From assembly GCF_035978755.1 (NCBI RefSeq), contig NZ_CP108414.1, positions 4,154,001-4,218,000 of the forward strand: a stretch of 64,000 nucleotides of DNA. Reading direction: 5' to 3'. The notes beneath the pieces were generated by a model. The model did not search any database. It was not told the origin of the DNA and saw only the letters and a list, made by a program, of their open reading frames with translations. Position 1 is the first letter of the stretch. Each line of letters opens with the position of its first letter. The stretch comes from Streptomyces sp. NBC_01298. GTDB lineage: Bacteria; Actinomycetota; Actinomycetes; Streptomycetales; Streptomycetaceae. Below, piece after piece: positions 1-64,000 of the stretch. Made by a program: the position numbers and the translations under genes.

Positions 1-44
1 CAAGGGGTGGGCAACAAGGGGTGGACCGACGTGTCGGGGCCCGC

Positions 45-722
45 TCAGCGGGCGGTCGCCCGGGCGGGCGCGCCCGGCAGCAGCCGGTCGGCCGCCACCA
101 GCGCGCCCTCCACGAGCAGGGCCAGCGCGGCGACCAGCAGGGCGCCCGCGACGACCTGCGGGGTGTTGTACGTGTTGAAGCCGGCGGTGATGATCCGGCC
201 GAGGCCGCCCTGGCCGACCATGGCGGCGATGGTGGCCGTGGCGATGACCTGGACGGCGCCCGAGCGCAGTCCCGTCATCACCAGTCCCCGGGCGAGGGGC
301 AGTTCCACGCGCCAGAAGAGCTGGCGGCCGGACATGCCCATGCCCCGCGCGGCCTCCACGACCGAGCGGTCGACCTCGCGCATGCCGACGTAGGCGTTGG
401 TCAGGAGGGGCGGGATGGCGAACAGGACCAGTGCGGCGATGGTGGGCACGTACCCGGCATTCCGCAGCGGGGAGACCATGAACAGCGCCAGCACCGCGAA
501 GACCGGGACGGCCCGCCCGATGTTGGAGACGTTGATCGCGAGGCCGCCGCCCTTGCCGAGGTGGCCCAGCCACAGCCCGACCGGGAGGGCCAGCGCGCAG
601 GCCAGGGCCAGGGCGACGCCGCTGACGTACACGTGTTCGCCGAGCCGGTGCCAGACTCCGCTCTCCCCGGACCAGTTGGCCCCGTCGGCCAGCCAGTCCC
701 AGGCCTGTCCCAGTACTCCCAT
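45..722 (-). CDS. Quaternary-amine ABC transporter permease (OpuC/ProW type)
   Basis: This is the membrane subunit of an importer of the glycine betaine/choline/carnitine class. The 225-residue protein has about five hydrophobic segments. It also has the permease EAA-type loop (VVEAARGMGMSGRQLFWRVE, near residues 120-140), which contacts the ATPase. The ATG start overlaps the stop of the upstream permease by one base (TGATG), so the two are translationally coupled. The same frame stays open for another 1.8 kb upstream, but that is an artefact of high GC. A homodimeric or heterodimeric pair of such permeases is normal for the family. The substrate-binding protein is not in the window and would be expected just left of base 1. 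Confidence 0.9.
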   Translation of the reverse strand: MGVLGQAWDWLADGANWSGESGVWHRLGEHVYVSGVALALACALALPVGLWLGHLGKGGGLAINVSNIGRAVPVFAVLALFMVSPLRNAGYVPTIAALVLFAIPPLLTNAYVGMREVDRSVVEAARGMGMSGRQLFWRVELPLARGLVMTGLRSGAVQVIATATIAAMVGQGGLGRIITAGFNTYNTPQVVAGALLVAALALLVEGALVAADRLLPGAPARATAR

Positions 723-1465
723 CAGACGACTCCCGCCTTCACGTCGGCGGCCCGTCCGGCCCGTCCGGCCCGGTCTCCCCGCTCGGCGCGCGGCGCCTTC
801 GTCACCCGCGTCCAGGGCGTGAGCAGCCGCTGGAGGCCGAGCAGCGCCAGGTCCGCGACCAGGGCGAGGAGCACGCACAGCACCGATGCGGTGAGCACCT
901 GGGCCTTGAAGGAGCTGTTCACGGCGGGTGCGATGAGGTTGCCGAGGCCGCCCTTGCCCACGATGGAGCCGACCGTGGTCAGCGCGACCGTGGAGACGGT
1001 CGCGATCCGTACGCCGGCCAGCAGGGCGGGCAGCGCCAGCGGCAGTTCGACCTGCCACAGCAGCCGGCCCGGGCCGTACCCCATCCCGCGCGCGGCCTCC
1101 CGTACGTCCTCGGGCACGGCTTCGAGACCGGCCAGCACGTTGCGCACGAGGATGGTCAGCGAATACAGCACCAGGCCGGTCACCACCAGCGCCGCCGAGA
1201 GCCCGAACACCGGCAGCAGCAGGGAGAACATGGCCAGCGAGGGGACCGTGTAGAGCAGCGTGGTGATGCCGAGGACGGGGGCCGCCCAGTGGCGGCCGCG
1301 GCGGGCCAGCAGGGCGAGCGGGACGGACACGGCGATGCCGATGAGCACCGACACGGCCGTGATCCACACGTGTTCGAGGGTGGCGTCGGTGAGTTCCTGG
1401 GAGCGGGAGGTGACGTACTCCCAGCAGATCCAGTCGTTCGCCACCAGGCAGCTCTGCCCGGCCAT
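722..1465 (-). CDS. Quaternary-amine ABC transporter permease
   Basis: First gene of the leftward permease pair, 247 residues. It has an N-terminal periplasmic-side stretch (ICWEYVTSRSQELTDATLEH), about five or six membrane segments, and the EAA loop VREAARGMGYGPGRLLWQVE around residue 135. It is paralogous to the next gene downstream and overlaps it by one base. The ATPase gene of the system is divergent, so the 133-bp gap between them should hold both promoters. The role is import of compatible solutes such as glycine betaine or choline. Which substrate is used cannot be read from the permease. Confidence 0.9.
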   Translation of the reverse strand: MAGQSCLVANDWICWEYVTSRSQELTDATLEHVWITAVSVLIGIAVSVPLALLARRGRHWAAPVLGITTLLYTVPSLAMFSLLLPVFGLSAALVVTGLVLYSLTILVRNVLAGLEAVPEDVREAARGMGYGPGRLLWQVELPLALPALLAGVRIATVSTVALTTVGSIVGKGGLGNLIAPAVNSSFKAQVLTASVLCVLLALVADLALLGLQRLLTPWTRVTKAPRAERGDRAGRAGRAADVKAGVV

Positions 1466-1598
1466 CGCTCCTCGCCCCCCGTCGCCGATCGTTCGTAGGA
1501 GCGACCATAACCCCCGGCACCGACAATGGCCGGAATCCTTCGCACGCGGGCAACACGCCCTTCACAAACGGACCCCGCGGGTAGGGAAAGATGGGCGG

Positions 1599-2570
1599 GT
1601 GATCCGATTCGAGCAAGTGACCAAGCGCTACCCCGACGGGACCACGGCCACCCGGGACCTGTCCTTCGAGGTCGCCGAGGGCGAACTGGTCACCTTGGTG
1701 GGCCCGTCCGGCTGCGGCAAGACGACCACCATGAAAATGGTCAACCGGCTCGTCACACCGACCTCCGGCCGGATCCTGCTGAACGGCGAGGACATCGCGC
1801 GGGCCGACCCGGTCGAACTGCGCCGGCACATCGGCTACGTCATCCAGCAGGTCGGGCTGTTCCCGCACAAGACGGTGCTGGAGAACACGGCCACCGTGCC
1901 GCAGCTCATCGGCACCCCGAAGGCCAAGGCCCGCGCGCGGGCCGCGGAACTCCTCGAGCTGGTCGGGCTGGATCCGGCCGTCTACGGCGGCCGCTACCCG
2001 GAGCAGCTCTCCGGCGGGCAGCGCCAGCGCGTCGGCGTGGCCCGGGCGCTCGCCGCGGACCCGCCGGTGCTGCTGATGGACGAGCCGTTCGGCGCGGTGG
2101 ACCCGGTGGTGCGCGAGCGGCTCCAGAACGAGTTCCTCACCCTCCAGAAGACCGTGCGCAAAACGATCCTGCTGGTCACGCACGACCTGGAGGAGGCGGT
2201 CCGGCTCGGGGACCGCATCGCGGTCTACGGAGCGGGCACCATCGAGCAGTTCGCCCGCCCGGCCGAGGTGCTGGGCGCCCCGGCGACCGAGTACGTGGCC
2301 GGCTTCGTCGGCTCCGACCGGGGGCTGAAGCGGCTCGCCGTCACGGCGGTGGCCCGGGCCGACCTGGCCGAGGTCTCCTCCGCCGAGGGAAAGGCCCCCA
2401 CCGCCGGAGTGGCGCTGGGGGCCAGTCTGCGCGAGGCGCTCGCGCTGCTGCTCCAGGAGGACTCGGGGCGGATCGGGGTCACGGATCCCGACTCCGGCGC
2501 GCTGATCGGCGTACTCACCCCGGAGGGGGTGCACCGGGCCCTGCGCCGGGCCCACCTGCAGGAGGCCTGA
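1599..2570 (+). CDS. Quaternary-amine ABC transporter ATP-binding protein
   Basis: ATPase of the same importer, 323 residues. Walker A is GPSGCGKTT, the signature is LSGGQRQRVG, Walker B is VLLMDEPFGAVDP, and the H-loop His lies in LLVTHDLEEA. The C-terminal 100 residues after the NBD are consistent with the CBS-like regulatory tail found in OpuCA/ProV proteins, but the tail is weakly conserved. I chose the GTG start because it begins the usual VIRFEQVTKRYPDG core and follows an AGGGAAAG stretch; the open frame upstream is not coding-like. It is transcribed away from the permeases. Confidence 0.92.
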   Translation: MIRFEQVTKRYPDGTTATRDLSFEVAEGELVTLVGPSGCGKTTTMKMVNRLVTPTSGRILLNGEDIARADPVELRRHIGYVIQQVGLFPHKTVLENTATVPQLIGTPKAKARARAAELLELVGLDPAVYGGRYPEQLSGGQRQRVGVARALAADPPVLLMDEPFGAVDPVVRERLQNEFLTLQKTVRKTILLVTHDLEEAVRLGDRIAVYGAGTIEQFARPAEVLGAPATEYVAGFVGSDRGLKRLAVTAVARADLAEVSSAEGKAPTAGVALGASLREALALLLQEDSGRIGVTDPDSGALIGVLTPEGVHRALRRAHLQEA

Positions 2571-2600
2571 GCCCCGGGCCGATCCTCGCCGTCCTCCTCG

Positions 2601-3707
2601 CTACGCCTGGATCCGGCCGCTCATCCACACCAGCATCGGCGGGATCTCGCGGCGCCAGGTGTTGAAGTTGTGGCCGCCGCTGTCGAGGATGATCGAGGAG
2701 ACCCGGTCCGGGCCCTTGACCAGCTTGATGAACTTCTTCGTGCCGGCGAGGTTCGGCTCGCCCTTCTCGCTGCTGGTGACCAGGAACGACGTACCGGTCG
2801 GCTGCTTGGCCTTGAGGGACTCCAGCACGTTCGCGCGGGCCTTCAGCTTGGCGTCCCCGTGGAAGAGGTCACCGGTCGTCGGGTCGTCCGCGGCCTCGTA
2901 GTACGCGGACAGCCCCGCGGCGGCGCCGAAGGTCTGCGGGTAGTGCGCGGTCATCTTCAGGGCGCAGTAACCGCCCGTGGAGTTCCCGATGAAGCCCATG
3001 TTCGCGGGCTTCTCGCCGACCCGGAAGGTGTTCTGGATGGCGCGGGGAAGGTCTTGGCCGTAGAAGGTCTCGGTCTGCGGGCCACCGGGTATGTCCACGC
3101 ACTCGGTGTCGCGCGCTCCCGGCGTCGGACGCATCATGACCAGGATCATCGGCTTCATCTTGCCCGCCTTGGACAGGCTGAAGGCCTTCATCGGGTAGTC
3201 GAGCCCTTTGATCAGGTTCTCCGCCATGCCCGGGTAGCCCGTGAGGACGACGGAGGCCGGGAAGTTGCGGTCCTTGTACTGCGGCTGGAAGTACTCCGGC
3301 GGCAGCCACACGTACCCGGGGCTCGTTATCTTCGACTTCTGGCCCGTCACGGACACCTTCAGGATCTGTCCGCCGACCGGGGGCTTGGCACCGCCGGGCA
3401 CGTCGAGGTGCTGCTTGTCGACCACCTTGATGTCGTCGCTGCTCATCGAGTGGTCGACGACCTTGCCGATCGACGTCTCCTGGCCGAAGAGGTCGGCCCA
3501 GGAGCCGTAGAAGAGGAACGACTTGTTCGCGGCGAGGCCGATCGCCGCGAACATCGCCAGCTGCGTCGCCAGCAGCAGGCCGATCCGGCCGACGACCGAG
3601 CGCCAGGAGCGGCCCGAGAGCTTCGGCCAGAACCACACCGTGGCCGCGAACAGCAGCACACCGGCAAGGATGGCCAGCGCCAGAACCGTATTACTGGTGA
3701 GACCCAT
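2601..3707 (-). CDS. Membrane-anchored alpha/beta-hydrolase, antigen-85/esterase D type
   Basis: The 368-residue protein has two N-terminal membrane helices (residues about 5-27 and 38-58) followed by an extracytoplasmic esterase domain. The nucleophile elbow is GNSTGGYCAL and the C-terminal His is in DSGGHNFNTW, as in the mycolyltransferase/esterase D superfamily. Mycolic acids are not made by Streptomyces, so an acyl esterase or transesterase of the cell surface is a better guess than mycolyl transfer. It is divergent from the MprF-like gene across 150 bp. The exact substrate is unknown. Confidence 0.8.
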   Translation of the reverse strand: MGLTSNTVLALAILAGVLLFAATVWFWPKLSGRSWRSVVGRIGLLLATQLAMFAAIGLAANKSFLFYGSWADLFGQETSIGKVVDHSMSSDDIKVVDKQHLDVPGGAKPPVGGQILKVSVTGQKSKITSPGYVWLPPEYFQPQYKDRNFPASVVLTGYPGMAENLIKGLDYPMKAFSLSKAGKMKPMILVMMRPTPGARDTECVDIPGGPQTETFYGQDLPRAIQNTFRVGEKPANMGFIGNSTGGYCALKMTAHYPQTFGAAAGLSAYYEAADDPTTGDLFHGDAKLKARANVLESLKAKQPTGTSFLVTSSEKGEPNLAGTKKFIKLVKGPDRVSSIILDSGGHNFNTWRREIPPMLVWMSGRIQA

Positions 3708-3859
3708 GAGCAGTCAGTCGACTTTCTATGGCAGGACTGGATTTTTCTCGACGGAAGAGTGAACCCGCTCCCCCTCGATGTCGTCCTAGGGGACGCACCA
3801 CCCAACGAAAGGCCCAGCGGCCTTCGGCCACATGATCTCTCGCAGAGCAACGGGAAGCG

Positions 3860-5719
3860 ATGTCTAGCAGGATAGATGGCGATAAGTCGGGACAGGTTCC
3901 GAAGCCTGTCAGCCGAATCCTCCGAGGCCCACGACCGGAGTCCGTCCCCGGAGTCGTGGGAACCGCCGTCACGGTCGTCGGCCTGCTGGACATCGCCGCG
4001 GGGGTCTTCCCGCGCTTCCGGCACAGCCGCATCCACGCGGTCACCGAGGTGCTGCCCGGCTCCGTCGGCCCCTTCGCCGCCGCCCTGGCCCTCAGCGCCG
4101 GCGTCCTGCTCCTGCTGCTCGCGCACGGGCTCAAGCGCCGCAAGCGCCGCGCCTGGCGGGCCGCCGTGGTGCTGCTGCCGGCCGGCGCCGTCGCGCAGTT
4201 CACGTACCGCCACTCGGTCATCGGCGTGGTCATCGCGGCGGTGCTCCTGGCGCTCCTGCTGCGCCACCAGAATGAATTCAAGGCACTGCCCGACCCGCGC
4301 AGCCGCTGGAAGGCGCTCGCCAACTTCGTGCTGATGAGCGCGGGCTCCATCGGCCTCGGATTGGTCATCGTCAACTCGCACCCCGGCCGCGTTGTAGGCA
4401 ATCCGGGTGTTTATGAACAGATCAGCCACGTCGTCTACGGGCTCTTCGGCTTCGAGGGCCCCGTCGACTACGCCGGCCGGGTCTCCTGGACCGTCGGCTA
4501 CTCGCTGGGCGCGCTCGGCATGCTCACCGCCGTCACCACCATCTACCTGGCCTTCCGCCCCGAGCACCCGGCCGCCCGGCTCACCGCCGACGACGAGGTC
4601 AAGCTCCGCGAGCTGCTCGCCAAGCACGGCGGCCGCGACTCGCTGGGCCACTTCGCGCTCCGCCGCGACAAGGCCGTCGTCTTCTCCCCCAGCGGCAAGG
4701 CCGCCGTCACCTACCGCGTGGTCTCCGGCGTGATGCTCGCCTCCGGCGACCCCGTCGGCGACGTCGAGGCCTGGCCCGGCGCCATCGAACGGTTCATGGA
4801 GGAGGCCAAGACCCACTCCTGGACCCCCGCCGTCATGGGCTGCAGCGAGACCGGCGGCGAGGTCTGGACCCGCGAGACCGGCCTCGACGCCCTGGAACTC
4901 GGGGACGAGGCGATCGTCGACGTCAAGGACTTCTCCCTCTCCGGCCGGGCGATGCGCAACGTCCGGCAGATGGTGAAGCGCATCGAACGCAACGGCTACA
5001 CCACCCGGGTCCGCCGGGTCAGCGAGCTGACCGGGGCCGAGCTGGAGCGGGTCCGCGGCGCCGCCGAGGCCTGGCGCGGCACCGACACCGAACGCGGCTT
5101 CTCCATGGCACTCGGCCGCGTCGGCGACCCCGGCGACGGCGACTGCTACATCGCCACCGCGCACCGCGTCGAGGAGGGCGACACCTCCCCCTTCGGCGAC
5201 CTCAAAGCCGTCCTGCACTTCGTCCCCTGGGGCGACGACGGCATGTCGCTGGAGCTGATGCGCCGCGACCGGGCCGCCGACCCCGGCATGAACGAGCTGC
5301 TGATCGTCGCCTCCCTGGAGGCCGCCCCCGCGCTCGGCATCGAGAAGGTCTCCCTGAACTTCGCGATGTTCCGCTCGGCCCTGGCCCGCGGCGAGAAGAT
5401 CGGCGCCGGCCCGTTCCTGCGGATGTGGCGCAGCCTGCTGGTGTTCCTCTCGCGCTGGTTCCAGATCGAGTCGCTGTACAAGTTCAACGCGAAGTTCCGC
5501 CCCCGCTGGGAGCCCCGCTTCGTGGTCTTCCGCACCACCCGGGACCTGCCCCGCATCGGCTTCGCCGCGATGCAGGCCGAGGGCTTCGTCACGCTGGCCC
5601 TGCCCCGGCTGTTCGCCGGCCGCCGCCGCCCCAAGCCGGTGCGCACCTGCGCCCACCACCGCGTACCGGCCCCGGCCGCCGTCCCCACCCAGCCGGAACA
5701 CAAGGTCCGGGCCGCCTGA
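3860..5719 (+). CDS. MprF/LysX-like membrane protein with DUF2156 aminoacyl-transferase domain
   Basis: The 619-residue protein has about six N-terminal membrane helices (residues 30-220) followed by a cytoplasmic DUF2156 domain of two GNAT-like folds (about 250-590). This is the architecture of phosphatidylglycerol lysyltransferases that attach an amino acid from aminoacyl-tRNA to membrane lipid. DUF2156 hallmarks visible are LSGRAMRNVRQMVKRIE, then MSLELMRRD and KFNAKFRPRWEPR near the C terminus. The N-terminal helix set is shorter than the 14-helix flippase of firmicute MprF. Start ATG follows GGGAAGCG. It lies directly upstream of folP, as in other streptomycetes. The transferred amino acid cannot be told from sequence. 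Confidence 0.8.
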   Translation: MSSRIDGDKSGQVPKPVSRILRGPRPESVPGVVGTAVTVVGLLDIAAGVFPRFRHSRIHAVTEVLPGSVGPFAAALALSAGVLLLLLAHGLKRRKRRAWRAAVVLLPAGAVAQFTYRHSVIGVVIAAVLLALLLRHQNEFKALPDPRSRWKALANFVLMSAGSIGLGLVIVNSHPGRVVGNPGVYEQISHVVYGLFGFEGPVDYAGRVSWTVGYSLGALGMLTAVTTIYLAFRPEHPAARLTADDEVKLRELLAKHGGRDSLGHFALRRDKAVVFSPSGKAAVTYRVVSGVMLASGDPVGDVEAWPGAIERFMEEAKTHSWTPAVMGCSETGGEVWTRETGLDALELGDEAIVDVKDFSLSGRAMRNVRQMVKRIERNGYTTRVRRVSELTGAELERVRGAAEAWRGTDTERGFSMALGRVGDPGDGDCYIATAHRVEEGDTSPFGDLKAVLHFVPWGDDGMSLELMRRDRAADPGMNELLIVASLEAAPALGIEKVSLNFAMFRSALARGEKIGAGPFLRMWRSLLVFLSRWFQIESLYKFNAKFRPRWEPRFVVFRTTRDLPRIGFAAMQAEGFVTLALPRLFAGRRRPKPVRTCAHHRVPAPAAVPTQPEHKVRAA

Positions 5720-5772
5720 GCCGCCCGGCCACCCAGGGCGGGGCCCAGCACCCGGGCCCTACCCTGGGAACC

Positions 5773-6678
5773 ATGAACACGAACAGCGGCCCCGCCCCCA
5801 GAGGCCTGGTGACAGGCCTCCCCGACTGGGACCGCTGCGCGGTCATGGGCGTCGTCAACGTCACCCCCGACTCCTTCTCCGACGGCGGCCGCTGGTTCGA
5901 CACCACCGCCGCCGTCAAGCGCGGCCTCGACCTCGTCGCCCAGGGCGCCGACCTCGTGGACGTGGGCGGCGAGTCCACCCGCCCCGGCGCCTCGCGCGTC
6001 GATGAGGAGGAGGAGCTGCGCCGGGTCGTCCCCGTCGTCCGCGGCCTCGCCTCCGAAGGGGTCGTCGTCTCCGTCGACACCATGCGCGCCTCCGTCGCCG
6101 CCCGGGCCGTCGCCGCCGGCGCCACCCTGGTCAACGACGTCAGCGGCGGCCTCGCCGACCCGGGCATGATCCCGGCCGTCGCCGCCGCCGAGGTGCCCTT
6201 CGTCGTCATGCACTGGCGCGGCTTCAGCGACGGCATGAACAGCCTCGCCGTCTACGAGGACGTCCTCGCCGAGGTCACCGCGGAACTGCGCACCCGCATC
6301 GACGCCGTCGTCACCGGCGGCATCGCCCCCGAACGGCTCCTCGTCGACCCGGGCCTGGGATTCGCCAAGAACGCCGAGCACGACCTCGCCCTGGTCGCGC
6401 ACCTCCCCGAGCTGCGCGCCCTCGGTTTCCCGCTGCTGGTGGCCGCCTCGCGGAAGCGTTTCCTCGGCCGCGTGCTGGCCGGCGCCGACGGCGCCTCCCC
6501 GCCGCCCGCCCGCGAACGCGACGCCGCCACCGCCGCCGTCTCCGCCCTCGCCGCCTCCCGGGGCGCCTTCGCCGTACGGGTCCACGAGGTACGGGCGAGC
6601 GCCGACGCGGTTCGGGTGGCCCGCGCCGTGGAAGGGGCACTGGGTACGACCCGTAGCAACGAGGAAGGGGCACGGTGA
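5773..6678 (+). CDS. folP: Dihydropteroate synthase
   Basis: Condenses dihydropterin pyrophosphate with p-aminobenzoate in folate synthesis. The 301-residue TIM barrel shows NVTPDSFSDGG (residues 29-39), GESTRPGA, NDVSGG, the pterin-site LLVDPGLGFAKN and ASRKRFLG. These are the pterin and sulfonamide-site motifs. Length is slightly above the usual 270-285 because of an alanine-rich tail. Start ATG was chosen because it begins the family core; the open frame to its left overlaps the preceding gene. Its stop overlaps the next gene by 4 nt (GTGA), starting a coupled folate operon. Confidence 0.97.
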   Translation: MNTNSGPAPRGLVTGLPDWDRCAVMGVVNVTPDSFSDGGRWFDTTAAVKRGLDLVAQGADLVDVGGESTRPGASRVDEEEELRRVVPVVRGLASEGVVVSVDTMRASVAARAVAAGATLVNDVSGGLADPGMIPAVAAAEVPFVVMHWRGFSDGMNSLAVYEDVLAEVTAELRTRIDAVVTGGIAPERLLVDPGLGFAKNAEHDLALVAHLPELRALGFPLLVAASRKRFLGRVLAGADGASPPPARERDAATAAVSALAASRGAFAVRVHEVRASADAVRVARAVEGALGTTRSNEEGAR

Positions 6679-7118
6679 GCCGTACCGACATCGAATCCGT
6701 CGAAGAGGTCAACACGGCCTTCTACGAGGCCATGGAGCGGGGGGACTTCGACTCGCTGTCGGCGCTCTGGCTCGAAGACGAGATCTCCTGCGTGCACCCG
6801 GGCTGGCCGGTGCTGTCGGGACGCGGCGAAGTGCTGCGCTCCTACGCGCTGATCATGTCGCACACCGAGTACATCCAGTTCTTCCTCACCGACACCAAGG
6901 TCACCGTCATAGGCGACACCGCACTGGTGACCTGCACCGAGAACATCCTCAGCGGCGGACCCGCCGAGGACGGCGGAGAACTGGGCCCGCTCGTCGGCCA
7001 GCTCGTCGTCGCCACGAATGTGTTCCGTCGCACACCGGAGGGCTGGCGGCTGTGGTCTCACCACGGTTCTCCCGTCCTCACGGACTCCGACGAGGACGAC
7101 GAGGAGGAGCCCTCCTAG
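6675..7118 (+). CDS. NTF2-like (SnoaL-type) small protein
   Basis: The 147-residue protein begins with GTG overlapping the folP stop. The pattern VEEVNTAFYEAMERGDFDSLSALW, then a cone-shaped alpha+beta fold ending in NVFRRTPEGWRLWSHHGSP, is typical of the nuclear transport factor 2 superfamily. No catalytic residues can be assigned. Its conserved place between folP and folB in streptomycetes suggests an accessory role with folate or pterin, but that is inference. The acidic tail (DSDEDDEEE) is notable. Confidence 0.85.
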   Translation: MSRTDIESVEEVNTAFYEAMERGDFDSLSALWLEDEISCVHPGWPVLSGRGEVLRSYALIMSHTEYIQFFLTDTKVTVIGDTALVTCTENILSGGPAEDGGELGPLVGQLVVATNVFRRTPEGWRLWSHHGSPVLTDSDEDDEEEPS

Positions 7119-7136
7119 CCCCTCAGTCGGGGGGCT
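7117..7136 (+). terminator. Short hairpin after NTF2-like gene
   Basis: AGCCCC and GGGGCT form a 6-bp stem with an 8-nt loop, overlapping the stop codon of the NTF2-like gene. There is no T-run, so it may attenuate rather than end transcription before folB. Confidence 0.35.
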
Positions 7137-7259
7137 GTCGGGGTCCGAGGTATTTCGCAGGTAAATTCGAAGATGGACGACGCCGACCGCACTCGGCTTA
7201 GGCCATGGATCCGGGGAGTCCCGGACCGGAAGCACCTACGAAAAGCAGGAGTGATTCGC

Positions 7260-7619
7260 GTGGATCGTGTCGCGCTGCGCGGCCTCAAGGCTCGCGGGCA
7301 CCATGGCGTCTTCCCCCGGGAACGCGAAGAGGGCCAGACCTTCATCGTCGACCTGGTGCTCCACCTGGACACCCGTCCCGCGGCGGCCGGCGACGACCTG
7401 GCTAAGACCGTGCACTACGGGGTAGTCGCGGAGGAAGTCGTCGACGTGGTCCAGGGCGAGCCCGTGGACCTGATCGAGACCCTCGCCGAGCGGATCGCCC
7501 AGCAGTGCCTCAAGCACGAGGCGGTCGCCCAGGTGGAGGTCGTCGTCCACAAACCGGACGCGCCGATCACCGTCCCCTTCGACGACGTGACCATCACGAT
7601 CACCCGGAGCCGCGCGTGA
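7260..7619 (+). CDS. folB: Dihydroneopterin aldolase
   Basis: Converts dihydroneopterin to 6-hydroxymethyldihydropterin and glycolaldehyde. The 119-residue protein matches family length. It has VALRGLKARGHHGVFPREREEG (the pterin-binding start; conserved Glu of GQTFIVDL region), then TVHYGVVAEEV and DLIETLAERIA with the catalytic region, and a C-terminal VVVHKPDAPI. Start GTG is set by AGGAG 8 nt upstream; a GTG nine bases earlier is too close to that site. folK overlaps by 4 nt. Confidence 0.95.
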   Translation: MDRVALRGLKARGHHGVFPREREEGQTFIVDLVLHLDTRPAAAGDDLAKTVHYGVVAEEVVDVVQGEPVDLIETLAERIAQQCLKHEAVAQVEVVVHKPDAPITVPFDDVTITITRSRA

Positions 7620-8224
7620 ACAACGGAATGAACGCCCAGAGCGACCCCACCGTCCAGCCGGTACCCGCCTCCGTGGTCGAAGCCGTGGACGCGGCGGACG
7701 TGACCCTGTCCAACCCCAAGTGGGCCGTCGTCGCGCTCGGCGCGAACCTGGGCAACCGCCTGGAGACCCTCCAGGGCGCCATCGACGCCCTCGGCGACAC
7801 TCCGGGCCTGCGGGTCAAGGCCGTCTCCCCCGTCTACGAGACGGAGCCGTGGGGCGTCGAGGCGGGCTCGCAGCCCTCGTACCTCAACGCCGTCATCTCG
7901 GTGAAGACCACCCTGCCCCCCAGCTCGCTGCTGGAGCGCGGCCACGCCATCGAGGAGGCCTTCGACCGGGTCCGCGAGGAGCGCTGGGGGCCGCGCACGA
8001 TCGACGTCGACATCATCACCTACGCCGACGAGGTCTCCGCCGACCCCGTCCTCACCCTCCCGCACCCGCGCGCCCACCAGCGCGCCTTCGTGCTGGCCCC
8101 GTGGAACGACATCGACGCCGAAGCGCAGATCCCGGGCCACGGGCCCGTCTCCGCGCTCCTGGCGGCCGTCGGCCTCGCCGGGCTCACCCGGCGCGAGGAC
8201 CTGGAACTGCGCCTCCCCGAGTGA
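7616..8224 (+). CDS. folK: 2-amino-4-hydroxy-6-hydroxymethyldihydropteridine diphosphokinase
   Basis: HPPK transfers pyrophosphate from ATP to hydroxymethyldihydropterin, giving the folP substrate. The 202-residue protein has ALGANLGNRLETLQ, VSPVYETEPWG, then the metal/ATP site RWGPRTIDVDIITY and the LPHPRAHQRAFVLAPWND signature. The N-terminal 35 residues are an extension found in actinomycete forms. The GTG start overlaps the folB stop (GTGA); an ATG four codons later is an alternative. Confidence 0.95.
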   Translation: MNNGMNAQSDPTVQPVPASVVEAVDAADVTLSNPKWAVVALGANLGNRLETLQGAIDALGDTPGLRVKAVSPVYETEPWGVEAGSQPSYLNAVISVKTTLPPSSLLERGHAIEEAFDRVREERWGPRTIDVDIITYADEVSADPVLTLPHPRAHQRAFVLAPWNDIDAEAQIPGHGPVSALLAAVGLAGLTRREDLELRLPE

Positions 8225-8336
8225 GCCGCGCCCGCGGGGCGGGGCCGTCGACCACTTAGGATCACCGGATACGCACGCACGGACAGCGGGCGTGGCGCGG
8301 ATGGCGGGTATGGCGGGTATGGCGGGAGAGGCGCAC

Positions 8337-8825
8337 GTGAAGCAACTGAGGCCGGCGGTCCTGGCGGGCATTTTCGCGATCGCCGCGGTGCTGTCCTGGG
8401 CCGGAGCCCGGCTGTGGAACGCCTACGGCACCCTTCCCGGCGTACCGGTGGCCGCCCCGATCGTCCTCGGCGCCATCGCGGTGGTCCTGCTCGCGACGGC
8501 CCTGTCGCTGCGCTCCCGCCTGAAGGCCCAGCGCGAGCGCGTGCCCGGCGCCAAGGGCGTGGAGCCGCTGATGGCGGCCCGCGCGGTGGTCTTCGGCCAG
8601 GCCAGCGCCCTGGTGGCGGCCCTGGTCGCGGGCGCCTACGGCGGCGTGGGCGTCTTCCTCCTCACCACCGCGATGGACGTCCCCGCCCGCCGCGACCAGA
8701 CCTGGTACGCCGGCTTCTCGGTCCTGGCGGGCGCGGCGGTCGTGGCGGCGGCCCTCTTCCTGGAACACGTCCTGAAGCTCCCGGACGACGAGGACCCGGC
8801 CCCGGAGGCCCAGGCCCGCGCCTAA
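8337..8825 (+). CDS. DUF3180 four-helix membrane protein
   Basis: This is the conserved actinobacterial membrane protein that follows folK in streptomycetes and mycobacteria. The 162-residue protein has four predicted helices (about residues 5-25, 35-55, 80-105, 115-135) and a short acidic tail. The GTG start sits 6 nt after GGGAGAGG. The open frame upstream runs through an in-frame tandem ATGGCGGGT repeat and is less likely to be translated. Function unknown. Its stop overlaps the stop of the convergent GNAT gene. Confidence 0.85.
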   Translation: MKQLRPAVLAGIFAIAAVLSWAGARLWNAYGTLPGVPVAAPIVLGAIAVVLLATALSLRSRLKAQRERVPGAKGVEPLMAARAVVFGQASALVAALVAGAYGGVGVFLLTTAMDVPARRDQTWYAGFSVLAGAAVVAAALFLEHVLKLPDDEDPAPEAQARA

Positions 8826-9373
8826 GGGGTGGCCGCGCCCACCACTCCGTAGGCGCGGCCGTCGAGGTCGAACTCCCCGAGCGGGATCATGCCCAGCCCG
8901 TCGACGTGCACCGTCCACGAGGCGTGATTGCTCATCTCGATGAAGGCCACCATCAGCTCGGCCCGCCCCGAGGCGGCCTCCAGCGCGGCGGTGAACAGCC
9001 CCCGGGCGATCCCCCGGCCCCGGTACGCGGCGCCGACCACAACGGGCCCGTAGAGCAGCCACCGCACGGCCCCCAGCGGCCGCCCGCGCCACAGCAGCGA
9101 GTCCTGGGCCCGGAGCAGCGCCCGCACGGGCGGCGGCGGCCCCGGCACGCTCTCGGCCCGCACGAGCCCGAGCAGCCCGGCGATCTCCCCACCGTCGTCC
9201 GCGACGAGCAGCCCCCCGCCCTCGGCCATCACCCGCAGCGCGTCCTCGTCGAGGGCCCCCTGCACGAACCCCTGCCGGGCCCGCTCCTCCGCGCTCAGCA
9301 CGTCATGGTGATTGGCGGCGAAGAGCCCCGCCATGGCCGGCGCGTCCGCGGCGACGGCAGCCCTGTAGTCCAT
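8822..9373 (-). CDS. GNAT-family N-acetyltransferase
   Basis: 183 residues with the acetyl-CoA loop region VVVGAAYRGRGIARGLFTAAL (R/Q-x-x-G-x-G/A signature: YRGRGIARG) and the following helix, then a C-terminal strand FIEMSNHASWTVHVDGLGM. Substrate unknown. It is convergent with the DUF3180 gene; the two stops overlap. Confidence 0.85.
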   Translation of the reverse strand: MDYRAAVAADAPAMAGLFAANHHDVLSAEERARQGFVQGALDEDALRVMAEGGGLLVADDGGEIAGLLGLVRAESVPGPPPPVRALLRAQDSLLWRGRPLGAVRWLLYGPVVVGAAYRGRGIARGLFTAALEAASGRAELMVAFIEMSNHASWTVHVDGLGMIPLGEFDLDGRAYGVVGAATP

Positions 9374-9413
9374 GATCCCGATGCTTCCACTCAGCTACGA
9401 CGGCCGCATCCGC

Positions 9414-10040
9414 TCACCTCCGGGCCCGGACCAGGTGCCCGCTCACCAGGAAGCCGGGGTGGGGGGCGAGCCGGTAGGTGTAGAGGGTGAAGGGCTTCGC
9501 GCCGACGGCGATACGCGGCCGGACCTCGAGCACCCGGGCCGGCATCGTCTCCTCGAGCAGCAGGGGATGCTCTTCCCGCTGGAACGTGCCGCGCCGCCTC
9601 CATGCATCGGAGATGTACACGCGCGACGCCCGCCCCGGAACACCGCTCGGGGTGAACCTCGCCCCGGCTATCGCCGCCATCTCGCGGAGGAAGGAAACGT
9701 TGGCGCTCACCACGATGCGGCTCCCCCAGTCGCCGCTGCTCCGGTACCCGTCGCCGTCGACGTAGCCGTCCAGGAAGCAGTTGAAGGTCACATCGTCCCG
9801 CAGGACGACGCGGGGGAAGCGCTGTCGCATGTGGTGAGCGTCCCCGCCCACGTACTGCCTCAGCAAGTCGGCGAGGTACGAAGCGACGACGCGCACCCGG
9901 AAGCCCGGAAGGTCCCGCTGAAGGTAGCCGGAGGGCCGGGTGACCGGCTCCAGGCGAGCCGTAAGGCCGGTACCGACGGTCTTCGCCTGAGCCTGCCCCT
10001 CCACCGCGTTCACCATCTGCTTGCTCGGCAGCCCGCCCAT
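9414..10040 (-). CDS. Stand-alone LAGLIDADG-like homing endonuclease / intein-derived protein
   Basis: 208 residues. The central part (about 92-130) reads FLDGYVDGDG, then an antiparallel strand and VSANVSFLREMAAIAG. That is the pattern of a LAGLIDADG motif (catalytic acidic residue in DGDG) followed by the beta-sheet and second helix of a homing endonuclease half. The C terminus, LYTYRLAPHPGFLVSGHLV, resembles the last intein/Hint strand pair (block F) but lacks the terminal His-Asn. No N-terminal splicing block or second clear LAGLIDADG motif is visible. It is not embedded in a host protein. GC at third positions is lower than in neighbours. It may be a degenerate intein or a free-standing mobile endonuclease inserted beside folE. 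Confidence 0.55.
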   Translation of the reverse strand: MGGLPSKQMVNAVEGQAQAKTVGTGLTARLEPVTRPSGYLQRDLPGFRVRVVASYLADLLRQYVGGDAHHMRQRFPRVVLRDDVTFNCFLDGYVDGDGYRSSGDWGSRIVVSANVSFLREMAAIAGARFTPSGVPGRASRVYISDAWRRRGTFQREEHPLLLEETMPARVLEVRPRIAVGAKPFTLYTYRLAPHPGFLVSGHLVRARR

Positions 10041-10049
10041 CCCGCCCCC

Positions 10050-10075
10050 TGATCAGCGCGTGAATCACCTGATCA
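10050..10075. promoter_or_regulatory. Nested palindromes upstream of the LAGLIDADG-like gene
   Basis: Two copies of TGATCA (10050-10055 and 10070-10075) flank the palindrome GTGAATCAC. The arrangement lies 10 bp upstream of the start codon, between folE and the LAGLIDADG-like gene. It could be an operator or the footprint of a homing site; neither is shown. Confidence 0.4.
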
Positions 10076-10106
10076 ACGACGATATTGGGCGGGTCTGACA
10101 ATCCGG

Positions 10107-10715
10107 CTAGCGGGCGATGATCAGTGACATCGCCTCGTTGCGGGTCGCGGGGTCGCGGAGCTGGCCGCGGACGGCCGAGGTGATGGTCTTCGCGCCGGGC
10201 TTGCGGACACCGCGCATGGTCATGCACATGTGCTCGCACTCGATGACCACGATGACCCCGCGCGGGTCCAGGATCTCCATCAGTGAGTCCGCGATCTGCG
10301 TCGTCAGCCGCTCCTGCACCTGGGGGCGGCGGGCGAAGACGTCCACGAGGCGGGCGAGCTTCGACAGGCCGGTGATCTTGCCGTCGACGGACGGAATGTA
10401 CCCAACATGGGCAACTCCGACGAATGGCACCAAATGATGTTCACAGCTGCTCATGACCTCGATGTCCTTCACCAGGACCATCTCGTCGTGCCCGAGGTCG
10501 AACGTCGTGGTCAGCACCTCTTCGGGCTTCTGCCACAGACCCCCGAATATCTCCCGGTACGCCCGCGCAACCCGCGCGGGCGTCTCAAGGAGCCCCTCGC
10601 GGTCCGGGTCCTCGCCGACCGCGATCAGGAGCTCGCGGACGGCCGCCTCGGCGCGCTTCTCGTCGAACTCGCCGATCGTGCCCTCGCCACCGGTCAGGGT
10701 CACTGGGTCGGTCAT
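10107..10715 (-). CDS. folE: GTP cyclohydrolase I
   Basis: Catalyses the first step of folate synthesis, GTP to dihydroneopterin triphosphate. The 202-residue protein has the zinc ligands in [11 protein letters not shown] (C91, H94) and [11 protein letters not shown] (C164), plus [20 protein letters not shown] and the C-terminal TRNEAMSLI. All catalytic residues are present. It lies downstream of ftsH on the same strand but is separated by a strong hairpin, so it likely has its own promoter. It faces the folP-folK operon, from which it is split by the GNAT and LAGLIDADG-like genes. Confidence 0.97.
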
Positions 10716-10757
10716 CTCTTCCTCGTTCCTTTCTGTGCAGCGCGGGCATGTGAAAGT

Positions 10758-10793
10758 GCCGCGCCCCCCAGGCTAGAACCTGGGGGGCGCGGC
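10758..10793 (-). terminator. Intrinsic terminator after ftsH
   Basis: GCCGCGCCCCCCAGG pairs perfectly with CCTGGGGGGCGCGGC (15 bp) around a 6-nt loop. It lies just downstream of the ftsH stop and upstream of folE. The U-tract is short (ACTTTC), typical of high-GC actinomycetes. Confidence 0.8.
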
Positions 10794-10810
10794 ATCCATT
10801 CCGGGAGGTA

Positions 10811-12841
10811 CTAGGCCTCCGGGTGCTCCTCCGGGGAGGGCTCCGGGGCCTTCTCCACCGACACGGCGGCCGAGGCCGCGGACGTGCCGTTCGCCGCGTT
10901 CGTCAGCTGGAGCTCCTTGGGAGAGAGCACCGGCGGACGGGTGGACGGCGTGCGGTGGGAGGAGCCGGTCCACGCCGGGCGGGCCGGGCGCTTCACGATC
11001 GTCGAGAAGACCTCGGCGATCTGCTCCTTGTTGAGCGTCTCCTTCTCCAGGAGGGCGAGGACCAGGTTGTCGAGGACGTCGCGGTTCTCGACCAGGATCT
11101 CCCAGGCCTCGTTGTGCGCGGTCTCGATGAGCTTCTTGACCTCTTCGTCGACCAGCGCGGCAACCTCCTCCGAGTAGTCCCTCGGGTGCGACATCTCGCG
11201 GCCCAGGAACGGCTCGGTGTTGTCCCCGCCGAACTTGATCGCGCCGAGGCGCTCGGTCATGCCGTACTGCGTGACCATCGCGCGGGCCGTTGCCGTGGCC
11301 TTCTCGATGTCGTTCGCGGCGCCCGTGGTCGGGTCGTGGAAGACCAGTTCCTCGGCCGCGCGCCCGCCCAGCATGTACGCGAGCTGGTCGAGCATCTCGT
11401 TGCGCGTGGTCGAGTACTTGTCCTCGTCGGGCAGGACCATGGTGTAACCCAGGGCCCGGCCGCGGGACAGGATCGTGATCTTGTGGACCGGGTCCGAATT
11501 CGGGGAAGCCGCCGCGACCAGGGCGTGTCCGCCCTCGTGGTACGCGGTGATCTTCTTTTCCCGGTCCGACATGATCCGGGTCCGCTTCTGCGGGCCCGCC
11601 ACGACGCGGTCGATCGCCTCGTCCAGCGCGTGGTTGTCGATCAGCTTCCCGTCCGAGCGGGCCGTGAGCAGCGCGGCCTCGTTCAGCACGTTGGCGAGAT
11701 CGGCACCCGTGAAGCCGGGCGTACGACGGGCAACCGCACCCAGATCGACGTCCGGGGCGACCGGCTTGCCCTTCTGGTGGACCTTGAGGATCTCCAGACG
11801 GCCCTGCATGTCCGGACGGTCGACCGCGATCTGGCGGTCGAAGCGGCCGGGGCGCAGGAGGGCCGGGTCGAGGATGTCGGGACGGTTCGTGGCGGCGATC
11901 AGGATGACCCCGCCCTTCACGTCGAAGCCGTCCATCTCGACGAGCAGCTGGTTGAGGGTCTGCTCGCGCTCGTCGTGACCGCCGCCGAGGCCCGCACCGC
12001 GGTGCCGGCCGACGGCGTCGATCTCGTCGACGAAGACGATCGCCGGGGCGTTGGCCTTGGCCTGTTCGAACAGGTCGCGGACACGCGAGGCACCGACGCC
12101 GACGAACATCTCGACGAAGTCGGAACCGGAGATCGAGTAGAAGGGGACACCGGCCTCGCCCGCGACGGCACGCGCGAGCAGGGTCTTTCCGGTGCCGGGC
12201 GGGCCGTAGAGCAGCACGCCCTTGGGGATCTTGGCGCCGACGGCCTGGAACTTCGCCGGCTCCTGGAGGAACTCCTTGATCTCGTGGAGTTCCTCGACGG
12301 CCTCGTCGGAGCCCGCGACATCGGCGAACGTCGTCTTCGGGGTGTCCTTGGTGATGAGCTTGGCCTTGGACTTCCCGAAGTTCATGACTCGGGAGCCGCC
12401 GCCCTGCATCTGGTTCATCAGGAACAGGAAGACCACGACGATGAGGACGAACGGCAGCAGCGAGAGCAGCACGCTCAGGAACGGGCTGGTCTTGTCCGGC
12501 GTGACGGAGTATCCGTCAGGGATCTGACCGGCTTCGTACTTGGTCTGGAGGTTCTGGGCGAGCTGTACGCCCTGGTCCCCGATGTAGTTGGCCTGGAACT
12601 TGGTGCCGTCGTTGTCGCCGAGCTTCTGGTCCTTCTTCAGCTCGATCTTGATCATCTGGCTGTCACCGGTGGTGAGCTTGGCGCTGTCCACCTGGCCACT
12701 GTTGATCGCCTTGATGACCTCGCTGGTCTCCACCGACTTGTAGCCGCCGCCGGAGCCGACGACGTTCATCAACACGACCACGGCGAGGACGGCCAGCACG
12801 ATCCACATAACCGGCCCACGGAAGTATCGCTTCACGTCCAT
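10811..12841 (-). CDS. ftsH: ATP-dependent zinc metalloprotease FtsH
   Basis: Membrane AAA+ protease that degrades misfolded and regulatory membrane proteins. 676 residues: helix 1 (about 9-29), an extracytoplasmic domain, helix 2 (about 121-142), AAA module with Walker A GPPGTGKT (213-220), Walker B IVFVDEID, sensor region [19 protein letters not shown], and the zinc-binding HEGGH (435-439). The C-terminal tail (about 610-676) is proline-rich, low-complexity and specific to actinomycetes. It ends at a strong hairpin. hpt and tilS lie upstream on the same strand. Confidence 0.97.
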
Positions 12842-13023
12842 CCATACGGGGCGCTAGGCACCCCGTCCCTCCTGCCCGTAGGTAAATGCTGCTGTGAGTA
12901 AAGACTGTTCTTCGGAATGTACCCCTGCATTGTCACCCGCGGCCTCATGGGACGGCTGACAGACCCGCCTTTCCATGCTCCAACGGCGGGAAACGCTCCA
13001 GGGTTCCCCTGTCGGGCGCTGGA

Positions 13024-13584
13024 TCAGCCGCCGTAGACGTGGGGAGCGAGGGTGCCGACGAACGGCAGGTTGCGGTACTTCTCCGCGTAGTCGAGGCCGT
13101 AGCCGACGACGAACTCGTTCGGGATGTCGAAGCCGACCCACTTCACGTCGATCGCGACCTTGGCGGCGTCGGGCTTGCGCAGCAGCGTGACGACCTCCAG
13201 GGAGGCCGGCTGGCGGGAGCCGAGGTTCGACAGCAGCCACGACAGGGTCAGGCCCGAGTCGATGATGTCCTCGACGATCAGGACGTGCTTGTCCTTGATG
13301 TCGGTGTCCAGGTCCTTCAGGATCCGGACCACGCCCGAGGACTGGGTTCCGGCGCCGTACGAGGACACCGCCATCCAGTCCATGGTGAGCGGGGTGGACA
13401 AGGCGCGCGCCAGGTCCGCCATCACCATGACCGCGCCCTTGAGGACGCCGACGATGAGCAGGTCCTTGCCCGCGTACTCCGCGTCGATCTTCGCGGCCAG
13501 CTCGGCCAGCTTCGCGTCGATCTCTTCCTTGGTGATGAGCACCGACTGGAGGTCGTTGCCCATGTCCTTCTCGTCCACCCGCAT
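13024..13584 (-). CDS. hpt: Hypoxanthine phosphoribosyltransferase
   Basis: Purine salvage enzyme: hypoxanthine or guanine plus PRPP gives IMP or GMP. The 186-residue protein contains the PRPP loop [13 protein letters not shown], the flexible loop region [11 protein letters not shown], the base-binding [19 protein letters not shown] and the C-terminal LPFVGTL. The ATG used starts [13 protein letters not shown], as in other streptomycetes; a second ATG seven codons later is possible. It lies between tilS and ftsH, an arrangement widespread in Gram-positives. Confidence 0.96.
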
Positions 13585-13649
13585 CACTTTCGTTGTCGGC
13601 TGGGGCTCCGGGGGTGACCCCGGAGGTCTCAGCCGTGCCTCAGCACCAA

Positions 13650-14768
13650 TCAGCCCTGCCGGATGACCAGTCTGCCACCCTGCCGCTGGGCCTCGACCCG
13701 GCCGGGCAGGTTGATGGCTCCCTGACCGCGCCATCCGGTGATGAGCCGGTCGACTTCCTCGATGTGGCGGGCGAAGAGGGAGCCCGCGGGGGAGCCGGCG
13801 GCGACGACCGCCCGGCGCAGTACGCGGCGGCGGACGGCGGGGGGCAGCGCGTACAGCTTGGCGCACTCCAGGCGGCCGTCTTCGTCGCGTACGCCGTTCT
13901 CGGCCTCGGCGGCCCAGGCGTCCAGGGCGTCGGCGTCGTCGCGGGAGAGCTGGGCGGTGCGGGCGAGCGCCTCCACGACCCCCTTGCCGAGCGCCTTCTC
14001 CAGGGCGGGCAGTCCCTCGTGGCGGAGCCGGGAGCGGGTGTAGGCGGGGTCGATGTTGTGCGGGTCGTCCCAGACGGCGAGGGACTGGACCATGCAGGCC
14101 TTGCGGGCGGTCTGCCGGTCCACCTGGAGGAACGGCCGGCGGTAGCGGTGGCTGCGGCCGCCGCGCGCGCCGGGGCCTCCGGAGACTTCGGCCATGCCGG
14201 AGAGCGAGCGGATGCCGGAGCCGCGGGCGAGGCCCAGCAGGACGGTTTCGGCTTGGTCGTCGCGGGTGTGGCCGAGCAGCACGGCGACGGCGCCCAGCCG
14301 GTCGGCGGCCTCGTCCAGGGCGGCGTAGCGGGCGTCGCGGGCGGCGGCTTCGGGGCCTCCGTCGCGGCCGACGCGCACGGCGACGGACTCGACGGGGTCG
14401 AGGCACAGCGCGGTCATGCGGGAGACGACCTCGGCGGCGCGCAGGGCGGAGCCGTCCTGGAGGCCGTGGTCGACGGTGATGCCGCCGGCCCGGATTCCGA
14501 GTTTGGGGGCCTCGAAGGCGAGGGCGGAGGCGAGCGCCATGGAGTCCGCGCCGCCGGAGCAGGCGACGAGGACCAGCGGGGCGGTGTCGGGGAGGGGGTC
14601 GTGGGGGGCGGCACCGGCCGAGGAGCCGACGGTGCGGCCGGGGCGGCCGACCCGGGGTGCGGGGGCGGGAGCGGGCCGGCTGTGGAGGTCTGTGAGGTCG
14701 GTGAGGACGTCGTGGAGTGCGCGGCGGACCGCCAGGCGTATCGCCGCGACCGCAGGATGGGGACCCAT
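13650..14768 (-). CDS. tilS: tRNA(Ile)-lysidine synthase
   Basis: Modifies the wobble C of tRNA-Ile(CAU) to lysidine, changing it to read AUA. The 372-residue protein has the N-type ATP pyrophosphatase P-loop SGGADS (71-76), [31 protein letters not shown] and a helical C-terminal substrate domain. An extra proline-rich segment (about 30-60) precedes the catalytic core. It is upstream of hpt on the same strand. Confidence 0.95.
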
Positions 14769-15001
14769 GTCCGGTGCCCTTCGGTGGAGTTCGGTGCCTC
14801 GGAGGCGCTGGGGAGGCGTTTGGGGAGGTGGTGTGCCAGGGTGCTGCCCGGCTCCCCCCGCGGGCGGGGGTTGTCACTCAGAGTGCGTCGATGGTGACAG
14901 AACCGAGCCGTTCTCTGAGCATCGCACGCCCTTCCACGCCCCACGGTCCCTCGGACGGGTGACGCTGCTTCCCCCAGAGGGACATCTTTACGCCTCTGTG
15001 G

Positions 15002-16153
15002 TCACACCTCTTCGCTTGCCTCGCTCTGCTCGCTCCCCTTGCGGTGGACGCGGGCCACCCAGTCCGCGGGCCTGGCGATCTCGGACTTGGTCGGCAGTGT
15101 GTTCGGAGAGGTCCAGACCCGGTTGAAGCCGTCCATGCCGACCTGGCCGACGACGGCGCGCACGAAGCGCTCCCCGTCGCGGTACTGGCGCAGCTTGGCG
15201 TCGAGGCCGAGGAGCTTGCGCAGGGCGGCGTCGAGCCGGCCGGCTCCGCTGGCCCTGCGCTGCTGGAACTTCTCGCGGATCTCGGCGACGGAGGGCACGA
15301 CCTCGGGGCCGACCCCGTCCATGACGAAGTCGGCGTGGCCCTCCAGGAGGGACATGACGGCGGTGAGCCGGGCCAGTACCTCGCGCTGCTCGGGGGTCTG
15401 GACGAGTTCGACGAGGGAGCGGCCCTCGTCTCCGCTCTCCGCGTCGGGGCGGGCACCGGCGAAGGACTGCGCGGCCTCGCGCAGTCGCTCCAGGACGTTC
15501 ATCGGGTCCATTTCGGTGGCGCCGAGGAACGTCTGGATTTCGCCCTCCAGGTGTTCGCGGAGCCACGGGACGGCCGTGAACTGGGTACGGTGCGTCTCCT
15601 CGTGCAGGCAGACCCAGAGCCGGAAGTCGTGGGGGTCCACCTCCAGCTCCCGCTCGACGTGGACGATGTTCGGGGCGACGAGCAGCAGCCGGCCGCCCGT
15701 GGCGGAGCCCGGGAGGTCGAGGCCCGCGGGCGCGAAGGTCTCGTACTGGCCGAGCACGCGGGAGGCCAGGAAGCTGAGCAGCATGCCCAGCTCGACGCCG
15801 GTGACCTTGCCGCCGACCGCGCCGAGTACGGCGCCGCCGGGGGTGCCGGCACGGCGGTCCTGCATCTTGCCGAGGAGGGGGGACAGGAGCTCGCGGAAGC
15901 CCGCCACGTTGGCCTTGACCCAGCCGGCCCGGTCCACGACGAGGACGGGCGTGTCGGCCGGGGTCATGCCCTCGGGCATCATCCGCGTGAACTCGCGCAC
16001 GTGCCGCTCCGAGGTCTTGGCGTGCCTGCGCAGCTCCGCCACCACGGCCCGTGCCTCGTCCCGGCTCACCTCCGGACCGGGCCGCACGAGCCTGGTCGCG
16101 GTCGCCACCGCGAGGTTCCAGTCGACCATCTCCGCACCACCGAAGCTCGTCAT
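15002..16153 (-). CDS. DUF2342 zinc-dependent metalloprotease-like protein
   Basis: The 383-residue protein belongs to the actinobacterial family (DUF2342, sometimes listed as a coenzyme-F420-biosynthesis-associated protein). It carries HEETH (184-188), a zinc-binding HEXXH site, with helical flanks [13 protein letters not shown] and a later [11 protein letters not shown] that may supply a third ligand. The substrate is not known. It is transcribed toward tilS with a gap of 233 bp. The C-terminal region, after residue 300, resembles the [11 protein letters not shown] segment of the family in position only. Confidence 0.85.
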
Positions 16154-16221
16154 GCGTCAACCGTACGTGGACCTCGGCGCGGGCGGGATCCCCAGGAGCC
16201 GGGCGGGTTCCCCGGACCGCC

Positions 16222-17712
16222 CTAGGAAACGGTGGCCACGGCCGCCGCGAGCTTGTCGAGGCCCTTCTCGGCGGGGCCGGCGTCCGGGGTGTTGGCGGTG
16301 AGGAACGCGAAGGCGAGCAGTCGCCCGGCGGGATCGACGACGGTGCCGGCGAGGGTGTTCACACCGGTCAGGGTGCCGGTCTTGGCGCGCAGCAGGCCGG
16401 CGGCCGGGGAGGTGCCGGAATTGCGTGCGCGCAGGGTGCCGGTGAATCCGGCGACGGGCAGTCCGGTGAGGACGGGCCGCAGTTCGGGCCGCTGCGGGTC
16501 GGCGGCCTTGGCGAGGAGGGCGGTGAGCAGGCCGGCGCTGACCTTGTCCGCGCGGTTGAGCCCGCTGCCGTCGGCGAAGCGGGATCCGGCGGTGTCGACT
16601 CCGAGCGCGGCGAGTCTGGCGCCGACGGCCCGGCCCACGCCGTCGAAGCTCGCGGGGGCTCCGGAGGCGAGGGCGGTCTGGCGGGCCAGGGCTTCGGCGA
16701 TGTCGTTGTCGCTGTAGGTCAGCATCCGCTCGACGAGCCCGGCGAGCGGCGGCGAGAGGGTGGCGGCGAGCGGGACGGCGCCCGTGGCGGCCTTGGCCCT
16801 GGCCGGTTCGCCGGTGACCTTGACCCCGCGTTCCCCGAGCAGGGCGGCGAAGGCCCGGGCGGTGTCGCGGGAGGGGTCCGTGCTGCGCTTGACGGGGCCG
16901 GAGAAGGAGGCGTCGGTGCGCCCCTCGTCGGCGGTCAGGGCCGTGACGGGCGCGAGGTTGGGGTTGGCGCCGAGCGGGTGGAGGACGGGGCCGGTGTAGA
17001 GCGAGTCGTCGTAGCCGAGGGTCACGGAGGTGGTGCCGGCGGCCTTGAGGGCCTGGGCGGTGTCCGCGGCGAGGGCGACGAGGCTGCCGCCGGAGCCGGC
17101 CGGGGCCTTCTTCTTGGCGGTGAGCGAGGGGTCTCCACCGCCGACCAGGACGATCTGGCCGGGTCCGGCGCCCGGGGTCACGGTGGTGCGGATCCGGTGG
17201 TCGGGACCGAGGGCCGCGAGGGAGGCCGCCGCGGTGGCGATCTTGACGGTGGAGGCGGGGGTCATGGCGTCCCGGGCCCCGTCCTCGAAGAGGACCTTCC
17301 CGGTGGCGGTGTCGATCACGCAGGCGCCGTGGGCGGTTCCGAGGGCGGGGTCGGCGAGCAGCGGCCGCAGGGCCGCGGCGAGGGCGCCGCGGTCCGCGGC
17401 TCCGGCCTGGTTTCCGGAGGCTTCGCCGGAGCCGTCACCGGAGCCGTCGCCGGAGCCGTCGCCGGACCCCGCTCCGGCCGGGCGGACGCCCGCGAGCACG
17501 CCGGGGGCGCTGGGGGCCGTCTTCGGGAGGGCTGCGGCCGGGTCCGTACCGTGATCTGCGCCACCCGTACGGCCCCAGGAGGCGGCCCTGTCCCGCTCGG
17601 CCTTACGCTGGCCGGAGTCCCAGGGACCCGCGGCGGCCACCGTCGCGGCCGACAGGGCGAGGCCGGCGACGGCCGACACCGCGATGAGCTGCCAGGTCTT
17701 GACCAATGGCAC
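16222..17712 (-). CDS. dacB: D-alanyl-D-alanine carboxypeptidase/endopeptidase (PBP4, S13 family)
   Basis: Secreted low-molecular-weight penicillin-binding protein that trims peptidoglycan cross-links. Motifs are STVK (SxxK, nucleophile Ser), SDN in YSDNDIAE (SxN), and KTGTLTG. An N-terminal signal/anchor helix ([20 protein letters not shown]) is followed by a long Ala/Gly-rich linker containing a GSGD repeat. The GTG start is preferred because it places the signal sequence at the N terminus after GAAAGGGG; an upstream in-frame GTG adds 15 residues. It is divergent from ppa. Confidence 0.92.
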
Positions 17713-17883
17713 CTCGGACCAGCCCCTTTCGCGATCACACATATGCGTGAGGGACACTTAACCATTGCGTCTTGCCGCGAGCATGGCACCCCACCCGGCA
17801 GGGCCGGGTCGGCCACGCACGCAGCTGAGTCGGCGCAGTCCCGAGCAATCAAGCTGCTGAAGCTGATCATGGAGGAGCAGGAC

Positions 17884-18378
17884 GTGGAGTTCGACGTCAC
17901 CATCGAGATCCCCAAGGGTTCGCGGAACAAGTACGAGGTGGACCACGAGACCGGCCGGATCCGTCTGGACCGTCGCCTCTTCACCTCGACCAGCTACCCG
18001 GCCGACTACGGCTTCGTCGAGAACACCCTCGGCGAGGACGGCGACCCGCTGGACGCGCTGGTCATCCTTGACGAGCCGACCTTCCCGGGCTGCCTGATCA
18101 AGTGCCGCGCGATCGGCATGTTCAACATGACGGACGAGGCGGGCGGCGACGCCAAGCTGCTGTGCGTGCCGGCGTCCGACCCGCGTGTGGAGCACCTGCG
18201 CGACATCCACCACGTGTCCGAGTTCGACCGCCTGGAGATCCAGCACTTCTTCGAGGTCTACAAGGACCTGGAGCCGGGCAAGTCGGTCGAGGGCGCGAAC
18301 TGGGTCGGCCGCGTCGAGGCCGAGGCCGAGATCGAGGCCTCGTACAAGCGCCTCGAGGCCCAGGGCGGCCAGCACTGA
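17884..18378 (+). CDS. ppa: Inorganic pyrophosphatase
   Basis: Family I soluble pyrophosphatase; hydrolyses PPi to drive biosynthesis. 164 residues with [13 protein letters not shown], the metal-binding signature DGDPLDALV and the ADYGFVENT region. The GTG start ([10 protein letters not shown]) follows GGAGGAG by six bases and matches actinobacterial homologues. It is divergent from dacB, as in S. coelicolor. Confidence 0.97.
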
Positions 18379-18641
18379 GCTCCGCTCGGTGAGGGCGGTC
18401 GGGGCTGATGCCCCGCCGGCCCCGGTGACATCGCGGGCGGTACCCCTTGAACGGGGTGCCGCCCGTAGTCGTGTCCGGGGGTGCCCGCGGTGCGTCCGCG
18501 ATGCGCGCCCGCACGTCTCCCGCGCGTCTCCCGCACGTCTGCGGGCAGGCGTCCGGGTGCCGGTCCGTCGCGGTGCTGCCTGCGCGACGGATCAAGGCGT
18601 TCCGCATACTGATACGGGCTGGCTCGGGGACTGGAGGACGC

Positions 18642-20303
18642 GTGGCGGAGGGCGAGGGATCCGGGACAGAGGACCGGAAGCCGAAGTCGGACGAGGCGCA
18701 CAGCGCGTTCTCCGTGCCGGACGGGGTCGGTGTGGACCCGGAGGTGACCGAGGAGGACCAGCCGACCTCGGAGTTCGCCGTCCCCGACGGGTTCGCGTCG
18801 GTGCCCGCGGATTCCGATGGACCGGCGTCCGCGTTCGCCACGCCGCACACCTACAGCGCCGCCCACTCCCCGCCGGCCTACACCGGCCCTCCGGGCTTCC
18901 CCGTCACCCGGTTGAAGGAGTCCCCCTGGCAGGACCGCATGCGCACGGTGCTGCGCATGCCGGTCGACGTCCGGCCGGTGCCGGAGCCCTCGCAGCGGCT
19001 GGCCGTGGAGACCGGGCCCGCCGTGGGGCGCGTGCTCGACCTGACGCTGCGCATCGGCGAGCTGCTGCTCTCGGGCGGCGAGGGCGCCGAGGACGTGGAG
19101 GCCGCGATGTTCGCCGTGGCCCGCAGCTACGGCCTGGACCGCTGCGAGCCCACCGTCACCTTCACCCTGCTGTCGATCACCCACCAGCCCTCCCTGGTGG
19201 ACGACCCCGTGTCGGCGAACCGCACCGTCCGCCGCCGCGGCACGGACTACACCCGGCTCTCGGCCGTGTTCGCCCTCGTCAACGACATCACCGCGCACGA
19301 GATCGAGATCTCGCTGGAGGACGCGTACCGCCGGCTCGCCGAGATCCGCCGCAACCGGCACCCGTACCCCGGCTGGGTGCTCACCGGCGCCGCAGGCCTG
19401 CTCGCCGGCGCGGCCTCCACGCTGGTCGGTGGTGGGGTGCTGGTGTTCTTCGCAGCCGCACTCGGCGCGGTGCTCGGCGACCGGCTGGCCTGGCTGTGCG
19501 CCGGGCGCGGGCTGCCGGAGTTCTACCAGTTCGTGGTCGCGGCGATGCCTCCGGCCGCGATGGGCGTGGCCCTGAAGATGACCGACCTGGACCTGCGCTC
19601 CTCGGCGATCATCACCGGTGGGCTGTTCGCCCTGCTGCCGGGGCGGGCCCTGGTCGCGGCCGTGCAGGACGGCCTGACCGGCTACTACATCACCGCGTCC
19701 GCCCGGCTGCTGGAGGTGATGTACCTCTTCATCGGCATCATCATGGGCGTGCTGGTCGTGCTCTACGTCGGCTTCCAGTTCGGCTCCAATCCGCAGCCGG
19801 AGGAAATCCTCCAGATCGAGCAGCGGCCGCTGCTCCAGATCGCCGCCTCGATGGTTCTGGTGTTCACGTTCGCGATCCTGCTCCAGCAGGAACGTTCAAC
19901 CGTGTGGTTCGTGACGCTGAACGGCGGGATCGCCTGGGTGATCTACGGGGCCCTGCACTACGCCGCCAAGATGCCGCCGGTGCCGTCCACCGCGATCGCC
20001 GCCGGGCTGGTCGGCCTCTTCGGACAGCTCCTCGCCCGGCACCGGTTCTCCTCGGCCCTCCCCTTCGTCACGGCCGCCATCGGCCCGCTGCTGCCCGGCT
20101 CGGCCACGTACTACGGGCTGCTGCTGATCGCCGAGAACCGGCTGAACGAAGGGCTGGCCTCGCTGACGAACGCCGCGGCCATCGCCCTCGCCATCGCGAT
20201 CGGCGTCAACCTCGGCTCCGAGACCTCCCGCCTGTTCATGCGCATCCCCGGCGCGGCCAGCGCGGCCAAGCGCGGCGCGGCGAAGCGCACCCGCGGGTTC
20301 TAG
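18642..20303 (+). CDS. Threonine/serine exporter (ThrE family) membrane protein
   Basis: 553 residues. About 130 polar N-terminal residues contain three copies of an [S/T]xFxVPDG-like phrase (SAFSVPDG, SEFAVPDG, SAFATPH). They are followed by the ThrE domain: the GELLLSGGEGAEDVEAAM segment, then about ten membrane helices split into the DUF1212 (ThrE_1) and DUF3815 (ThrE_2) halves. Export of threonine/serine is the family role; the substrate here is unproven. GTG start follows GGAGGA. It sits next to ppa as in other streptomycetes. Confidence 0.85.
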   Translation: MAEGEGSGTEDRKPKSDEAHSAFSVPDGVGVDPEVTEEDQPTSEFAVPDGFASVPADSDGPASAFATPHTYSAAHSPPAYTGPPGFPVTRLKESPWQDRMRTVLRMPVDVRPVPEPSQRLAVETGPAVGRVLDLTLRIGELLLSGGEGAEDVEAAMFAVARSYGLDRCEPTVTFTLLSITHQPSLVDDPVSANRTVRRRGTDYTRLSAVFALVNDITAHEIEISLEDAYRRLAEIRRNRHPYPGWVLTGAAGLLAGAASTLVGGGVLVFFAAALGAVLGDRLAWLCAGRGLPEFYQFVVAAMPPAAMGVALKMTDLDLRSSAIITGGLFALLPGRALVAAVQDGLTGYYITASARLLEVMYLFIGIIMGVLVVLYVGFQFGSNPQPEEILQIEQRPLLQIAASMVLVFTFAILLQQERSTVWFVTLNGGIAWVIYGALHYAAKMPPVPSTAIAAGLVGLFGQLLARHRFSSALPFVTAAIGPLLPGSATYYGLLLIAENRLNEGLASLTNAAAIALAIAIGVNLGSETSRLFMRIPGAASAAKRGAAKRTRGF

Positions 20304-20329
20304 GGTCCTTCACGGCCCCCGGACGCGCA

Positions 20330-20368
20330 GATGCCCCGCCGACCGGGAATCCGGTCGCGCGGGGCATC
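20330..20368. terminator. Bidirectional terminator between convergent genes
   Basis: GATGCCCCGC pairs with GCGGGGCATC and, inside it, GACCGG pairs with CCGGTC around a GAAT loop. This long stem lies between the convergent ThrE-type and DedA genes. Confidence 0.8.
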
Positions 20369-20393
20369 GTACGAAGCTGCGAGCAGCGGGGGG

Positions 20394-21098
20394 CTACCGC
20401 TTCGCGTGGCGGCCGCTGCGCTGCTGGCCCGGGGCCGGGTCCTCGCCGGCGCCGGGCTCGGTGCCGCCGGCCTCCATCGCGGCCTTCTTCTGCTTGCGGG
20501 ACTTGAGCACCTCGAAGATCACCGGGATCACCGAGATCAGGACGATGCCGATGAAGATCGGCTCGACGTTGTCCTTGATGACCTCGAACTGGCCGAGCTG
20601 GTAGCCCAGGACCGTGACGCCCGCGCCCCACAGGACGCCGCCGATGACGTTGAAGGCCAGGAAGGTGCGGTACTTCATCGCGGAGGCGCCCGCGACCATC
20701 GGCGCGAAGGTGCGGATGATCGGCACGAAGCGCGCGAGCACGATGGCCTTGGGGCCGTGCTTTTCCATGAACTCGTGCGCCGCGTCGAGGTTCTCGCGCT
20801 TGAAGAGCTTGGAGTTCGGCTTGTTGAAGATCTTCGGGCCGAAGACCTTGCCGATCATGTAGCCGACCTGGTCACCGAGGATCGCGGCGGCCACGATCAG
20901 GGTGCAGACCAGCCACAGCGGCTGCTCGATGGTGCCGGCCGCGACGAACAGACCCGCCGTGAAGAGCAGGGAGTCTCCGGGCAGGAAGGCGAAGAGACCG
21001 GATTCCGCGAAGACGATGACCAGGATGCCGATCAGGCCGAATTGGCCGATCAGGTACTCCGGGGAGATCCACTCAGGACCGAGCGCAAGCGTGTTCAC
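20394..21098 (-). CDS. DedA-family membrane protein
   Basis: 234 residues with the DedA/SNARE-associated core: ESGLFAFLPGDSLLFTAGLF, then LGDQVGYMIGKVFG, and the conserved FVPIIRTFAPMVAGAS with its essential Arg. DedA proteins help undecaprenyl-phosphate or phospholipid recycling. The start at GTG (VNTLALGPEW) fits homologues and follows AGGAG; an ATG 14 codons earlier is an alternative with a poor ribosome site. The tail is Lys/Arg-rich. Confidence 0.88.
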   Translation of the reverse strand: MNTLALGPEWISPEYLIGQFGLIGILVIVFAESGLFAFLPGDSLLFTAGLFVAAGTIEQPLWLVCTLIVAAAILGDQVGYMIGKVFGPKIFNKPNSKLFKRENLDAAHEFMEKHGPKAIVLARFVPIIRTFAPMVAGASAMKYRTFLAFNVIGGVLWGAGVTVLGYQLGQFEVIKDNVEPIFIGIVLISVIPVIFEVLKSRKQKKAAMEAGGTEPGAGEDPAPGQQRSGRHAKR

Positions 21099-21183
21099 GG
21101 GTTCCGGGCTCTCCTGGATCAGGTGGGGGTGTCCGTCCAATTATGAACGCACACCACCGCCGCCTGGTTCCACGGACGGGCGG

Positions 21184-21615
21184 TTACGACTTGCGCACCA
21201 CGTTGGCCGTGATCGAGTCCCGCAGGTGTTCGGCGAGCCCGGGGCGCATGGAGTCGTAGAACTCCTTGAACCGCTCGTCCGCCACGTACGTCTCGCCGAG
21301 ACCGGTGTGCATCTCGTACGAGCAGTCGTAGTACCAGGTCACGATGTGCCCCCGGTGCTCCTCGGCCATGTCCATCGCCGCCTCCCCGTCGGCGGGCTCG
21401 CCCGCCTCCATCAGGGCCGCGTAGCGGGTGCTCCAGTCGGCGACCTCGTCCTGGATCCGCTTCCAGTCGTCCTTCGTGTAGGTGGCGACCCGCCGCTGCG
21501 ACTGCGCGTACGCGTCGGTGCCGCCCCAGCGCTGCCGGGCCTCCTCGGAGTACCGCTCGGGGTCCTTGTCCCCGAAGACCTCGAACTTCTCCTCGGGGGT
21601 GAGGTTGATGCCCAT
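21184..21615 (-). other. Internal translation product TipAS
   Basis: An in-frame ATG (MGINLTPEEKFEVFGD) preceded by GGAGGCGAAGAAG gives the 143-residue ligand-binding domain alone. In S. lividans this short form is produced in excess and soaks up thiopeptides. The same internal ribosome site is conserved here. Confidence 0.8.
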
Positions 21616-21942
21616 CTTCTTCGCCTCCATGGCGTGCTCGACGGCCGCGGCCATCTGCTGGAGCCGGGCGATCCGCTCGGACAGGAGGGCGTGCTGCCGG
21701 CGCAGGTGCTCCCTCGGGTCCGAGCGCGGATCGTCCAGCAGGACCGCGACCTCTTCGAGCGGAAAGCCGAGCTCCCGGTAGAACAGGACCCGCTGCAGCC
21801 GGTCGAGGTCGGCGTCGTCGTACCGCCGGTGTCCCGCCCCGCTGCGGCCGCTCGGAGAGAGCAGCCCGATCTCGTCGTAGTGGTGCAGGGTGCGCACCGT
21901 CACTCCGGCGAATCCGGCGACCTGGCCCACGGAGTAGCCCAT
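21184..21942 (-). CDS. tipA: Thiopeptide-responsive MerR-family activator TipA (long form, TipAL)
   Basis: 252 residues, the length of S. lividans TipAL (253). The N-terminal MerR domain reads YSVGQVAGFAGVTVRTLHHY, then a coiled-coil linker. A TipAS drug-sensing domain begins at Met110. The conserved Cys (C207, in YYDCSYEMHTGL) matches the residue that forms a covalent bond with thiostrepton-class antibiotics. It activates its own promoter upon drug binding and confers drug sequestration. Start ATG follows GAGGAGCGGAAAGCG. The promoter just upstream has the expected operator. Confidence 0.93.
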   Translation of the reverse strand: MGYSVGQVAGFAGVTVRTLHHYDEIGLLSPSGRSGAGHRRYDDADLDRLQRVLFYRELGFPLEEVAVLLDDPRSDPREHLRRQHALLSERIARLQQMAAAVEHAMEAKKMGINLTPEEKFEVFGDKDPERYSEEARQRWGGTDAYAQSQRRVATYTKDDWKRIQDEVADWSTRYAALMEAGEPADGEAAMDMAEEHRGHIVTWYYDCSYEMHTGLGETYVADERFKEFYDSMRPGLAEHLRDSITANVVRKS

Positions 21943-21974
21943 CGCTTTCCGCTCCTCTTCTCGGGTACGCGCCC

Positions 21975-22005
21975 AGCCTGGTCCCTCACGCCGCGTGAGG
22001 TGCAA
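21975..22005 (-). promoter_or_regulatory. tipA promoter with MerR-type 19-bp spacer and operator
   Basis: Reading leftward, TTGCAC (-35, 22000-22005) and CAGGCT (-10, 21975-21980) are separated by exactly 19 bp. This over-long spacer is the hallmark of MerR-activated promoters. The spacer holds the inverted repeat CCTCACG-N3-CGTGAGG (21984-22000), the same operator layout as the S. lividans tipA promoter. Confidence 0.85.
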
Positions 22006-22023
22006 GCCCGCTCGGGGGCGGGC

Positions 22024-22623
22024 TCAGGGCGCCGGGGCGAGGACCCCTTCGAAGGGGTCGCCCGGGTCGTCGGCGAAGGAGTACGCGCCCGCCTCGATCC
22101 GGGCGATCAGGCCCCGGGTCCAGTCCGCCTCGGCGTCCGCCGAGTGGATCCAGCGGTGCGTGATCTCGCCGATGTGGCCCAGCGGCTCGGGGCCCCCCTC
22201 GGGGACGTAGTGGTCCGTGACGGCGGAGCGCCAGGCGGCGAGCCGGCCCAGCCGCTCGCGGAGCAGGGCCAGGGCCTCGGCGCGGGGCAGGTCGACCATG
22301 AAGCCGAGGGCGGAGGCGAGGACGTCGGCCTTCTGATCGGCGGAGGACAGCGCCTCGCGGAGCAGCTTGAAGTACTCCGCGCGGCCCGCCCCCGTGAGCT
22401 CGTACTCGGTGCGCGGCGGCCCGCCCGCCGCGGAGGGGGCCACCTCGTGGGCGAGCAGGACGCCCTGCTTCGCCATCTGCTTGAGCGCGTGGTAGATCGA
22501 CCCGGGTTTGGTGTTCGACCACTCGTGGGCGCCCCAGAACTCCAGATCGGCCCGGACCTGGTAGCCGTGGGCCCGCCCGTGCTGGCGGACGGCGCCGAGG
22601 ACGAGGAGGCGGATCGCTGACAT
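22024..22623 (-). CDS. PadR-family transcriptional regulator
   Basis: 199 residues: an N-terminal winged helix (IRLLVLGAVRQHGRAHGYQV, then SIYHALKQMAKQGVL and a wing PPRTEYELTGAGR) and a long helical Vir-like C-terminal dimerisation domain. No ligand can be inferred. It is followed by tipA on the same strand; the DinB gene upstream is also on that strand. Confidence 0.88.
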   Translation of the reverse strand: MSAIRLLVLGAVRQHGRAHGYQVRADLEFWGAHEWSNTKPGSIYHALKQMAKQGVLLAHEVAPSAAGGPPRTEYELTGAGRAEYFKLLREALSSADQKADVLASALGFMVDLPRAEALALLRERLGRLAAWRSAVTDHYVPEGGPEPLGHIGEITHRWIHSADAEADWTRGLIARIEAGAYSFADDPGDPFEGVLAPAP

Positions 22624-22665
22624 GGGGCCCAGGCTACTGACCCGGGCCCCGGGCACCATGGCTAG

Positions 22666-22720
22666 CCCATGGCTCGGCTCCGTGGCTGGCCCATGGCTCG
22701 GCTCCGTGCCTAGCCCATGG
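22666..22720. repeat. 24-bp tandem repeat between PadR and DinB genes
   Basis: CCCATGGCTCGGCTCCGTG recurs at 22666, 22690 and (first 7 bases) 22714, a period of 24 bp; a further partial CCATGGCTAGC lies at 22657. It runs up to the last codons of the DinB gene. Confidence 0.75.
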
Positions 22721-23213
22721 CGCGGGTGCCGTCGATGGTCTCGCGGATGATGTCCGCGTGGCCGGCGTGCCGGGCGAACTCCTCCACCAGGTGCAGGAGC
22801 ATCCAGCGCATCGAGACCTTGGCGTCCTCGGGGAACCACGGGGCCGGGGGCAGCGGGAAGCTGTCGTCGAGGCTGGGGACGGCCGCGATGAACGCCTCCG
22901 TCTCCTGCCTGATCCCGTCCCAGTAGGCCAGCACCGAAGGCATGGACTCGCCCTCGACCAGCCGGAAGCCGTCGGCCCAGTCGCCGCCCGGGTACTCGGT
23001 CACGCCCTGCGCCATGCGCAGCCAGCCGAGCTCGCAGTTGGCCGCGTGCTTGAGCAGCCCGGACACGGAGAGCTCGCTGGCGCTGGGCTTGCTCGCCGCC
23101 TGCTCCTCGGTCAGCCCCTGCGCGGCCTCGCGCAGCGCCGTGCGCTGGGCCTCGACGAAGGAGAGGAGCGTGCCGCGCTCGTCGCCGGGGATCTCCGTGG
23201 AAATCTGAGCCAT
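22710..23213 (-). CDS. DinB/DUF664-family protein
   Basis: 167 residues of a four-helix bundle DinB-like fold: LSFVEAQRTALREAAQGLTEEQ, then LLKHAANCELGWLRM with a metal-ligand His, and a C-terminal HLVEEFARHAGHADIIRE with two more His. These three His positions form the metal site of the DinB/YfiT superfamily, several of whose members are thiol-dependent (mycothiol) transferases. The ATG start follows GGCGGTCAGGTC. Function not defined. Confidence 0.87.
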   Translation of the reverse strand: MAQISTEIPGDERGTLLSFVEAQRTALREAAQGLTEEQAASKPSASELSVSGLLKHAANCELGWLRMAQGVTEYPGGDWADGFRLVEGESMPSVLAYWDGIRQETEAFIAAVPSLDDSFPLPPAPWFPEDAKVSMRWMLLHLVEEFARHAGHADIIRETIDGTRAMG

Positions 23214-23333
23214 GACCTGACCGCCTTCTGTTCGCGTCCCGAGTGGGTGTCGTGCGGGTCTCCCCTGCTGACAAGAACCACGGTACGAACCCTTGCGGTC
23301 AGGTCCTGTCCTCAATCACGCGATTCCGCGTTT

Positions 23334-25412
23334 TTACCGGTTTTCCTGCCGGACCGGCGGGAGTTCCTTCTGCGGCTTGGGCAGCAGGGCCTTCTTCAGG
23401 TCCTGCGCGCCCTTGTCGTCGAGGCCGTACATCGCCTCGTAGATGTTGCGGACGGCCGGTCCCGAGGCGCCGGAGCCGGTGCCGCCCTGGGAGATGGTCA
23501 TGACGATCGCGTAGTCCGCGGTGTAGGAGGCGAACCACGAGGTGGTCTGTTTGCCCTGGACCTCGGCGGTACCGGTCTTCGCGTGCATCGGGATCTGCTT
23601 CTGCGGCCAGCCGCCGAACCGCCAGGCCGCGCTGCCGGTGGTGGCCACGTCGGCGAGGGCGCCGTCGATGTCGCTCCGGAGCTTGGAGTTCATCGGGAGC
23701 TTGCCCTGCACCTTGGGGGCGATCTCCTTGACCGAGGTGCCGTCGGCGCTGACCACGGCCTTGCCGATGGCGGGCTGGTGCAGGGTGCCGCCGTTGGCGA
23801 TGGCGGCGTAGACGGAGGCCATCTGGATCGGGGTGACGAGGGTGTCGCCCTGGCCGATGGAGTAGTTGATCGCGTCGCCCTCGCGGAGCTGGTTGCCCTG
23901 GCGGCAGTTCTCGTAGGCGATCTTCTCGGCGTACGAGCCGTTCTTCTTGCCGTCGCGGCACCAGGCGGCCTTGTTCGCCTCGAAGAAGTCCTTCTTCCAC
24001 TGGCGGTCGGGGACCCGGCCCGGGACCTCGCTGGGCAGGTCGATGCCGGTGCGCTTGCCGAGGCCGAACTCGTGCGCGGTCTTGAAGAACCAGTCGCCGG
24101 GCTTGGCCTTGGGCTTGATGCCGCCGTCCTTCTTCCACTCGTTGTCGGCGATGGCGTAGTAGACGGTGTCGCAGGAGACTTCCAGGGCCTTGCCGATGGT
24201 GATGTCGCCGTAGCCATGGGACTCGAAGTTGGTGAAGACCTGGCTGCCGACCGAGTACGAGCTCGGGCAGCCGTAGAGCCGGTTGAAGGGGTAGCCGGCG
24301 TTGACCGCGGCCGTCGAGGAGACCACCTTGAAGATCGAGCCGGGGGCCGCCTGGCCCTGGATGGCGCGGTTCAGCAGCGGGTAGTTCGATCCCTTGTCGG
24401 TGAGGTCGGCGTAGTCCTTGGCGGAGATGCCGCCGACCCAGGCGTTCGGGTCGTAGGTCGGGTTGGAGGCCATCGCGACGACCCGGCCGGTCTTGGCCTC
24501 CATGACCACAACGGCACCGGAGTCGGCCTCGTAGTGGCGGCCCGTGTTGTTCTTGTCGATGCCCTTGCGGGCCTCGATCATCGCGTTGTTCAGCTCGCGC
24601 TCGGCCACGGCCTGCACGCGCGAGTCGATCGAGGTCACGATGTCCGAGCCGGCCCGCGGCTTGTCGCTCACGCCCTCGCCGATGATCCGGCCGAGGTTGT
24701 CCACCTCGTAGCGGGTGATGCCCGCCTTGCCGCGGAGCTCCTTGTCGTAGGTGCGCTCCAGGCCGCTGCGGCCCACCTGGTCGGAGCGCAGGTACGGGGA
24801 GTCGGAGCCCTTCGCCTTGGTGATCTCCTCGTCGGTCACCGGGGAGAGGTAGCCGAGCACCTGGGAGGTGTTGGCGCCGTCGGGACCGGCGTAGCGGCGC
24901 AGGGCGGTGGGCTCGGCGGTGATGCCGGGGAACTGCTCGGCGTGCTCCCGGATCTCCAGGACCTGGTCGGTCGTCGCCTCGTCGGTGATGGGGATCGGCT
25001 GGTACGGGGAGCCGTTCCAGCAGGGCTTGGGGGTCTTGGAGTCGCACAGCCGGACGCCGTTGACCACGTCCTCGGGGTCGAGGTCCAGCACCCCGGCGAG
25101 GTGGGTCAGGACGTCCTTGCCGCGGTCCTTCATCTTGGAGAGCTCGGTGCGGCTGGCGGAGACCACCATGCGGGTCTCGTTGTCGGCGAGCGGGATCCCG
25201 CGGGAATCCAGGATCGAGCCGCGCACGGCGGGCTGGACCACCTGCTGGGTGTTGTTGTTCTTCGCCTCGTCCGTGTACTCCTGGCCGTTGCGTATCTGCA
25301 GGTACCACAGACGCCCGCCGAGGGTCAGCAGCAGCGAGAACACCACGATCTGGATCATGACGAGCCGGTTCTGGACCCGGGGTGTGCGCCCGGTCTCCGG
25401 TATGTTGCTCAA
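23334..25412 (-). CDS. Class B penicillin-binding protein (PBP2-type transpeptidase)
   Basis: Cross-links peptidoglycan. The 692-residue protein has a short cytoplasmic tail, one membrane helix (about 17-36), a pedestal domain with RGSILDSRG, and a transpeptidase domain with SIFK (SxxK nucleophile), SCD in the SxN position and KTGTAEV. The SCD variant is usual for this subgroup of PBP2. One or more extra loops rich in charged residues lie between the motifs. RodA/SEDS and MreC-type partners are not adjacent in this window, so it is one of several PBP2-like enzymes expected in Streptomyces. Confidence 0.92.
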   Translation of the reverse strand: MSNIPETGRTPRVQNRLVMIQIVVFSLLLTLGGRLWYLQIRNGQEYTDEAKNNNTQQVVQPAVRGSILDSRGIPLADNETRMVVSASRTELSKMKDRGKDVLTHLAGVLDLDPEDVVNGVRLCDSKTPKPCWNGSPYQPIPITDEATTDQVLEIREHAEQFPGITAEPTALRRYAGPDGANTSQVLGYLSPVTDEEITKAKGSDSPYLRSDQVGRSGLERTYDKELRGKAGITRYEVDNLGRIIGEGVSDKPRAGSDIVTSIDSRVQAVAERELNNAMIEARKGIDKNNTGRHYEADSGAVVVMEAKTGRVVAMASNPTYDPNAWVGGISAKDYADLTDKGSNYPLLNRAIQGQAAPGSIFKVVSSTAAVNAGYPFNRLYGCPSSYSVGSQVFTNFESHGYGDITIGKALEVSCDTVYYAIADNEWKKDGGIKPKAKPGDWFFKTAHEFGLGKRTGIDLPSEVPGRVPDRQWKKDFFEANKAAWCRDGKKNGSYAEKIAYENCRQGNQLREGDAINYSIGQGDTLVTPIQMASVYAAIANGGTLHQPAIGKAVVSADGTSVKEIAPKVQGKLPMNSKLRSDIDGALADVATTGSAAWRFGGWPQKQIPMHAKTGTAEVQGKQTTSWFASYTADYAIVMTISQGGTGSGASGPAVRNIYEAMYGLDDKGAQDLKKALLPKPQKELPPVRQENR

Positions 25413-25472
25413 CTCGGCTCTCCCCGGGACTGGTCCTCGCCTGACCCGCCCGAGTCTAGAGGGCCCGCGGAG

Positions 25473-26930
25473 TTAGAACGGGAACTGCGTCCGGCCGTGC
25501 TGCACCGAGATCCATTTCTGGGTGGTGAAGGCCTCGACGGTGGCCTCGCCGTTGAGGCGGCCCATGCCGGAGGCCTTCTCCCCGCCGAACGCCGCGAGCG
25601 GCTCGTCGCCGATGGTGGAGTCGTTGACGTGGATCATGCCGGTCTCGATGCGCCGCGCGAAGCGGACCCCGCGCTCCACGTCCTTGGTGTGGACGGCGCC
25701 GCTCAGTCCGTACGGGGTCGCGTTGGTGAGGCGGACGGCCTCGTCCTCGCCGTCGAAGACGACGAGCAGGGCGACGGGGCCGAAGATCTCCTGGCCGAGC
25801 AGCGGGGAGTCCTCGGGGAGCCCGGCGAGCACGGTCGGTTCCACCAGGTTGCCGCGCGTAGAGCCCCGTACGAGCGCCTGCGCTCCGGACTCGACGGCGC
25901 GGTCGACGAGCGCGGTGAGGGCGTCGGCCTGGAAGGAGTTGATCAGGGGGCCGATGTGGGTGTCGGCGTCGTGCGGGTCGCCGGTCTTCAGGGCGCGCAC
26001 GCGGGTGGTGAACTTCTCGGTGAACTCCTCCGCGACCGAGGCGTCGACCAGGATCCGGTTGGCGGCCATGCAGACCTGGCCCTGGTAGACGAAGCGGCTG
26101 AAGACGGCCGCGTCCACCGCGTAGTCGAGGTCGGCGTCGTCGAGGACGACGAGCGCGCTGTTGCCGCTGAGCTCCAGGACGGTCCGCTTGAAGTGGCGGG
26201 CGGCGACCGCGCCGACGTGCCGGCCGACCCGGTCGGATCCGGCGAAGGAGATGACCTTGGGGACGGGGTGGGTCAGGAGCGCGTCGCCTATCTCGGCTAT
26301 GTCGGTGACCAGGACGTTGAGCAGACCGGCCGGCAGGCCCGCTTCCTCGAAGATCTTGGCGATGACCCCGCCGCCGACCACGGGCGCGTTCTGGTTCGGC
26401 TTGATGACCACGGCGTTGCCCAGGGCCAGGGCCGGGGCGACCGACTTCAGGGTGACCAGGAAGGGGAAGTTGAAGGGGCTGATCACGGCGACGACCCCGA
26501 CGGGCAGGCGCTGGACCCGGTTCTCCTTGCCCTCGACCGGCGAGGGCAGGATGCGGCCCTCGGGGCGGACGGCCAGCTGCATGGCCTCGCGGATGAACTC
26601 CTTGGCGAGGTGGACCTCGTACTCGGCCTTGGGACGGGTCCCGCCGAGTTCGTCGATCATCGCCTCGACGATCTCCTTCTCGCGCTCCTCGGTGATCCGC
26701 AGGGCGCGTTCCAGGACGGCTCGTCTGGTGTACGGGCTGGTCGCGGCCCATTCCTTCTGGGCCCGCTCGGCCGCCCGGTAGGCCTGGTCAACCTGCTCGA
26801 CGGTGGCCACGGTGATGGCCGCGAGCTTCTCCCCGTTGTACGGGTTGACGTCGATGATGTCCCACGACCCGGTTCCGGCCAGCCATTCGCCGTCGATGTA
26901 CTGGTGAGCCAGGTCCTCGAATATGGACAT
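25473..26930 (-). CDS. NAD(P)-dependent aldehyde dehydrogenase (benzaldehyde/vanillin DH type)
   Basis: 485 residues with the full ALDH fold: ISPFNFPFLVTLK at the cofactor site, FAGSDRVGRHVG, catalytic Glu in LELSGNSA, catalytic Cys in YQGQVCMAANR, and EIFGPVALLVVFD. The GQVCMAANR context and the closing MGRLNGEATVEAFTTQKWIS resemble aromatic aldehyde dehydrogenases. The substrate cannot be fixed. It lies just upstream of the PBP gene on the same strand with a 60-bp gap. Confidence 0.9.
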   Translation of the reverse strand: MSIFEDLAHQYIDGEWLAGTGSWDIIDVNPYNGEKLAAITVATVEQVDQAYRAAERAQKEWAATSPYTRRAVLERALRITEEREKEIVEAMIDELGGTRPKAEYEVHLAKEFIREAMQLAVRPEGRILPSPVEGKENRVQRLPVGVVAVISPFNFPFLVTLKSVAPALALGNAVVIKPNQNAPVVGGGVIAKIFEEAGLPAGLLNVLVTDIAEIGDALLTHPVPKVISFAGSDRVGRHVGAVAARHFKRTVLELSGNSALVVLDDADLDYAVDAAVFSRFVYQGQVCMAANRILVDASVAEEFTEKFTTRVRALKTGDPHDADTHIGPLINSFQADALTALVDRAVESGAQALVRGSTRGNLVEPTVLAGLPEDSPLLGQEIFGPVALLVVFDGEDEAVRLTNATPYGLSGAVHTKDVERGVRFARRIETGMIHVNDSTIGDEPLAAFGGEKASGMGRLNGEATVEAFTTQKWISVQHGRTQFPF

Positions 26931-27045
26931 GCCATCCCTTACGTCGAACGCGCTTCCTTGCGCTGCACCGGAGACCCGGTGGTCACCCGGGTCATCGTCA
27001 CGCTCTGATCGTCACGGCCTGATCAGGCGTCATAGTACGTGTGAA

Positions 27046-27906
27046 TCAAGACAGTTGGAGCAGACCGCGCAGGAGATCCCGGGTCTGGTCCGGATCGGGG
27101 CAATCACCCTGGAGGCGCAGCATCGCGCGCTCGTACTGCCTCACTTCCTCGTCTTTGTCGAGGTAGAGGGCGCTGGTGAGCTGTTCCAGATAGACGACGT
27201 CCTGGAGGTCGGACTCGGGGAAGCGCAGCAGGGTGAAGGCGCCGCTCTCGCCGGCGTGGCCGCCGAAGGAGAAGGGCATGACCTGGAGGTGCACGTTCGG
27301 CCGCTGCGAGATCTCGATGAGGTGCTCCAGCTGACCGCGCATCACGTCCCGGTCGCCGTACGGGCGGCGCAGCGCGGCCTCGTCGAGGACGGCGTGGAAG
27401 GCGGGGGCGTTCTCGGAGACCAGTACCTTCTGACGCTCCAGGCGCAGCGCGACCCGGCGGTCGATCTCGGCGCGGCCGGCACTGGGCATGCCGCGGCTGA
27501 CGACCGCCTGGGCATAGGCCTCGGTCTGCAACAGGCCGTGCACGAACTGGACTTCGTAGATACGGATGAGGGAGGCGGCGCCTTCCAGGCCCACGTACGT
27601 CTGGAACCAGCCCGGCAGGACGTCTCCGTAGCTGTGCCACCAGCCGGCCACATTGGCCTCGCGGACCAGCCCCAGGAGGGACTCTCGCTCCGCGCCGTCC
27701 GTGACTCCGTAGAGCGTGAGGAGGTCCTCTACGTCTCTGGCCTTGAAGCTCACCCTTCCCAACTCCAAGCGGCTGATCTTCGATTCGGATGCGCGGATCG
27801 AGTAACCGGCCGCCTCACGGGTGATGCCGCGGGATTCTCGGAGTCGCCTGAGCTGGGAGCCCAGGAGGATGCGGCGCACCACAGAACCACTGGCTTCCGC
27901 GGTCAC
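27046..27906 (-). CDS. XRE-family regulator with DUF5753
   Basis: 286 residues: a Cro/CI-type helix-turn-helix (LGSQLRRLRESRGITREAAGYSIRASESKISRLELGR) followed by the actinomycete DUF5753 domain (about 100-280; GYDVLPGWF-like WFQTYVGLE, SEAYAQAV-like region). Such proteins pair with small DUF397 partners; one lies nearby. The GTG start has GGAGGGGCAGGAA upstream. The long open frame to its right is not coding-like. Confidence 0.88.
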   Translation of the reverse strand: MTAEASGSVVRRILLGSQLRRLRESRGITREAAGYSIRASESKISRLELGRVSFKARDVEDLLTLYGVTDGAERESLLGLVREANVAGWWHSYGDVLPGWFQTYVGLEGAASLIRIYEVQFVHGLLQTEAYAQAVVSRGMPSAGRAEIDRRVALRLERQKVLVSENAPAFHAVLDEAALRRPYGDRDVMRGQLEHLIEISQRPNVHLQVMPFSFGGHAGESGAFTLLRFPESDLQDVVYLEQLTSALYLDKDEEVRQYERAMLRLQGDCPDPDQTRDLLRGLLQLS

Positions 27907-28203
27907 GATTCCTGCCCCTCCCCATGCGGTGGATGGATACGTCGCAGGGGCCCCCGTGCCCCTCAAGGCCCGCAGTCTGCCACCAAAACGCATCTGTCCG
28001 TACTCGTTCTGTAACGGATTTGGCCGAGCTGTAAAAGAAGTCCGTAAGTCTGCGTAGGAAGAAATGAGCAAGAACCGTGACGGGATCGGACAGGTCCGGC
28101 GCGTGCACGTGCATCTGCCCTTGCATCCGGCTCCGGCATTCGGAAGCATGGTCCCGCGCACCTGCGTGCCCCGCAGTTCTTTCGAATCCCGGGAGTGCCT
28201 CGC

Positions 28204-28713
28204 ATGGGGACGAATGGATCGACCATGCTCGAGCCGTTACGGCAGGGGCTTCCCCCGGTCGACCCCACGGCTGTCTCCGGGTCCGCGTCCTGCGCCCTGC
28301 CCGCCCGCTTCGAAGCGGTGCGCGGTGCACGCACCTTCACGCGTTCCACCCTGGCCCAGTGGGGCCTCGACGACCGGTTCGACGACGTGGCCCTGGTCGT
28401 CTCCGAACTCGTCACCAACGCGCTGCGCCATGCCCTCCCGGACGACTCGAGGCCGGCCGCGGGCGAGAGCGAGCCGCCGGTGCGCCTGCACCTGATGCGG
28501 TGGAGCACCCGGCTGGTGTGCGCCGTGCGCGACCCCAGCGAGGACCGCCCCGGCGGGTGCTTCGCGCCGGACGCGACGGAGCGCAACAGCGACCTGGAGT
28601 CGGGACGCGGACTCTTCCTCGTCGACTCCTACAGTGACAGCTGGGGCTGGCACCCGCTCGCGGGACGGCTGACCGGCAAGGTGGTCTGGGCGCTGTTCAC
28701 CCTGCAGGACTGA
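28204..28713 (+). CDS. ATP-binding anti-sigma-factor-like (RsbW/HATPase) protein
   Basis: 169 residues with the GHKL/HATPase_c fold of serine-kinase anti-sigma factors: VVSELVTNALRHA (N-box), CAVRDPSEDRP (G1 box) and SGRGLFLVDSYSDSWGWHP (G2 box). It probably acts as an ATP-binding regulator of sigma or anti-anti-sigma factors. The ATG after GGGAG is preferred over a GTG three codons earlier. It is the middle member of the XRE/HATPase/DUF397 group common in Streptomyces and is divergent from the XRE gene. Confidence 0.87.
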   Translation: MGTNGSTMLEPLRQGLPPVDPTAVSGSASCALPARFEAVRGARTFTRSTLAQWGLDDRFDDVALVVSELVTNALRHALPDDSRPAAGESEPPVRLHLMRWSTRLVCAVRDPSEDRPGGCFAPDATERNSDLESGRGLFLVDSYSDSWGWHPLAGRLTGKVVWALFTLQD

Positions 28714-28743
28714 GGCACCACACAATCGCCGCATAGACGACAA

Positions 28744-28780
28744 GCGGCCGGGATTGATCATGGCGATCAATCCCGGCCGC
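28744..28780. terminator. 16-bp perfect hairpin terminator
   Basis: GCGGCCGGGATTGATC pairs exactly with GATCAATCCCGGCCGC around a 5-nt loop. It lies between the convergent HATPase and DUF397 genes. Confidence 0.85.
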
Positions 28781-28823
28781 TGCACGTGCATGGCTGATCT
28801 TGAGCTGTTCTGCCAGCCGATCT

Positions 28824-29060
28824 TCAGCTGATCAGGTGGTCGAACTCGCCGTCCTTGACACCCAGCAGCAGCGCTTCTATCTCGGCCGGCGTGTACACGA
28901 GTGCCGGTCCGTCCGGAAACCGCGAGTTGCGCATGGCAACGTCGCCTCCGGGCAGTTTCGCGAACTCCACACAGGAACCTTGTGAGTTGCTGTGTCTGCT
29001 CTTCTGCCAGGTCACCCCGTCAAGCTCTGCAGCTGCCATCCCGTTGTACGCGTGGTCCAC
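28824..29060 (-). CDS. DUF397 small protein
   Basis: 78 residues with the family signature WQKSRHSNSQGSCVEFA, then VAMRNSRFPDGPALVYTPAEI. DUF397 proteins sit beside XRE-DUF5753 regulators and some act as their antagonists or anti-sigma-like partners. Here the cognate regulator is 1 kb away on the same strand, with the convergent HATPase gene between. Confidence 0.88.
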   Translation of the reverse strand: MDHAYNGMAAAELDGVTWQKSRHSNSQGSCVEFAKLPGGDVAMRNSRFPDGPALVYTPAEIEALLLGVKDGEFDHLIS

Positions 29061-29164
29061 AGGAAGCCCCCGATAGTGCAGATGTCAACTGCACCGGATC
29101 ATAGCTGTGTTCATGAACGCCTGCATGGGCAGATGCACGTGCACGAACGGAGGGCAAGCCACCA

Positions 29165-31282
29165 CTAAGGGTGACGACCTTCCCCGGCGCCTTCCCCGAC
29201 ACCTTCCCCTGCCCCTTCCCCGGACCTGGGCCGGAGCGGGGCCCGCAGCGCGTCGGAGACCTCCTCCAGGGAGTCCAGCAGCTGCCGCGCCGCCCCGCGC
29301 AGCACCCCCGGGTCGGGGGCGTCCCCGTCGGCCAGCGCCGCCCGGACCACCTCCCAGTCGGGCACCCGCCGCTCCCGTACGGCCTTCGCGCCCGCCTCCG
29401 TCGCCTCGCGCAGCGCCCCTGCCAGCTCGGCCGCGCCCGGGACAGGGGGCCGGGACCGGTCCGGGAAGTGCGCCTCCAGCAGCATCGTGTGACGGCCCAT
29501 CGCGGCCAGGGCCCGGCCCGCCTCCTCGGCCGCGGCCCGGGAGATCCCGCGGTGGCGCACCGGCTCCCCGGCGGCCCGGTCCACCGCGTCCTGCCAGGCG
29601 ACCCGGGCGTCGCGCACCGCCAGCAGGGCTTCGCGCACCTCGCCGCGGTGGGCTCCGGCCGGGTCGGCGTACTGCCCGAGCACGGCTGCCGCGTACCGCC
29701 CGCCGGCCTCGACCCAGTCGGCCAGCCGGGTCCGCAGGCGCGGGGTCTCCCAGGCCGGGTAGACGGCGTAGGAGATCATCGCGAGGACCCCGCCGACCAG
29801 GGTGAGCATGACGCGGTCCGGCACGGTCTGGTCCCAGCGCAGGCCGCCCATGCCGAGCAGGAACACCACGTAGGCGGAGACGAAGACCATCGAGACGGCG
29901 TAGCCGGTGCGCATGAAGGTGTACATCAGGCCCGCGCTGACGACGGCGAGCAGCCCGGACACGTACATCCCCGGGTGCGCGAGCTGGACGACGGCCGTCG
30001 CGAGGGCGACCCCGACCAGGGTGCCGCCGAAGCGGGCCACGGCGCGGGTGTAGGTCTGCGTGAAATCGGGCCGCATGACCATGACGGAGGCCATCGGGGC
30101 CCAGTAGGCGTGGCCGAAGGGCAACGCGTGGCCGATGGCGTAGCCGGCACAGGCCACGGCGGTGACCCGTACGGCGTGCCGCAGGATCGGCGACCCGGGA
30201 CGCAGCTCGGCCCGTACGGCGGCCAGCACCATCGGCACGAGCGCCGGCAGGGTGGGCCGCAGCATCGACTCGTCGGGATCCACGGTGCGCCCGGAGCCCG
30301 GCTCGGCGGTGTCGAGTACGTCGTCCAGCAGGGCGGAGAGCCTGCGCGCGGCGCGCAGCGCGGCGCCCTGGAACAGATCGGCGGTGTCGGGAGCCTTGAG
30401 CACCGCGAGGGCCGGGGCGGGCAGCCGCACCGCCTCCCCGTGCCGGATGGCGGACGCGGCGGCGTCCAGCACCGACCCGGTCGCGGCGAGCAGTTCCCGG
30501 ACCCGGTCCCGCGCCGGGCCCTCGGCCGGGGCCCCGACCGCGGGGTCGGCCAGCAGCGCCAGCACCGGCCGGATCCGCTCCGCGAGCCCCCGCGCGCCGT
30601 GCAGCTCGGCGGGGCGGCGGCGGGCCTGGCGCGCCGTCACGGTGGCCGCGTCGCGCGCCCTCATCAGCGGCTGCGGGTCGAAGGAGGCGACCGGGTCCTG
30701 GCGCAGGCGGCGCGCGTAGTCGGCCTCGGCGGCCAGCGCGTCGGCGAGGGCGTCGCGCTGGGCGCCCCACCGCCGGATGGGAAAGAGGAGGATCAGCAGG
30801 GCCTGCACCACCCCGCCGCCGGCGATCATCGCGGCGTGGCCCGCGGCCTGCGGCACGGAGGTGGGCAGGGTGACGGTGACCAGCATGATCGCGACGTTGC
30901 TGGAGGCGATCATGCCCGCGGTGGGGCCGGCCGCCCACATCAGGCCCGCCGCGAAGCTCCACACGGCCAGCAGCAGCATGAAGGCCAGGGTGTGCGAGGA
31001 CCCGACGAGGTACCCGATGAAGGTGGACACGGCCAGCGTCAGCCCGGAGGCGAGCGCGAGGACGGGCCGGGGGCGCCAGCTCTTCTGGAACGTGGCGACG
31101 GCCGCCATGTAGGCGCCGAAGGCGGAACTGGCGGCGGCGCCCGGCCCGAGGAAGGCGAGGCCGGCGCCGACGACGATCGCGAGCCCGACGGCGGCGCGGA
31201 GCGCGAGGAGGGGTTGCAGCCGGGTCCGCTCGACCCGCAATCCGGCCCGGGCGGTGTCCTTCAGCGCCCGGACCCAGCTCAT
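29165..31282 (-). CDS. FUSC-family (aromatic acid exporter-like) inner membrane protein
   Basis: 705 residues: six N-terminal membrane helices (about 25-190), a soluble helical domain (about 190-340), then a second six-helix block containing GTLVGVALAT (FUSC_2 type) and a C-terminal soluble domain. This duplicated architecture matches the FusC/YccS/AaeB group. The substrate is unknown. Its start lies about 120 bp from the left end of the integrated element, so the element inserted upstream of this gene and may have displaced its promoter region. Confidence 0.85.
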   Translation of the reverse strand: MSWVRALKDTARAGLRVERTRLQPLLALRAAVGLAIVVGAGLAFLGPGAAASSAFGAYMAAVATFQKSWRPRPVLALASGLTLAVSTFIGYLVGSSHTLAFMLLLAVWSFAAGLMWAAGPTAGMIASSNVAIMLVTVTLPTSVPQAAGHAAMIAGGGVVQALLILLFPIRRWGAQRDALADALAAEADYARRLRQDPVASFDPQPLMRARDAATVTARQARRRPAELHGARGLAERIRPVLALLADPAVGAPAEGPARDRVRELLAATGSVLDAAASAIRHGEAVRLPAPALAVLKAPDTADLFQGAALRAARRLSALLDDVLDTAEPGSGRTVDPDESMLRPTLPALVPMVLAAVRAELRPGSPILRHAVRVTAVACAGYAIGHALPFGHAYWAPMASVMVMRPDFTQTYTRAVARFGGTLVGVALATAVVQLAHPGMYVSGLLAVVSAGLMYTFMRTGYAVSMVFVSAYVVFLLGMGGLRWDQTVPDRVMLTLVGGVLAMISYAVYPAWETPRLRTRLADWVEAGGRYAAAVLGQYADPAGAHRGEVREALLAVRDARVAWQDAVDRAAGEPVRHRGISRAAAEEAGRALAAMGRHTMLLEAHFPDRSRPPVPGAAELAGALREATEAGAKAVRERRVPDWEVVRAALADGDAPDPGVLRGAARQLLDSLEEVSDALRAPLRPRSGEGAGEGVGEGAGEGRHP

Positions 31283-31383
31283 GCCCCCGAGCGTAGCCCT
31301 GCCGGGGACGGAACCCGGGAGCCCGGGCGCGGGGGGCCCGCGCGTCGGGCCCCGCCCCCGGGGCTGCGCCCGGACCCCCCTGG

Positions 31384-31419
31384 GGCTCCGCCCCGGTGGA
31401 CCCTACACCCCGGGACCTA
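31384..31419. other. attL of the integrated element
   Basis: The left half (GGCTCCGCCCCGGTG) is chromosomal intergenic repeat. GACCC is the shared core candidate, and TACACCCCGGGACCTA is one arm of the attP dyad. The exact crossover dinucleotide cannot be fixed from one integrated copy. Confidence 0.75.
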
Positions 31420-31447
31420 GAAAAACAGCAGGTCCGGGCATGCGAAA

Positions 31448-31478
31448 AGCCCCGCCCGACACGTGGTCGGACGGGGCT
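31448..31478 (-). terminator. Intrinsic terminator at left end of element
   Basis: On the minus strand AGCCCCGTCCGAC pairs with GTCGGGCGGGGCT, followed by TTTTC. It ends leftward transcription of the two small genes next to attL. Confidence 0.85.
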
Positions 31479-31498
31479 GCCTGCGGTCCGGTCAGTCG

Positions 31499-31702
31499 CT
31501 ACGGGGCACGGTGCACGTCTTCCGACGTCGGTCCCGCTCCGAGGGTCACAGCGTGCTCGGGGCATGCCCACAGCGTTGTACCGGGGCCGCTGGTGCTGTG
31601 GATCTCGCGGACCGCTACGGGCGCACTGGTCAGCGTTTTACAGCGGATGCACAGCGCGACGCGTTCAGGCAGTACGAGCGGGAACGGGTTCTCGGCGGTC
31701 AT
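31499..31702 (-). CDS. Small cysteine-containing protein, unknown function
   Basis: 67 residues. CIRC followed 30 residues later by CPEH gives a possible four-ligand zinc site (C-x2-C and C-x2-H). The start overlaps the stop of the gene upstream by 4 nt, so the two are co-translated. Close to the left end and followed by a terminator. No function assigned. Confidence 0.7.
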   Translation of the reverse strand: MTAENPFPLVLPERVALCIRCKTLTSAPVAVREIHSTSGPGTTLWACPEHAVTLGAGPTSEDVHRAP

Positions 31703-32052
31703 GTGCTGACCCCCGTTGCGGCGAACGCGGAGCGCGGGAAGGGTGCCCCCGCGTACGTGTACGGGTAGTCCACGCCGATGGCCGCGAATTCTGCCGCATA
31801 CCGCCGTTCCCGCTGGACCGGGGAGAGTACGAGGGTGGTTTCCGCAGTGGTCTCGGGGCGGAAGATCGCACGGGCCTGTGCGCTACTCGGGCCGATCCAC
31901 GGCCGTGCCGAGTAGTGCATGGGGGCAGGCTCGGGGCGGTAGCCGCTGGAGTGCTTCCCGGGCGTTCGTCGGCTCGGCTCCCATCGGAGCGCGCAGTAGA
32001 CCGCGAGGACGCACGACAGTCCTATGACCATGAAACCGATAGGCTCGCGCAT
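31699..32052 (-). CDS. Small single-pass membrane protein, unknown function
   Basis: 117 residues: an N-terminal hydrophobic helix (GFMVIGLSCVLAVYCAL) followed by a basic, proline-containing outer or inner region and a VQRERRYAAEFAAIGVDYPYTY stretch. Coupled by ATGA to the next gene. It is divergent from the GntR gene and shares the 134-bp promoter gap with it. Confidence 0.65.
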   Translation of the reverse strand: MREPIGFMVIGLSCVLAVYCALRWEPSRRTPGKHSSGYRPEPAPMHYSARPWIGPSSAQARAIFRPETTAETTLVLSPVQRERRYAAEFAAIGVDYPYTYAGAPFPRSAFAATGVST

Positions 32053-32146
32053 GTCGTTCAGCTCTCTTCTAGCTGTTCGGCGGAGCCCCGGCGGACCGTT
32101 ACAGCGGCCTTCCGGGGCGTTTTCGTTTCCCGAAGGTAGCCATCCT

Positions 32147-32187
32147 GTATCTACCTGTCTATAGCTGAATATGGACAGGCGTATCTA
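32147..32187. promoter_or_regulatory. Operator-like repeats upstream of GntR gene
   Basis: GTATCTA occurs as a direct repeat (32147-32153 and 32181-32187), bracketing the inverted repeat CCTGTC (32154-32159) and GACAGG (32174-32179). The site contains a TATAGC -10-like hexamer and abuts the first start codon of the GntR gene, fitting autorepression. Confidence 0.6.
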
Positions 32188-32465
32188 TGAGTGGCTGGCT
32201 GGTGTTGTGTAGCGTCCGACCTGTGGATTACGACCCAACCCGCCCGAAGTGGGTACAGATCGCGGAAACCGTCCGGGCGCGCATCGCGTCGGGCGAGTAC
32301 CCGCAGCACCATCTGATCTCTGAAGTTCAGTTGGCGGAGGAGTTCACGGTTACGCGCGTGACCATTCGCAAGATGACCGCCGCCCTGCGGGAGGAAGGTC
32401 TCATCGTGACCACACCAGGCATGGGTTCCTTCGTCGCGGATCAGGCGGCGAAAGGGAACGCTTGA
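32187..32465 (+). CDS. Small GntR-family winged-helix regulator
   Basis: 92 residues, consisting almost only of the GntR DNA-binding domain: VQIAETVRARIASGEYPQHHLISEVQLAEEF, then VTIRKMTAALREEGLIVTTPGMGSFV. There is no effector domain, as in the short GntR proteins of Streptomyces integrative elements and phages (KorSA-like role: element copy/transfer control). An alternative start is the GTG at 32223, which begins the conserved VDYDPTRPKW; the ATG puts the start right at the operator. Confidence 0.85.
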   Translation: MSGWLVLCSVRPVDYDPTRPKWVQIAETVRARIASGEYPQHHLISEVQLAEEFTVTRVTIRKMTAALREEGLIVTTPGMGSFVADQAAKGNA

Positions 32466-32511
32466 GCCCGCCTAGGCGCCGGATTGGCAGCTAAGCGGGC
32501 TCAGGGGTAAG

Positions 32512-32721
32512 TCAGGCTGCCGACGAGCAGCAATCCGCACAGGCAACGTTGCGGGCATGTCCGGTGACCGGGTCGACGATGACCGTCACGCCCTCGCCGT
32601 GCGGACAGACTCGGCGTCGGCGTTGGCTGGGGCTCTTCACGGTTCGGCATGTACCGAGCAGCGTGACCGCTTCGCCGTAGCGAGGGTCGGTCCACTGCAC
32701 CCTCGGCGCTTCTTCGCTCAA
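32512..32721 (-). CDS. Small cysteine/histidine-rich protein, unknown function
   Basis: 69 residues. CPHGEGVTVIVDPVTGHARNVACADCC suggests a small zinc-ribbon (C, H, C-x2-C). The leading VQWTDPRYGEAVTLLGTCRTV is typical of element-borne hypothetical proteins. Function unknown. Confidence 0.6.
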   Translation of the reverse strand: MSEEAPRVQWTDPRYGEAVTLLGTCRTVKSPSQRRRRVCPHGEGVTVIVDPVTGHARNVACADCCSSAA

Positions 32722-32800
32722 CGCATCCTCCTAGTGGCAGAACGTAGCCAACGTTAGCGGGTCACCACTTGCCCCTGCTGCGGTCCGCCCAGAGTCGTTG

Positions 32801-33292
32801 TCAGCTCGGCGGGGCCGCGCAGTTGGACCCTCCGTCCGTGCACTCGCTGTGCATGCAGTCAGCGGAGACCAGAAGCGCAGACTGCGCCTCTACGGTCCAC
32901 AGGTACTCGTCGGGTTCGTCTCCCGCTTCGCGGATGGCCTTGAGCGTGCGGGCGACGGTGGCCGTGTCGTGCTTCTTCGTCGCGGGGGTCTCAGGGACGT
33001 GGTGTACGAACCGGCCGAGCAGTCGGCACAGGTTGCCGTACGTCCTCGTGTCCGTGAGGAGCGCGTGCCACCCCTCGTCCACGAGCCGGGACGGGCGCAG
33101 TGCGAGACCCGGGGTCCGGTTACGTGCTGCCGCCGTAACGAACTTCACCGCCTCACGAACGATCCGCTCGGCCATGCCCTCCGGAAGGTGAGGGTTCGCC
33201 CGTTCGACGGTGCGCACGGCAATGGCGAACCCTGCGGACGGGAGGCGGACGGAGAGCGGTAACGCGGCCTCACGTACAGCAAGCTGTGACAT
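32801..33292 (-). CDS. DEGWHALL-motif (glycine-rich-domain-like) protein
   Basis: 163 residues. The core reads RLVDEGWHALLTDTRTY and then FVHHVPE, the pattern of the glycine-rich domain-containing protein family common in actinomycete mobile elements, where the conserved W-H and H-H may bind metal. Role unknown. A TGGGAGTT motif pair (33310-33351) lies in its leader. It is the last gene of a leftward run that begins near 33963. Confidence 0.7.
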   Translation of the reverse strand: MSQLAVREAALPLSVRLPSAGFAIAVRTVERANPHLPEGMAERIVREAVKFVTAAARNRTPGLALRPSRLVDEGWHALLTDTRTYGNLCRLLGRFVHHVPETPATKKHDTATVARTLKAIREAGDEPDEYLWTVEAQSALLVSADCMHSECTDGGSNCAAPPS

Positions 33293-33309
33293 ACGGGCTC
33301 CGTTTCTAA

Positions 33310-33351
33310 TGGGAGTTCTTTCGCTGCCCGACCCTCAGAGGGGTGGGAGTT
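33310..33351. promoter_or_regulatory. Pair of TGGGAGTT motifs
   Basis: TGGGAGTT at 33310-33317 and 33344-33351, 34 bp apart, in the leader of the DEGWHALL gene. The same octamer occurs as a pair only once more in the element, upstream of the capsid gene. Confidence 0.4.
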
Positions 33352-33422
33352 CTGGGGAGACCGAAACCGGGCGATGCCAGCGGCCGACCGGTGCATGACC
33401 AGGTCCCGGACGCTGGACACGA

Positions 33423-33551
33423 TCACGCGCCCCAGCCCTTGGCCACGATGCAGACGACGACCCCGACCCACACGACGGCCCCCAGGGTCACGGCTAAGGC
33501 GCTTCGCCGGCTGGACTGCGCGTGCGCCTGGTCCTCGTTGTCGTCGGTCAC
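33423..33551 (-). CDS. 42-residue single-helix membrane protein
   Basis: A GTG start overlapping the stop of the DUF7848-like gene (GTGA) opens a 42-codon frame: a charged head (TDDNEDQAHAQSSRRSA) followed by one hydrophobic helix (LAVTLGAVVWVGVVVCIVAKG). The coupling and the helix make it a credible gene despite its size. Phage-type elements often carry such helices (holin-like, or immunity/exclusion peptides), but no role can be assigned. Confidence 0.65.
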   Translation of the reverse strand: MTDDNEDQAHAQSSRRSALAVTLGAVVWVGVVVCIVAKGWGA

Positions 33552-33778
33552 TGGACGCGCTCCACTACTGCGACTTCCGAGAACTCCCGGACGAACGTCA
33601 TGTGGCCTGTCCGCCCTGTGTGCTTAATGCACATGTCGCTGCACACGTCGGCGTTCGGGGTCGGTTCCGCTGTCCAGTCGCACTCAAAGCTCAGACACCG
33701 CGCGGTCGCGGTCGTCTCGGCGGAGGGATGCCGCCGCATGCTGTAGGTGATGTAGCGCATCACCGCTTTCACGCTCAT
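33548..33778 (-). CDS. DUF7848-like small cysteine protein
   Basis: 76 residues: CLSFECDWTAEPTPNADVC, then CIKHTGRTGHMTFVREF. The C-x4-C and C-x3-C-x2-H spacing suggests a zinc fold. Similar proteins (MRYITYSMRRHPSAE-type start, HTGRTGH near the end) are common in Streptomyces mobile regions. Start and stop overlap both neighbours by 4 nt, so three genes are translated as one chain. Confidence 0.7.
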   Translation of the reverse strand: MSVKAVMRYITYSMRRHPSAETTATARCLSFECDWTAEPTPNADVCSDMCIKHTGRTGHMTFVREFSEVAVVERVQ

Positions 33779-33963
33779 GCCGCACTCCGGCCGTGAGGGT
33801 GGTTACGCAGTTCCGCGTTCTGCACAGCGACGGAGCACGGATCGCCAGCTTCCCGAGAGATCTCCCGCGCCGTGAACAGGGCGAGGCACACCCCGCATCC
33901 GGGCACTGGTACCGGTTCGAGCGGTTCTAGCCGAGCCGTTTGTTGCCGCGCTGCCGTCACCAT
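33775..33963 (-). CDS. Small protein with CGVC motif, unknown function
   Basis: 62 residues; ATG after AAGGGG. PVPGCGVCLALFTAREISREAG is the only clear feature and resembles a short zinc or redox knuckle. First gene of a coupled three-gene leftward set, divergent from the XRE-TPR gene across the 12-bp repeat cluster, so it is probably under the same operator. Confidence 0.6.
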   Translation of the reverse strand: MVTAARQQTARLEPLEPVPVPGCGVCLALFTAREISREAGDPCSVAVQNAELRNHPHGRSAA

Positions 33964-34022
33964 GCGCACCCCTTGCGTCGCGTTCGGTGCTCGGGATCGT
34001 CTCGCCACCGAGGAAGCGGGGC

Positions 34023-34097
34023 CTAGTGTGATCCGTAGTGGCAACCAGCTCGGAAGGCGAAGAATCTCTCGGTCTAGTGGCATCCCTAGTAGCAAGA
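34023..34097. promoter_or_regulatory. Four 12-bp operator repeats in two tandem pairs
   Basis: Consensus CTAGTGGCATCC. Copies are CTAGTGTGATCC (34023), GTAGTGGCAACC (34035), CTAGTGGCATCC (34074) and CTAGTAGCAAGA (34086). Each pair is head-to-tail without a gap, and the pairs are offset by 51 bp. They fill the divergent promoter between the XRE-TPR gene and the small-gene operon. An autoregulatory operator for the XRE protein is the simplest reading. Confidence 0.65.
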
Positions 34098-34104
34098 TGG
34101 GCGC

Positions 34105-35211
34105 ATGGACATCGGGGAACTGATCCGGGATCTCCGCAAGGCTCGCGGCTGGAGCCAAGGGCGGTTAGCTTCTGAGATCAACAGCGCGCACGGCACAACG
34201 CTGACGCGGGAGTACGTCAGCAACTGGGAGTGTTCCAAGGTCAGGCCAGGCCCGTTCTACCTTGCCGCGCTTTCTGCCGTTCTCGACGTTCCCCTAGCTG
34301 TCCTTGAAGGTGAAGTGGACCGACGCGAGTTCCTTACCGACATCGCCGGGGCTGCCATAGCTCCAGTGGTTGCCTCTGATCTGATCAGCGCAGGATTCGC
34401 CGCCCGACTACGGGGCGGGCCATCATCGGATGAGTGGGAAGCCAAGCTGACCACGTACGGCACTGAGTACATGTCGATGGGCGCTGCGGACATCCAGCGT
34501 CGGGTGTCCGGCGAACTCGTCACCGTGCAGCAACAACTGGAAGACCCCCGACTTTGGTCAGTGGCTTCCCGACTGATGACCCTGTACGCCAAGACGTTTC
34601 CGGGGTCGGACGGATCGAAGGCCGTTCACTGGTACCGCATGGCAGCTAAGGCTGCTGACGAGTCCGGAGACGACGAAGCGCGCGTTTGGGTACGTGGACG
34701 TGCAGCCATCGCCCTGGGGTACGAAGGGGCGTCGCTGGGCATCGCTGACGTACTGGCGGACCAAGCCTTGGCCATATCGGATCGACCTTCCCTAGGTCTC
34801 CTGAACGCCGTAATGGGCAAGGCACACGCCGCAGCACTTCGAGGTGACCGCGCCTCAGCACTGAAGCTCGCCGACGATGGCCGGCGCATCTTCGACAAGT
34901 CGGGGTCCTACGAACAGACCAGCGACTATGCCGTGCCCTGGTGGCGTATGAACGTCTTCCTGTCGCTCCTCCTAGCCCGCTTGGGCGACGAGCAGGGAGC
35001 CGTTCAGGCACAGGAAGCTGCGCGCCGCGAACTCCCGGCAGAGCTTCCCCGGTTCGCTACCCACCTTGAAATGCATAGAGGTCTGATGCTCGCACGCTCC
35101 GGCGATGTGTCCGGCGGGGTGACCTACGCACGGGGAGCGTTGGACGCGCTGCCGCCGGAGAAGCACTCCCTGACGCTCAGACTTCTGATGTCGGAAATCG
35201 AAGAGTCCTGA
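34105..35211 (+). CDS. XRE-family regulator with TPR-like helical domain
   Basis: 368 residues. N-terminal helix-turn-helix (IGELIRDLRKARGWSQGRLASEINSAHG, then YVSNWE) followed by a short linker VDRREFL, seen in many actinomycete TPR regulators, then about 250 residues of alpha-helical repeats (WYRMAAKAADESGD, ALAISDRPSLGLLNAVMGKAHAAALRG). Probably the element's main repressor/activator, sensing a peptide or protein. Divergent operator repeats lie directly upstream. Codon use is less GC3-biased than in chromosomal genes. Confidence 0.85.
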   Translation: MDIGELIRDLRKARGWSQGRLASEINSAHGTTLTREYVSNWECSKVRPGPFYLAALSAVLDVPLAVLEGEVDRREFLTDIAGAAIAPVVASDLISAGFAARLRGGPSSDEWEAKLTTYGTEYMSMGAADIQRRVSGELVTVQQQLEDPRLWSVASRLMTLYAKTFPGSDGSKAVHWYRMAAKAADESGDDEARVWVRGRAAIALGYEGASLGIADVLADQALAISDRPSLGLLNAVMGKAHAAALRGDRASALKLADDGRRIFDKSGSYEQTSDYAVPWWRMNVFLSLLLARLGDEQGAVQAQEAARRELPAELPRFATHLEMHRGLMLARSGDVSGGVTYARGALDALPPEKHSLTLRLLMSEIEES

Positions 35212-35227
35212 CGGCACGCACGACAAA

Positions 35228-35273
35228 AGCCCCCGCACCCGTCACCCGGCAAAGGGAGACGAGCACGGGGGCT
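35228..35273 (-). terminator. Terminator after capsid gene
   Basis: On the minus strand AGCCCCCG and CGGGGGCT close a stem with a 30-nt loop, followed by TTTTG. It separates the convergent XRE-TPR and capsid genes. Confidence 0.7.
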
Positions 35274-35284
35274 CAGGTACTTGA

Positions 35285-36220
35285 TCAGCCGTTCAGCACG
35301 TTGGTCAGTCGGGCTGCGGCCTTCCCGCCGAACAGGGCAAGACCACAGTAGAAGTCGATGCGGGTCCGGTAGACGGGCTTGTCGTGGGACTCACCAAGGT
35401 CGGTGGCCTGCACCCCGCCATGCGTCAGCCCGGTTACCCCCGCGTCGGCCTCAGTTGAGCCGAAGCGGACGGCGTAGATATCGCCGGTCTGCTTGCCGCC
35501 CGAACCGGTGGTCAGGGGCAATACATCGGTACCGTCCAGCTTCTGACCCGCGTCGAGCATCGGAATCCCGTTCCACATCACCGTCCGCTTACCGGCTATC
35601 TCGGATGTCAGCAGCTCGGAACCACCGAGCCGGCGGAACCCTGACGCGATCTTGGCCCGGACGTCGGCGTTCATGTAGAGAGCCCCGTTGGAACCGTTGA
35701 TGCCACGGACCCGCGCGGTCAGAGTGTCCAGCGCATCGAAGAACTCGTAGCCGTTGGCCACCGGACCGAGACCCTTGGCGTCGACAACCTGAGTGCCGAA
35801 CAGCCGCTTGCGCAGGCCGTCGAACCCCTTCGGGTCCACCATCACGTCACCGTTGAAAAACTGATCCGAGAAGTGAATGGAAGCAGCCTTGACCTTCATC
35901 ATGACCTGAATGGCTCGCTGGTCGTTCAGGTTTCCTCGGGTCTGAGCTATGAACTTGTCCACATCGGCGTCACCACCCAGGATGGCGAGCGTCTCGATCT
36001 TCTGATTAAGCGTTCCGGTGCTCTCCGGGTACGCCTCATTGACTGCGCGGAACGAGACGCCCGGGAGGGCGGACTCCTCGTTGTAGCGGTATGCGTTTCC
36101 GGCAATCTGCATCAGTGGGAGCCGGTCCAGAAGGGGAGACTCCTGGACGAACGTCTCAATAACGCCGCGCTGCAACTGATCCTGCGAGAGCTTGGCGGAT
36201 TCAGCAAGGGTGAGACTCAT
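35285..36220 (-). CDS. Phage major capsid protein (HK97-fold type)
   Basis: 311 residues with the pattern of actinophage major capsid proteins: SLTLAESAKLSQDQLQRGVI, ESPLLDRLPLMQIAGNAYRYN (N-arm to E-loop), a spine helix, NGALYMNADVRAKIASGFRRL, and a C-terminal QATDLGESHDKPVYRTRIDFYCGLAL. The start is the ATG 5 nt after GGAGAA; the ATG that overlaps this site is unlikely. It is the only recognisable structural phage gene here: no portal, scaffold/protease, terminase or tail genes flank it. It could make small satellite capsids, interfere with a helper phage capsid, or be an encapsulin-like shell. Confidence 0.88.
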   Translation of the reverse strand: MSLTLAESAKLSQDQLQRGVIETFVQESPLLDRLPLMQIAGNAYRYNEESALPGVSFRAVNEAYPESTGTLNQKIETLAILGGDADVDKFIAQTRGNLNDQRAIQVMMKVKAASIHFSDQFFNGDVMVDPKGFDGLRKRLFGTQVVDAKGLGPVANGYEFFDALDTLTARVRGINGSNGALYMNADVRAKIASGFRRLGGSELLTSEIAGKRTVMWNGIPMLDAGQKLDGTDVLPLTTGSGGKQTGDIYAVRFGSTEADAGVTGLTHGGVQATDLGESHDKPVYRTRIDFYCGLALFGGKAAARLTNVLNG

Positions 36221-36261
36221 ACATTTCTCCAAAATTGATTGCGTTGAAATTGACAGCGAAA

Positions 36262-36311
36262 TGGGAGTTCGATTTCGCTCCGCGAAAGCGGTCTAATTAG
36301 CCATGGGAGTT
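36262..36311. promoter_or_regulatory. Second pair of TGGGAGTT motifs, upstream of capsid gene
   Basis: TGGGAGTT at 36262-36269 and 36304-36311, 42 bp apart, in the gap between HNH and capsid genes. Same octamer and same orientation as the pair at 33310-33351. A shared leader, processing or regulator site is possible. Confidence 0.4.
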
Positions 36312-36362
36312 TTTTGCCTCCCTGCCGCTCGGGAAGGAGAGGGGTTGACCCCCTCCCCCTGG

Positions 36363-36758
36363 TCAGAACGGCGGGAGCTCGCGCGATTCGCGCCGCGAAC
36401 GAGCCTCAGCAGCGAATCCGCCCGGCTGATGCCTTGCTGTCTCGCGGTTGTGGCAGGCAACGCACAGCGGACGAAGATGACCCGCAGCATCAGGGTTCGC
36501 GTCACCCCGTGCGATCAACTCGCGTCGGGACAGCGGGAAGTGGTCCGCCACGTTCGCCAGACGGCCACACAGCACGCACCAGGGATGCCGGTACAGGTAG
36601 GCACGTCGGATGCGCTGCCAGCGCGTGTCATAGACAGCGCCACCACGTGAAGCACGGTCCGCGTTCGCCTCGCGCTCATGCTCGGCACAGCGTCCGCCGG
36701 CTCGGGTGAGCTCAGGGCAGCCGGGTACCGAGCACGGGGGACGGGGCTTACGGGGCAT
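36363..36758 (-). CDS. HNH endonuclease (phage type)
   Basis: 131 residues. Two N-terminal Cys pairs (CSVPGCPEL and CAEH), then RWQRIRRAYLYRHPWCVLCG, VADHFPLSRREL (first catalytic His in ADH) and GHLRPLCVACHNRETARH, the Cys-x2-Cys and His of the beta-beta-alpha-metal site. Such HNH proteins usually lie next to terminase and cos in phages and aid packaging. Its ribosome site GGAGGTGATC is a perfect anti-SD complement, 5 nt from the start, suggesting strong translation. Confidence 0.88.
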   Translation of the reverse strand: MPRKPRPPCSVPGCPELTRAGGRCAEHEREANADRASRGGAVYDTRWQRIRRAYLYRHPWCVLCGRLANVADHFPLSRRELIARGDANPDAAGHLRPLCVACHNRETARHQPGGFAAEARSRRESRELPPF

Positions 36759-36861
36759 GGGGGATCACCTCCAATCTGACTAGGGGTAGTGGCGGCGTGA
36801 CGTTCTGGCATGTCATGATCGGCGTCGAACTACGGCCATGACGCACAGCTAGGAGTCTGAG

Positions 36862-37026
36862 ATGTCCGAAGAGTTGGGCAAGATCGAGCCCGTTGTTTAC
36901 GGGGTTGCTGAAGACTTCCTCCTGCGCATTGCGGCGGAAGACGAGAAGGACACCGCCGACAAGGCCGCTGCAAAGGCTGCCGCTGAAACTCCAGCGAACG
37001 AGGACGAGCCCAACAAGTCCGCCTGA
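36862..37026 (+). CDS. Small acidic 54-residue protein, unknown function
   Basis: ATG 7 nt after AGGAG. The product starts SEELGKIEPVVYGVAEDFLL, then RIAAEDEKDTADKAAAKAAA, and ends EDEPNKSA: an amphipathic helix followed by an Ala/Lys/Glu-rich tail. It runs opposite to the two HNH genes between which it lies, so it has its own promoter in the 103-bp gap shared with the first HNH gene. The strong ribosome site and codon use support it. No homologous family is recognised. Confidence 0.65.
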   Translation: MSEELGKIEPVVYGVAEDFLLRIAAEDEKDTADKAAAKAAAETPANEDEPNKSA

Positions 37027-37249
37027 CGCAGCACAGTAAGGTCGAGCCGTCCGCCTCGGCGGATAGGGCCCGCTTCAGCGAGGACGAGCGACACACGGCC
37101 CTCGGATTCGTCCGGGGGCTTCGTCGTTACGCGGGGTGGGCGAAATCGAACCGCCTCTACCGCCCGGTTTCAGCACGGGGACCACCCGGGCCTACTCGGG
37201 GCAGAGTGCACGCCTACACCGCACCCCTTCCGCACCAGGACGAGCCGGG

Positions 37250-37618
37250 TTAGGGCCGGTCCGGGGCGGTGTCCCTGGGGGCAACAGCGGCCCCGAACTC
37301 AGTACGGGTCTTGAGCTGGTGGCACGGGTGGCACAAGACCTGCACGTTCCCTGCCACGTCCTCGCCACCGAGGGACAGCGGACGCACGTGGTCCACGTCC
37401 ACCCCGTTCGCGGGGAAGTCGTTCAGGCACCAGTCACACCATCCCGAGCCCCGGTCCGTCACGAGCCGGCGAAGCCTCGCAGCAGCGTCATAGCGGGCCG
37501 CACGGTGTCGGCTCCGGGCTCGTCGGGTGCGGACCGTTGTCCGTCCCTCGTAGGCCCCGTGGTGTGGCTTGCAGCGGCCCCGATGGGTCGCAGGCTCGGT
37601 GCAGTCGATACAGCGCAT
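37250..37618 (-). CDS. Second HNH endonuclease
   Basis: 122 residues: N-terminal zinc knuckle CIDCTEPATHRGRCKPHH, a basic linker ([15 protein letters not shown]), then CDWCLNDFPANGVDVDHVRPLSLGG (catalytic DH) and NVQVLCHPCHQLKTRTE. This is an HNH of the McrA-like, Cys4-His type. ATG is set by AGGGGGCAGCAC. Unrelated in linker to the first HNH protein. It lies immediately downstream of the tRNA-like block on the same strand. Confidence 0.88.
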   Translation of the reverse strand: MRCIDCTEPATHRGRCKPHHGAYEGRTTVRTRRARSRHRAARYDAAARLRRLVTDRGSGWCDWCLNDFPANGVDVDHVRPLSLGGEDVAGNVQVLCHPCHQLKTRTEFGAAVAPRDTAPDRP

Positions 37619-37649
37619 GTGCTGCCCCCTGATGGTCGTTGTTGATGCG

Positions 37650-37740
37650 TGCCCGCCCAAGGGCTCGAACCTCGGATCTCTGCGGCCGATGTCCCCTCGC
37701 GGGGCCGGTACCGCGCACCTCTGCCGTTGGGTCAGCGGGC
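37650..37740 (-). other. tRNA-like sequence 1
   Basis: Acceptor arm GCCCGCT/GGCGGGC (one G-U), D arm ACC...GGT with a GG-containing loop, and a perfect T arm CGAGG-TTCGAGC-CCTTG. The anticodon stem CGCGG/CCGCG closes an eight-base loop (TACCGGCC) with no U33, and the variable region is 23 nt. No CCA is encoded. Either a class II-like phage tRNA with an altered anticodon loop or a decoy/relic. It ends 30 bp upstream of an HNH start. Confidence 0.45.
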
Positions 37741-37853
37741 CGTAAGGGTGCTACCAGGTAGCGTCAGTTTTGGTTGACAAGCTCTGCGCTCGTCGTGCTC
37801 CTGGTGCTCGTTGTCGATCGGCGTAAGCCCTGGTCGGACCGTGCCGCAGTGCG

Positions 37854-37933
37854 TGTTCCCGACTGGATTCGAACCAGCATCGACCGCCGGATTGTTGTAA
37901 GACGGCCGTTCGCAACCAATGAACTGCGGGGAC
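37854..37933 (-). other. tRNA-like sequence 2
   Basis: Acceptor GTCCCCG/CGGGAAC with one mismatch, D arm GTTC-ATTGGTTGC-GAAC, T arm GCTGG-TTCGAAT-CCAGT. The anticodon region can pair only as GCCG/CGGC around a 13-nt loop, though CTTACAA inside it looks like a normal seven-base loop (anticodon UAC). Same strand as the first, 113 bp upstream. Not a standard functional tRNA as written. Confidence 0.45.
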
Positions 37934-37969
37934 GGGTTGCCCTCGCCGGCGAACCGGTCCAGACGAGTT

Positions 37970-38182
37970 GGGGACCACACGCGCTTACAACCCCTTTCGG
38001 CGCACCCCGGAGGGTGGGTTACCCATGGGCGGTGTGGTCCCCGCTCGCGCTGCCACACGTCGACTCCTGGCCACCCCGGTAACGCGGGGTGCGGTGTAGC
38101 ACGGGCAACGCTGTATCCGAGAGCGGGCACTCAGTCCGCCCGGTTCCCCCGTTGGGTGGGTGCGCGGTAGTCCCGCTCTCGG
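37970..38182. repeat. Structured block: two long-range inverted repeats and a hairpin
   Basis: GGGGACCACAC (37970-37980) matches GTGTGGTCCCC (38032-38042). CCGAGAGCGGG (38117-38127) matches CCCGCTCTCGG (38172-38182). Between them CACCCCG/CGGGGTG (38072-38091) forms a tight hairpin. All three stems are perfect. No credible ORF covers the block. It could be a structured RNA or a DNA site for replication or packaging. Confidence 0.6.
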
Positions 38183-38187
38183 AAGTA

Positions 38188-38394
38188 GTGGAGGGCGAAG
38201 GTTTCCCGCGTCCGTCTGGACTGTTCGGTCCCTTGCTTCCCCAGTAGTGGAGGGCGAAGGTTTCCAGTGCCGCTCGGACACTCGAACCGCTCGCTCTCTC
38301 CCCAGCTGTGGAGGGCGAAGGTTTCCCGCGTCCATCCGGACGAGCGGGCCGTTCACTCTCTCCCCACAGTGGAGGGCGGAGGTTTCCCGCGTCC
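38188..38394. repeat. Four direct repeats spaced 59-61 bp
   Basis: GTGGAGGGCGAAGGTTTCC starts at 38188, 38247, 38308 and (one base changed) 38369. Three copies extend to CCGCGTCC. The intervening 33-42 bp share TCTCTCCCCAG and a CGGAC element, so these are diverged 60-bp tandem units rather than unique spacers. The next 80 bp contain an AT-rich patch (TTCTTTCTATTTTTTCTATG, 38434-38453), rare in this genome. Origin-like or cos/pac-like layout. Confidence 0.7.
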
Positions 38395-38585
38395 GAAGAG
38401 GTGACGCGGTGCCGAAGGAGACCCTGGTTCTCTTTCTTTCTATTTTTTCTATGTGTTTCTAAAAAATGGTTGAACTCAACACCCCAACACCAACCGCTTC
38501 GCTGTAGAGCCGAGAGCTCCAAGCCCGAGGGCAGCCAGCGAGGGGGCACGAGGGGCCCTGTACGCCCGTCTGCGGACATGGGAAA

Positions 38586-38632
38586 GCCCCGGCGGTCCCG
38601 AGGGATGCCGGGGCGGTCCCGAGGGATGCCGG
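38586..38632 (-). terminator. Terminator and 21-bp duplication after coiled-coil gene
   Basis: GCCCCGGC and GCCGGGGC form the stem, followed on the minus strand by TTT. The 21-bp unit starting GGCGGTCCCGAGGGATGCC is duplicated in tandem (38591 and 38612), doubling the hairpin. Confidence 0.7.
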
Positions 38633-38651
38633 GGCGGTGCGGCTCGGCTGA

Positions 38652-38873
38652 TTACTCGGTGCCCTCCGTGGCCAGACTCATGCGGGCGGCTCGCAGGTCT
38701 CGATTCACTTCTTCGATCTTCTTGTCACATGTTTTAATTTCATCCTCTAGCCTAGCCACCTCTGCGGAATTTCCGCGTCGGCTTTCGTTCTTCAGCGCAT
38801 CGGCTAGCTCTTTCCTCTCATGCTGGAGGGTTGAGAGCCTATGGGTGGCTTCTGCGACTTTTTCGTCGCTCAT
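38652..38873 (-). CDS. Small coiled-coil protein
   Basis: 73 residues, nearly all predicted helix with heptad pattern (HRLSTLQHERKELADALKN, VARLEDEIKTCDKKIEEVNR). ATG follows AAAGGGGAACAA. Could be a recombination directionality factor, a dimeric adaptor or a capsid-size factor; none can be shown. Ends at a duplicated hairpin. Nearest gene to the integrase on its 3' side. Confidence 0.75.
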   Translation of the reverse strand: MSDEKVAEATHRLSTLQHERKELADALKNESRRGNSAEVARLEDEIKTCDKKIEEVNRDLRAARMSLATEGTE

Positions 38874-38966
38874 TTGTTCCCCTTTGAGGCGTAGGACTGT
38901 ATAGGTCGCCAAGATCATAGTCAGCGCGAATGTGGCGTGTGGCGGTTCTGCGCAAGTTGGCAGCAG

Positions 38967-38999
38967 AAAGCCCCGGCGGTCCGAAGGGACTACCGGGGC
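38967..38999 (-). terminator. Intrinsic terminator
   Basis: GCCCCGG/CCGGGGC stem with inner GGTCC/GGGACT pairing, then TTTC on the minus strand. It is the second terminator in a row for leftward transcription, so something short may be transcribed between it and the one after the integrase. Confidence 0.7.
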
Positions 39000-39110
39000 G
39001 AGGCGGGCTGGTCGTACTGCTTCCAGGACGAACCTGTAAGGCACCAGCCCTAGCCCGCACACCCATGTCGGCGCGGGGTGCGAAGAGCGTACCGGGCCGC
39101 GAGGGGCACG
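39000..39110 (-). ncRNA. Possible small structured RNA between two terminators
   Basis: No convincing ORF. On the minus strand GGGCTGGT (39043-39050) pairs with ACCAGCCC (39005-39012), enclosing CAGG-TTCGT-CCTG, and GCGGGC/GCCCGC extends the outer stem. It is bounded by integrase and its terminator on the right and another terminator on the left. Expression is unproven. Confidence 0.3.
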
Positions 39111-39113
39111 CAG

Positions 39114-39147
39114 AAAGCCCCGGATGATCACGGGGGCCGTCCGGGGC
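39114..39147 (-). terminator. Terminator after integrase
   Basis: GCCCCGG and CCGGGGC close a 17-nt loop; TTTC follows on the minus strand. It lies 22 bp after the integrase stop. Confidence 0.75.
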
Positions 39148-39168
39148 TGTTCTGTCCTTACAGGGCCG

Positions 39169-40842
39169 CTAGGCGGCTTGCTCGAACCCGTCTGCGTCGG
39201 GCTCGGCACCCTCGGGGGTGGCCCATGTGATGGTGACGCGCTTCATCCCGTCGAAGCGCCGTCCGCGCCCCGGAGACTTCGTCACGGTCACGGTGTCTAT
39301 AGCGAGTCCGAGTAGGTCGCGCTGCATGCTCGCGTTGGCGGTGTTCCAGTACTTCTCACCGTTGCCGTTCAGCAGGAACGAGAGAGATACGGGACCGGTG
39401 TTGCCGACGAGCTCGGCGAGCGCGGTCTCAGCCTTGCTGATCCGTGCTTCGGCAGCGTTCTTGTGCGGGATGCGGTACCGGGCGGAGCGGCCCGTATAGA
39501 AGTCGTTCGCGTCGTCCGCGTGGAACTTGTCGAGCTTGGCTTGTGCGGCTTTCAGCTCGGCGCGTGCGTCCCTGATGACCTGTGTCTCCTCGGGGCGGGT
39601 AATGGCCTGCCACCGTTCGGCTACGGCAACCAACAGCGGGTCCTCATCGTCAGTGACTGCGAGCCGCTCGGACCACGTTTGCACCACGTACTTTTCGACG
39701 GCCTTGCGGGTGACGAACGCGGGATCGGCGCACGCTTCGGCTCCGTCGCCGTAGCGGGTGCAGGCGTACGAGTCCCCTTCCAACGTCATGGCGCTGCCAC
39801 AGGATGCGCATCGCATGCGGCTGGTCAGTGCTCGGACCGCGCGGCCCGGAGTCGGGGCAGCCTTGCTGATGGTCTGGTTCCCGGACAGCACACGGCGGGC
39901 ACGCTCGGCGAGCTCGGACGGGATCATGTTCGGCAACGTCTCGTCCGTGACCACGCGCACCCGCTCGCCCTCGTTGTTCAGGAACGGCACGCGGTCACGG
40001 TGCGCCTTACCGCCGGGGCAGTGCGTAAGCCACCCCTCATATACGGGGTGGATGATGATCGCCCGCACCGCGTCGGCCCGCCACGGGACCCCGGTACCGG
40101 TCCGCAGACCCTCACTGTTCAGCTTCCGGGTCAGCGCGCGGGACGACATGCCCTCGCCAATGGCCTTGAATACGCGCTGGACGATCTCCCACGGGGTGAC
40201 TTCCCGCTTGTCGGCAACGGTGCACATGTACGGGGTGAGATCCGGGATCAGCTTCCGCGTACCGGGGACCGCAACCAGCCCGAAGGGTGCTTTGGACAGC
40301 CACTTGCCCTCGGTGCGCTGCCGAGACTTTGTGCCCCGCACGTTGTAGCTCAGCCGCTGTGAGTACTCGCGCGCGTTCTCGGCCCGGTCGATGATCCATC
40401 GGCGATCCCGCTCGTCCAGCGAGTCGAGACGCTCGTAGTCGAAGATCACGCGAGCCTTGCCGAGGATCGGCACTACCGCCTCAGCACCCTTGCGGCTGAA
40501 GCGGTCGAGCGCGTAGCACCAGAGCGCGGGCACTTCGCCGGCGAGGACTGCGGTCATGGCTGCGTCGTACTTCGGGCGCTGTACGTCCGACCAGGCGGAC
40601 AGGTTCTCGCGCCATATCTTTCGCACGCAGTACCCGTGCTCGTCTGCCCATGCCCGGCCCCGGTCCTCCTGCGCCCGGATGGACAGAGCGCGCTCGCCCT
40701 CGCGGACGATCTTCGACTTACGGAGGAGGAGGTCTACATACGGTCGTCCGTGGCACGGGCACAGTCCGTCAGTAGTCTTGTTCATGCCCCTTGTGGGGGG
40801 CAGTTCTTGCCTAGCAGAACGCGCGAGGGTGCTCGTAGACAT
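39169..40842 (-). CDS. Large serine recombinase (integrase)
   Basis: 557 residues. The N-terminal resolvase domain has LLLRKSKIV (catalytic Ser43), then LSIRAQED, ALWCYALDRFSRKG and RWIIDRAENAREYS. A recombinase domain follows (LTRKLNSEGLRTGTGVPW), then a zinc ribbon (CASCGSAM and later CTR, C) and a coiled coil near 430-480. ATG is chosen after AAAGG. It is transcribed inward from the right end, 42 bp from the attP arm, the usual place. It should integrate into the dispersed intergenic repeat and, with an unidentified directionality factor, excise. Confidence 0.93.
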   Translation of the reverse strand: MSTSTLARSARQELPPTRGMNKTTDGLCPCHGRPYVDLLLRKSKIVREGERALSIRAQEDRGRAWADEHGYCVRKIWRENLSAWSDVQRPKYDAAMTAVLAGEVPALWCYALDRFSRKGAEAVVPILGKARVIFDYERLDSLDERDRRWIIDRAENAREYSQRLSYNVRGTKSRQRTEGKWLSKAPFGLVAVPGTRKLIPDLTPYMCTVADKREVTPWEIVQRVFKAIGEGMSSRALTRKLNSEGLRTGTGVPWRADAVRAIIIHPVYEGWLTHCPGGKAHRDRVPFLNNEGERVRVVTDETLPNMIPSELAERARRVLSGNQTISKAAPTPGRAVRALTSRMRCASCGSAMTLEGDSYACTRYGDGAEACADPAFVTRKAVEKYVVQTWSERLAVTDDEDPLLVAVAERWQAITRPEETQVIRDARAELKAAQAKLDKFHADDANDFYTGRSARYRIPHKNAAEARISKAETALAELVGNTGPVSLSFLLNGNGEKYWNTANASMQRDLLGLAIDTVTVTKSPGRGRRFDGMKRVTITWATPEGAEPDADGFEQAA

Positions 40843-40883
40843 GCGAAAGCCTTTGTGACCTGCGGAAACGGCCCGCTACCGAG

Positions 40884-40925
40884 TAGGACCCAGGGTGTTG
40901 GTTCCACTCCAGACCCCGCGCCTCA
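40884..40925. other. attR of the integrated element
   Basis: TAGGACCCAGGGTGT is the attP arm, followed by GACCC (40912-40916) and then chromosomal CGCGCCTCACACGCC. The arm mirrors the one in attL, as expected when one attP was split by integration. Confidence 0.75.
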
Positions 40926-40936
40926 CACGCCGGCGA

Positions 40937-40954
40937 GGCTGGATTTTTCCAGCC
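40937..40954. terminator. Short hairpin right of attR
   Basis: GGCTGGA and TCCAGCC around TTTT. It is part of the chromosomal dispersed repeat unit into which the element inserted. The rest of the stretch up to 41187 holds more of the same GC-rich repeat (GTCCGGCGTTTGAGG) and no gene that I can support. Confidence 0.5.
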
Positions 40955-41187
40955 CGTCCGGCGTTTGAGGACCGGGTCCGGGCAGAGCCCGGGGAACAGG
41001 CGAAGGGCGGGTAGGGGACAGCCCCGCAGGGCAGCCGGGCCACACCCCCGGGCCGGGCCTCAGGTGTTCTTCAGGCTTGGCCCGATCTATGGCGCCGTAG
41101 GCCGCCAGCGCCGATCATCGGCCCGACGGGCCGGTTCCGGCACCGTCCCGGCAGGCTGCCGGCACCCACCGGAAGGCGGACACACCC

Positions 41188-41382
41188 ATGCTCAGGAACG
41201 CCCTGGAACCCTGGCACGTCGCCATCATCGTGCTCGTCTGCCTGATGGTGTTCGGCTCGAAGAAGCTTCCCGAGATGGCCCGCGGGCTGGGCCGGTCCGC
41301 CCGCATCCTGAAGGCGGAGGCACGTGCGCTGCGCGAGGAGGAGCCGGCGGCGCCGGCCGCGCCGGCCCCCGCCGAGCGCTGA
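41188..41382 (+). CDS. TatA/E-family twin-arginine translocase protein
   Basis: 64 residues: one N-terminal membrane helix (WHVAIIVLVCLMVFGSKKLPE, with the conserved F-G-x-x-K-L-P hinge) and an amphipathic helix (MARGLGRSARILKAEA), then an Ala/Pro tail. It forms the Tat protein-export pore with TatC. It is shorter than the main TatA and not near tatC, so probably a second copy. Confidence 0.85.
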   Translation: MLRNALEPWHVAIIVLVCLMVFGSKKLPEMARGLGRSARILKAEARALREEEPAAPAAPAPAER

Positions 41383-41397
41383 TCGGGGCCTTCGGGC

Positions 41398-42576
41398 TCA
41401 GCCCCGCAGGGAGCGGCGGCGGGCGTCCGCCATGTGCGCCCGGTCGGCGGCGGCCGTGCCGTCCTCCCAGCCCGCGAGGTCGGTCGCCCCGCGCAGCCGG
41501 GTCGTCGTGGTCCGGGGGAACATCTCCTCGGCCCGCGAGGTGACGGCCACGTCCCGGGCGACCAGGGCAGGCAGGTTGTCGGGGGCCTCGGCCACGGTGT
41601 CGGCCACCGTGTGCTCGGCCGTCTCGGCGAGGCGCTGGCCCAGCCGGCTCGCGTAGGCCAGGAGGAAGGACTGCCGGAAGGTCTTGGTGCGCTTGCGGCC
41701 GCCCGCCCGCTGCCCGGCCTCCGCTCGGGTCATCGCGGCGGTGCCCTGGACGAGCAGGGAGGTGTACAGCAGCTCCACCGCCTCCAGGTCGCTCTCGAAG
41801 CCGACGACGGTGGAGAACTCGTAGGCGCTGTTCCACACCGACCGGCACCGGTTCGCGCCCGCCACCGCGTCGAGCAGTACCGCCTTCGCCTCCTCGTACG
41901 GGGCCTCGACCCCGATCCGGCAGGCGCCGGGTATCTGCGCCGTGCCCGACTTCACCGCGAGGAGCGCCGCGTCGACGGTGTGCCGGGCCATGAGTTCCTG
42001 CGCCTTGGCGCTGAGCGCCTCCGCCTCCTCCGGGAAGGTGGTCGCCTCGGCCTTCGCGAGCAGGGCCCGGATCCGCCCGAGCATGCGGGGCTCGATGTGC
42101 GCGTGTTCGAGCACGTCGGCCGGGTCCCCGGGCAGCGGCCCGACCGGCTCGATGGACGGCAGCCGGATCAGCAGCCGGAACACCTCCAGGACGGTCCCGG
42201 CCAGGCTGAAGCGGTCGGTGCGCTCCCGCTGGACCAGCCGCTCCCCGTACCGGGTGTCGTCCCCCCACCACACCTCGGCGTCGGTCCACCGCTCGGGCAG
42301 CCGCGCGTACCGCCGGGCCTCGGCCGCGACCAGGTCCTCGGTGATCCGCAGGTGCGTCTGCTCCAGGTCCCGGCGTACGAGCCGCAGCACGTCGGCGGGC
42401 CGCCATCCGCGCTCCCATGCCTGGCGGAGGTACTCCTCACCGCGCGCGAGCAGCGCCTGCCCGACCCCGCCCCACCGGTCCCCCTCGGCGACGAGCACCG
42501 ACGCCCCGGCGTCCAGCCCGGCGTCGTCCTGGTTGTACAGCGCGGCCTCACAGGCCCGGTCGACGATGTCTCTCAC
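41398..42576 (-). CDS. DUF2786-containing protein
   Basis: 392 residues. The DUF2786 segment lies near the middle (MLGRIRALLAKAEATTFPEEAEALSAKAQELMARH), a short helical motif often found in phage and actinomycete proteins of unknown role. The N-terminal half has WERGWRPADVLRLVRRDL, the C-terminal half a QSFLLAYASRLGQRL stretch. Start GTG is a guess based on the family start. It converges on the tatA-like gene. Confidence 0.75.
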   Translation of the reverse strand: MRDIVDRACEAALYNQDDAGLDAGASVLVAEGDRWGGVGQALLARGEEYLRQAWERGWRPADVLRLVRRDLEQTHLRITEDLVAAEARRYARLPERWTDAEVWWGDDTRYGERLVQRERTDRFSLAGTVLEVFRLLIRLPSIEPVGPLPGDPADVLEHAHIEPRMLGRIRALLAKAEATTFPEEAEALSAKAQELMARHTVDAALLAVKSGTAQIPGACRIGVEAPYEEAKAVLLDAVAGANRCRSVWNSAYEFSTVVGFESDLEAVELLYTSLLVQGTAAMTRAEAGQRAGGRKRTKTFRQSFLLAYASRLGQRLAETAEHTVADTVAEAPDNLPALVARDVAVTSRAEEMFPRTTTTRLRGATDLAGWEDGTAAADRAHMADARRRSLRG

Positions 42577-42883
42577 CCGTTCAGCTTGGCACGCCCGCCA
42601 CCCGGCTCCACCCCGGGCCCATCCAGCGGTCCGGCGTCCGAAGCGCAGCCAAACCCAGCCGCCCGGCGTTCGCGGTCCGGCGTCCGGGGCGCAGCCCCGG
42701 GGGGTCCGGGGCGCAGCCCGGCACCCCCTCCCCAGCCCCGCCGGCGTTTGAGGCGCGGGTCCGGGCCGGCCCGGGGAACGGTGGAAGGGCGGGTAGGGGA
42801 CCTCGCCCCGCGCAGCGGCGCGCACACCTGTGCCAGCGCGCCGCGCGGCGGCCCTGTCAGACCCCGGTGGGACACTCGCACTC
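42577..42883. repeat. Intergenic GC-rich dispersed repeats
   Basis: No gene seen. GTCCGGCGTCCG/GGCGCAGCC units recur three times, and 42731-42767 is an intact copy (reverse strand) of the repeat split by the mobile element. This copy is what lets the attB junction be checked. Confidence 0.7.
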
Positions 42884-44560
42884 ATGAGCGACCGCACGCC
42901 CCGGTGGGCCCTCGCCGAGGACGGCGACGGCCGGTGGCACGCCGCGCCCCTGGACGGACCCGACGCGCCCGACGGGCCCGCGGGCGGAGCCCGTGTCACG
43001 GTCACCGACCCCGCCGAGGCGATCCGCGCGGCCCCCGCCGGCACCCGCTGGGTCTGGCGGTCCACCCCGGCCGTCTACCCCCGGCTGCTCGCCGCCGGCG
43101 CCCGCGTCGAGCGCTGCCACGACATCGAGGACGCCGAGCTGCTCCTGCTGGCCCACGAGGGCCGACTCGGCGAACCCCGCTCGGCGGCCGCCGCCTGGGC
43201 CCGGCTGACGAACGCCCCCGTACCGCCCGATCCCCCGCAGCGCGCCGCGGAGCCCGGCAGCCAGCACTCGCTCTTCGACCCCCGGCCCACCCCCGTGCCC
43301 CTCGACGCCCTCATCGCCGTCCACGCCGACCAGGCGAAACGGCTGGGCGCCACCGCCCACCCCGACCGGATGCGGCTGCTCGTGGCCTCCGAGTCGGCGG
43401 CCTTCCTCGTGGCCGCCGAGATGAACCGCGCGGGCCTGCCCTGGCGGGCCGACGTCCACCGGGCCCTGCTGACCGAGCTGCTCGGCGAGCGGTACGCGGG
43501 GCGCGGGCAGCCGCGCCGGCTCGCGGAGCTGGCCGACGAGGTCTCGGCGGCGTTCGGGCGGCGCGTACGGCCGGAGCTCGCCGCCGACGTCATCAAGGCC
43601 TTCGCGGAGGCCGGCATCAAGCTCAAGTCCACCCGCCGCTGGGAGATCCAGGACCTGGAGCACCCCGCCGTCGAGCCGCTGCTCGCGTTCAAGAAGCTGT
43701 ACCGGATCTACACCGCCCACGGCTGGTCCTGGCTCGCGGACTGGGTCCACGACGGCCGCTTCCGCCCCGAGTTCATCCCCGGCGGCACCTACACCGGCCG
43801 CTGGGTCACCAACGGCGGCGGGGCCCTGCAGATCCCGAAGGTGATCCGCCGGGCGGTCGTCGCCGACCCCGGCTGGCGGCTGGTGGTGGCCGACGCCGAC
43901 CAGATGGAACCCCGGGTGCTCGCCGCGATCTCCCGGGACCCCGCCTTCATGGAGGTGGCCGGCCGCCCCGAGGACCTGTACACCTCCATCTCCCGCCAGG
44001 GCTTCTCCGGCGACCGCGACATGGCCAAGATCGCCGTGCTCGGCGCGGTGTACGGGCAGACCTCCGGGGACGGCCTGAAGAACCTGGCGGCGCTGCGCCG
44101 CCGCTTCCCCCGGGCCGTGGCCTACGTGGACGACGCCGCGAAGGCGGGCGAGGAGGGTCGGCTCGTACGGACCTGGCTGGGCCGGACCTGCCCGCCGGCG
44201 GCCGATCCGGAGGACGCGGAGGAGGCCCCCGACGGCTACGTCCCCAGCTACGCCTCGACCGACGCCCGGGCGCGCGGCCGCTTCACCCGCAACTTCGTCG
44301 TGCAGGGCAGCGCCGCGGACTGGGCGCTGCTCCTGCTCGCGGCCCTGCGCCGGTCCCTCGCGGAGGCGGGGATGCGGGCCGAGCTGGTCTTCTTCCAGCA
44401 CGACGAGGTCATCGTCCACTGCCCCGAGGAGGAGGCGCCGGCCGTGGCCGCGGCGATCCGCGAGGCGGGCGAGCTGGCCGGCCGCCTCACCTTCGGCGAA
44501 ACCCCGGTCCGCTTCCCGTTCACCACGGCCGTCGTGGAGTGCTACGCGGACGCGAAGTGA
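42884..44560 (+). CDS. Bifunctional 3'-5' exonuclease/DNA polymerase, family A
   Basis: 558 residues, shorter than PolI and without the 5' nuclease. The polymerase domain has motif A VVADADQMEPRVLA, motif B RDMAKIAVLGAVYGQTSGDG and motif C VFFQHDEVIVHC. The N-terminal third is a diverged exonuclease-like domain lacking clear DEDD residues. Streptomycetes carry this second PolA-like protein beside the main PolI; a repair role is likely. ATG is chosen as the first Met after the repeat region. Confidence 0.88.
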   Translation: MSDRTPRWALAEDGDGRWHAAPLDGPDAPDGPAGGARVTVTDPAEAIRAAPAGTRWVWRSTPAVYPRLLAAGARVERCHDIEDAELLLLAHEGRLGEPRSAAAAWARLTNAPVPPDPPQRAAEPGSQHSLFDPRPTPVPLDALIAVHADQAKRLGATAHPDRMRLLVASESAAFLVAAEMNRAGLPWRADVHRALLTELLGERYAGRGQPRRLAELADEVSAAFGRRVRPELAADVIKAFAEAGIKLKSTRRWEIQDLEHPAVEPLLAFKKLYRIYTAHGWSWLADWVHDGRFRPEFIPGGTYTGRWVTNGGGALQIPKVIRRAVVADPGWRLVVADADQMEPRVLAAISRDPAFMEVAGRPEDLYTSISRQGFSGDRDMAKIAVLGAVYGQTSGDGLKNLAALRRRFPRAVAYVDDAAKAGEEGRLVRTWLGRTCPPAADPEDAEEAPDGYVPSYASTDARARGRFTRNFVVQGSAADWALLLLAALRRSLAEAGMRAELVFFQHDEVIVHCPEEEAPAVAAAIREAGELAGRLTFGETPVRFPFTTAVVECYADAK

Positions 44561-44612
44561 CGCGGGGGTGCGGGGGCTCGAGGAAGGGGCCGGCCCCGCG
44601 CCCCTTCTCCTT

Positions 44613-45881
44613 CTACTGCCCGTACTCCGAAGCCCACTTCGAGCTCGTCGCGAGCTCCTTCATCCGGGCCAGCGTCAGCGCCGGCTCCTTGCGGGTCGCC
44701 GCCGAGGACTGGCTCTCGGCGTTGAACGCGGACACGATCACCCGGGTCCCGTTCGGCAGCAGCGCCTCGGCGCTCCACCAGACCACGCCGGCCCCGCCCT
44801 TCTCCCCCGGCTGCTGCCGGGTCAGGACCTTCATCCCGTTCGGCAGCTTCTCGGCGGACGCGAACACGTCGGCCCACATCCCCGGGTACTTGACGCTGTC
44901 CGGCTGGATCTGGAGGCTGACCAGCGACTTGCCCTTGCCCTCGTTGAGCACCAGATAGCCCAGGTCGGAGCCGTCCTCATCCCTGTGCACGATCGGGATC
45001 CCGTCGTTGCTCAGCATGGCCTCCAGGATGTCCACGGCCTTCATCCCCTGTCGGGCGGGCTCCCGCTGCGACTCCTGGCCGGCGGCCGGCAGATCGTTGA
45101 GCGCGGGGTGCCACAGCGGGGAGGTCACGAGCGCCTTGAGCTGCGCGAGCGTCAGCGGCGGCGTCGGACGGGAGACGGGCGCGCCCTTCTCCTCCTTCGA
45201 GTTCCACTCCTGGGCGTCCACGAGGAACCCCTGGGGGGTCACCACCGTGGCGCGCCAGCACTTCGTGTCCGCCCGGCGGTCGGGGTACTCGTACCCCCTG
45301 AAGAGCATCAGCCGGGAGCCGTCCGCGAGCTTCTCGGAGCTGCAACTGTCGTACTTCAGAGTTGCCTTGGAGGGGCACTTGACCATGTCTTCGGCCATCT
45401 CGCCCTTCGGGTCGACCCGGCTGAGGCCGAAGCCGACGCGGCCCTTGCCCTCTCCGTCGTCGAAGACCCCGGTCACCATCGGGCCCGGCTGGTCGCCCGT
45501 GCCCCTGGCCTCGATGTTGCTGAGCGCGCCCTGCGGCAGGAGCTGCTTGAACACCCCGGTCAGCTCATCGGCGGAGACGGCCCCGCTGCCGACGCCGCGC
45601 ATGCCCGGATCCTGCGTCGGTGGCGCGGGCGGCACCGAGGAGGCCACGTTCACACCGCCGCCACCACCCCCGCCCCCCGTTCCGAGCAGCCCGTTCGCGT
45701 AGGCCCCGGCGCTGCCGATCAGCGCCAGGGCGAGCACCGAGCCGCCGGCCACGGCGGCCCGGCGACGGGCCACCATCCGCCGCCCGCGCCGCTCTCCGGC
45801 GTCCACGAGGTCGCGTCCCTCGGACGTGAAGCCGTCGCCCGTACGCCGGAGGGCCTCGCCGAGCTCATCTTCAAAGGGCAT
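44613..45881 (-). CDS. Single-pass membrane protein, probable partner of SigE-type sigma factor
   Basis: 422 residues: cytoplasmic N terminus (MPFEDELGEALRRTGDGF, typical of anti-sigma partner proteins), a membrane helix (about 43-62), a glycine run and a long extracytoplasmic domain with four Cys. It lies just downstream of the sigma factor gene on the same strand (86-bp gap), so an anti-sigma or sensor role is the natural inference. No zinc anti-sigma HxxxCxxC motif is present. Confidence 0.65.
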   Translation of the reverse strand: MPFEDELGEALRRTGDGFTSEGRDLVDAGERRGRRMVARRRAAVAGGSVLALALIGSAGAYANGLLGTGGGGGGGGVNVASSVPPAPPTQDPGMRGVGSGAVSADELTGVFKQLLPQGALSNIEARGTGDQPGPMVTGVFDDGEGKGRVGFGLSRVDPKGEMAEDMVKCPSKATLKYDSCSSEKLADGSRLMLFRGYEYPDRRADTKCWRATVVTPQGFLVDAQEWNSKEEKGAPVSRPTPPLTLAQLKALVTSPLWHPALNDLPAAGQESQREPARQGMKAVDILEAMLSNDGIPIVHRDEDGSDLGYLVLNEGKGKSLVSLQIQPDSVKYPGMWADVFASAEKLPNGMKVLTRQQPGEKGGAGVVWWSAEALLPNGTRVIVSAFNAESQSSAATRKEPALTLARMKELATSSKWASEYGQ

Positions 45882-45967
45882 GCGGAATCAGGCCTTCCGT
45901 CCAAAGGGATTGGGGTGTGAGAAGAGAAGAAGGGATGGAGGTGTGCGCAGGAGGGCCGGTGCCGGGC

Positions 45968-46477
45968 TCAGCGCCCCGCGAACTCGGCGAGCGAGCCGCC
46001 CAGTTGCTCGCGCAGCCGGGTCAGCGCGCGCGAGCTGCGGGTCCGTACGGCCGCCGAGCTGACGTTCATCGCGTCGGCGGTCTCCTCGACGCTGCGGTCC
46101 TCCCAGTACCGCAGCACCAGGACCGCCCGGTCCTTCGGCGCCAGCCGCCCCAGCGCCTCCAGCAGCGTGAGGCGCAGCGCCGGATCGCCGCCGGCCGGTG
46201 CGCCCGCGTCGGGGAACTCCCCGACCGGACGTTCCCCCGCCGACCGGCGGCGCTGGTGCGTCAGGAAGGCACGCACCAGAACGGTTTGCGCGTACGCCGC
46301 CGGATTGTCGATCCGTGCGACGCGTGCCCAGAGCAGGTACATCCGCCCGAGGGTCTCCTGTACGAGATCCTCCGCGAGGTGGGTGTCACCGCTCGTCAGC
46401 AGACAGGCCGATCGGTACAAGTACGCCGATCTGTCCATCGCGAACTCACGGAACCCATCTCTGCGTCCGTCCCCCAT
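45968..46477 (-). CDS. SigE-family ECF RNA polymerase sigma factor
   Basis: 169 residues with sigma region 2 (YLYRSACLLTSGDTHLAEDLVQETLGRMY) and region 4 (LEALGRLAPKDRAVLVLRYWEDRSVEETADAM, helix-turn-helix SSAAVRTRSSRALTRLRE). The HLAEDLVQE signature is that of the Streptomyces SigE family, which controls envelope and other stress genes. Its downstream neighbour is a membrane protein likely to regulate it. Confidence 0.93.
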   Translation of the reverse strand: MGDGRRDGFREFAMDRSAYLYRSACLLTSGDTHLAEDLVQETLGRMYLLWARVARIDNPAAYAQTVLVRAFLTHQRRRSAGERPVGEFPDAGAPAGGDPALRLTLLEALGRLAPKDRAVLVLRYWEDRSVEETADAMNVSSAAVRTRSSRALTRLREQLGGSLAEFAGR

Positions 46478-46542
46478 CCGCTCCCCCTCGCGTCCGTCTC
46501 ACACCAATGACGCGCCGGGGGCGGGGAATGTTTCAGTCGATC

Positions 46543-47088
46543 TCAAACCGATTCGGAAACCGTCGCGGCACCCGCCCCGGAACCCGTCTCGGAAAGGTCG
46601 TGGAAGTACATGTGGAACTCCTCGCGGACGAACCCCTCCGCCTCGTACAGCCCCTGCGCAACGAGGTTGTCGTACGCCGTCTCCAGCTGCACGCCCGAGA
46701 CCCCGGCCTCCCGCGCCCGGCGCAGCACCTCGCGCAGCAGCGCGCGGCCCGCGCCCGTACGGCGGCCGGCGGGGGCCACGTACAGGTCGCCCAGCAGCCA
46801 CGCGGGCTTCATGGCCAGGGAGGAGATCATCGGGTAGACCTGCGTGAAGCCGACCGTGCCCGCGCCCGGGACCTCGGCGAGCAGGACGAAGGAGTCCCCG
46901 GCCGCCAGCCGCTCCGCCAGGAAGGCGCGCGGGCGCTCGGGGTCCTCGACCTCCACCTCGTAGAACTCCAGGTAGCCGCGGAAGAGCTCGGCGGCGGTGT
47001 CCAGATCCGCCTCGCCGGCCTGCCACAGGACCACCTTGGCCGGGTCCGCCGCCACCAGGGCTTCGTCCGCCGTGTTCCGACCGTGCAT
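46543..47088 (-). CDS. GNAT-family N-acetyltransferase
   Basis: 181 residues. Acetyl-CoA motif LYVAPAGRRTGAGRALLREV (R-x-x-G-x-G/A), preceded by the strand LLGDLYVA and followed by YDNLVAQGLYEAEGFV. Acceptor unknown. Its tail is Gly/Ala/Ser-rich. Confidence 0.87.
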   Translation of the reverse strand: MHGRNTADEALVAADPAKVVLWQAGEADLDTAAELFRGYLEFYEVEVEDPERPRAFLAERLAAGDSFVLLAEVPGAGTVGFTQVYPMISSLAMKPAWLLGDLYVAPAGRRTGAGRALLREVLRRAREAGVSGVQLETAYDNLVAQGLYEAEGFVREEFHMYFHDLSETGSGAGAATVSESV

Positions 47089-47195
47089 ATCGTTCTCCCT
47101 AGTCCACTCCCGCGCGCCGATGCCATTGTGCGCGGGGGGTCCCGATCCAGCGCCGTCGCCCTACGCTACGGCCGAGCCGGCGGGCGGACGGACGG

Positions 47196-47231
47196 GCGGG
47201 CAGGCGGGCAGGCGGGCAGGCGGGCAGGCGG
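47196..47231. repeat. 8-bp tandem repeat
   Basis: GCGGGCAG in four perfect copies plus half a copy, in the intergenic stretch upstream of the GNAT gene. Preceded by two looser GGGCGGAC units. Confidence 0.75.
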
Positions 47232-47237
47232 ACCACG

Positions 47238-47390
47238 GTCACGGCCTGGCCCGTACGACCCGAGCCGTACGGGGCGCTGCGCGAGGGGGCGGTCGTACGG
47301 GTGCTGCGGGGACCGGTGCTCGGGCACGTCTACGCGATCCGGGCCGCCCCGGTCGGCGCGGCTGAGGTCAGTGGTTCTCGTCCCCGGTGA
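47238..47390 (+). pseudogene. Possible gene remnant
   Basis: A plus-strand frame reads TAWPVRPEPYGALREGAVVR and VLRGPVLGHVYAIRAAPVG with strongly biased codons, then stops inside the 3' end of the convergent serine hydrolase gene. No start codon or ribosome site is visible; the repeat at 47196-47231 lies where its 5' part would be. May be the tail of a lost gene, or a chance frame. Confidence 0.25.
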
Positions 47391-48606
47391 CGGGCTGGGC
47401 CGGGAGGGTGTAGACGTGCTCCGGGGTCACGATCTTGGTGATCGCCTCGCCGAAGAGGGTGCTCGGCTCCTCTCCCTGCGCGGAGATGTCGGTGTTGAGC
47501 AGCACCACCAGAGTGGCATCGGACTGTTGCGGGTTGTAGACGGTCAGCGACTGGTAGCCGGGCAGCGAGCCGTTGTGCCCGATCCACCCCTGGACGTTGA
47601 AGATCCCCAGTCCGTAGCCGGTGCCCGGCAGGGCATCGACGACGTCGAGGCGCTCGGCCTGCGTGGCGGGGCTGAGCAGCTCGCCCGTGGCCGTCCTGCC
47701 GGTGGCCACCACCTTGGCCCACTCCCGCAGGTCGGTGAGGTCGGAGATCATCGCTCCGGCGGCCCAGCCCCAGGAGGGGTTCCAGTCGGCGGAGTCCTCG
47801 GTCTTCCCCGAGGCCGTCTGGTCCGTGTAGCCCTGGGAGTGCGGGGCCGGGAACTCTGCGCCGGTCGGGAAGAGGGTGTTCTTCAGCCCGGCGGGCCGGA
47901 GGACCTCCTCGGTGATGTAGTCGGCGAGCGTCTGCCCGCTGATCTTCTCCACGACGAGCCCGAGCAGGATCAGGTTGGTGTTGCAGTAGGAGAACTTCGC
48001 GTCCGGCTCGAAGAGCACCGGGTGCTTGAAGGAGTACGCGAGCAGTTCCTGCGGGGTGAAGGGGCGGTCGGGGTCGCTGGTCAGCGCCTTGAAGAATTCC
48101 TCGTCGGCCGAGTAGTTGAACAGCCCGCTGCGCATGTTCGCCAGCTCGCGCAGCGTGATGCGGTCGCCTCCCGGCACGCCCTCGACGTACTTGCCTATGG
48201 GGTCGTCCAGCCCGATCTTGCCCTCGTCGACCAGCTTCAGCATCGCGGTCACGGTGAAGGTCTTGGTCTCGCTGCCGATCCGCATGTTGAGGCGGTCGGT
48301 CATGGGCGCACCGGTGGCCTTGTCGGCCACGCCGAAGGCCCGTACGTACGTCCCCTTGCCCGGCGCGGACAGAGCCACCTGCACCCCGGGCACCTTCGCC
48401 TCGTCCATCACCTTCCGGATGGCGTCGTCCAACTGCCGCGCCACGGCGGGGGTGAGCTGCGGAAACTCGTCTGAGACGGCCGAACTGCTCGCCGCCGGGG
48501 GTGTCGGCACGTCCACGGCGTACCCGACACCGGCCCCCACGGGCACCATGAGGAGCCCCACGGCGGCTGCTCCCACAGCCGCCCTGCGCAACCGTGTCGT
48601 GCTCAC
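47368..48606 (-). CDS. Secreted serine hydrolase (class C beta-lactamase / DD-carboxypeptidase family)
   Basis: 412 residues: signal peptide (RRAAVGAAAVGLLMVPVGAGVG), then SETK (SxxK), YCN (YxN) and HNG (HxG) of the beta-lactamase/transpeptidase-like fold. Similar to Streptomyces R61-type D-Ala-D-Ala peptidases. It faces the heptamer repeat at its 5' side. Confidence 0.9.
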   Translation of the reverse strand: MSTTRLRRAAVGAAAVGLLMVPVGAGVGYAVDVPTPPAASSSAVSDEFPQLTPAVARQLDDAIRKVMDEAKVPGVQVALSAPGKGTYVRAFGVADKATGAPMTDRLNMRIGSETKTFTVTAMLKLVDEGKIGLDDPIGKYVEGVPGGDRITLRELANMRSGLFNYSADEEFFKALTSDPDRPFTPQELLAYSFKHPVLFEPDAKFSYCNTNLILLGLVVEKISGQTLADYITEEVLRPAGLKNTLFPTGAEFPAPHSQGYTDQTASGKTEDSADWNPSWGWAAGAMISDLTDLREWAKVVATGRTATGELLSPATQAERLDVVDALPGTGYGLGIFNVQGWIGHNGSLPGYQSLTVYNPQQSDATLVVLLNTDISAQGEEPSTLFGEAITKIVTPEHVYTLPAQPVTGDENH

Positions 48607-48773
48607 CCGTCCAACGTAGCCCCGGGGCGGGGGCCGGGCGACCCGGAGGGCGGGGACGGGCGGGTACCCCAGTACGGTGTTCCCAGTACGGTGTGAGGCC
48701 CCGGCCCAACTGGGCTTTCACCGACGGGAAAGGATTGTTTGCCGGCATGGGATGCGATACGCGCATGCTGGGG

Positions 48774-48892
48774 CGATCCGCGATCCGCGATCCGCGATCC
48801 GCGATCCGCGATCCGCGATCCGCGATCCGCGATCCGCGATCCGCGATCCGCGATCCGCGATCCGCGATCCGCGATCCGCGATCCGCGATCCG
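48774..48892. repeat. 17 perfect copies of heptamer CGATCCG
   Basis: 119 bp of uninterrupted CGATCCG. It lies between divergent serine hydrolase and GT-B-like genes, 38 bp before the GTG of the latter. All frames stay open (SAIRDPR on the plus strand, ADRGSRI on the minus), so automatic callers may extend genes into it. The unit is not a multiple of three and is prone to slippage, so the copy number is likely variable. Confidence 0.97.
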
Positions 48893-48930
48893 CGACGGTG
48901 ATTCGGGCGGCGGGCACGTAGTTTTCCGGG

Positions 48931-50646
48931 GTGGCCATGAACACCACCCCGCCTAGCCCGGCCGCCCCGGCCGATCGCTGGGCCACGTTCCACGCCGACC
49001 GCACCCTGGTCGTCGCCGCCCGCACGGTCACCTCGACCGTCCGCGTCCTGGAATGCCTGCCCGCCCTCGTCCGCGACGACGGCCGGATCTCCGTGGTGTT
49101 CGCCCACGACCCCACCTCCGCCTTCGGCGAAGGGGTCCTCGACCTGCTCCACGACGCCGGCTGCCGCGTGATCCCCTGGGACCGGATCCCCGAGGCCGCC
49201 CCCGACCTGATCCTCTCCGCGAGCGAGAACATCGAGGTCCCGGCGGGCGACTGCCCCGTCCTCGTCCTCCCCCACGGGGTCGGCTTCCAGAAGCTGGTCC
49301 CCGATTCCCGCGCCGACCGCGTCCGCCTCTCCGGGCTCGTCCCGGACGCACTCCTCGAAGCCGGCCGGGCCTGGCTCGCCGTCTCCCACCCCGGCCAGGA
49401 GGAACAGCTCCTCGCCGCGCACCCCAAGACCGCCGGGCACACCCTCCTCGTCGGCGACCCCTGCTTCGACGAGCTCCTCGCGGGCCAGGCCCGGCGCCCC
49501 GCGCACCGGCGGGCCCTCGGGGTGCCGGACGACCGGCGGCTCGTCGTGGTCAGCTCCACCTGGGCCGGGTCCTCCCTCATCGGCCAGGACCCGAAGCTGC
49601 CCGCCCGGCTGCTCGCCGCGCTGCCCTACGACGAGTACCGGGTCGCGCTGGTCCTCCACCCCAACGTCTGGTCCCGGCACGGCGCCTGGCAGCTGCGCAC
49701 CTCCCAGCTGGCCTCGGCCCTCGCCGCCGGTCTGATCCTGGTGCCGCCCGTGCACGACTGGCGCTCCGCGCTCGTCGCCGCCGACCTGGTGATCGGCGAC
49801 CACGGCTCCGTGACCCTGTACGGGGCCGCCCTCGGCACGCCCGTCCTGCTCGGCGCCTTCGGCGAGGAGTCCGTGCCCGGCACGGCCGCCGCCTCCCTCG
49901 CCCGGCTCGCACCCCGGCTGGAGCCCGGCGCGCGGGGTACGGAGCTGGCGGCGCGGGTCGCAGCCGCCGTCGACGGGTACGAGCCCGGGCGCTACGCCCC
50001 CGTCGCCCGGCAGGCCTTCGCCGAGCCGGGGCGGGCCCACGCCCGGCTGCGCGGCGCCCTGTACCGGCTGCTCCGGCTGGCCGAGCCGGACTCCGCCCCG
50101 CCGTACGCGCCGGCCCTCGCGCTGGCCGAGCCACCCCGGGCCACGCCCTGCACCGCGTGGTGGGTGACCACCGGGGGCGGCTCCGGAGTCACCGGGCCCG
50201 GCGCCGGGCCGGTCGTGGTGCGCCGCTTTGCGGCGGCGGCCGGGGAAGCGGCGGCCGGGGACGGCTCCGGGGGCGGCTCCGGGGGCGGCTTCACCCATCT
50301 CGCCTGCGAGGACACCGAGCCGGACCGGCGGCTGGCGGAGAGTGCGTCCGTCGTGCTCGGCCGGGCGGCGGGGGACCCGGCGGGGTGGGTCGCGGACACC
50401 CTGGCGGCCTGGCCCGGCGCCGTGCTGGCGGCGGTCGCGGCGGAGCCCGGCGTCATCCTGGCCGGGCTGCGCGACGGCCGGACCCTGGCCGTCGAAGGCT
50501 CCGGTGACCCGGGGCTCGCCGCGGCCGCCGTGTACGCCTGGCTGCGCTCGGGCCGGCCCCTCGCCGACGGGGAGGTGACCCTGCGGCTGGGGACGGGCCC
50601 GGGGCAGGGCCTCGTACGGCTACGACTGCGGCTACGACACTGCTAG
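48931..50646 (+). CDS. Putative GT-B-fold glycosyl/glycerophosphotransferase-like protein
   Basis: 571 residues, function not certain. The N-terminal half has Rossmann-like strands (LVVAARTVTSTVRVLE, ISVVFAHDP), and the region near 190-320 (LVVVSSTWAGSSLIG, VALVLHPNVW, AADLVIGDHGSVTLYGAALG) matches the donor-binding part of CDP-glycerol glycerophosphotransferase/GT-B enzymes. The C-terminal third is Ala/Gly-rich. GTG is used; an ATG two codons later is equally likely. Stop overlaps that of the convergent STAND gene by 4 nt. Confidence 0.6.
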   Translation: MAMNTTPPSPAAPADRWATFHADRTLVVAARTVTSTVRVLECLPALVRDDGRISVVFAHDPTSAFGEGVLDLLHDAGCRVIPWDRIPEAAPDLILSASENIEVPAGDCPVLVLPHGVGFQKLVPDSRADRVRLSGLVPDALLEAGRAWLAVSHPGQEEQLLAAHPKTAGHTLLVGDPCFDELLAGQARRPAHRRALGVPDDRRLVVVSSTWAGSSLIGQDPKLPARLLAALPYDEYRVALVLHPNVWSRHGAWQLRTSQLASALAAGLILVPPVHDWRSALVAADLVIGDHGSVTLYGAALGTPVLLGAFGEESVPGTAAASLARLAPRLEPGARGTELAARVAAAVDGYEPGRYAPVARQAFAEPGRAHARLRGALYRLLRLAEPDSAPPYAPALALAEPPRATPCTAWWVTTGGGSGVTGPGAGPVVVRRFAAAAGEAAAGDGSGGGSGGGFTHLACEDTEPDRRLAESASVVLGRAAGDPAGWVADTLAAWPGAVLAAVAAEPGVILAGLRDGRTLAVEGSGDPGLAAAAVYAWLRSGRPLADGEVTLRLGTGPGQGLVRLRLRLRHC

Positions 50647-53123
50647 GGCTCCAGGGCGCGCAGTCGCTCGCGTAGGGACTCCGCCAGCGGGCTGCCGCCC
50701 GCCTCGTGGATCTCCAGGGCCCGGGTCAGGTCCGCCGCGAGGTCCGTGCGGTCGCCGCCCGGCCGCTGCGCGATGTCCGCGAGGGCCAGCAGCGCCTCCG
50801 CCTCGTAGTGCGCGGCCCCCTGCCCCGCCAGCACCCGTACCGCCTGGCGCAGTACCGCCACCGCTCGCGCGCTCTCCCCCAGCCGGTCGTGGGCCCGCCC
50901 CAAGGCGATGGCCGCCCGGGCCGCCATCCGCCGGTCGGGTTCGGCTCCGGCGAGGAACGCCTCCCGCGCCCGGGTCAGGGTCTCCAGCGCCCCGGCCGGA
51001 TCCCCGGCGGCGTCCTGGGCGCAGCCGAGGAAGAGCAGGGCGATGGCCGCGCCCCGGGCCTCGCCGGCCTCGGTGTTCAGCGCCAGCGAGCGCTCGTACG
51101 CCTCGATGGCGCGGGCCGGCTCGACCCGGTCCAGGTAGCGGCCGAGGAACTCCATGACCGAGGCCCGCAGCACGGTCCGGCCGGCCACCTCGGCGCAGGC
51201 CACGGCCTTGTTCAGCTCGGCGCGGGCCCGCCCCAGCTCGCCCAGGTCCATCAGCGGCCGCGACAGCATGCTGCGCAGCCGCGCCTCGGCGGCCGGTACG
51301 AGGTCCTCGGCGGCGGCCGCGGCGCCCAGTTCGAGGGATTCCCGCCAGTCCCCCAGGTGCCGGCGGTACAGGAACAGCGCCGTGAAGCCCTCCGCGAGCT
51401 GCCACACGGGCGTGCGCAGTCCGAGCGCGGAGGCCTCGCGGAGCAGGGCGACGATGCCGGCCCGCTCCGCCTCCAGCCACTCCAGGGCCTGCGCCCGGCC
51501 GTCCGCCCCGCCGGGGAACGGGCTCGGCTCCGGGCCGGGGTCGAAGTCCGCGATCCGCAGCCGCTCGGCGCGTACGGCCCGGTCGGCGTGGCCGACGCGC
51601 ACGACGTAGTGGCGGGCGACCCGTTCCACGAGGTTCCGGTGGGCGGCGGCCCCCTCCTCGGGCCCCTCCTCGGCCGCGGCGCGCTCGCGCGCGTGCAGCC
51701 GTACGAGGTCGTGCAGGTGGTAGCGGCCCTGCCCGGCCGGCCCGGCCGGCTCGTACTCCAGGAGGCGCGCGTCCTGGAGCACGTCGAGGAGTTCCTCCGT
51801 CTCCCGCGCGTCGAGTTCCGCGGCGGCGGCCGCCGTGGCGGCGTCGAAGGTCCGGCCGGGGAGCCGGCCCAGCAGGCGGTACAACCTGGCTTCCGCGGGC
51901 TCCAGTTGACGGTAGGCGGAATCGAAGACGGCGGAGACGGACACCGTGCGCTCCCCTCGGAGGGACATCGCGGTCAGCCGGCGGGTCTCGTCGGCCAGTT
52001 CGCCGGCGAGGCCCGCCAGGGTCAGCCGGCGGGTGGTCAGCAGCCGGGCCGCCACGATGTGCAGGGCGACGGGCAGCCCGCCGCACAGCGCGACGAGCCG
52101 CTCGGCCGCCTCGGGCTCGGCGGCGATCACCCGCTCCCCGCAGCGGTCGGCGAGGATCAGCAGCGCGCCCGCGGTGTCCAGCGGCTCCAGGTCCAGCGGT
52201 ACGGCCCCGTCGGCGAACAGTTCCGTGAGCCGCGCGCTGCTGCTCGTGACCACCAGGGCGCTGCCCGCCCCCTGCGGCATCAGCGCCCTGACCTGCGCGG
52301 GGTCGCTGACGTCGTCGAGCATGAGCAGCATCCGGCGGCCCTGGGAACGCTTTTGGTACAGCCGGGTGCGCTCGGCCAGGGAGTGCGGGAGGTAGTCCTC
52401 CCCGACCCCCAGGGACCGCAGGCACATCCCGACGGCGGCCGAGACGTCCGCGCCGCCGGACGGACCGCGCAGGGCGGCGAAGTCCACGTAGAGCTGCCCG
52501 TCGGGGAACCGGGGCCGCGACCGGTGCGCCCAGCGGGTCGCCGTCGCGGTCTTGCCGACGCCGGGCGTGCCGCCGAGCAGGAGCACGCCGACGTGGTCGG
52601 CGTCTTCGGGGATCAGCCCGTCGATCGCGGCCAGTTCGGCGGTGCGGTTGTGGAAGCGGGTGCGCAGCGCGGGGATCTCGTCGGGCACTTCGGCGGCTTC
52701 CGGCTCGCTCACGTGGTAATTCACGCCGCCGTGGATGACGGCACCCTGGTACAGCCCGTACTGCGCGCCGGAGTTGACCACCACGGGCGGCTGCCCGCCG
52801 GTGCCGCCGGGACCGCCGAGTTCACCTAGCAGGGTCCGCAGTTCCGCCTCGGCCCCGGGCCGTTCCAGCAGTACGCGCAGCAGCCCGTCGCGCCACGCGT
52901 CCCGGCCGCCCTCGGTGAGTTCGGCGACGACGGCAAGCTCCGCCGGCCCCGCGGCCCCCTCGGTGACCGCCCCGGCCTCCCCGGCGCCCGCCGGGTCCGC
53001 TCCCTCGCCCCGCCGGCCGAAGAAGCCCGCCAGCCGGCCCTTGGCGGACTCCCAGCCGTCGGAGACCGCCAGCCCCACGAACTGCGCGGCCGCCGCCGCG
53101 GCAAGCGCCGCCAACTCCTCCAC
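50643..53123 (-). CDS. STAND NTPase: N-terminal domain, NB-ARC and TPR repeats
   Basis: 826 residues. Residues 1-110 form a helical domain (FVGLAVSDGWESAKGRLAGF), then a GAVIHGGVNYHV element often placed before NB-ARC in actinomycetes. NB-ARC: LLGGTPGVGKTATA (Walker A), MLLMLDDVSD (Walker B), CGGLPVALHIVA (GLPL), and a winged helix with LHDLVRLHARE (MHD-like LHD). TPR-like helices fill 560-826. This is NLR-like architecture used for signalling or anti-phage sensing; AfsR-type activators share it but lack this N-terminus. GTG start after GAGGGGG, directly next to a heptamer repeat. Confidence 0.85.
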   Translation of the reverse strand: MEELAALAAAAAAQFVGLAVSDGWESAKGRLAGFFGRRGEGADPAGAGEAGAVTEGAAGPAELAVVAELTEGGRDAWRDGLLRVLLERPGAEAELRTLLGELGGPGGTGGQPPVVVNSGAQYGLYQGAVIHGGVNYHVSEPEAAEVPDEIPALRTRFHNRTAELAAIDGLIPEDADHVGVLLLGGTPGVGKTATATRWAHRSRPRFPDGQLYVDFAALRGPSGGADVSAAVGMCLRSLGVGEDYLPHSLAERTRLYQKRSQGRRMLLMLDDVSDPAQVRALMPQGAGSALVVTSSSARLTELFADGAVPLDLEPLDTAGALLILADRCGERVIAAEPEAAERLVALCGGLPVALHIVAARLLTTRRLTLAGLAGELADETRRLTAMSLRGERTVSVSAVFDSAYRQLEPAEARLYRLLGRLPGRTFDAATAAAAAELDARETEELLDVLQDARLLEYEPAGPAGQGRYHLHDLVRLHARERAAAEEGPEEGAAAHRNLVERVARHYVVRVGHADRAVRAERLRIADFDPGPEPSPFPGGADGRAQALEWLEAERAGIVALLREASALGLRTPVWQLAEGFTALFLYRRHLGDWRESLELGAAAAAEDLVPAAEARLRSMLSRPLMDLGELGRARAELNKAVACAEVAGRTVLRASVMEFLGRYLDRVEPARAIEAYERSLALNTEAGEARGAAIALLFLGCAQDAAGDPAGALETLTRAREAFLAGAEPDRRMAARAAIALGRAHDRLGESARAVAVLRQAVRVLAGQGAAHYEAEALLALADIAQRPGGDRTDLAADLTRALEIHEAGGSPLAESLRERLRALEP

Positions 53124-53130
53124 AGAGCCC

Positions 53131-53158
53131 CCTCACGCCTCACGCCTCACGCCTCACG
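53131..53158. repeat. Four copies of heptamer CCTCACG at the STAND gene 5' end
   Basis: On the coding strand (CGTGAGG)4 runs straight into the GAGGGGG ribosome site, 8 bp from the GTG. Slippage would change leader length and could change translation. Confidence 0.9.
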
Positions 53159-53261
53159 CGTCGCCACCGGCCACCAGCCACCGGCTGCCTCCACGGTAAG
53201 GAGTGCGCCCGGCCCCGCCCCTGCATAGCCCACCCTCGGGCGCGGCGCCCCGGTTTCGGGC

Positions 53262-53915
53262 TCAATTGGCCCGATAGGCCCGCAGGAAGGCGCCCACACC
53301 GCCCGAGATCAGGTGGTCGGTCTGCTCCTTGGGGAGGGGCAGGACCCCGTAGTGGGAGAGCTGTGAGATGGAGGTCGAGGTCAGCGCCATGAAGTGGGCG
53401 CCGGCCAGCATCGCGTCACCGCGTACGTCGATCAGCCCGGCGGCGTCGAGGCCCGCCATCGCGTCCCCGAGCGCCCGGGACACGGGGCCCGGACCGGCGT
53501 TCACCCAGGCCTCCAGCACCTCCGGCGGCACGTGGTCGGCTTCGGCGTGGATGTGGCGGACGAGCGCGAAGTGGTCGGCGTAGTCGGTCATGAGCCCGAT
53601 GACCCGGTGCGCGAAGGCGACGAGGTCACGCTCCAGGTCCTCGGGGCGGGGCGGGCGTTCGGGGTTCAGGACGGCTTCGATCTGGGCGATCTGGGCATCG
53701 CGCACCTGCCCCGAGGTCCAGGTGACGACGGTGGCGAAGAGCATCGCCTTGCCGCCCGGGAAGTGGTTGTAGAGCGTGCGGGTCGAGATGCCGGCCGCGG
53801 CGGCGAGTTCGTCCACGGTCGCCCGGGTGTAGCCCTCGCGGCCGAAGACCCCGCAGGACGCGCTCGCGATGGCGACCTGCTTCTCCAGCTTCTTGGCACT
53901 GGTTGCGCCGCTCAC
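53262..53915 (-). CDS. TetR-family repressor
   Basis: 217 residues with the N-terminal helix-turn-helix FGREGYTRATVDELAAAAGISTRTLYNHFPGGKAMLF and a C-terminal ligand domain of the TetR_C_7/AefR type. It is divergent from the FMN reductase and MFS genes. Two palindromic operators lie in the 113-bp gap, so it probably represses both itself and the exporter set until a toxic ligand binds. Confidence 0.92.
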   Translation of the reverse strand: MSGATSAKKLEKQVAIASASCGVFGREGYTRATVDELAAAAGISTRTLYNHFPGGKAMLFATVVTWTSGQVRDAQIAQIEAVLNPERPPRPEDLERDLVAFAHRVIGLMTDYADHFALVRHIHAEADHVPPEVLEAWVNAGPGPVSRALGDAMAGLDAAGLIDVRGDAMLAGAHFMALTSTSISQLSHYGVLPLPKEQTDHLISGGVGAFLRAYRAN

Positions 53916-53935
53916 TTCGCCTCCACAAAAAACTA

Positions 53936-53970
53936 CAACGACCGTTGCACTTATTACAACGTTCGTTGTA
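53936..53970. promoter_or_regulatory. Two TetR-type palindromic operators
   Basis: CAACGACCGTTG (53936-53947; arms CAACG/CGTTG) and TACAACGTTCGTTGTA (53955-53970; arms TACAACG/CGTTGTA). Centres are 21 bp apart, two helical turns, so both face the same side. AT content is far above the surroundings. Confidence 0.85.
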
Positions 53971-54028
53971 GTTTACCGGAGGAGCGGCCGTACGAAGCGC
54001 CCGCACCACCAACAAGGGGGAACCTGCC

Positions 54029-54655
54029 ATGACCACCACCCACACCTCCACCACCACTCCCGCCGAGGACGCGCCACTCCGCGTGGCCGTCATCCTCGGC
54101 AGCGTCCGCGAGGGCCGCCAGGGCGCCGCCGTCGCCGACTGGTTCCTCGGCGCCGCCGGCGCCCTCGGCGGCCTGGACCTCGACCTCATCGACCTCGCCG
54201 ACATCGACCTGCCGCTGGCCATGCCCGGCTGGGGCGGCTCCCCGAGCGAGCGGGCGGCCGCCGCCCTCGCGAAGGTCAGCCCGCGGCTGGCCGCCGCCGA
54301 GGCCTTCGTCATCGTCACCCCCGAGTACAACCACAGCTTCCCGGCGGTACTGAAGAACCTCATCGACTGGCACCGCGAGGAGTGGCACGCCAAGCCCGCC
54401 GGCTTCGTCTCCTACGGCGGCATCGGCGGCGGCCTGCGCGCCGTCGAGCAGCTCCGGCTGATCTTCGCCGAGCTGCACGCCGTGACCGTGCGCGACTCCG
54501 TCAGCCTGCACGGCCCGTGGTCCGGTCTCGGCCCGGACGGCCTTCCGCGCGACACCGCCGTGGCGGAGGGCGCGCTCAAGGGAATGCTCGGCCAGCTGGC
54601 CTGGTGGGGACGCGCCCTGCGCACCGCCCGCGCGAGCCGCCCGTACCAGGGCTGA
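54029..54655 (+). CDS. NADPH-dependent FMN reductase family protein
   Basis: 208 residues of flavodoxin-like fold: VILGSVREGRQGAAVADWF (phosphate-binding loop), FVIVTPEYNHSFPAVLKNLIDW (flavin-binding PEYN), and FVSYGGIGGGLRAVEQLR. Likely an NAD(P)H:quinone or azo/chromate-type reductase giving stress tolerance. First gene of the TetR-controlled rightward unit; 13 bp from the MFS gene. Confidence 0.9.
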   Translation: MTTTHTSTTTPAEDAPLRVAVILGSVREGRQGAAVADWFLGAAGALGGLDLDLIDLADIDLPLAMPGWGGSPSERAAAALAKVSPRLAAAEAFVIVTPEYNHSFPAVLKNLIDWHREEWHAKPAGFVSYGGIGGGLRAVEQLRLIFAELHAVTVRDSVSLHGPWSGLGPDGLPRDTAVAEGALKGMLGQLAWWGRALRTARASRPYQG

Positions 54656-54668
54656 GGGGCGCCCCACG

Positions 54669-56249
54669 ATGCGTACGCCCCGGCCCCCCGTAGCCCCGAC
54701 CCCACCTCCCACGAATACCCCGCCCACCCCCACGCCCCCCGGCCGACCCACCACAGCCGCCCGCACCCACTCCACGGCCCCCGCGACCCCGTCAGGCCCG
54801 ACCAACCCGACGGGCCCCGCGGCCCCCGCGACCCGCACCGGCCGGGCGGCCGGGCCGGAGCCCACGTCCTCCACCCCACCGCCGCGCGAGCTCCACCGCA
54901 CCGCGGGCGTCGTCATCGTCGTCATCGTCGGCTCGGTCATGTCGGTGCTCGACATGACGATCGTCAACGTCGCCCTGCACCGCCTCTCCGAGGCCTTCCA
55001 CGCCCCCCTGGCCACGATCCAGTGGGCCGCCAGCGCCTACACGCTCGCGCTCGCCGCCGTCATCCCGGCCTCGGCCTGGGCGATGGGCCGCTTCGGCGCC
55101 AAACGCACCTACCTGGGCGCCCTCACCCTGTTCTCCCTCGGCTCCCTCCTCGCCGCGTGCGCCTGGAGCGCCGGGAGCCTGATCGCCTTCCGCGCGGTGC
55201 AGGGCCTCGGCGGCGGACTGCTCATGCCCGTCGGCATGGCCATGGTGATGCGTACGGCGGACCCGGCCCGACTCGGACGGGTGATGGCCCTGCTCGGGCT
55301 GCCCATCATCGTCGGGCCGGTGGCCGGCCCGGTGCTGGGCGGCTGGCTCGTCGACTCGGTGTCCTGGCAGTGGATCTTCCTGGTCAACCTCCCGGTGGGG
55401 GCGGTCGCCCTGCTCCTCGCCACGAAGCTGCTGCGCTCCGACGCCCCCGGCGACCCGTCCGCCGCGCCCCGGCTGGACGTACCCGGCCTGCTGATGCTCT
55501 CCCCCGGCCTCGCCCTGCTCCTCTACGGCCTGGCCCGGGGCGGGGAAGGCGGCACCTTCACCGCCCCCGACGCCCTCCTCCCCACCCTGGCCGGCGCCGC
55601 GCTCGTGACGGCCTTCGCCCGACGGGCACTCACCACCCGTGACCCGCTCCTCGACCTCCGGCTCCTGCGCGACCGCACCTTCGGCGCCGGAATCCTCACG
55701 CTGGCTCTCTTCACCTGCGGCTACTTCGGTTCCATGCTGCTCGGACCGATGTACTGGCAGCAGAGCCGCGGCATGAGCGCGACGGCGGCCGGGCTCCTGG
55801 GCGCCCCGACCGGCCTCACCGTGGGGCTGGTCATGCAGATCGCCTCGCGCCGCGTCGACAAGGTCTCCCCGCGCCGCCTGATCCGCGCCGGGATCGCGAC
55901 GGGCGCGCTGGGCATGGCCCTGACGGCCCTCCAGGCCGGGTCTCCGGAGGCGGCACCCTGGCGGTTCGTCGCCGCCTCGGTCGTCATGGGCATCGGCGCC
56001 GGCATGGTCCTGATGCCGACGATGACCACCGCGAGCCGAAGCCTCCCGAAGTCCCGCCTGACCGCGGCAAGCACCATCCTGAGCATCAACTCCCAGATAG
56101 GCGCCTCGGTCGGCACGGCCCTCCTCTCGGTCACCCTCACCTCAGCCGGCACCACCCCACCGGGCTTCCGCACCACGTACGCCATCGCCGCAACCCTCCT
56201 GGCCCTGGCCACCCTCCCCGCCACCCTCCTCCCAAAACACCACCCCTGA
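54669..56249 (+). CDS. MFS drug exporter (DHA2/EmrB-QacA type)
   Basis: 526 residues: a 75-residue Pro/Thr-rich N-terminal stretch that is probably over-called or disordered, then about 14 membrane helices. Motif A-like MGRFGAKRTYLGALT, motif C-like LGLPIIVGPVAGPVLGGWLVD and motif DMTIVNVAL at helix 1 are typical of DHA2 drug:H+ antiporters. A later start cannot be excluded. Forms a unit with the FMN reductase under the TetR protein. Confidence 0.9.
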   Translation: MRTPRPPVAPTPPPTNTPPTPTPPGRPTTAARTHSTAPATPSGPTNPTGPAAPATRTGRAAGPEPTSSTPPPRELHRTAGVVIVVIVGSVMSVLDMTIVNVALHRLSEAFHAPLATIQWAASAYTLALAAVIPASAWAMGRFGAKRTYLGALTLFSLGSLLAACAWSAGSLIAFRAVQGLGGGLLMPVGMAMVMRTADPARLGRVMALLGLPIIVGPVAGPVLGGWLVDSVSWQWIFLVNLPVGAVALLLATKLLRSDAPGDPSAAPRLDVPGLLMLSPGLALLLYGLARGGEGGTFTAPDALLPTLAGAALVTAFARRALTTRDPLLDLRLLRDRTFGAGILTLALFTCGYFGSMLLGPMYWQQSRGMSATAAGLLGAPTGLTVGLVMQIASRRVDKVSPRRLIRAGIATGALGMALTALQAGSPEAAPWRFVAASVVMGIGAGMVLMPTMTTASRSLPKSRLTAASTILSINSQIGASVGTALLSVTLTSAGTTPPGFRTTYAIAATLLALATLPATLLPKHHP

Positions 56250-56596
56250 CCCGCCCCGCTCCCCCGGGCACCAGGCAGCACGCACTCCCCGCGGCGAGCA
56301 GCACGACCACACCACCGACGAGGAATGCGCCGGGGACACACCGGCCGCCGCGGTCCGGCACAGGACGCCCAACGCCCATCCCGGCAGAACAGCCGAGGAC
56401 GTAACCCGGCACGAACACACCTGGCCCAAGCAGCGTATGGAGACAGAACCCGAAGTTACGCATAGTCAGCACGCCAATCTGCTGATCACTCTTCGCAGTG
56501 GACTGCCCCTCGTGGGGCACAACTCCAAGGCAGCAGCGCGCGTTTCCTTCCGACAGACACCACTCCGCCTGAAGGAACCCGATACGCAAGCACTGA
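56250..56596. other. Gap without a supported gene
   Basis: Nothing firm. The composition is less GC-biased than the neighbours. A minus-strand frame from ATG 56463 (RNFGFCLHTLLGPGVFVPGY, then a second hydrophobic run) could encode a small membrane protein but overlaps the MFS gene by more than 100 bp. Confidence 0.3.
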
Positions 56597-56958
56597 GCAG
56601 CCCGGATCATCGCCGCTCTCACCACGACGGCCGGACTAGCCGCCTTACCTCCCGCCGACACCGGCTTCGACTACCAGGTCGGCGGTGTCACCATGAAGGT
56701 TCTGACGGGCTGCAGGTTCACTCACATCGTCCGCGGCGAAGGCAAGAAGATCACTTACCAGAACACAGGCGTCGACTGCGGCTTCGTAGGGGCTCCAAGA
56801 CCTACCTCACCTCCCACGGCGCGACGCACACCGAGTCCGAGATCCACCCGATGCGCGACAACGCACCCCAGACACTGCCCCGCTACGGCAAGGCGTGCGC
56901 TCACATCAGCGTCAACGGTGTGCGCCGGGTCAGTCAGTGCCACCACATCACGAAGTGA
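56597..56958 (+). pseudogene. Frameshifted remnant of a small secreted protein gene
   Basis: Two frames join into one protein: a signal-like AARIIAALTTTAGLAALPPA, then TGFDYQVGGVTMKVLTGCRF and YQNTGVDCGFVG in one frame, and SKTYLTSHGATHTESEIHPM through VRRVSQCHHITK to the stop in another. The shift is near 56790 (a G-run). No start codon precedes the signal sequence, which follows a TGA. Three Cys remain. Probably an inactivated secreted cysteine protein; unknown family. Confidence 0.55.
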
Positions 56959-56965
56959 GCCGCAC

Positions 56966-57202
56966 ATGACCACCCAGCCCTCCCCCGACGACTCCGTCTG
57001 GGAAGCCAAGCGCCGCCGCGCCGGCCTGGCCGCCTTCCTGGTCGCCACGGCACTGTCCTTCGCGTTCTTCGCCTTCTTCCCGGGTCTCCCCCACGTCATC
57101 GACTGGGGCGCGATCATCACCTCGCTCGCCGTAGGCGGCCTGGCCCGCTGGGCATGGCAGTCCCACCTGTCGAGAAGACATGCCACTCACCCGCAGAGCT
57201 GA
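56966..57202 (+). CDS. Small two-helix membrane protein, unknown function
   Basis: 78 residues: polar N terminus (TTQPSPDDSVWEAKRRRAG), a hydrophobic helix (LAAFLVATALSFAFFAFFPG), a second (WGAIITSLAVGGLARWAW), and a basic tail. ATG begins 7 bp after the stop of the decayed secreted-protein gene, so they were probably one operon. Confidence 0.65.
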   Translation: MTTQPSPDDSVWEAKRRRAGLAAFLVATALSFAFFAFFPGLPHVIDWGAIITSLAVGGLARWAWQSHLSRRHATHPQS

Positions 57203-57318
57203 TCGCACACCACGCTCCTGAAGCATCGCCAGTTCGGACCGCGCGCCGGTCGGCAGTCTCTGGAACTCGGCGATGGCGTGATGTTCGCCCGCTCCCGCAC
57301 GGTTCGCGGGCATGAAAA

Positions 57319-57351
57319 AGCCCCAGGTCACGGCGAGTGAGTCCTGGGGCT
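57319..57351 (-). terminator. Terminator after tRNA-Thr
   Basis: AGCCCCAGG pairs with CCTGGGGCT (9 bp, 15-nt loop), followed on the minus strand by TTTTTC. Confidence 0.85.
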
Positions 57352-57357
57352 AATCCG

Positions 57358-57431
57358 AGCCGCCTTCGGGATTCGAACCCGAGACCTACGCATTACGAGT
57401 GCGTTGCTCTGGCCAGCTGAGCTAAGGCGGC
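57358..57431 (-). tRNA. tRNA-Thr (anticodon CGT)
   Basis: Full cloverleaf: acceptor GCCGCCT/AGGCGGC, D arm GCTC/GAGC, anticodon stem CGCAC/GTGCG-type pairing around a loop with CGT, T arm CGGG-TTCGAAT-CCCG. CCA is not encoded. No integrase lies next to it, and no repeated 3' end was seen nearby. Confidence 0.95.
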
Positions 57432-57548
57432 ACCGCTGGGAAGACGAGAATTTCCCTGGTGGGAGGCTCTCATCAGCAGCGGGCCAAAGTCTACAGGGTT
57501 AAACGGGGTGCCCCGAACAGGGGGCTTCGACGGCCCCGGCCGCAGGGG

Positions 57549-59120
57549 TCAGCACTTCTTCCAGTCCTCGGGAGCGGTGCCCTCCAGGAGGTAGCTGTTG
57601 ATCGCCGAGTCGATGCAGGCGCTGCCCCGGCCGTACGCCGTGTGGCCGTCGCCGTCGTAGGTGAGCAGGACGCCCGAGTCGAGTTGGCTCGCCAGGGCCT
57701 CGGCCCACTTGTATGGGGTCGCCGGGTCGCGGGTGGTGCCGACCACCATGATCGGCGGAGCGCCCTTCGCGTGCAGTGCCTCGGCCTTGCCGGTGGCCTT
57801 CGTCGGCCAGTACGTGCAGTTCAGCGAGGCCCAGGCCAGGCCCGCGCCGAAGACCGGGGAGGCCTTCTCGAAGTAGGGCAGCGCCTTCTCGACCGCCGCG
57901 GGGTCGGCGAAGGCCGGGGGCTGGTCGAGGCAGTTGACGGCGGCGTTCGCCGACATGAGGTTGGCGTACTTGCCGTCCGCCCCGCGCTCGTAGTAGCTGT
58001 CGGCGAGGGCGAGCAGCCCGTCGCCGTCGCCGTCCTTGATCGCGGACGCGAGCGCCTCGCGCAGCTGCGGCCAGGCGTTCTCGTCGTAGAGGGCGGCGAT
58101 CACCCCGGTCGTCGCCAGCGACTCGCCGAGCGTGGCGCGCGACCGGTCAGTCGTGGTGATCGGCTGGGCGTCGACCTTGCCGAAGAACTCCTTGAGGCGT
58201 TCCCCGATCTGCTCCGGGCTGCCCTGGCCGAGCGGGCAGTCGGTCTGCTTCGCGCAGTCCGCCGCGAAGGCCCGGAAGGCCGTCTCGAAGCCTTCCGTCT
58301 GGTCCCGGTTCAGTTCCAACGCGGGCCGGGAGGGGTCCATCGCCCCGTCCAGGACCAGCCGTCCGGCCCGGCCCGGGAAGAGGTCGGCGTACATCGCCCC
58401 GAGGAAGGTGCCGTACGAGGCTCCGACGTAGTTCAGCTTCTCGTCGCCCAGCGCCGCACGCAGGACGTCCATGTCGCGGGCGGCGTCGACCGTGGACACG
58501 TGCGGCAGGACCCGCTGCGAGTGCGTCTGGCAGGCGGCCGCGAACTCCTTGAAGGCGGCCACCAGCAGGGCCCGCTCCGCCGGCGTGTCGGGCGTCTGGT
58601 CCACCTGCGTGTACTTGTCCATGGCAGGGCCGTCCAGGCATTCCACGGGGCTGCTGCGGTCCACGCCGCGCGGGTCGAAGGAGACCATGTCGTACGCGGC
58701 ACGGACCGGGGCCGGATATCCGATGCCCGCGTACGCCTGGAGGTAGCCGATGCCGGAGCCGCCCGGGCCGCCCGGGTTCACCACCAGGGAGCCGAGCCGC
58801 TTGGCGGGGTCGGTGGCCTTGCGGCGGGACACCGCGATGTCGATGTCCCCGCCCCCCGGGTTCTCGTAGTCCAGCGGGACCTTCATGGTGGTGCACTCGA
58901 AGCCGGGCACGCCGCACTCGCGCCAGCTCAGCTTCTGGTCGTAGTACGGGCGCAGCGCCGCCGGGACGGCGGTCGGCTCGGCCGACGTCGCCCGGGCGGC
59001 CCCGCCCGACGAAGCGGCGGCGCGGGGTGTTCCCGAACCGCCCGAGGTGCACCCGGAGAGCAGTAGCCCCGCAGCGGCGATCACGGTCCCGGTGGTGCGC
59101 AGCAGGCGACTGGTGTCCAT
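57549..59120 (-). CDS. Secreted lipoprotein alpha/beta-hydrolase (tripeptidyl aminopeptidase/SlpD-E type)
   Basis: 523 residues. Lipoprotein signal (AAGLLLSGC, lipobox Cys), then an S33-type hydrolase: oxyanion region NPGGPGGSG, nucleophile GASYG, acid in VGTTRDPATP and His in GDGHTAYG. The C-terminal TAP-like domain carries paired Cys (CIDSAINSYLLEG, WKKC). Streptomyces proteins of this type remove tripeptides from secreted proteins. Confidence 0.9.
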   Translation of the reverse strand: MDTSRLLRTTGTVIAAAGLLLSGCTSGGSGTPRAAASSGGAARATSAEPTAVPAALRPYYDQKLSWRECGVPGFECTTMKVPLDYENPGGGDIDIAVSRRKATDPAKRLGSLVVNPGGPGGSGIGYLQAYAGIGYPAPVRAAYDMVSFDPRGVDRSSPVECLDGPAMDKYTQVDQTPDTPAERALLVAAFKEFAAACQTHSQRVLPHVSTVDAARDMDVLRAALGDEKLNYVGASYGTFLGAMYADLFPGRAGRLVLDGAMDPSRPALELNRDQTEGFETAFRAFAADCAKQTDCPLGQGSPEQIGERLKEFFGKVDAQPITTTDRSRATLGESLATTGVIAALYDENAWPQLREALASAIKDGDGDGLLALADSYYERGADGKYANLMSANAAVNCLDQPPAFADPAAVEKALPYFEKASPVFGAGLAWASLNCTYWPTKATGKAEALHAKGAPPIMVVGTTRDPATPYKWAEALASQLDSGVLLTYDGDGHTAYGRGSACIDSAINSYLLEGTAPEDWKKC

Positions 59121-59305
59121 TCCCGGAGCCTACGGCCTGCGGGCACACCCGGGGCGGTGGCACCCGCGCCGCGCGGCGGACGGCCGCCCGGGCTCGGGGC
59201 GCCGCCCCGCACGGACCGGCGGCGTCCGCGACCCGCCCCGCGGACCCCTCGAACGGGTGAGGCCGTCAACCGGAGTCGCGGCCCGCAACCCGCGGCAAAA
59301 CCGCG

Positions 59306-60517
59306 TCAGCCCGCGCGCAGCGACATCGTCATCGCCTCGACGGCCAGCAGCGGGGCGACGTTGCGGTCCAGCGCCTGCCGACACGCGATGATCGCCTCGA
59401 TGCGCCGCAGTGTGCGCTCCGGGCCCGACTCCCGGGCGATCCGGTCCAGGTCCTGCCGTATTTCCTCGTTCGCGATGGCCAGCGAGGAACCGAGCTGGAG
59501 CGCCAGGACGTCCCGGTAGAAGCCGGTGAGGTCGGTCAGGGCCAGGTCGAGGCTGTCGCGCTGCGTACGCGTGCGCCGGCGCTTCTGCCGGTCCTCCAGC
59601 TCCTTCATCACGCCCGCCGTACCGCGCGGCATCCGCCCGCCCGTGCCCGCTCCGGCGCCGAGCGCGGCCCTCAGCTCCTCGGTCTCCTTGGTGTCGACCT
59701 CTTCCGCGACCTGCTTGGCGTCCTCCGCGGCGGCGTCCACCAGCTCCTGCGCCGCCTTCAGGCAGTCGCCCACGTCGGCCACGCGCATCGGCAGCCGCAG
59801 CACGGTGGCGCGCCGTGAGCGGGCCGCCTCGTCGGTGGCGAGCCGGCGGGCCCGGCCGATGTGCCCCTGGGTCGCGCGGGCGGCGGCCTGGGCGACGTCC
59901 GGCTCGATGCCGTCGCGCCGTACGAGCACCTCGGCGACGGCGGACACCGGCGGGGTGCGCAGCGAAAGGTGGCGGCAGCGGGAGCGGATGGTGGGCAGCA
60001 CGTCCTCCAGCGAGGGGGCGCACAGCAGCCACACGGTCCGTGGAGCGGGCTCCTCCACGGCCTTGAGCAGGACGTTTCCGGCGCCCTCCGTCAGCCGGTC
60101 GGCGTCCTCCAGGACGATGACCTGCCAGCGCCCGACGGCCGGGGAGAGCTGCGCCCGGCGCACCAGGGCCCGGGTGTCCTTCACGCCGATGGACAGCTGA
60201 TCGGTACGGACGATCTCCACGTCCGCGTGCGTGCCGATCACGGTGGTGTGGCAGCCGTCGCAGAACCCGCAGCCCGGCTCGCCGCCGAGGGCGCGGTCCG
60301 GACTGGTGCACTGGAGGGCGGCGGCGAAGGCGCGGGCGGCGGTGGAGCGCCCCGAGCCGGGCGGTCCGGTGAACAGCCAGGCGTGCGTCATCTTGGAGGC
60401 GGCCGGCGGCGGGGTGCGCGCCTCGATGGCGGTGACCAAGGCATCGGCGTCGACCGCGGCGGCGGCCAGCTGCGTCTGGACCCGCTCCTGTCCCACCAGG
60501 TCGTCCCATACGGGCAT
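59306..60517 (-). CDS. holB: DNA polymerase III delta-prime subunit
   Basis: Clamp-loader ATPase-like subunit. 403 residues with FTGPPGSGRSTAARAFA (P-loop), zinc-binding Cys set CTS, CGFCDGC, then VIVLEDADRLTEGAGNVLLKAVEEPAPRTVWLL (sensor/Walker B) and TIRSRCRHLSLRTP. The ATG before PVWDDLVGQ is preferred, after GGCGGTGGGCGGG. It directly follows the tmk fusion gene on the same strand, the standard tmk-holB pair. Confidence 0.93.
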   Translation of the reverse strand: MPVWDDLVGQERVQTQLAAAAVDADALVTAIEARTPPPAASKMTHAWLFTGPPGSGRSTAARAFAAALQCTSPDRALGGEPGCGFCDGCHTTVIGTHADVEIVRTDQLSIGVKDTRALVRRAQLSPAVGRWQVIVLEDADRLTEGAGNVLLKAVEEPAPRTVWLLCAPSLEDVLPTIRSRCRHLSLRTPPVSAVAEVLVRRDGIEPDVAQAAARATQGHIGRARRLATDEAARSRRATVLRLPMRVADVGDCLKAAQELVDAAAEDAKQVAEEVDTKETEELRAALGAGAGTGGRMPRGTAGVMKELEDRQKRRRTRTQRDSLDLALTDLTGFYRDVLALQLGSSLAIANEEIRQDLDRIARESGPERTLRRIEAIIACRQALDRNVAPLLAVEAMTMSLRAG

Positions 60518-60676
60518 CCCGCCCACCGCCTTTCCCTCGCGTACCGTCCGTGTCGTCTGCTCACCCAGTGTGGCGGCTCCCACTGACAATCCCCGTCAGC
60601 CGGCCCCCACGACGACCCCGGCCGTCACGCGCCGTACCCGCCGCAGCGCCGTACCCGCCCCGCGTACCCGCCGCGG

Positions 60677-63600
60677 TCAGCCGCGGCGCGGTCCCCGGCC
60701 CTGGTCGTCCTCGTCGTCCCGGTGCCATCCCAGCAGCTCGTCCGCCAGCGTCGGCAGATCGTCCAGCGGAGTCTCCTCCGCCCAGTCCGAGCGCGGCCTG
60801 CGCGGCCGGCCGTCCTCGGCGGGGAGCGGCAGCTCACGGGTCGCGTCGTTGCCCGAGTCGCGGAAGATGCCCGGCGGGACCCGGTCGGCCGGGTTCTCCT
60901 CGGGGCGCCGGGCCGTCGGCCGCGACGCGGAGTACGAGGCCCGGGGCGCCGCCGGCCGCGTGGCCGGCGCCTCACCCGTGCCCGTGGGGCGTACGGGCGG
61001 CAGTACGGCCGTCTCGTCCGCCGGACCCGTCGCGCGTACGGGCGGCAGCACCGCCGTCTCGTCCGCCGAGCCCGCCGAGCCCGCCGAGCCCGCCGCCGGA
61101 TCGGCCTTCGGGACGGGGACCGTCTGGGTGACGTCGTCCGGCTGCACGACCCGCTTGACGACCGGGGTCTCGATCGTGACGGCCTCGTCCTGGTGCGGCT
61201 CCTTGCGCAGGTCGGCCTTGCCCCCGGAAACCGGGGGAGCCGCCGGGGCAGCCACCGGCACGGACGCCGAAGCAGCCGCCACCGAGGCAGCGGCAGCCGC
61301 GGCCGCCGCGGACTTCGCCGCCGCCTCCGCCGCCGAGGCCTCGGCCAGCCGCCTGGCCTCCTCTGCCTTCAGCAGGGCCTCCTCGGCCCGCCGCTGCTTC
61401 TCCAGCCGGCGCTCCTCGGCCTCGGCGTGCAGCCGGGCCTCCTCTTCCGCCTGCTTGCGCAGCCGCTCGGCCTCCACCGCGCGGGCCTTGTCCTCGGCCT
61501 CCAGCCGCAGTCGCTCGGCCTCGGCCCGTACGCGGGCCTCCTCCTCGACGCGCAGCCGCTCCTCGCGCTCCTTGCGGGCGGCCTCGGCCTCGGCGGCGAT
61601 CCGGGCCTCCTCCGCCTCGCGGACCTTGCGGGCCTCTTCCTCCGCCAGCAGCCGGGCTTCCTCGGCCTTGCGGGCCGCCTCTTCCTCGGCCTTGCGCGCG
61701 GCCTCCACCAGGGCGAGCCGGCGGGCCTCCGCCTGCGCGGCCACCTCGGCCTCCGACAGCGGGAGCATCCGGTCCAGCCGGTGGCGCACGACGGTGCTGA
61801 CCGACTCCGGGTCCTGGCCCGCGTCGACCACCAGGTAGCGCCCGGGATCGGCCGCGGCCAGGGTCAGGAACCCGGCCCGCACCCGCTGGTGGAACTCCGC
61901 CGGCTCCGATTCCAGCCGGTCCGGCGCCTCCGTGAACCGCTCCCGGGCCGTCTCCGGCGACACGTCGAGCAGCACGGTCAGATTCGGTACGAGGCCACTC
62001 GTGGCCCAGCGCGAGATACGGGCGATCTCGGTCGGGGAAAGGTCCCGGCCGGCGCCCTGGTAGGCCACCGAGGAGTCGATGTAGCGGTCGGTGATGACCA
62101 CCGCGCCGCGCTCCAGGGCGGGCCGTACGACGGTGTCCACGTGCTCTGCGCGGTCGGCCGCGTACAGCAGGGCCTCGGCGCGGTTCGACAGGCCCGCGGA
62201 GGACACGTCGAGCAGGATCGAGCGCAGCCGCTTGCCGACCGGCGTGGCCCCGGGCTCGCGCGTGACGACGACCTCGTGCCCCTTGGCCCGTATCCAGTCG
62301 GCCATCGCCTCGACCTGGGTGGACTTGCCGGCGCCGTCGCCGCCCTCCAGGGCGATGAAGAACCCGGCGTCGGACGCGGCCTGGACCGGTTCCCCGCCGC
62401 GCAGCGCCTCGCGCAGGTCGCGGCGCAGCGGTACGCCGCCGCGGTCGTCGGCCTTGGCCAGGACGATGACGGCGACCGGCAGCAGCAGGGCGCCGACCAG
62501 CATCAGCGTGAAGGCCGCGCCGCCGTGCGCGAAGACGACCTCGCCGGCGGCCAGCCGGTGCGGTCCGATCAGGGCGGCCAGCAGCGGTGCGGCCACGGCC
62601 CCGACGGCCACGGAGACCCGGACGACGGCCTGCAGGTGCTCGGTGACCCGGGCCCTGCGGAACTCCTCGGTCTCCTGGTCGAGCAGCGTGTGCCCGGTGT
62701 TCGCGGCGACGCCCGCGGCGGTGCCGGCGAGCAGCGAGAGGAACACCACCGTCGAGGTGTCCGGAACCAGCCCGGTCAGCAGCAGCGCAAGTCCGGCCAC
62801 TCCCACGGCCAGCGCCAGCAGGCGGCGCCGGGACAGGGCGGGGAGCACCTTGCCGGCCTGGGTGGCACGGATGCCCAGCGCGGTGCCGCCGAGCAGGGCC
62901 AGTACGAGCAGCGAGAACGCGGCCGCTCCGCCCCCCAGGTCGGCGGCGTGCAGGACGGCCACGGCGGCGGCGGAGGCGATGGCTCCGGCGACGGCTCCGC
63001 AGACGAGCACGAACAGCGGGATGGCCCCCGTACGCCCCTTCTCCGGCCGGTCCCCCGCCTTGGGGGCCCGCAGGCCCTCCAGCGGGGAGCGGGGCCGCGG
63101 GGTCTTCGTGGCGGGCAGCACGAGCGGGAGCAGCAGCGAGACGGAGGCCGCGAAGAGGCCGGAGGCCACGTACGAGCCGAGGGCCGCCTGGTTCTCGGCG
63201 AACCAGCCGATGCCGAGACCGAGCGCCTTGCCGATCAGGGTGGCGGCGAGCAGCGCGGCCGCGGCGACCGGCAGGGCGGCGAAGGCGGTACGCAGGTTCA
63301 GCCGGCGCAGTGCGTCGAGGTGATCGGGCAGCGGCCGTACGGTCGCCCCCTCCGGCGGCGGCGCCGGCAGCAGACCCGGCGCGGCACTGTCCCTGGCCAG
63401 CCCCCACAGCCGCTCGGCGGCGCCGGAGACGAAGACGGTGGCGAGCAGGGCGATCAACGCGTGCGGGCCGATCCAGTCGAGCCACAGCGGGGCCACGACG
63501 AAGAGCCCGAGCCGGATCCCGTCCGCGCCGATCATCGTCCAGCGGCGGTCCAGCGTGCCGCCGGGGGCGGTGAGCTTGGACAGGGGCCCGAGGAGGACCG

Positions 63601-63919
63601 CGCCGAAGAGGACGGTGGACACCACACGGACGCCGAAGACGGCGGCGACGGCGAGGGCCCAGCCGGTGTAACCACCGCCGAAGGCCCCCTGATCCATGGC
63701 CGCCTGGAAGACCAGGAGCACCAGGACCAGCAGGGCGAGGGCATCGCCGATGCCGCTCACGAGCTGCGCGCTCCACAGACGGCGCAGCCCGGGGACGCGC
63801 AGCAGGGCGCGCACCGCGCGCTCGCGGGAGTCCGCGGCGAGGGCTTCGTCGTAGGTGGGGGCGGTGTCGGTGGTGTCGGTGGCGGCGGTCACGACCGTTG
63901 GCTGCTCGGCTCGCGTCAT
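60677..63919 (-). CDS. tmk: Fusion of MFS-like membrane domain, dTMP kinase and coiled-coil tail
   Basis: 1080 residues. Residues 40-490: ten to twelve membrane helices like an MFS transporter. Residues 520-735: dTMP kinase with ALEGGDGAGKST (P-loop 526-534), TREPGATPVGKRLR, DRYIDSSVAYQGAGR (LID region) and LDVSPETARERF. Residues 740-880: long charged coiled coil of E-A-R repeats. The rest is a low-complexity Pro/Thr tail. dTMP kinase makes dTDP for DNA. This giant fusion is known in streptomycetes; what the membrane part transports is unknown. Confidence 0.92.
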   Translation of the reverse strand: MTRAEQPTVVTAATDTTDTAPTYDEALAADSRERAVRALLRVPGLRRLWSAQLVSGIGDALALLVLVLLVFQAAMDQGAFGGGYTGWALAVAAVFGVRVVSTVLFGAVLLGPLSKLTAPGGTLDRRWTMIGADGIRLGLFVVAPLWLDWIGPHALIALLATVFVSGAAERLWGLARDSAAPGLLPAPPPEGATVRPLPDHLDALRRLNLRTAFAALPVAAAALLAATLIGKALGLGIGWFAENQAALGSYVASGLFAASVSLLLPLVLPATKTPRPRSPLEGLRAPKAGDRPEKGRTGAIPLFVLVCGAVAGAIASAAAVAVLHAADLGGGAAAFSLLVLALLGGTALGIRATQAGKVLPALSRRRLLALAVGVAGLALLLTGLVPDTSTVVFLSLLAGTAAGVAANTGHTLLDQETEEFRRARVTEHLQAVVRVSVAVGAVAAPLLAALIGPHRLAAGEVVFAHGGAAFTLMLVGALLLPVAVIVLAKADDRGGVPLRRDLREALRGGEPVQAASDAGFFIALEGGDGAGKSTQVEAMADWIRAKGHEVVVTREPGATPVGKRLRSILLDVSSAGLSNRAEALLYAADRAEHVDTVVRPALERGAVVITDRYIDSSVAYQGAGRDLSPTEIARISRWATSGLVPNLTVLLDVSPETARERFTEAPDRLESEPAEFHQRVRAGFLTLAAADPGRYLVVDAGQDPESVSTVVRHRLDRMLPLSEAEVAAQAEARRLALVEAARKAEEEAARKAEEARLLAEEEARKVREAEEARIAAEAEAARKEREERLRVEEEARVRAEAERLRLEAEDKARAVEAERLRKQAEEEARLHAEAEERRLEKQRRAEEALLKAEEARRLAEASAAEAAAKSAAAAAAAASVAAASASVPVAAPAAPPVSGGKADLRKEPHQDEAVTIETPVVKRVVQPDDVTQTVPVPKADPAAGSAGSAGSADETAVLPPVRATGPADETAVLPPVRPTGTGEAPATRPAAPRASYSASRPTARRPEENPADRVPPGIFRDSGNDATRELPLPAEDGRPRRPRSDWAEETPLDDLPTLADELLGWHRDDEDDQGRGPRRG

Positions 63920-64000
63920 CCGCCCAGCCTATCCGCTGCGCTGTGCGGGTGCGGAGGGCTGTGGACAAGGTCCAATGTGACTCCCGACCCACCCGTTCGG

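Follow-up and report, generated by a model that had tools for sequence, protein, structure and literature searches.

The 9.5 kb element at positions 31396–40911 of the window, the 64,000-nucleotide stretch of Streptomyces sp. NBC_01298 analysed here, is very likely a satellite of Rowa-type temperate cos phages that is packaged through the terminase of its helper and contributes its own major capsid protein (MCP) to the heads. It encodes a serine integrase, two HNH nucleases, one full-length MCP of 311 aa and predicted regulators; as judged by sequence match, it carries a helper packaging signal, and close kin of the element occur in further genomes of this bacterial family.

In relative G012, which does not have the element, almost no DNA separates the FUSC side (window ~31284) from the tatA side (window ~41044), and by comparison with this junction (L127) 31396–40911 is a genuine insertion. 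Both of its ends match the ends of a prophage located elsewhere in the same genome. The left end (attL region, 31396–31484) consists of phage-side DNA that hardly differs from the resident prophage end, while the right end (attR region, 40880–40911) borders a dispersed intergenic repeat, with the crossover being approximate at both. A tRNA-Gly called by ARAGORN at 31293, in a GC-rich intergenic stretch, is probably spurious and was rejected as the integration target, the element ends bordering the dispersed repeat.

Gene calls rest on homology; a home-made gene finder based on codon usage was abandoned, as most phage genes escaped it. The left part of the element contains a small conserved terminal ORF (31699–32052, minus strand; 36–60% identity to ORFs of other satellites) in a region with 86% DNA identity to the resident prophage end, a GntR-type HTH regulator (32187–32465, plus strand) whose cluster was found in 12 of the 20 loci used for ORF clustering, an ORF with no assigned function (32801–33292, minus strand; 45% to an ORF of the Kitasatospora locus L050), a DUF7848 protein (33548–33778, minus strand), a small ORF with relatives at three other satellite loci (33775–34158, minus strand) and an XRE-type HTH regulator of 368 aa (34105–35211, plus strand), whose place in other members is occupied by HTH/DUF5753, DUF6879 or other genes. 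The MCP gene follows (35285–36220, minus strand). The right part, also on the minus strand, encodes a small ORF (36830–37096) and an ORF of 185 aa (38652–39209), each with 99% amino acid identity to the prophage, the HNH2 endonuclease (37250–37660; PHROG 144), which is 55% identical to its prophage counterpart across 118 residues, and the large serine integrase (39169–40842; PHROG 95). Four repeats of ~33 nt, spaced 59–61 nt apart and with the core GTGGAGGGCGAAGGTTTCC, lie at 38181–38394, and related repeats are found in the prophage. A PADLOC search for defence cargo returned only weak HTH and capH-type matches.

The cos site is located between the genes for HNH1 and MCP. Its core, CGGCAGGGAGGCAAAAAACT (36308–36327, minus strand), corresponds to the genome ends of phage Rowa when these are joined, with the two ends of the Rowa record (...CGGCAGGGA and GGCAAAAACC...) serving as the anchor. 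On one side lies a cosB-like right arm (36278–36307, minus strand) that is identical to the resident prophage, the identity stopping at the edge of the arm, and on the other side cos is adjoined by the HNH1 endonuclease (36363–36758, minus strand; PHROG 144), which has 100% amino acid identity to that of the prophage. A 39-base pattern spanning cos has exactly two matches in the 9.7-Mb genome, the element and the 40-kb Rowa-type prophage, compared with none for the reversed-pattern control.

This prophage, at ~3381660–3421440 of the same genome (~39.8 kb), is the likely helper of the element, although its portal gene reads in two frames, so the resident helper of the window genome may be defective. 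The portal was matched in one stretch in the helpers of loci L036 and L042. In all three genomes that contain a resident helper, satellite and helper are alike on the integrase-to-cos side but not in the MCP. The DNA identity on this side is 91.7 and 96.7% for the window element, 87.1 and 97.1% for L036, and 88.2, 85.4 and 89.3%, with patches of 74–80%, for L042, whereas the MCPs share only 62.1, 67.3 and 66.5% of their amino acids with those of the respective helpers. Between genomes, the HNH1-cos blocks are 70–74% identical, except for L033, a near relative of L042, at 87.7%. A helper-type TerL (at least 88% identity) was detected in only 3 of the 20 satellite-genome handles, which correspond to 19 distinct genomes.

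The gene order of the element is that of the Rowa-type prophage minus its head and tail genes, which, together with the matching ends, is what would be expected from a prophage that lost its late genes and retained a capsid gene with no role. Several relatives are visibly decayed, and partial or broken MCP genes are common (L041, L050, L052, L054, L055, L109 and L178). Nevertheless, the MCP is not that of the prophage but belongs to a separate clade found in many genomes with the same lone arrangement, the gene is intact in 13 of the 14 first-set loci, and the cos site has been kept and matches that of co-resident helpers. The deletion test proposed in the sequence-only reading thus gave a mixed outcome, with the order agreeing with a remnant and the MCP, only 62% identical to that of the prophage and from its own conserved clade, disagreeing; we consider a remnant very unlikely. 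The lone-capsid arrangement that the same reading suggested looking for in other genomes was indeed found in many.

The satellite MCPs form their own clade, apart from phage MCPs, and this lineage is under purifying selection, with a median dN/dS of 0.10 (range 0.06–0.16; 78 pairs from 13 genes). The length is exactly 311 aa in 66 of the 68 best database matches. A scan of IMG/VR with six peptide patterns yielded no satellite-type MCP, the best match reaching 65% over the full length and 70% over a 177-residue piece, and no match to the element was found among phage records by megablast. Scanned from an upstream TTG start, the protein is recognized by PHROG 212 'major head protein' (E=5e-86) as well as by Pfam GP7 (E=9e-19), and the solved structures related to it by profile are those of phage capsid proteins. 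These matches, and the position of the gene within an integrase-HNH-cos(-TerS) module, argue strongly against an encapsulin-like protein that builds an empty shell for cellular cargo. Such a role, which had been offered as one of three possible functions, seems extremely improbable, even considering the Pfam SrpI-like (encapsulin) match (E=0.042), sub-threshold at 13.3 bits against a cut-off of 22.8, and the encapsulins that are the top Foldseek matches (TM 0.34–0.40) of a low-confidence predicted model. This AlphaFold model is poor (pLDDT 58), and therefore of no use for mapping size determinants or judging shell size; drawn on it, 12 of the 25 satellite-specific sites fall in the 111-residue A-domain, with no clear enrichment.

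The complete late-gene set of the intact prophage is absent from the element. Searching by tblastn with terminase, portal, protease, scaffold, connector and tail proteins of Rowa and the resident prophage, we found no match inside the element, the one other match falling beyond it, and its four ORFs of at least 250 aa include no member of such virion Pfam families (complete list). With the same probes (E<=1e-4), no TerL, portal, protease, scaffold, connector or tail gene was detected in 12 loci (the window and L032–L042), the sole exception being a 19-residue tape-measure match in L033, ~8 kb from the MCP gene. There was also no match in L107 and L108, nor, at E<=1e-5, in L173, L174, L175 and L178, while loci L043, L044, L046 and L177 do show TerL-, portal- or tail-type virion genes. 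The probes, however, also failed to detect TerL and portal in six MCP loci from outside Streptomyces (L045, L047, L048, L049, L051 and L053), which are distant and phage-like, and thus cannot by themselves prove absence; for this reason family scans were run. Among 119 ORFs of at least 250 aa from 17 loci, these recovered 17 MCPs along with integrases and HTH proteins, whereas no family for terminase, portal, tail or replication proteins was present in the complete Pfam list (22 families) or among the 25 of 31 PHROG families listed. For head-tail adapters, which are small proteins, absence is as seen with the probes alone. Ten window ORFs gave no convincing Pfam or PHROG match to a replication family, only weak HTH overlaps; outside the window this search covered mainly ORFs of at least 250 aa. 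The sequence-only description of a capsid gene, two HNH nucleases, regulators and an integrase without any other virion gene was therefore borne out by PHROG, Pfam and probe searches. Its satellite interpretation is strongly supported by a conserved family, a phage-type cos site, the lack of other virion genes among those sought, except TerS in some members, and a co-resident prophage of helper type that has cos and integrase DNA in common with the element.

We propose that the element is integrated and excised by its own serine integrase, as its gene and ends suggest, and that, upon induction or entry of a helper, it would be replicated by helper or host enzymes, given that no replication gene was found. 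The helper terminase and the adjoining HNH nuclease would then cut and package its DNA at cos. The element MCP may assemble on the helper portal, scaffold and protease, either by itself or together with the helper MCP, giving a head suited to ~9–10 kb to which helper tails would attach, with a drop in helper yield as a possible side effect. Both packaging and shell size are inferred here from sequence, and the coat protein probably serves small or hybrid shells. Shared DNA spans 8.4–9.8 kb in 13 of the 14 loci (L038, at 5.7 kb, was set aside), although this uniformity is weak evidence on size because the script reached 5.5 kb to the left and 6.5 kb to the right of the MCP gene and required colinearity. 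A circular or free form was sought in the 9,458-bp contig L040, where no end overlap was detected.

Alternatively, the MCP might be a weapon that mainly poisons helper head assembly, with element DNA travelling in unchanged helper heads, for example as a head-to-tail series of about four copies (4 x 9.5 = 38 kb, compared with ~39.8 kb for the prophage). Some satellites are described as placing several copies into helper heads that are not resized (PMC11389934), and the Ccm protein of SaPIbov5 blocks its helper (PMC5052747). A full-length, conserved HK97-type protein of constant length and low dN/dS seems more than a poison needs, and we regard this alternative as unlikely. Among the functions originally offered, an own shell with borrowed terminase and tails is thus favoured, and cos, HNH, TerS and the family match speak against the encapsulin-like one, while poisoning of helper capsids could, by analogy with Ccm, which does both (PMC5052747), hold alongside an own shell.

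SaPIbov5 with Ccm is the nearest precedent (PMC5052747, PMC8569155), being likewise integrated and small (~14 kb, with helpers of 42–45 kb), and having a cos site like that of the helper and a single MCP homologue. Ccm, however, a homologue of the helper coat protein that switches capsid size, shows 19% identity to this protein in the modelled domain, is unable to take its place and builds only the pentamers of a T=4 shell (PMC5052747, PMC8569155), whereas the Streptomyces MCP is full length and 62–67% identical to helper MCPs in three pairs, and its helpers encode a separate scaffold. The Streptomyces element also differs in having HNH beside cos, a serine integrase and sometimes TerS. PICI and cos SaPIs have an Stl-type repressor that is lifted by a protein of the helper. 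The element has HTH genes, predicted regulators, and no Pri/Rep replication module like theirs was recognized in it. Capsid-forming PICIs (cfPICIs) are also satellites with their own capsid gene, but terminase, prohead protease and head-tail adapter genes count among their signature genes (PMC10448857), and from that set TerS alone was found here, in some members. Putative E. coli satellites resemble the element in having an MCP while terminase, protease and adapter genes are absent, but are RepA-type and enterobacterial, with decoration, tape-measure and baseplate genes (PMC10448857). The Streptomyces satellites MulchRoom and MiniFlayer (PMC10690885) similarly combine capsid genes with helper dependence, which is inferred for the element, and MulchRoom has a GntR-like protein as well as an integrase. 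Both satellites encode the two terminase subunits, small and large, together with portal, MCP, scaffold and adapter, have direct terminal repeats, and depend on large, presumably virulent helpers (PMC10690885), whereas TerL, portal, scaffold and adapter were not found beside the MCP gene here. Finally, Rowa-type temperate phages (Rowa and the resident prophage) share the cos core, HNH, serine integrase and MCP family, but are complete, ~40 kb in size, and their MCPs are 62–67% identical to those of co-resident satellites.

There is about an even chance, in our estimation, that these satellites constitute a distinct 'coat-swap' class, in which one full-length MCP of their own lineage replaces the helper coat on the helper portal, scaffold and protease to form a smaller shell, the integrase-to-cos end is repeatedly exchanged with the resident helper, and some lineages add their own TerS and a private cosB. 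By the size ratio of 9.5 to 39.8 kb, scaled from an assumed T=7 helper head, the shell would be T=3-like. If true, a family of satellites exists in Streptomyces and its near kin that, having a single head gene, would go unnoticed when complete head modules are searched for. Two coats (62–67% identical) and two genome sizes on the same helper scaffold and portal would offer a clean test of the coat protein's own share in a phage head, and the three natural pairs would illustrate how satellite and helper packaging signals are kept alike via DNA exchange.

The family would also present a natural division between borrowed and private TerS/cosB pairs. We detected an own TerS in 5 of the 18 scored members, every one with an altered cosB, as expected if this TerS marks the satellite's own DNA for packaging, a function suggested by the co-variation. 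TerS and cosB agree in all 14 first-set loci (4 with TerS and 10 without) and in 4 of 4 scorable later loci, while the sister-type locus L110 is an exception, having TerS yet a helper-like cosB arm.

The genome of Streptomyces sp. NBC_01298 (G000, 9.7 Mb) carries a 9.5-kb insertion at 31396-40911 of the window, and the FUSC-gene and tatA sides of the insertion place almost abut in the relative G012. Read from its integrase end, the element has genes for a large serine integrase, a 185-aa protein, the nuclease HNH2, a small protein, the nuclease HNH1 and a major capsid protein (MCP), followed by genes for XRE- and GntR-type regulators on either side of a DUF7848 gene and by a small terminal ORF. 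ORF calls and PHROG/Pfam matches bear out the sequence-only reading of a capsid gene, two HNH genes, regulators and an integrase within 9.5 kb. The capsid protein belongs to PHROG 212 and Pfam GP7 by profile matches, and the solved structures related to it by profile are those of phage capsid proteins.

The element borders a dispersed intergenic repeat on both sides (31330-31396 and 40912-41000), as does a prophage resident in the same genome. The repeat has 82 copies in G000 (up to three mismatches; none for the reversed control), so the serine integrase may have many landing sites. Four repeats of ~33 nt at 38181-38394, spaced by 59-61 nt and with related copies in the prophage at C1:~3418699-3418906 (C1 being a G000 contig), may bind proteins of replication or of regulation.

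An MCP scan with one genome per species returned 24 loci, 15 at ≥75% identity (four of them partial matches) and nine at 54-65%. The flanks of the 15 were probed up to 10 kb per side (L040 is a 9.5-kb contig) with proteins of the prophage and of the Streptomyces phage Rowa, and no large terminase subunit (TerL), portal, protease, scaffold, connector or tail gene was detected there, with the sole exception of a 19-residue tape-measure match in L033, ~8 kb from the MCP. By the same probes, the Streptomyces loci at 62-65% (L043, L044 and L046) are ordinary phages. Since TerL and portal also escaped these probes in L045, L047, L048, L049, L051 and L053, six distant loci, the absence was re-tested by family scans of 119 ORFs of ≥250 aa from 17 satellite loci (the window, L032-L042, L107, L108, L173, L174 and L175), taken one by one. 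The complete Pfam list for these ORFs comprises 22 families. MCPs and resolvase-type recombinases account for 17 ORFs each, beside HTH proteins and some enzymes, and no family of terminases, portals, tails or replication is on the list; the PHROG scan (25 of 31 families shown) agrees. The first reading had proposed to look for the element's gene order in other genomes; the lone-MCP arrangement recurs in further loci, with no TerL or portal by probes or family scans. The genes that follow the MCP are variable (L032:11330-12730, L035:11025-12380, L040:5511-6851), encoding DUF6879 and HTH/DUF5753 proteins in some members and, in others, a ~450-aa protein for which no Pfam or PADLOC match was found. 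Two satellites of the family, L034 and L035, share a single genome, that of S. melanogenes JCM 4398, and both have a small terminase subunit (TerS) gene.

A wider search of 394 family members, carried out after the pattern had been noticed, added a 94% relative in G706, loci at 75-79% in another genus of the family, and a 64% match, L177, which is a complete Rowa-like phage. The other genus is probably Kitasatospora, because named Kitasatospora proteins and locus L050 fall in the same group. No TerL or portal probe match was obtained in L173, L174, L175 and L178, which were read with long flanks; the sequence of L176 begins 1.4 kb beyond its MCP.

The satellite MCPs also form a lineage of their own. 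Of the 68 top-ranking matches to the MCP among database proteins, 66 were exactly 311 aa long, gene context covering part of these 66, while 45 of the next 52 were of 314-316 aa; one phage-like match also has 311 aa, and P0075 and P0077, among the next 52, are probably satellite-type pieces (80-81% identity over 78% of the query). A quick tree was built from 75 of the 133 rows, after removal of about every second satellite and phage row and of four truncated ones. In it the satellite MCPs group together in one clade (SH-aLRT 91), to which P0069 and P0080 are sisters (99). Locus L110 (G192), assigned to the P0069 type by length and identity, gave no TerL or portal by probes, and its order, MCP - HNH1 - cos - TerS, is unlike that of the other satellites. 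Across 78 pairs of 13 MCP genes, the median dN/dS was 0.10 (range 0.06-0.16), values that are rough because synonymous sites are far diverged. A deletion remnant of a 40-kb prophage, the outcome that would have overturned the sequence-only reading, is disfavoured by a conserved family of lone-MCP loci whose capsid proteins share one clade and a low dN/dS, although the element keeps the gene order of the resident Rowa-type prophage minus its head and tail genes.

A second MCP in G000, at C1:3410493 and 62% identical to that of the element, sits in a prophage of ~39.8 kb of the Rowa type, in which TerS, TerL, portal, protease, scaffold, head-tail adaptor and tape-measure genes were found. Both ends and the entire integrase side are common to element and prophage, with DNA identities of 91.7% over 37285-40982, 96.7% over 36278-37273 and 86-93% at the left end; the HNH1 proteins are identical and the HNH2 proteins 55% identical. 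The prophage portal gene (L103 region) lies in two frames with a break near residue 118, reflecting either decay or a programmed event; the L046 portal changes frame near the same place, and those of L044, L160 and L161 match in one stretch.

Just beyond HNH1 lies a short conserved block, identified by sequence as cos, and the shared DNA stops at its far edge. The last bases of the Rowa record are ...CTCGGCAGGGA and its first are GGCAAAAACC..., taken here as virion DNA ends although the record itself is silent on this. The joined ends equal the element sequence CGGCAGGGAGGCAAAAAACT (36308-36327, minus strand), and slightly altered versions of it occur in other satellites and in phages of the set. 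A 39-base pattern over cos has exactly two matches in the G000 genome at up to three mismatches, in the prophage and the element, and its reversed control has none. As described for HK97, an HNH nuclease adjoining terminase and cos works with terminase in cos cleavage (PMC10448857), which by analogy suggests a packaging role for HNH1.

Besides the two stretches in the window, the integrase-HNH-cos side resembles that of the resident helper in L036 (87.1 and 97.1%) and L042 (88.2, 85.4 and 89.3%, interrupted by stretches of 74-80%); comparisons between genomes give 70-74% in the HNH1-cos block and 78-79% in the integrase. The exception is L033, 87.7% identical to the helper of L042; L033 and L042 are themselves 93% identical over ~5.6 kb. 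Satellite and own-helper MCPs, by contrast, are 62.1% (window), 67.3% (L036) and 66.5% (L042) identical, so in these three pairs the packaging end, to judge by identity, has been exchanged between satellite and helper, in one direction or the other, and the coat protein has not.

Two putative packaging styles can be distinguished. TerS lies between cos and MCP in L034, L035, L040 and L108, with 56-59% identity to Rowa TerS and 38-44% to the prophage type (prophage, L044 and L046), and the arm beside the cos core (cosB) contains CCGG.GCTG and TTTTTGG in all four; in the first set, the ten loci that lack TerS carry cosB of the helper type, CATGGCT.AT. Among the later loci, L174 has TerS and the CCGGGGCTG arm, L173, L175 and L178 lack TerS and have helper-like arms with one or two changes in the motif, and L176 could not be scored. 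L110 is a counter-case, combining TerS, nearer the prophage type (52%), with a helper-like arm. This concordance, whose counts include related members that are not independent observations, fits TerS-guided self-packaging in some members.

The family is real and conserved, and its satellite nature is likely. Sequence establishes which genes the element has, its match to cos, the existence of a family under selection and the DNA shared with helpers; beyond this, we propose that the element would excise, be replicated by others and be packaged by the helper terminase, its MCP assembling on the portal and scaffold of the helper. Element and prophage stand in a size ratio of 0.24 (9.5/39.8 kb); by volume scaling a T=3 shell would hold ~0.28 of the content of a T=7 shell, a T=7 helper head being assumed. 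Four linked element copies in a helper head of normal size would also fit, so size alone does not decide the head type. A swap of the whole shell by the satellite MCP is, in our judgement, evenly balanced between true and false. The nearest known system is SaPIbov5, described as likewise combining a cos site with a coat-protein homologue (PMC5052747); that protein, Ccm, is reported to block the helper and to make up the pentamers in a small shell of T=4 (PMC5052747, PMC8569155). According to published descriptions, cfPICIs (PMC10448857) and MulchRoom/MiniFlayer (PMC10690885) have fuller head modules than the element. A survey of actinobacterial prophages raises the possibility, without validating it, that elements <15 kb are satellites (PMC10023795), and the open-access literature searched, a scope outside which many subscription papers and preprints lie, held no account of MCP-only or MCP-plus-TerS Streptomyces satellites.

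Of 392 genomes sampled in the genus, seven hold a satellite-type MCP (≥75%), namely G000, G025, G162, G219, G225, G241 and G337, and seven, including G000, hold helper-type TerL at E≤1e-150. TerL at ≥88% was found in three of the 20 satellite-genome handles: G000, G405 (which carries L036) and G408 (which carries L042). The handles stand for 19 distinct genomes, G337 and G406 having returned identical places, and the sets overlap. A 40.9-kb plasmid record of Streptomyces sp. FR1 (NC_017833.1) carries a 64%-identical MCP and is perhaps a phage-plasmid of the helper type.
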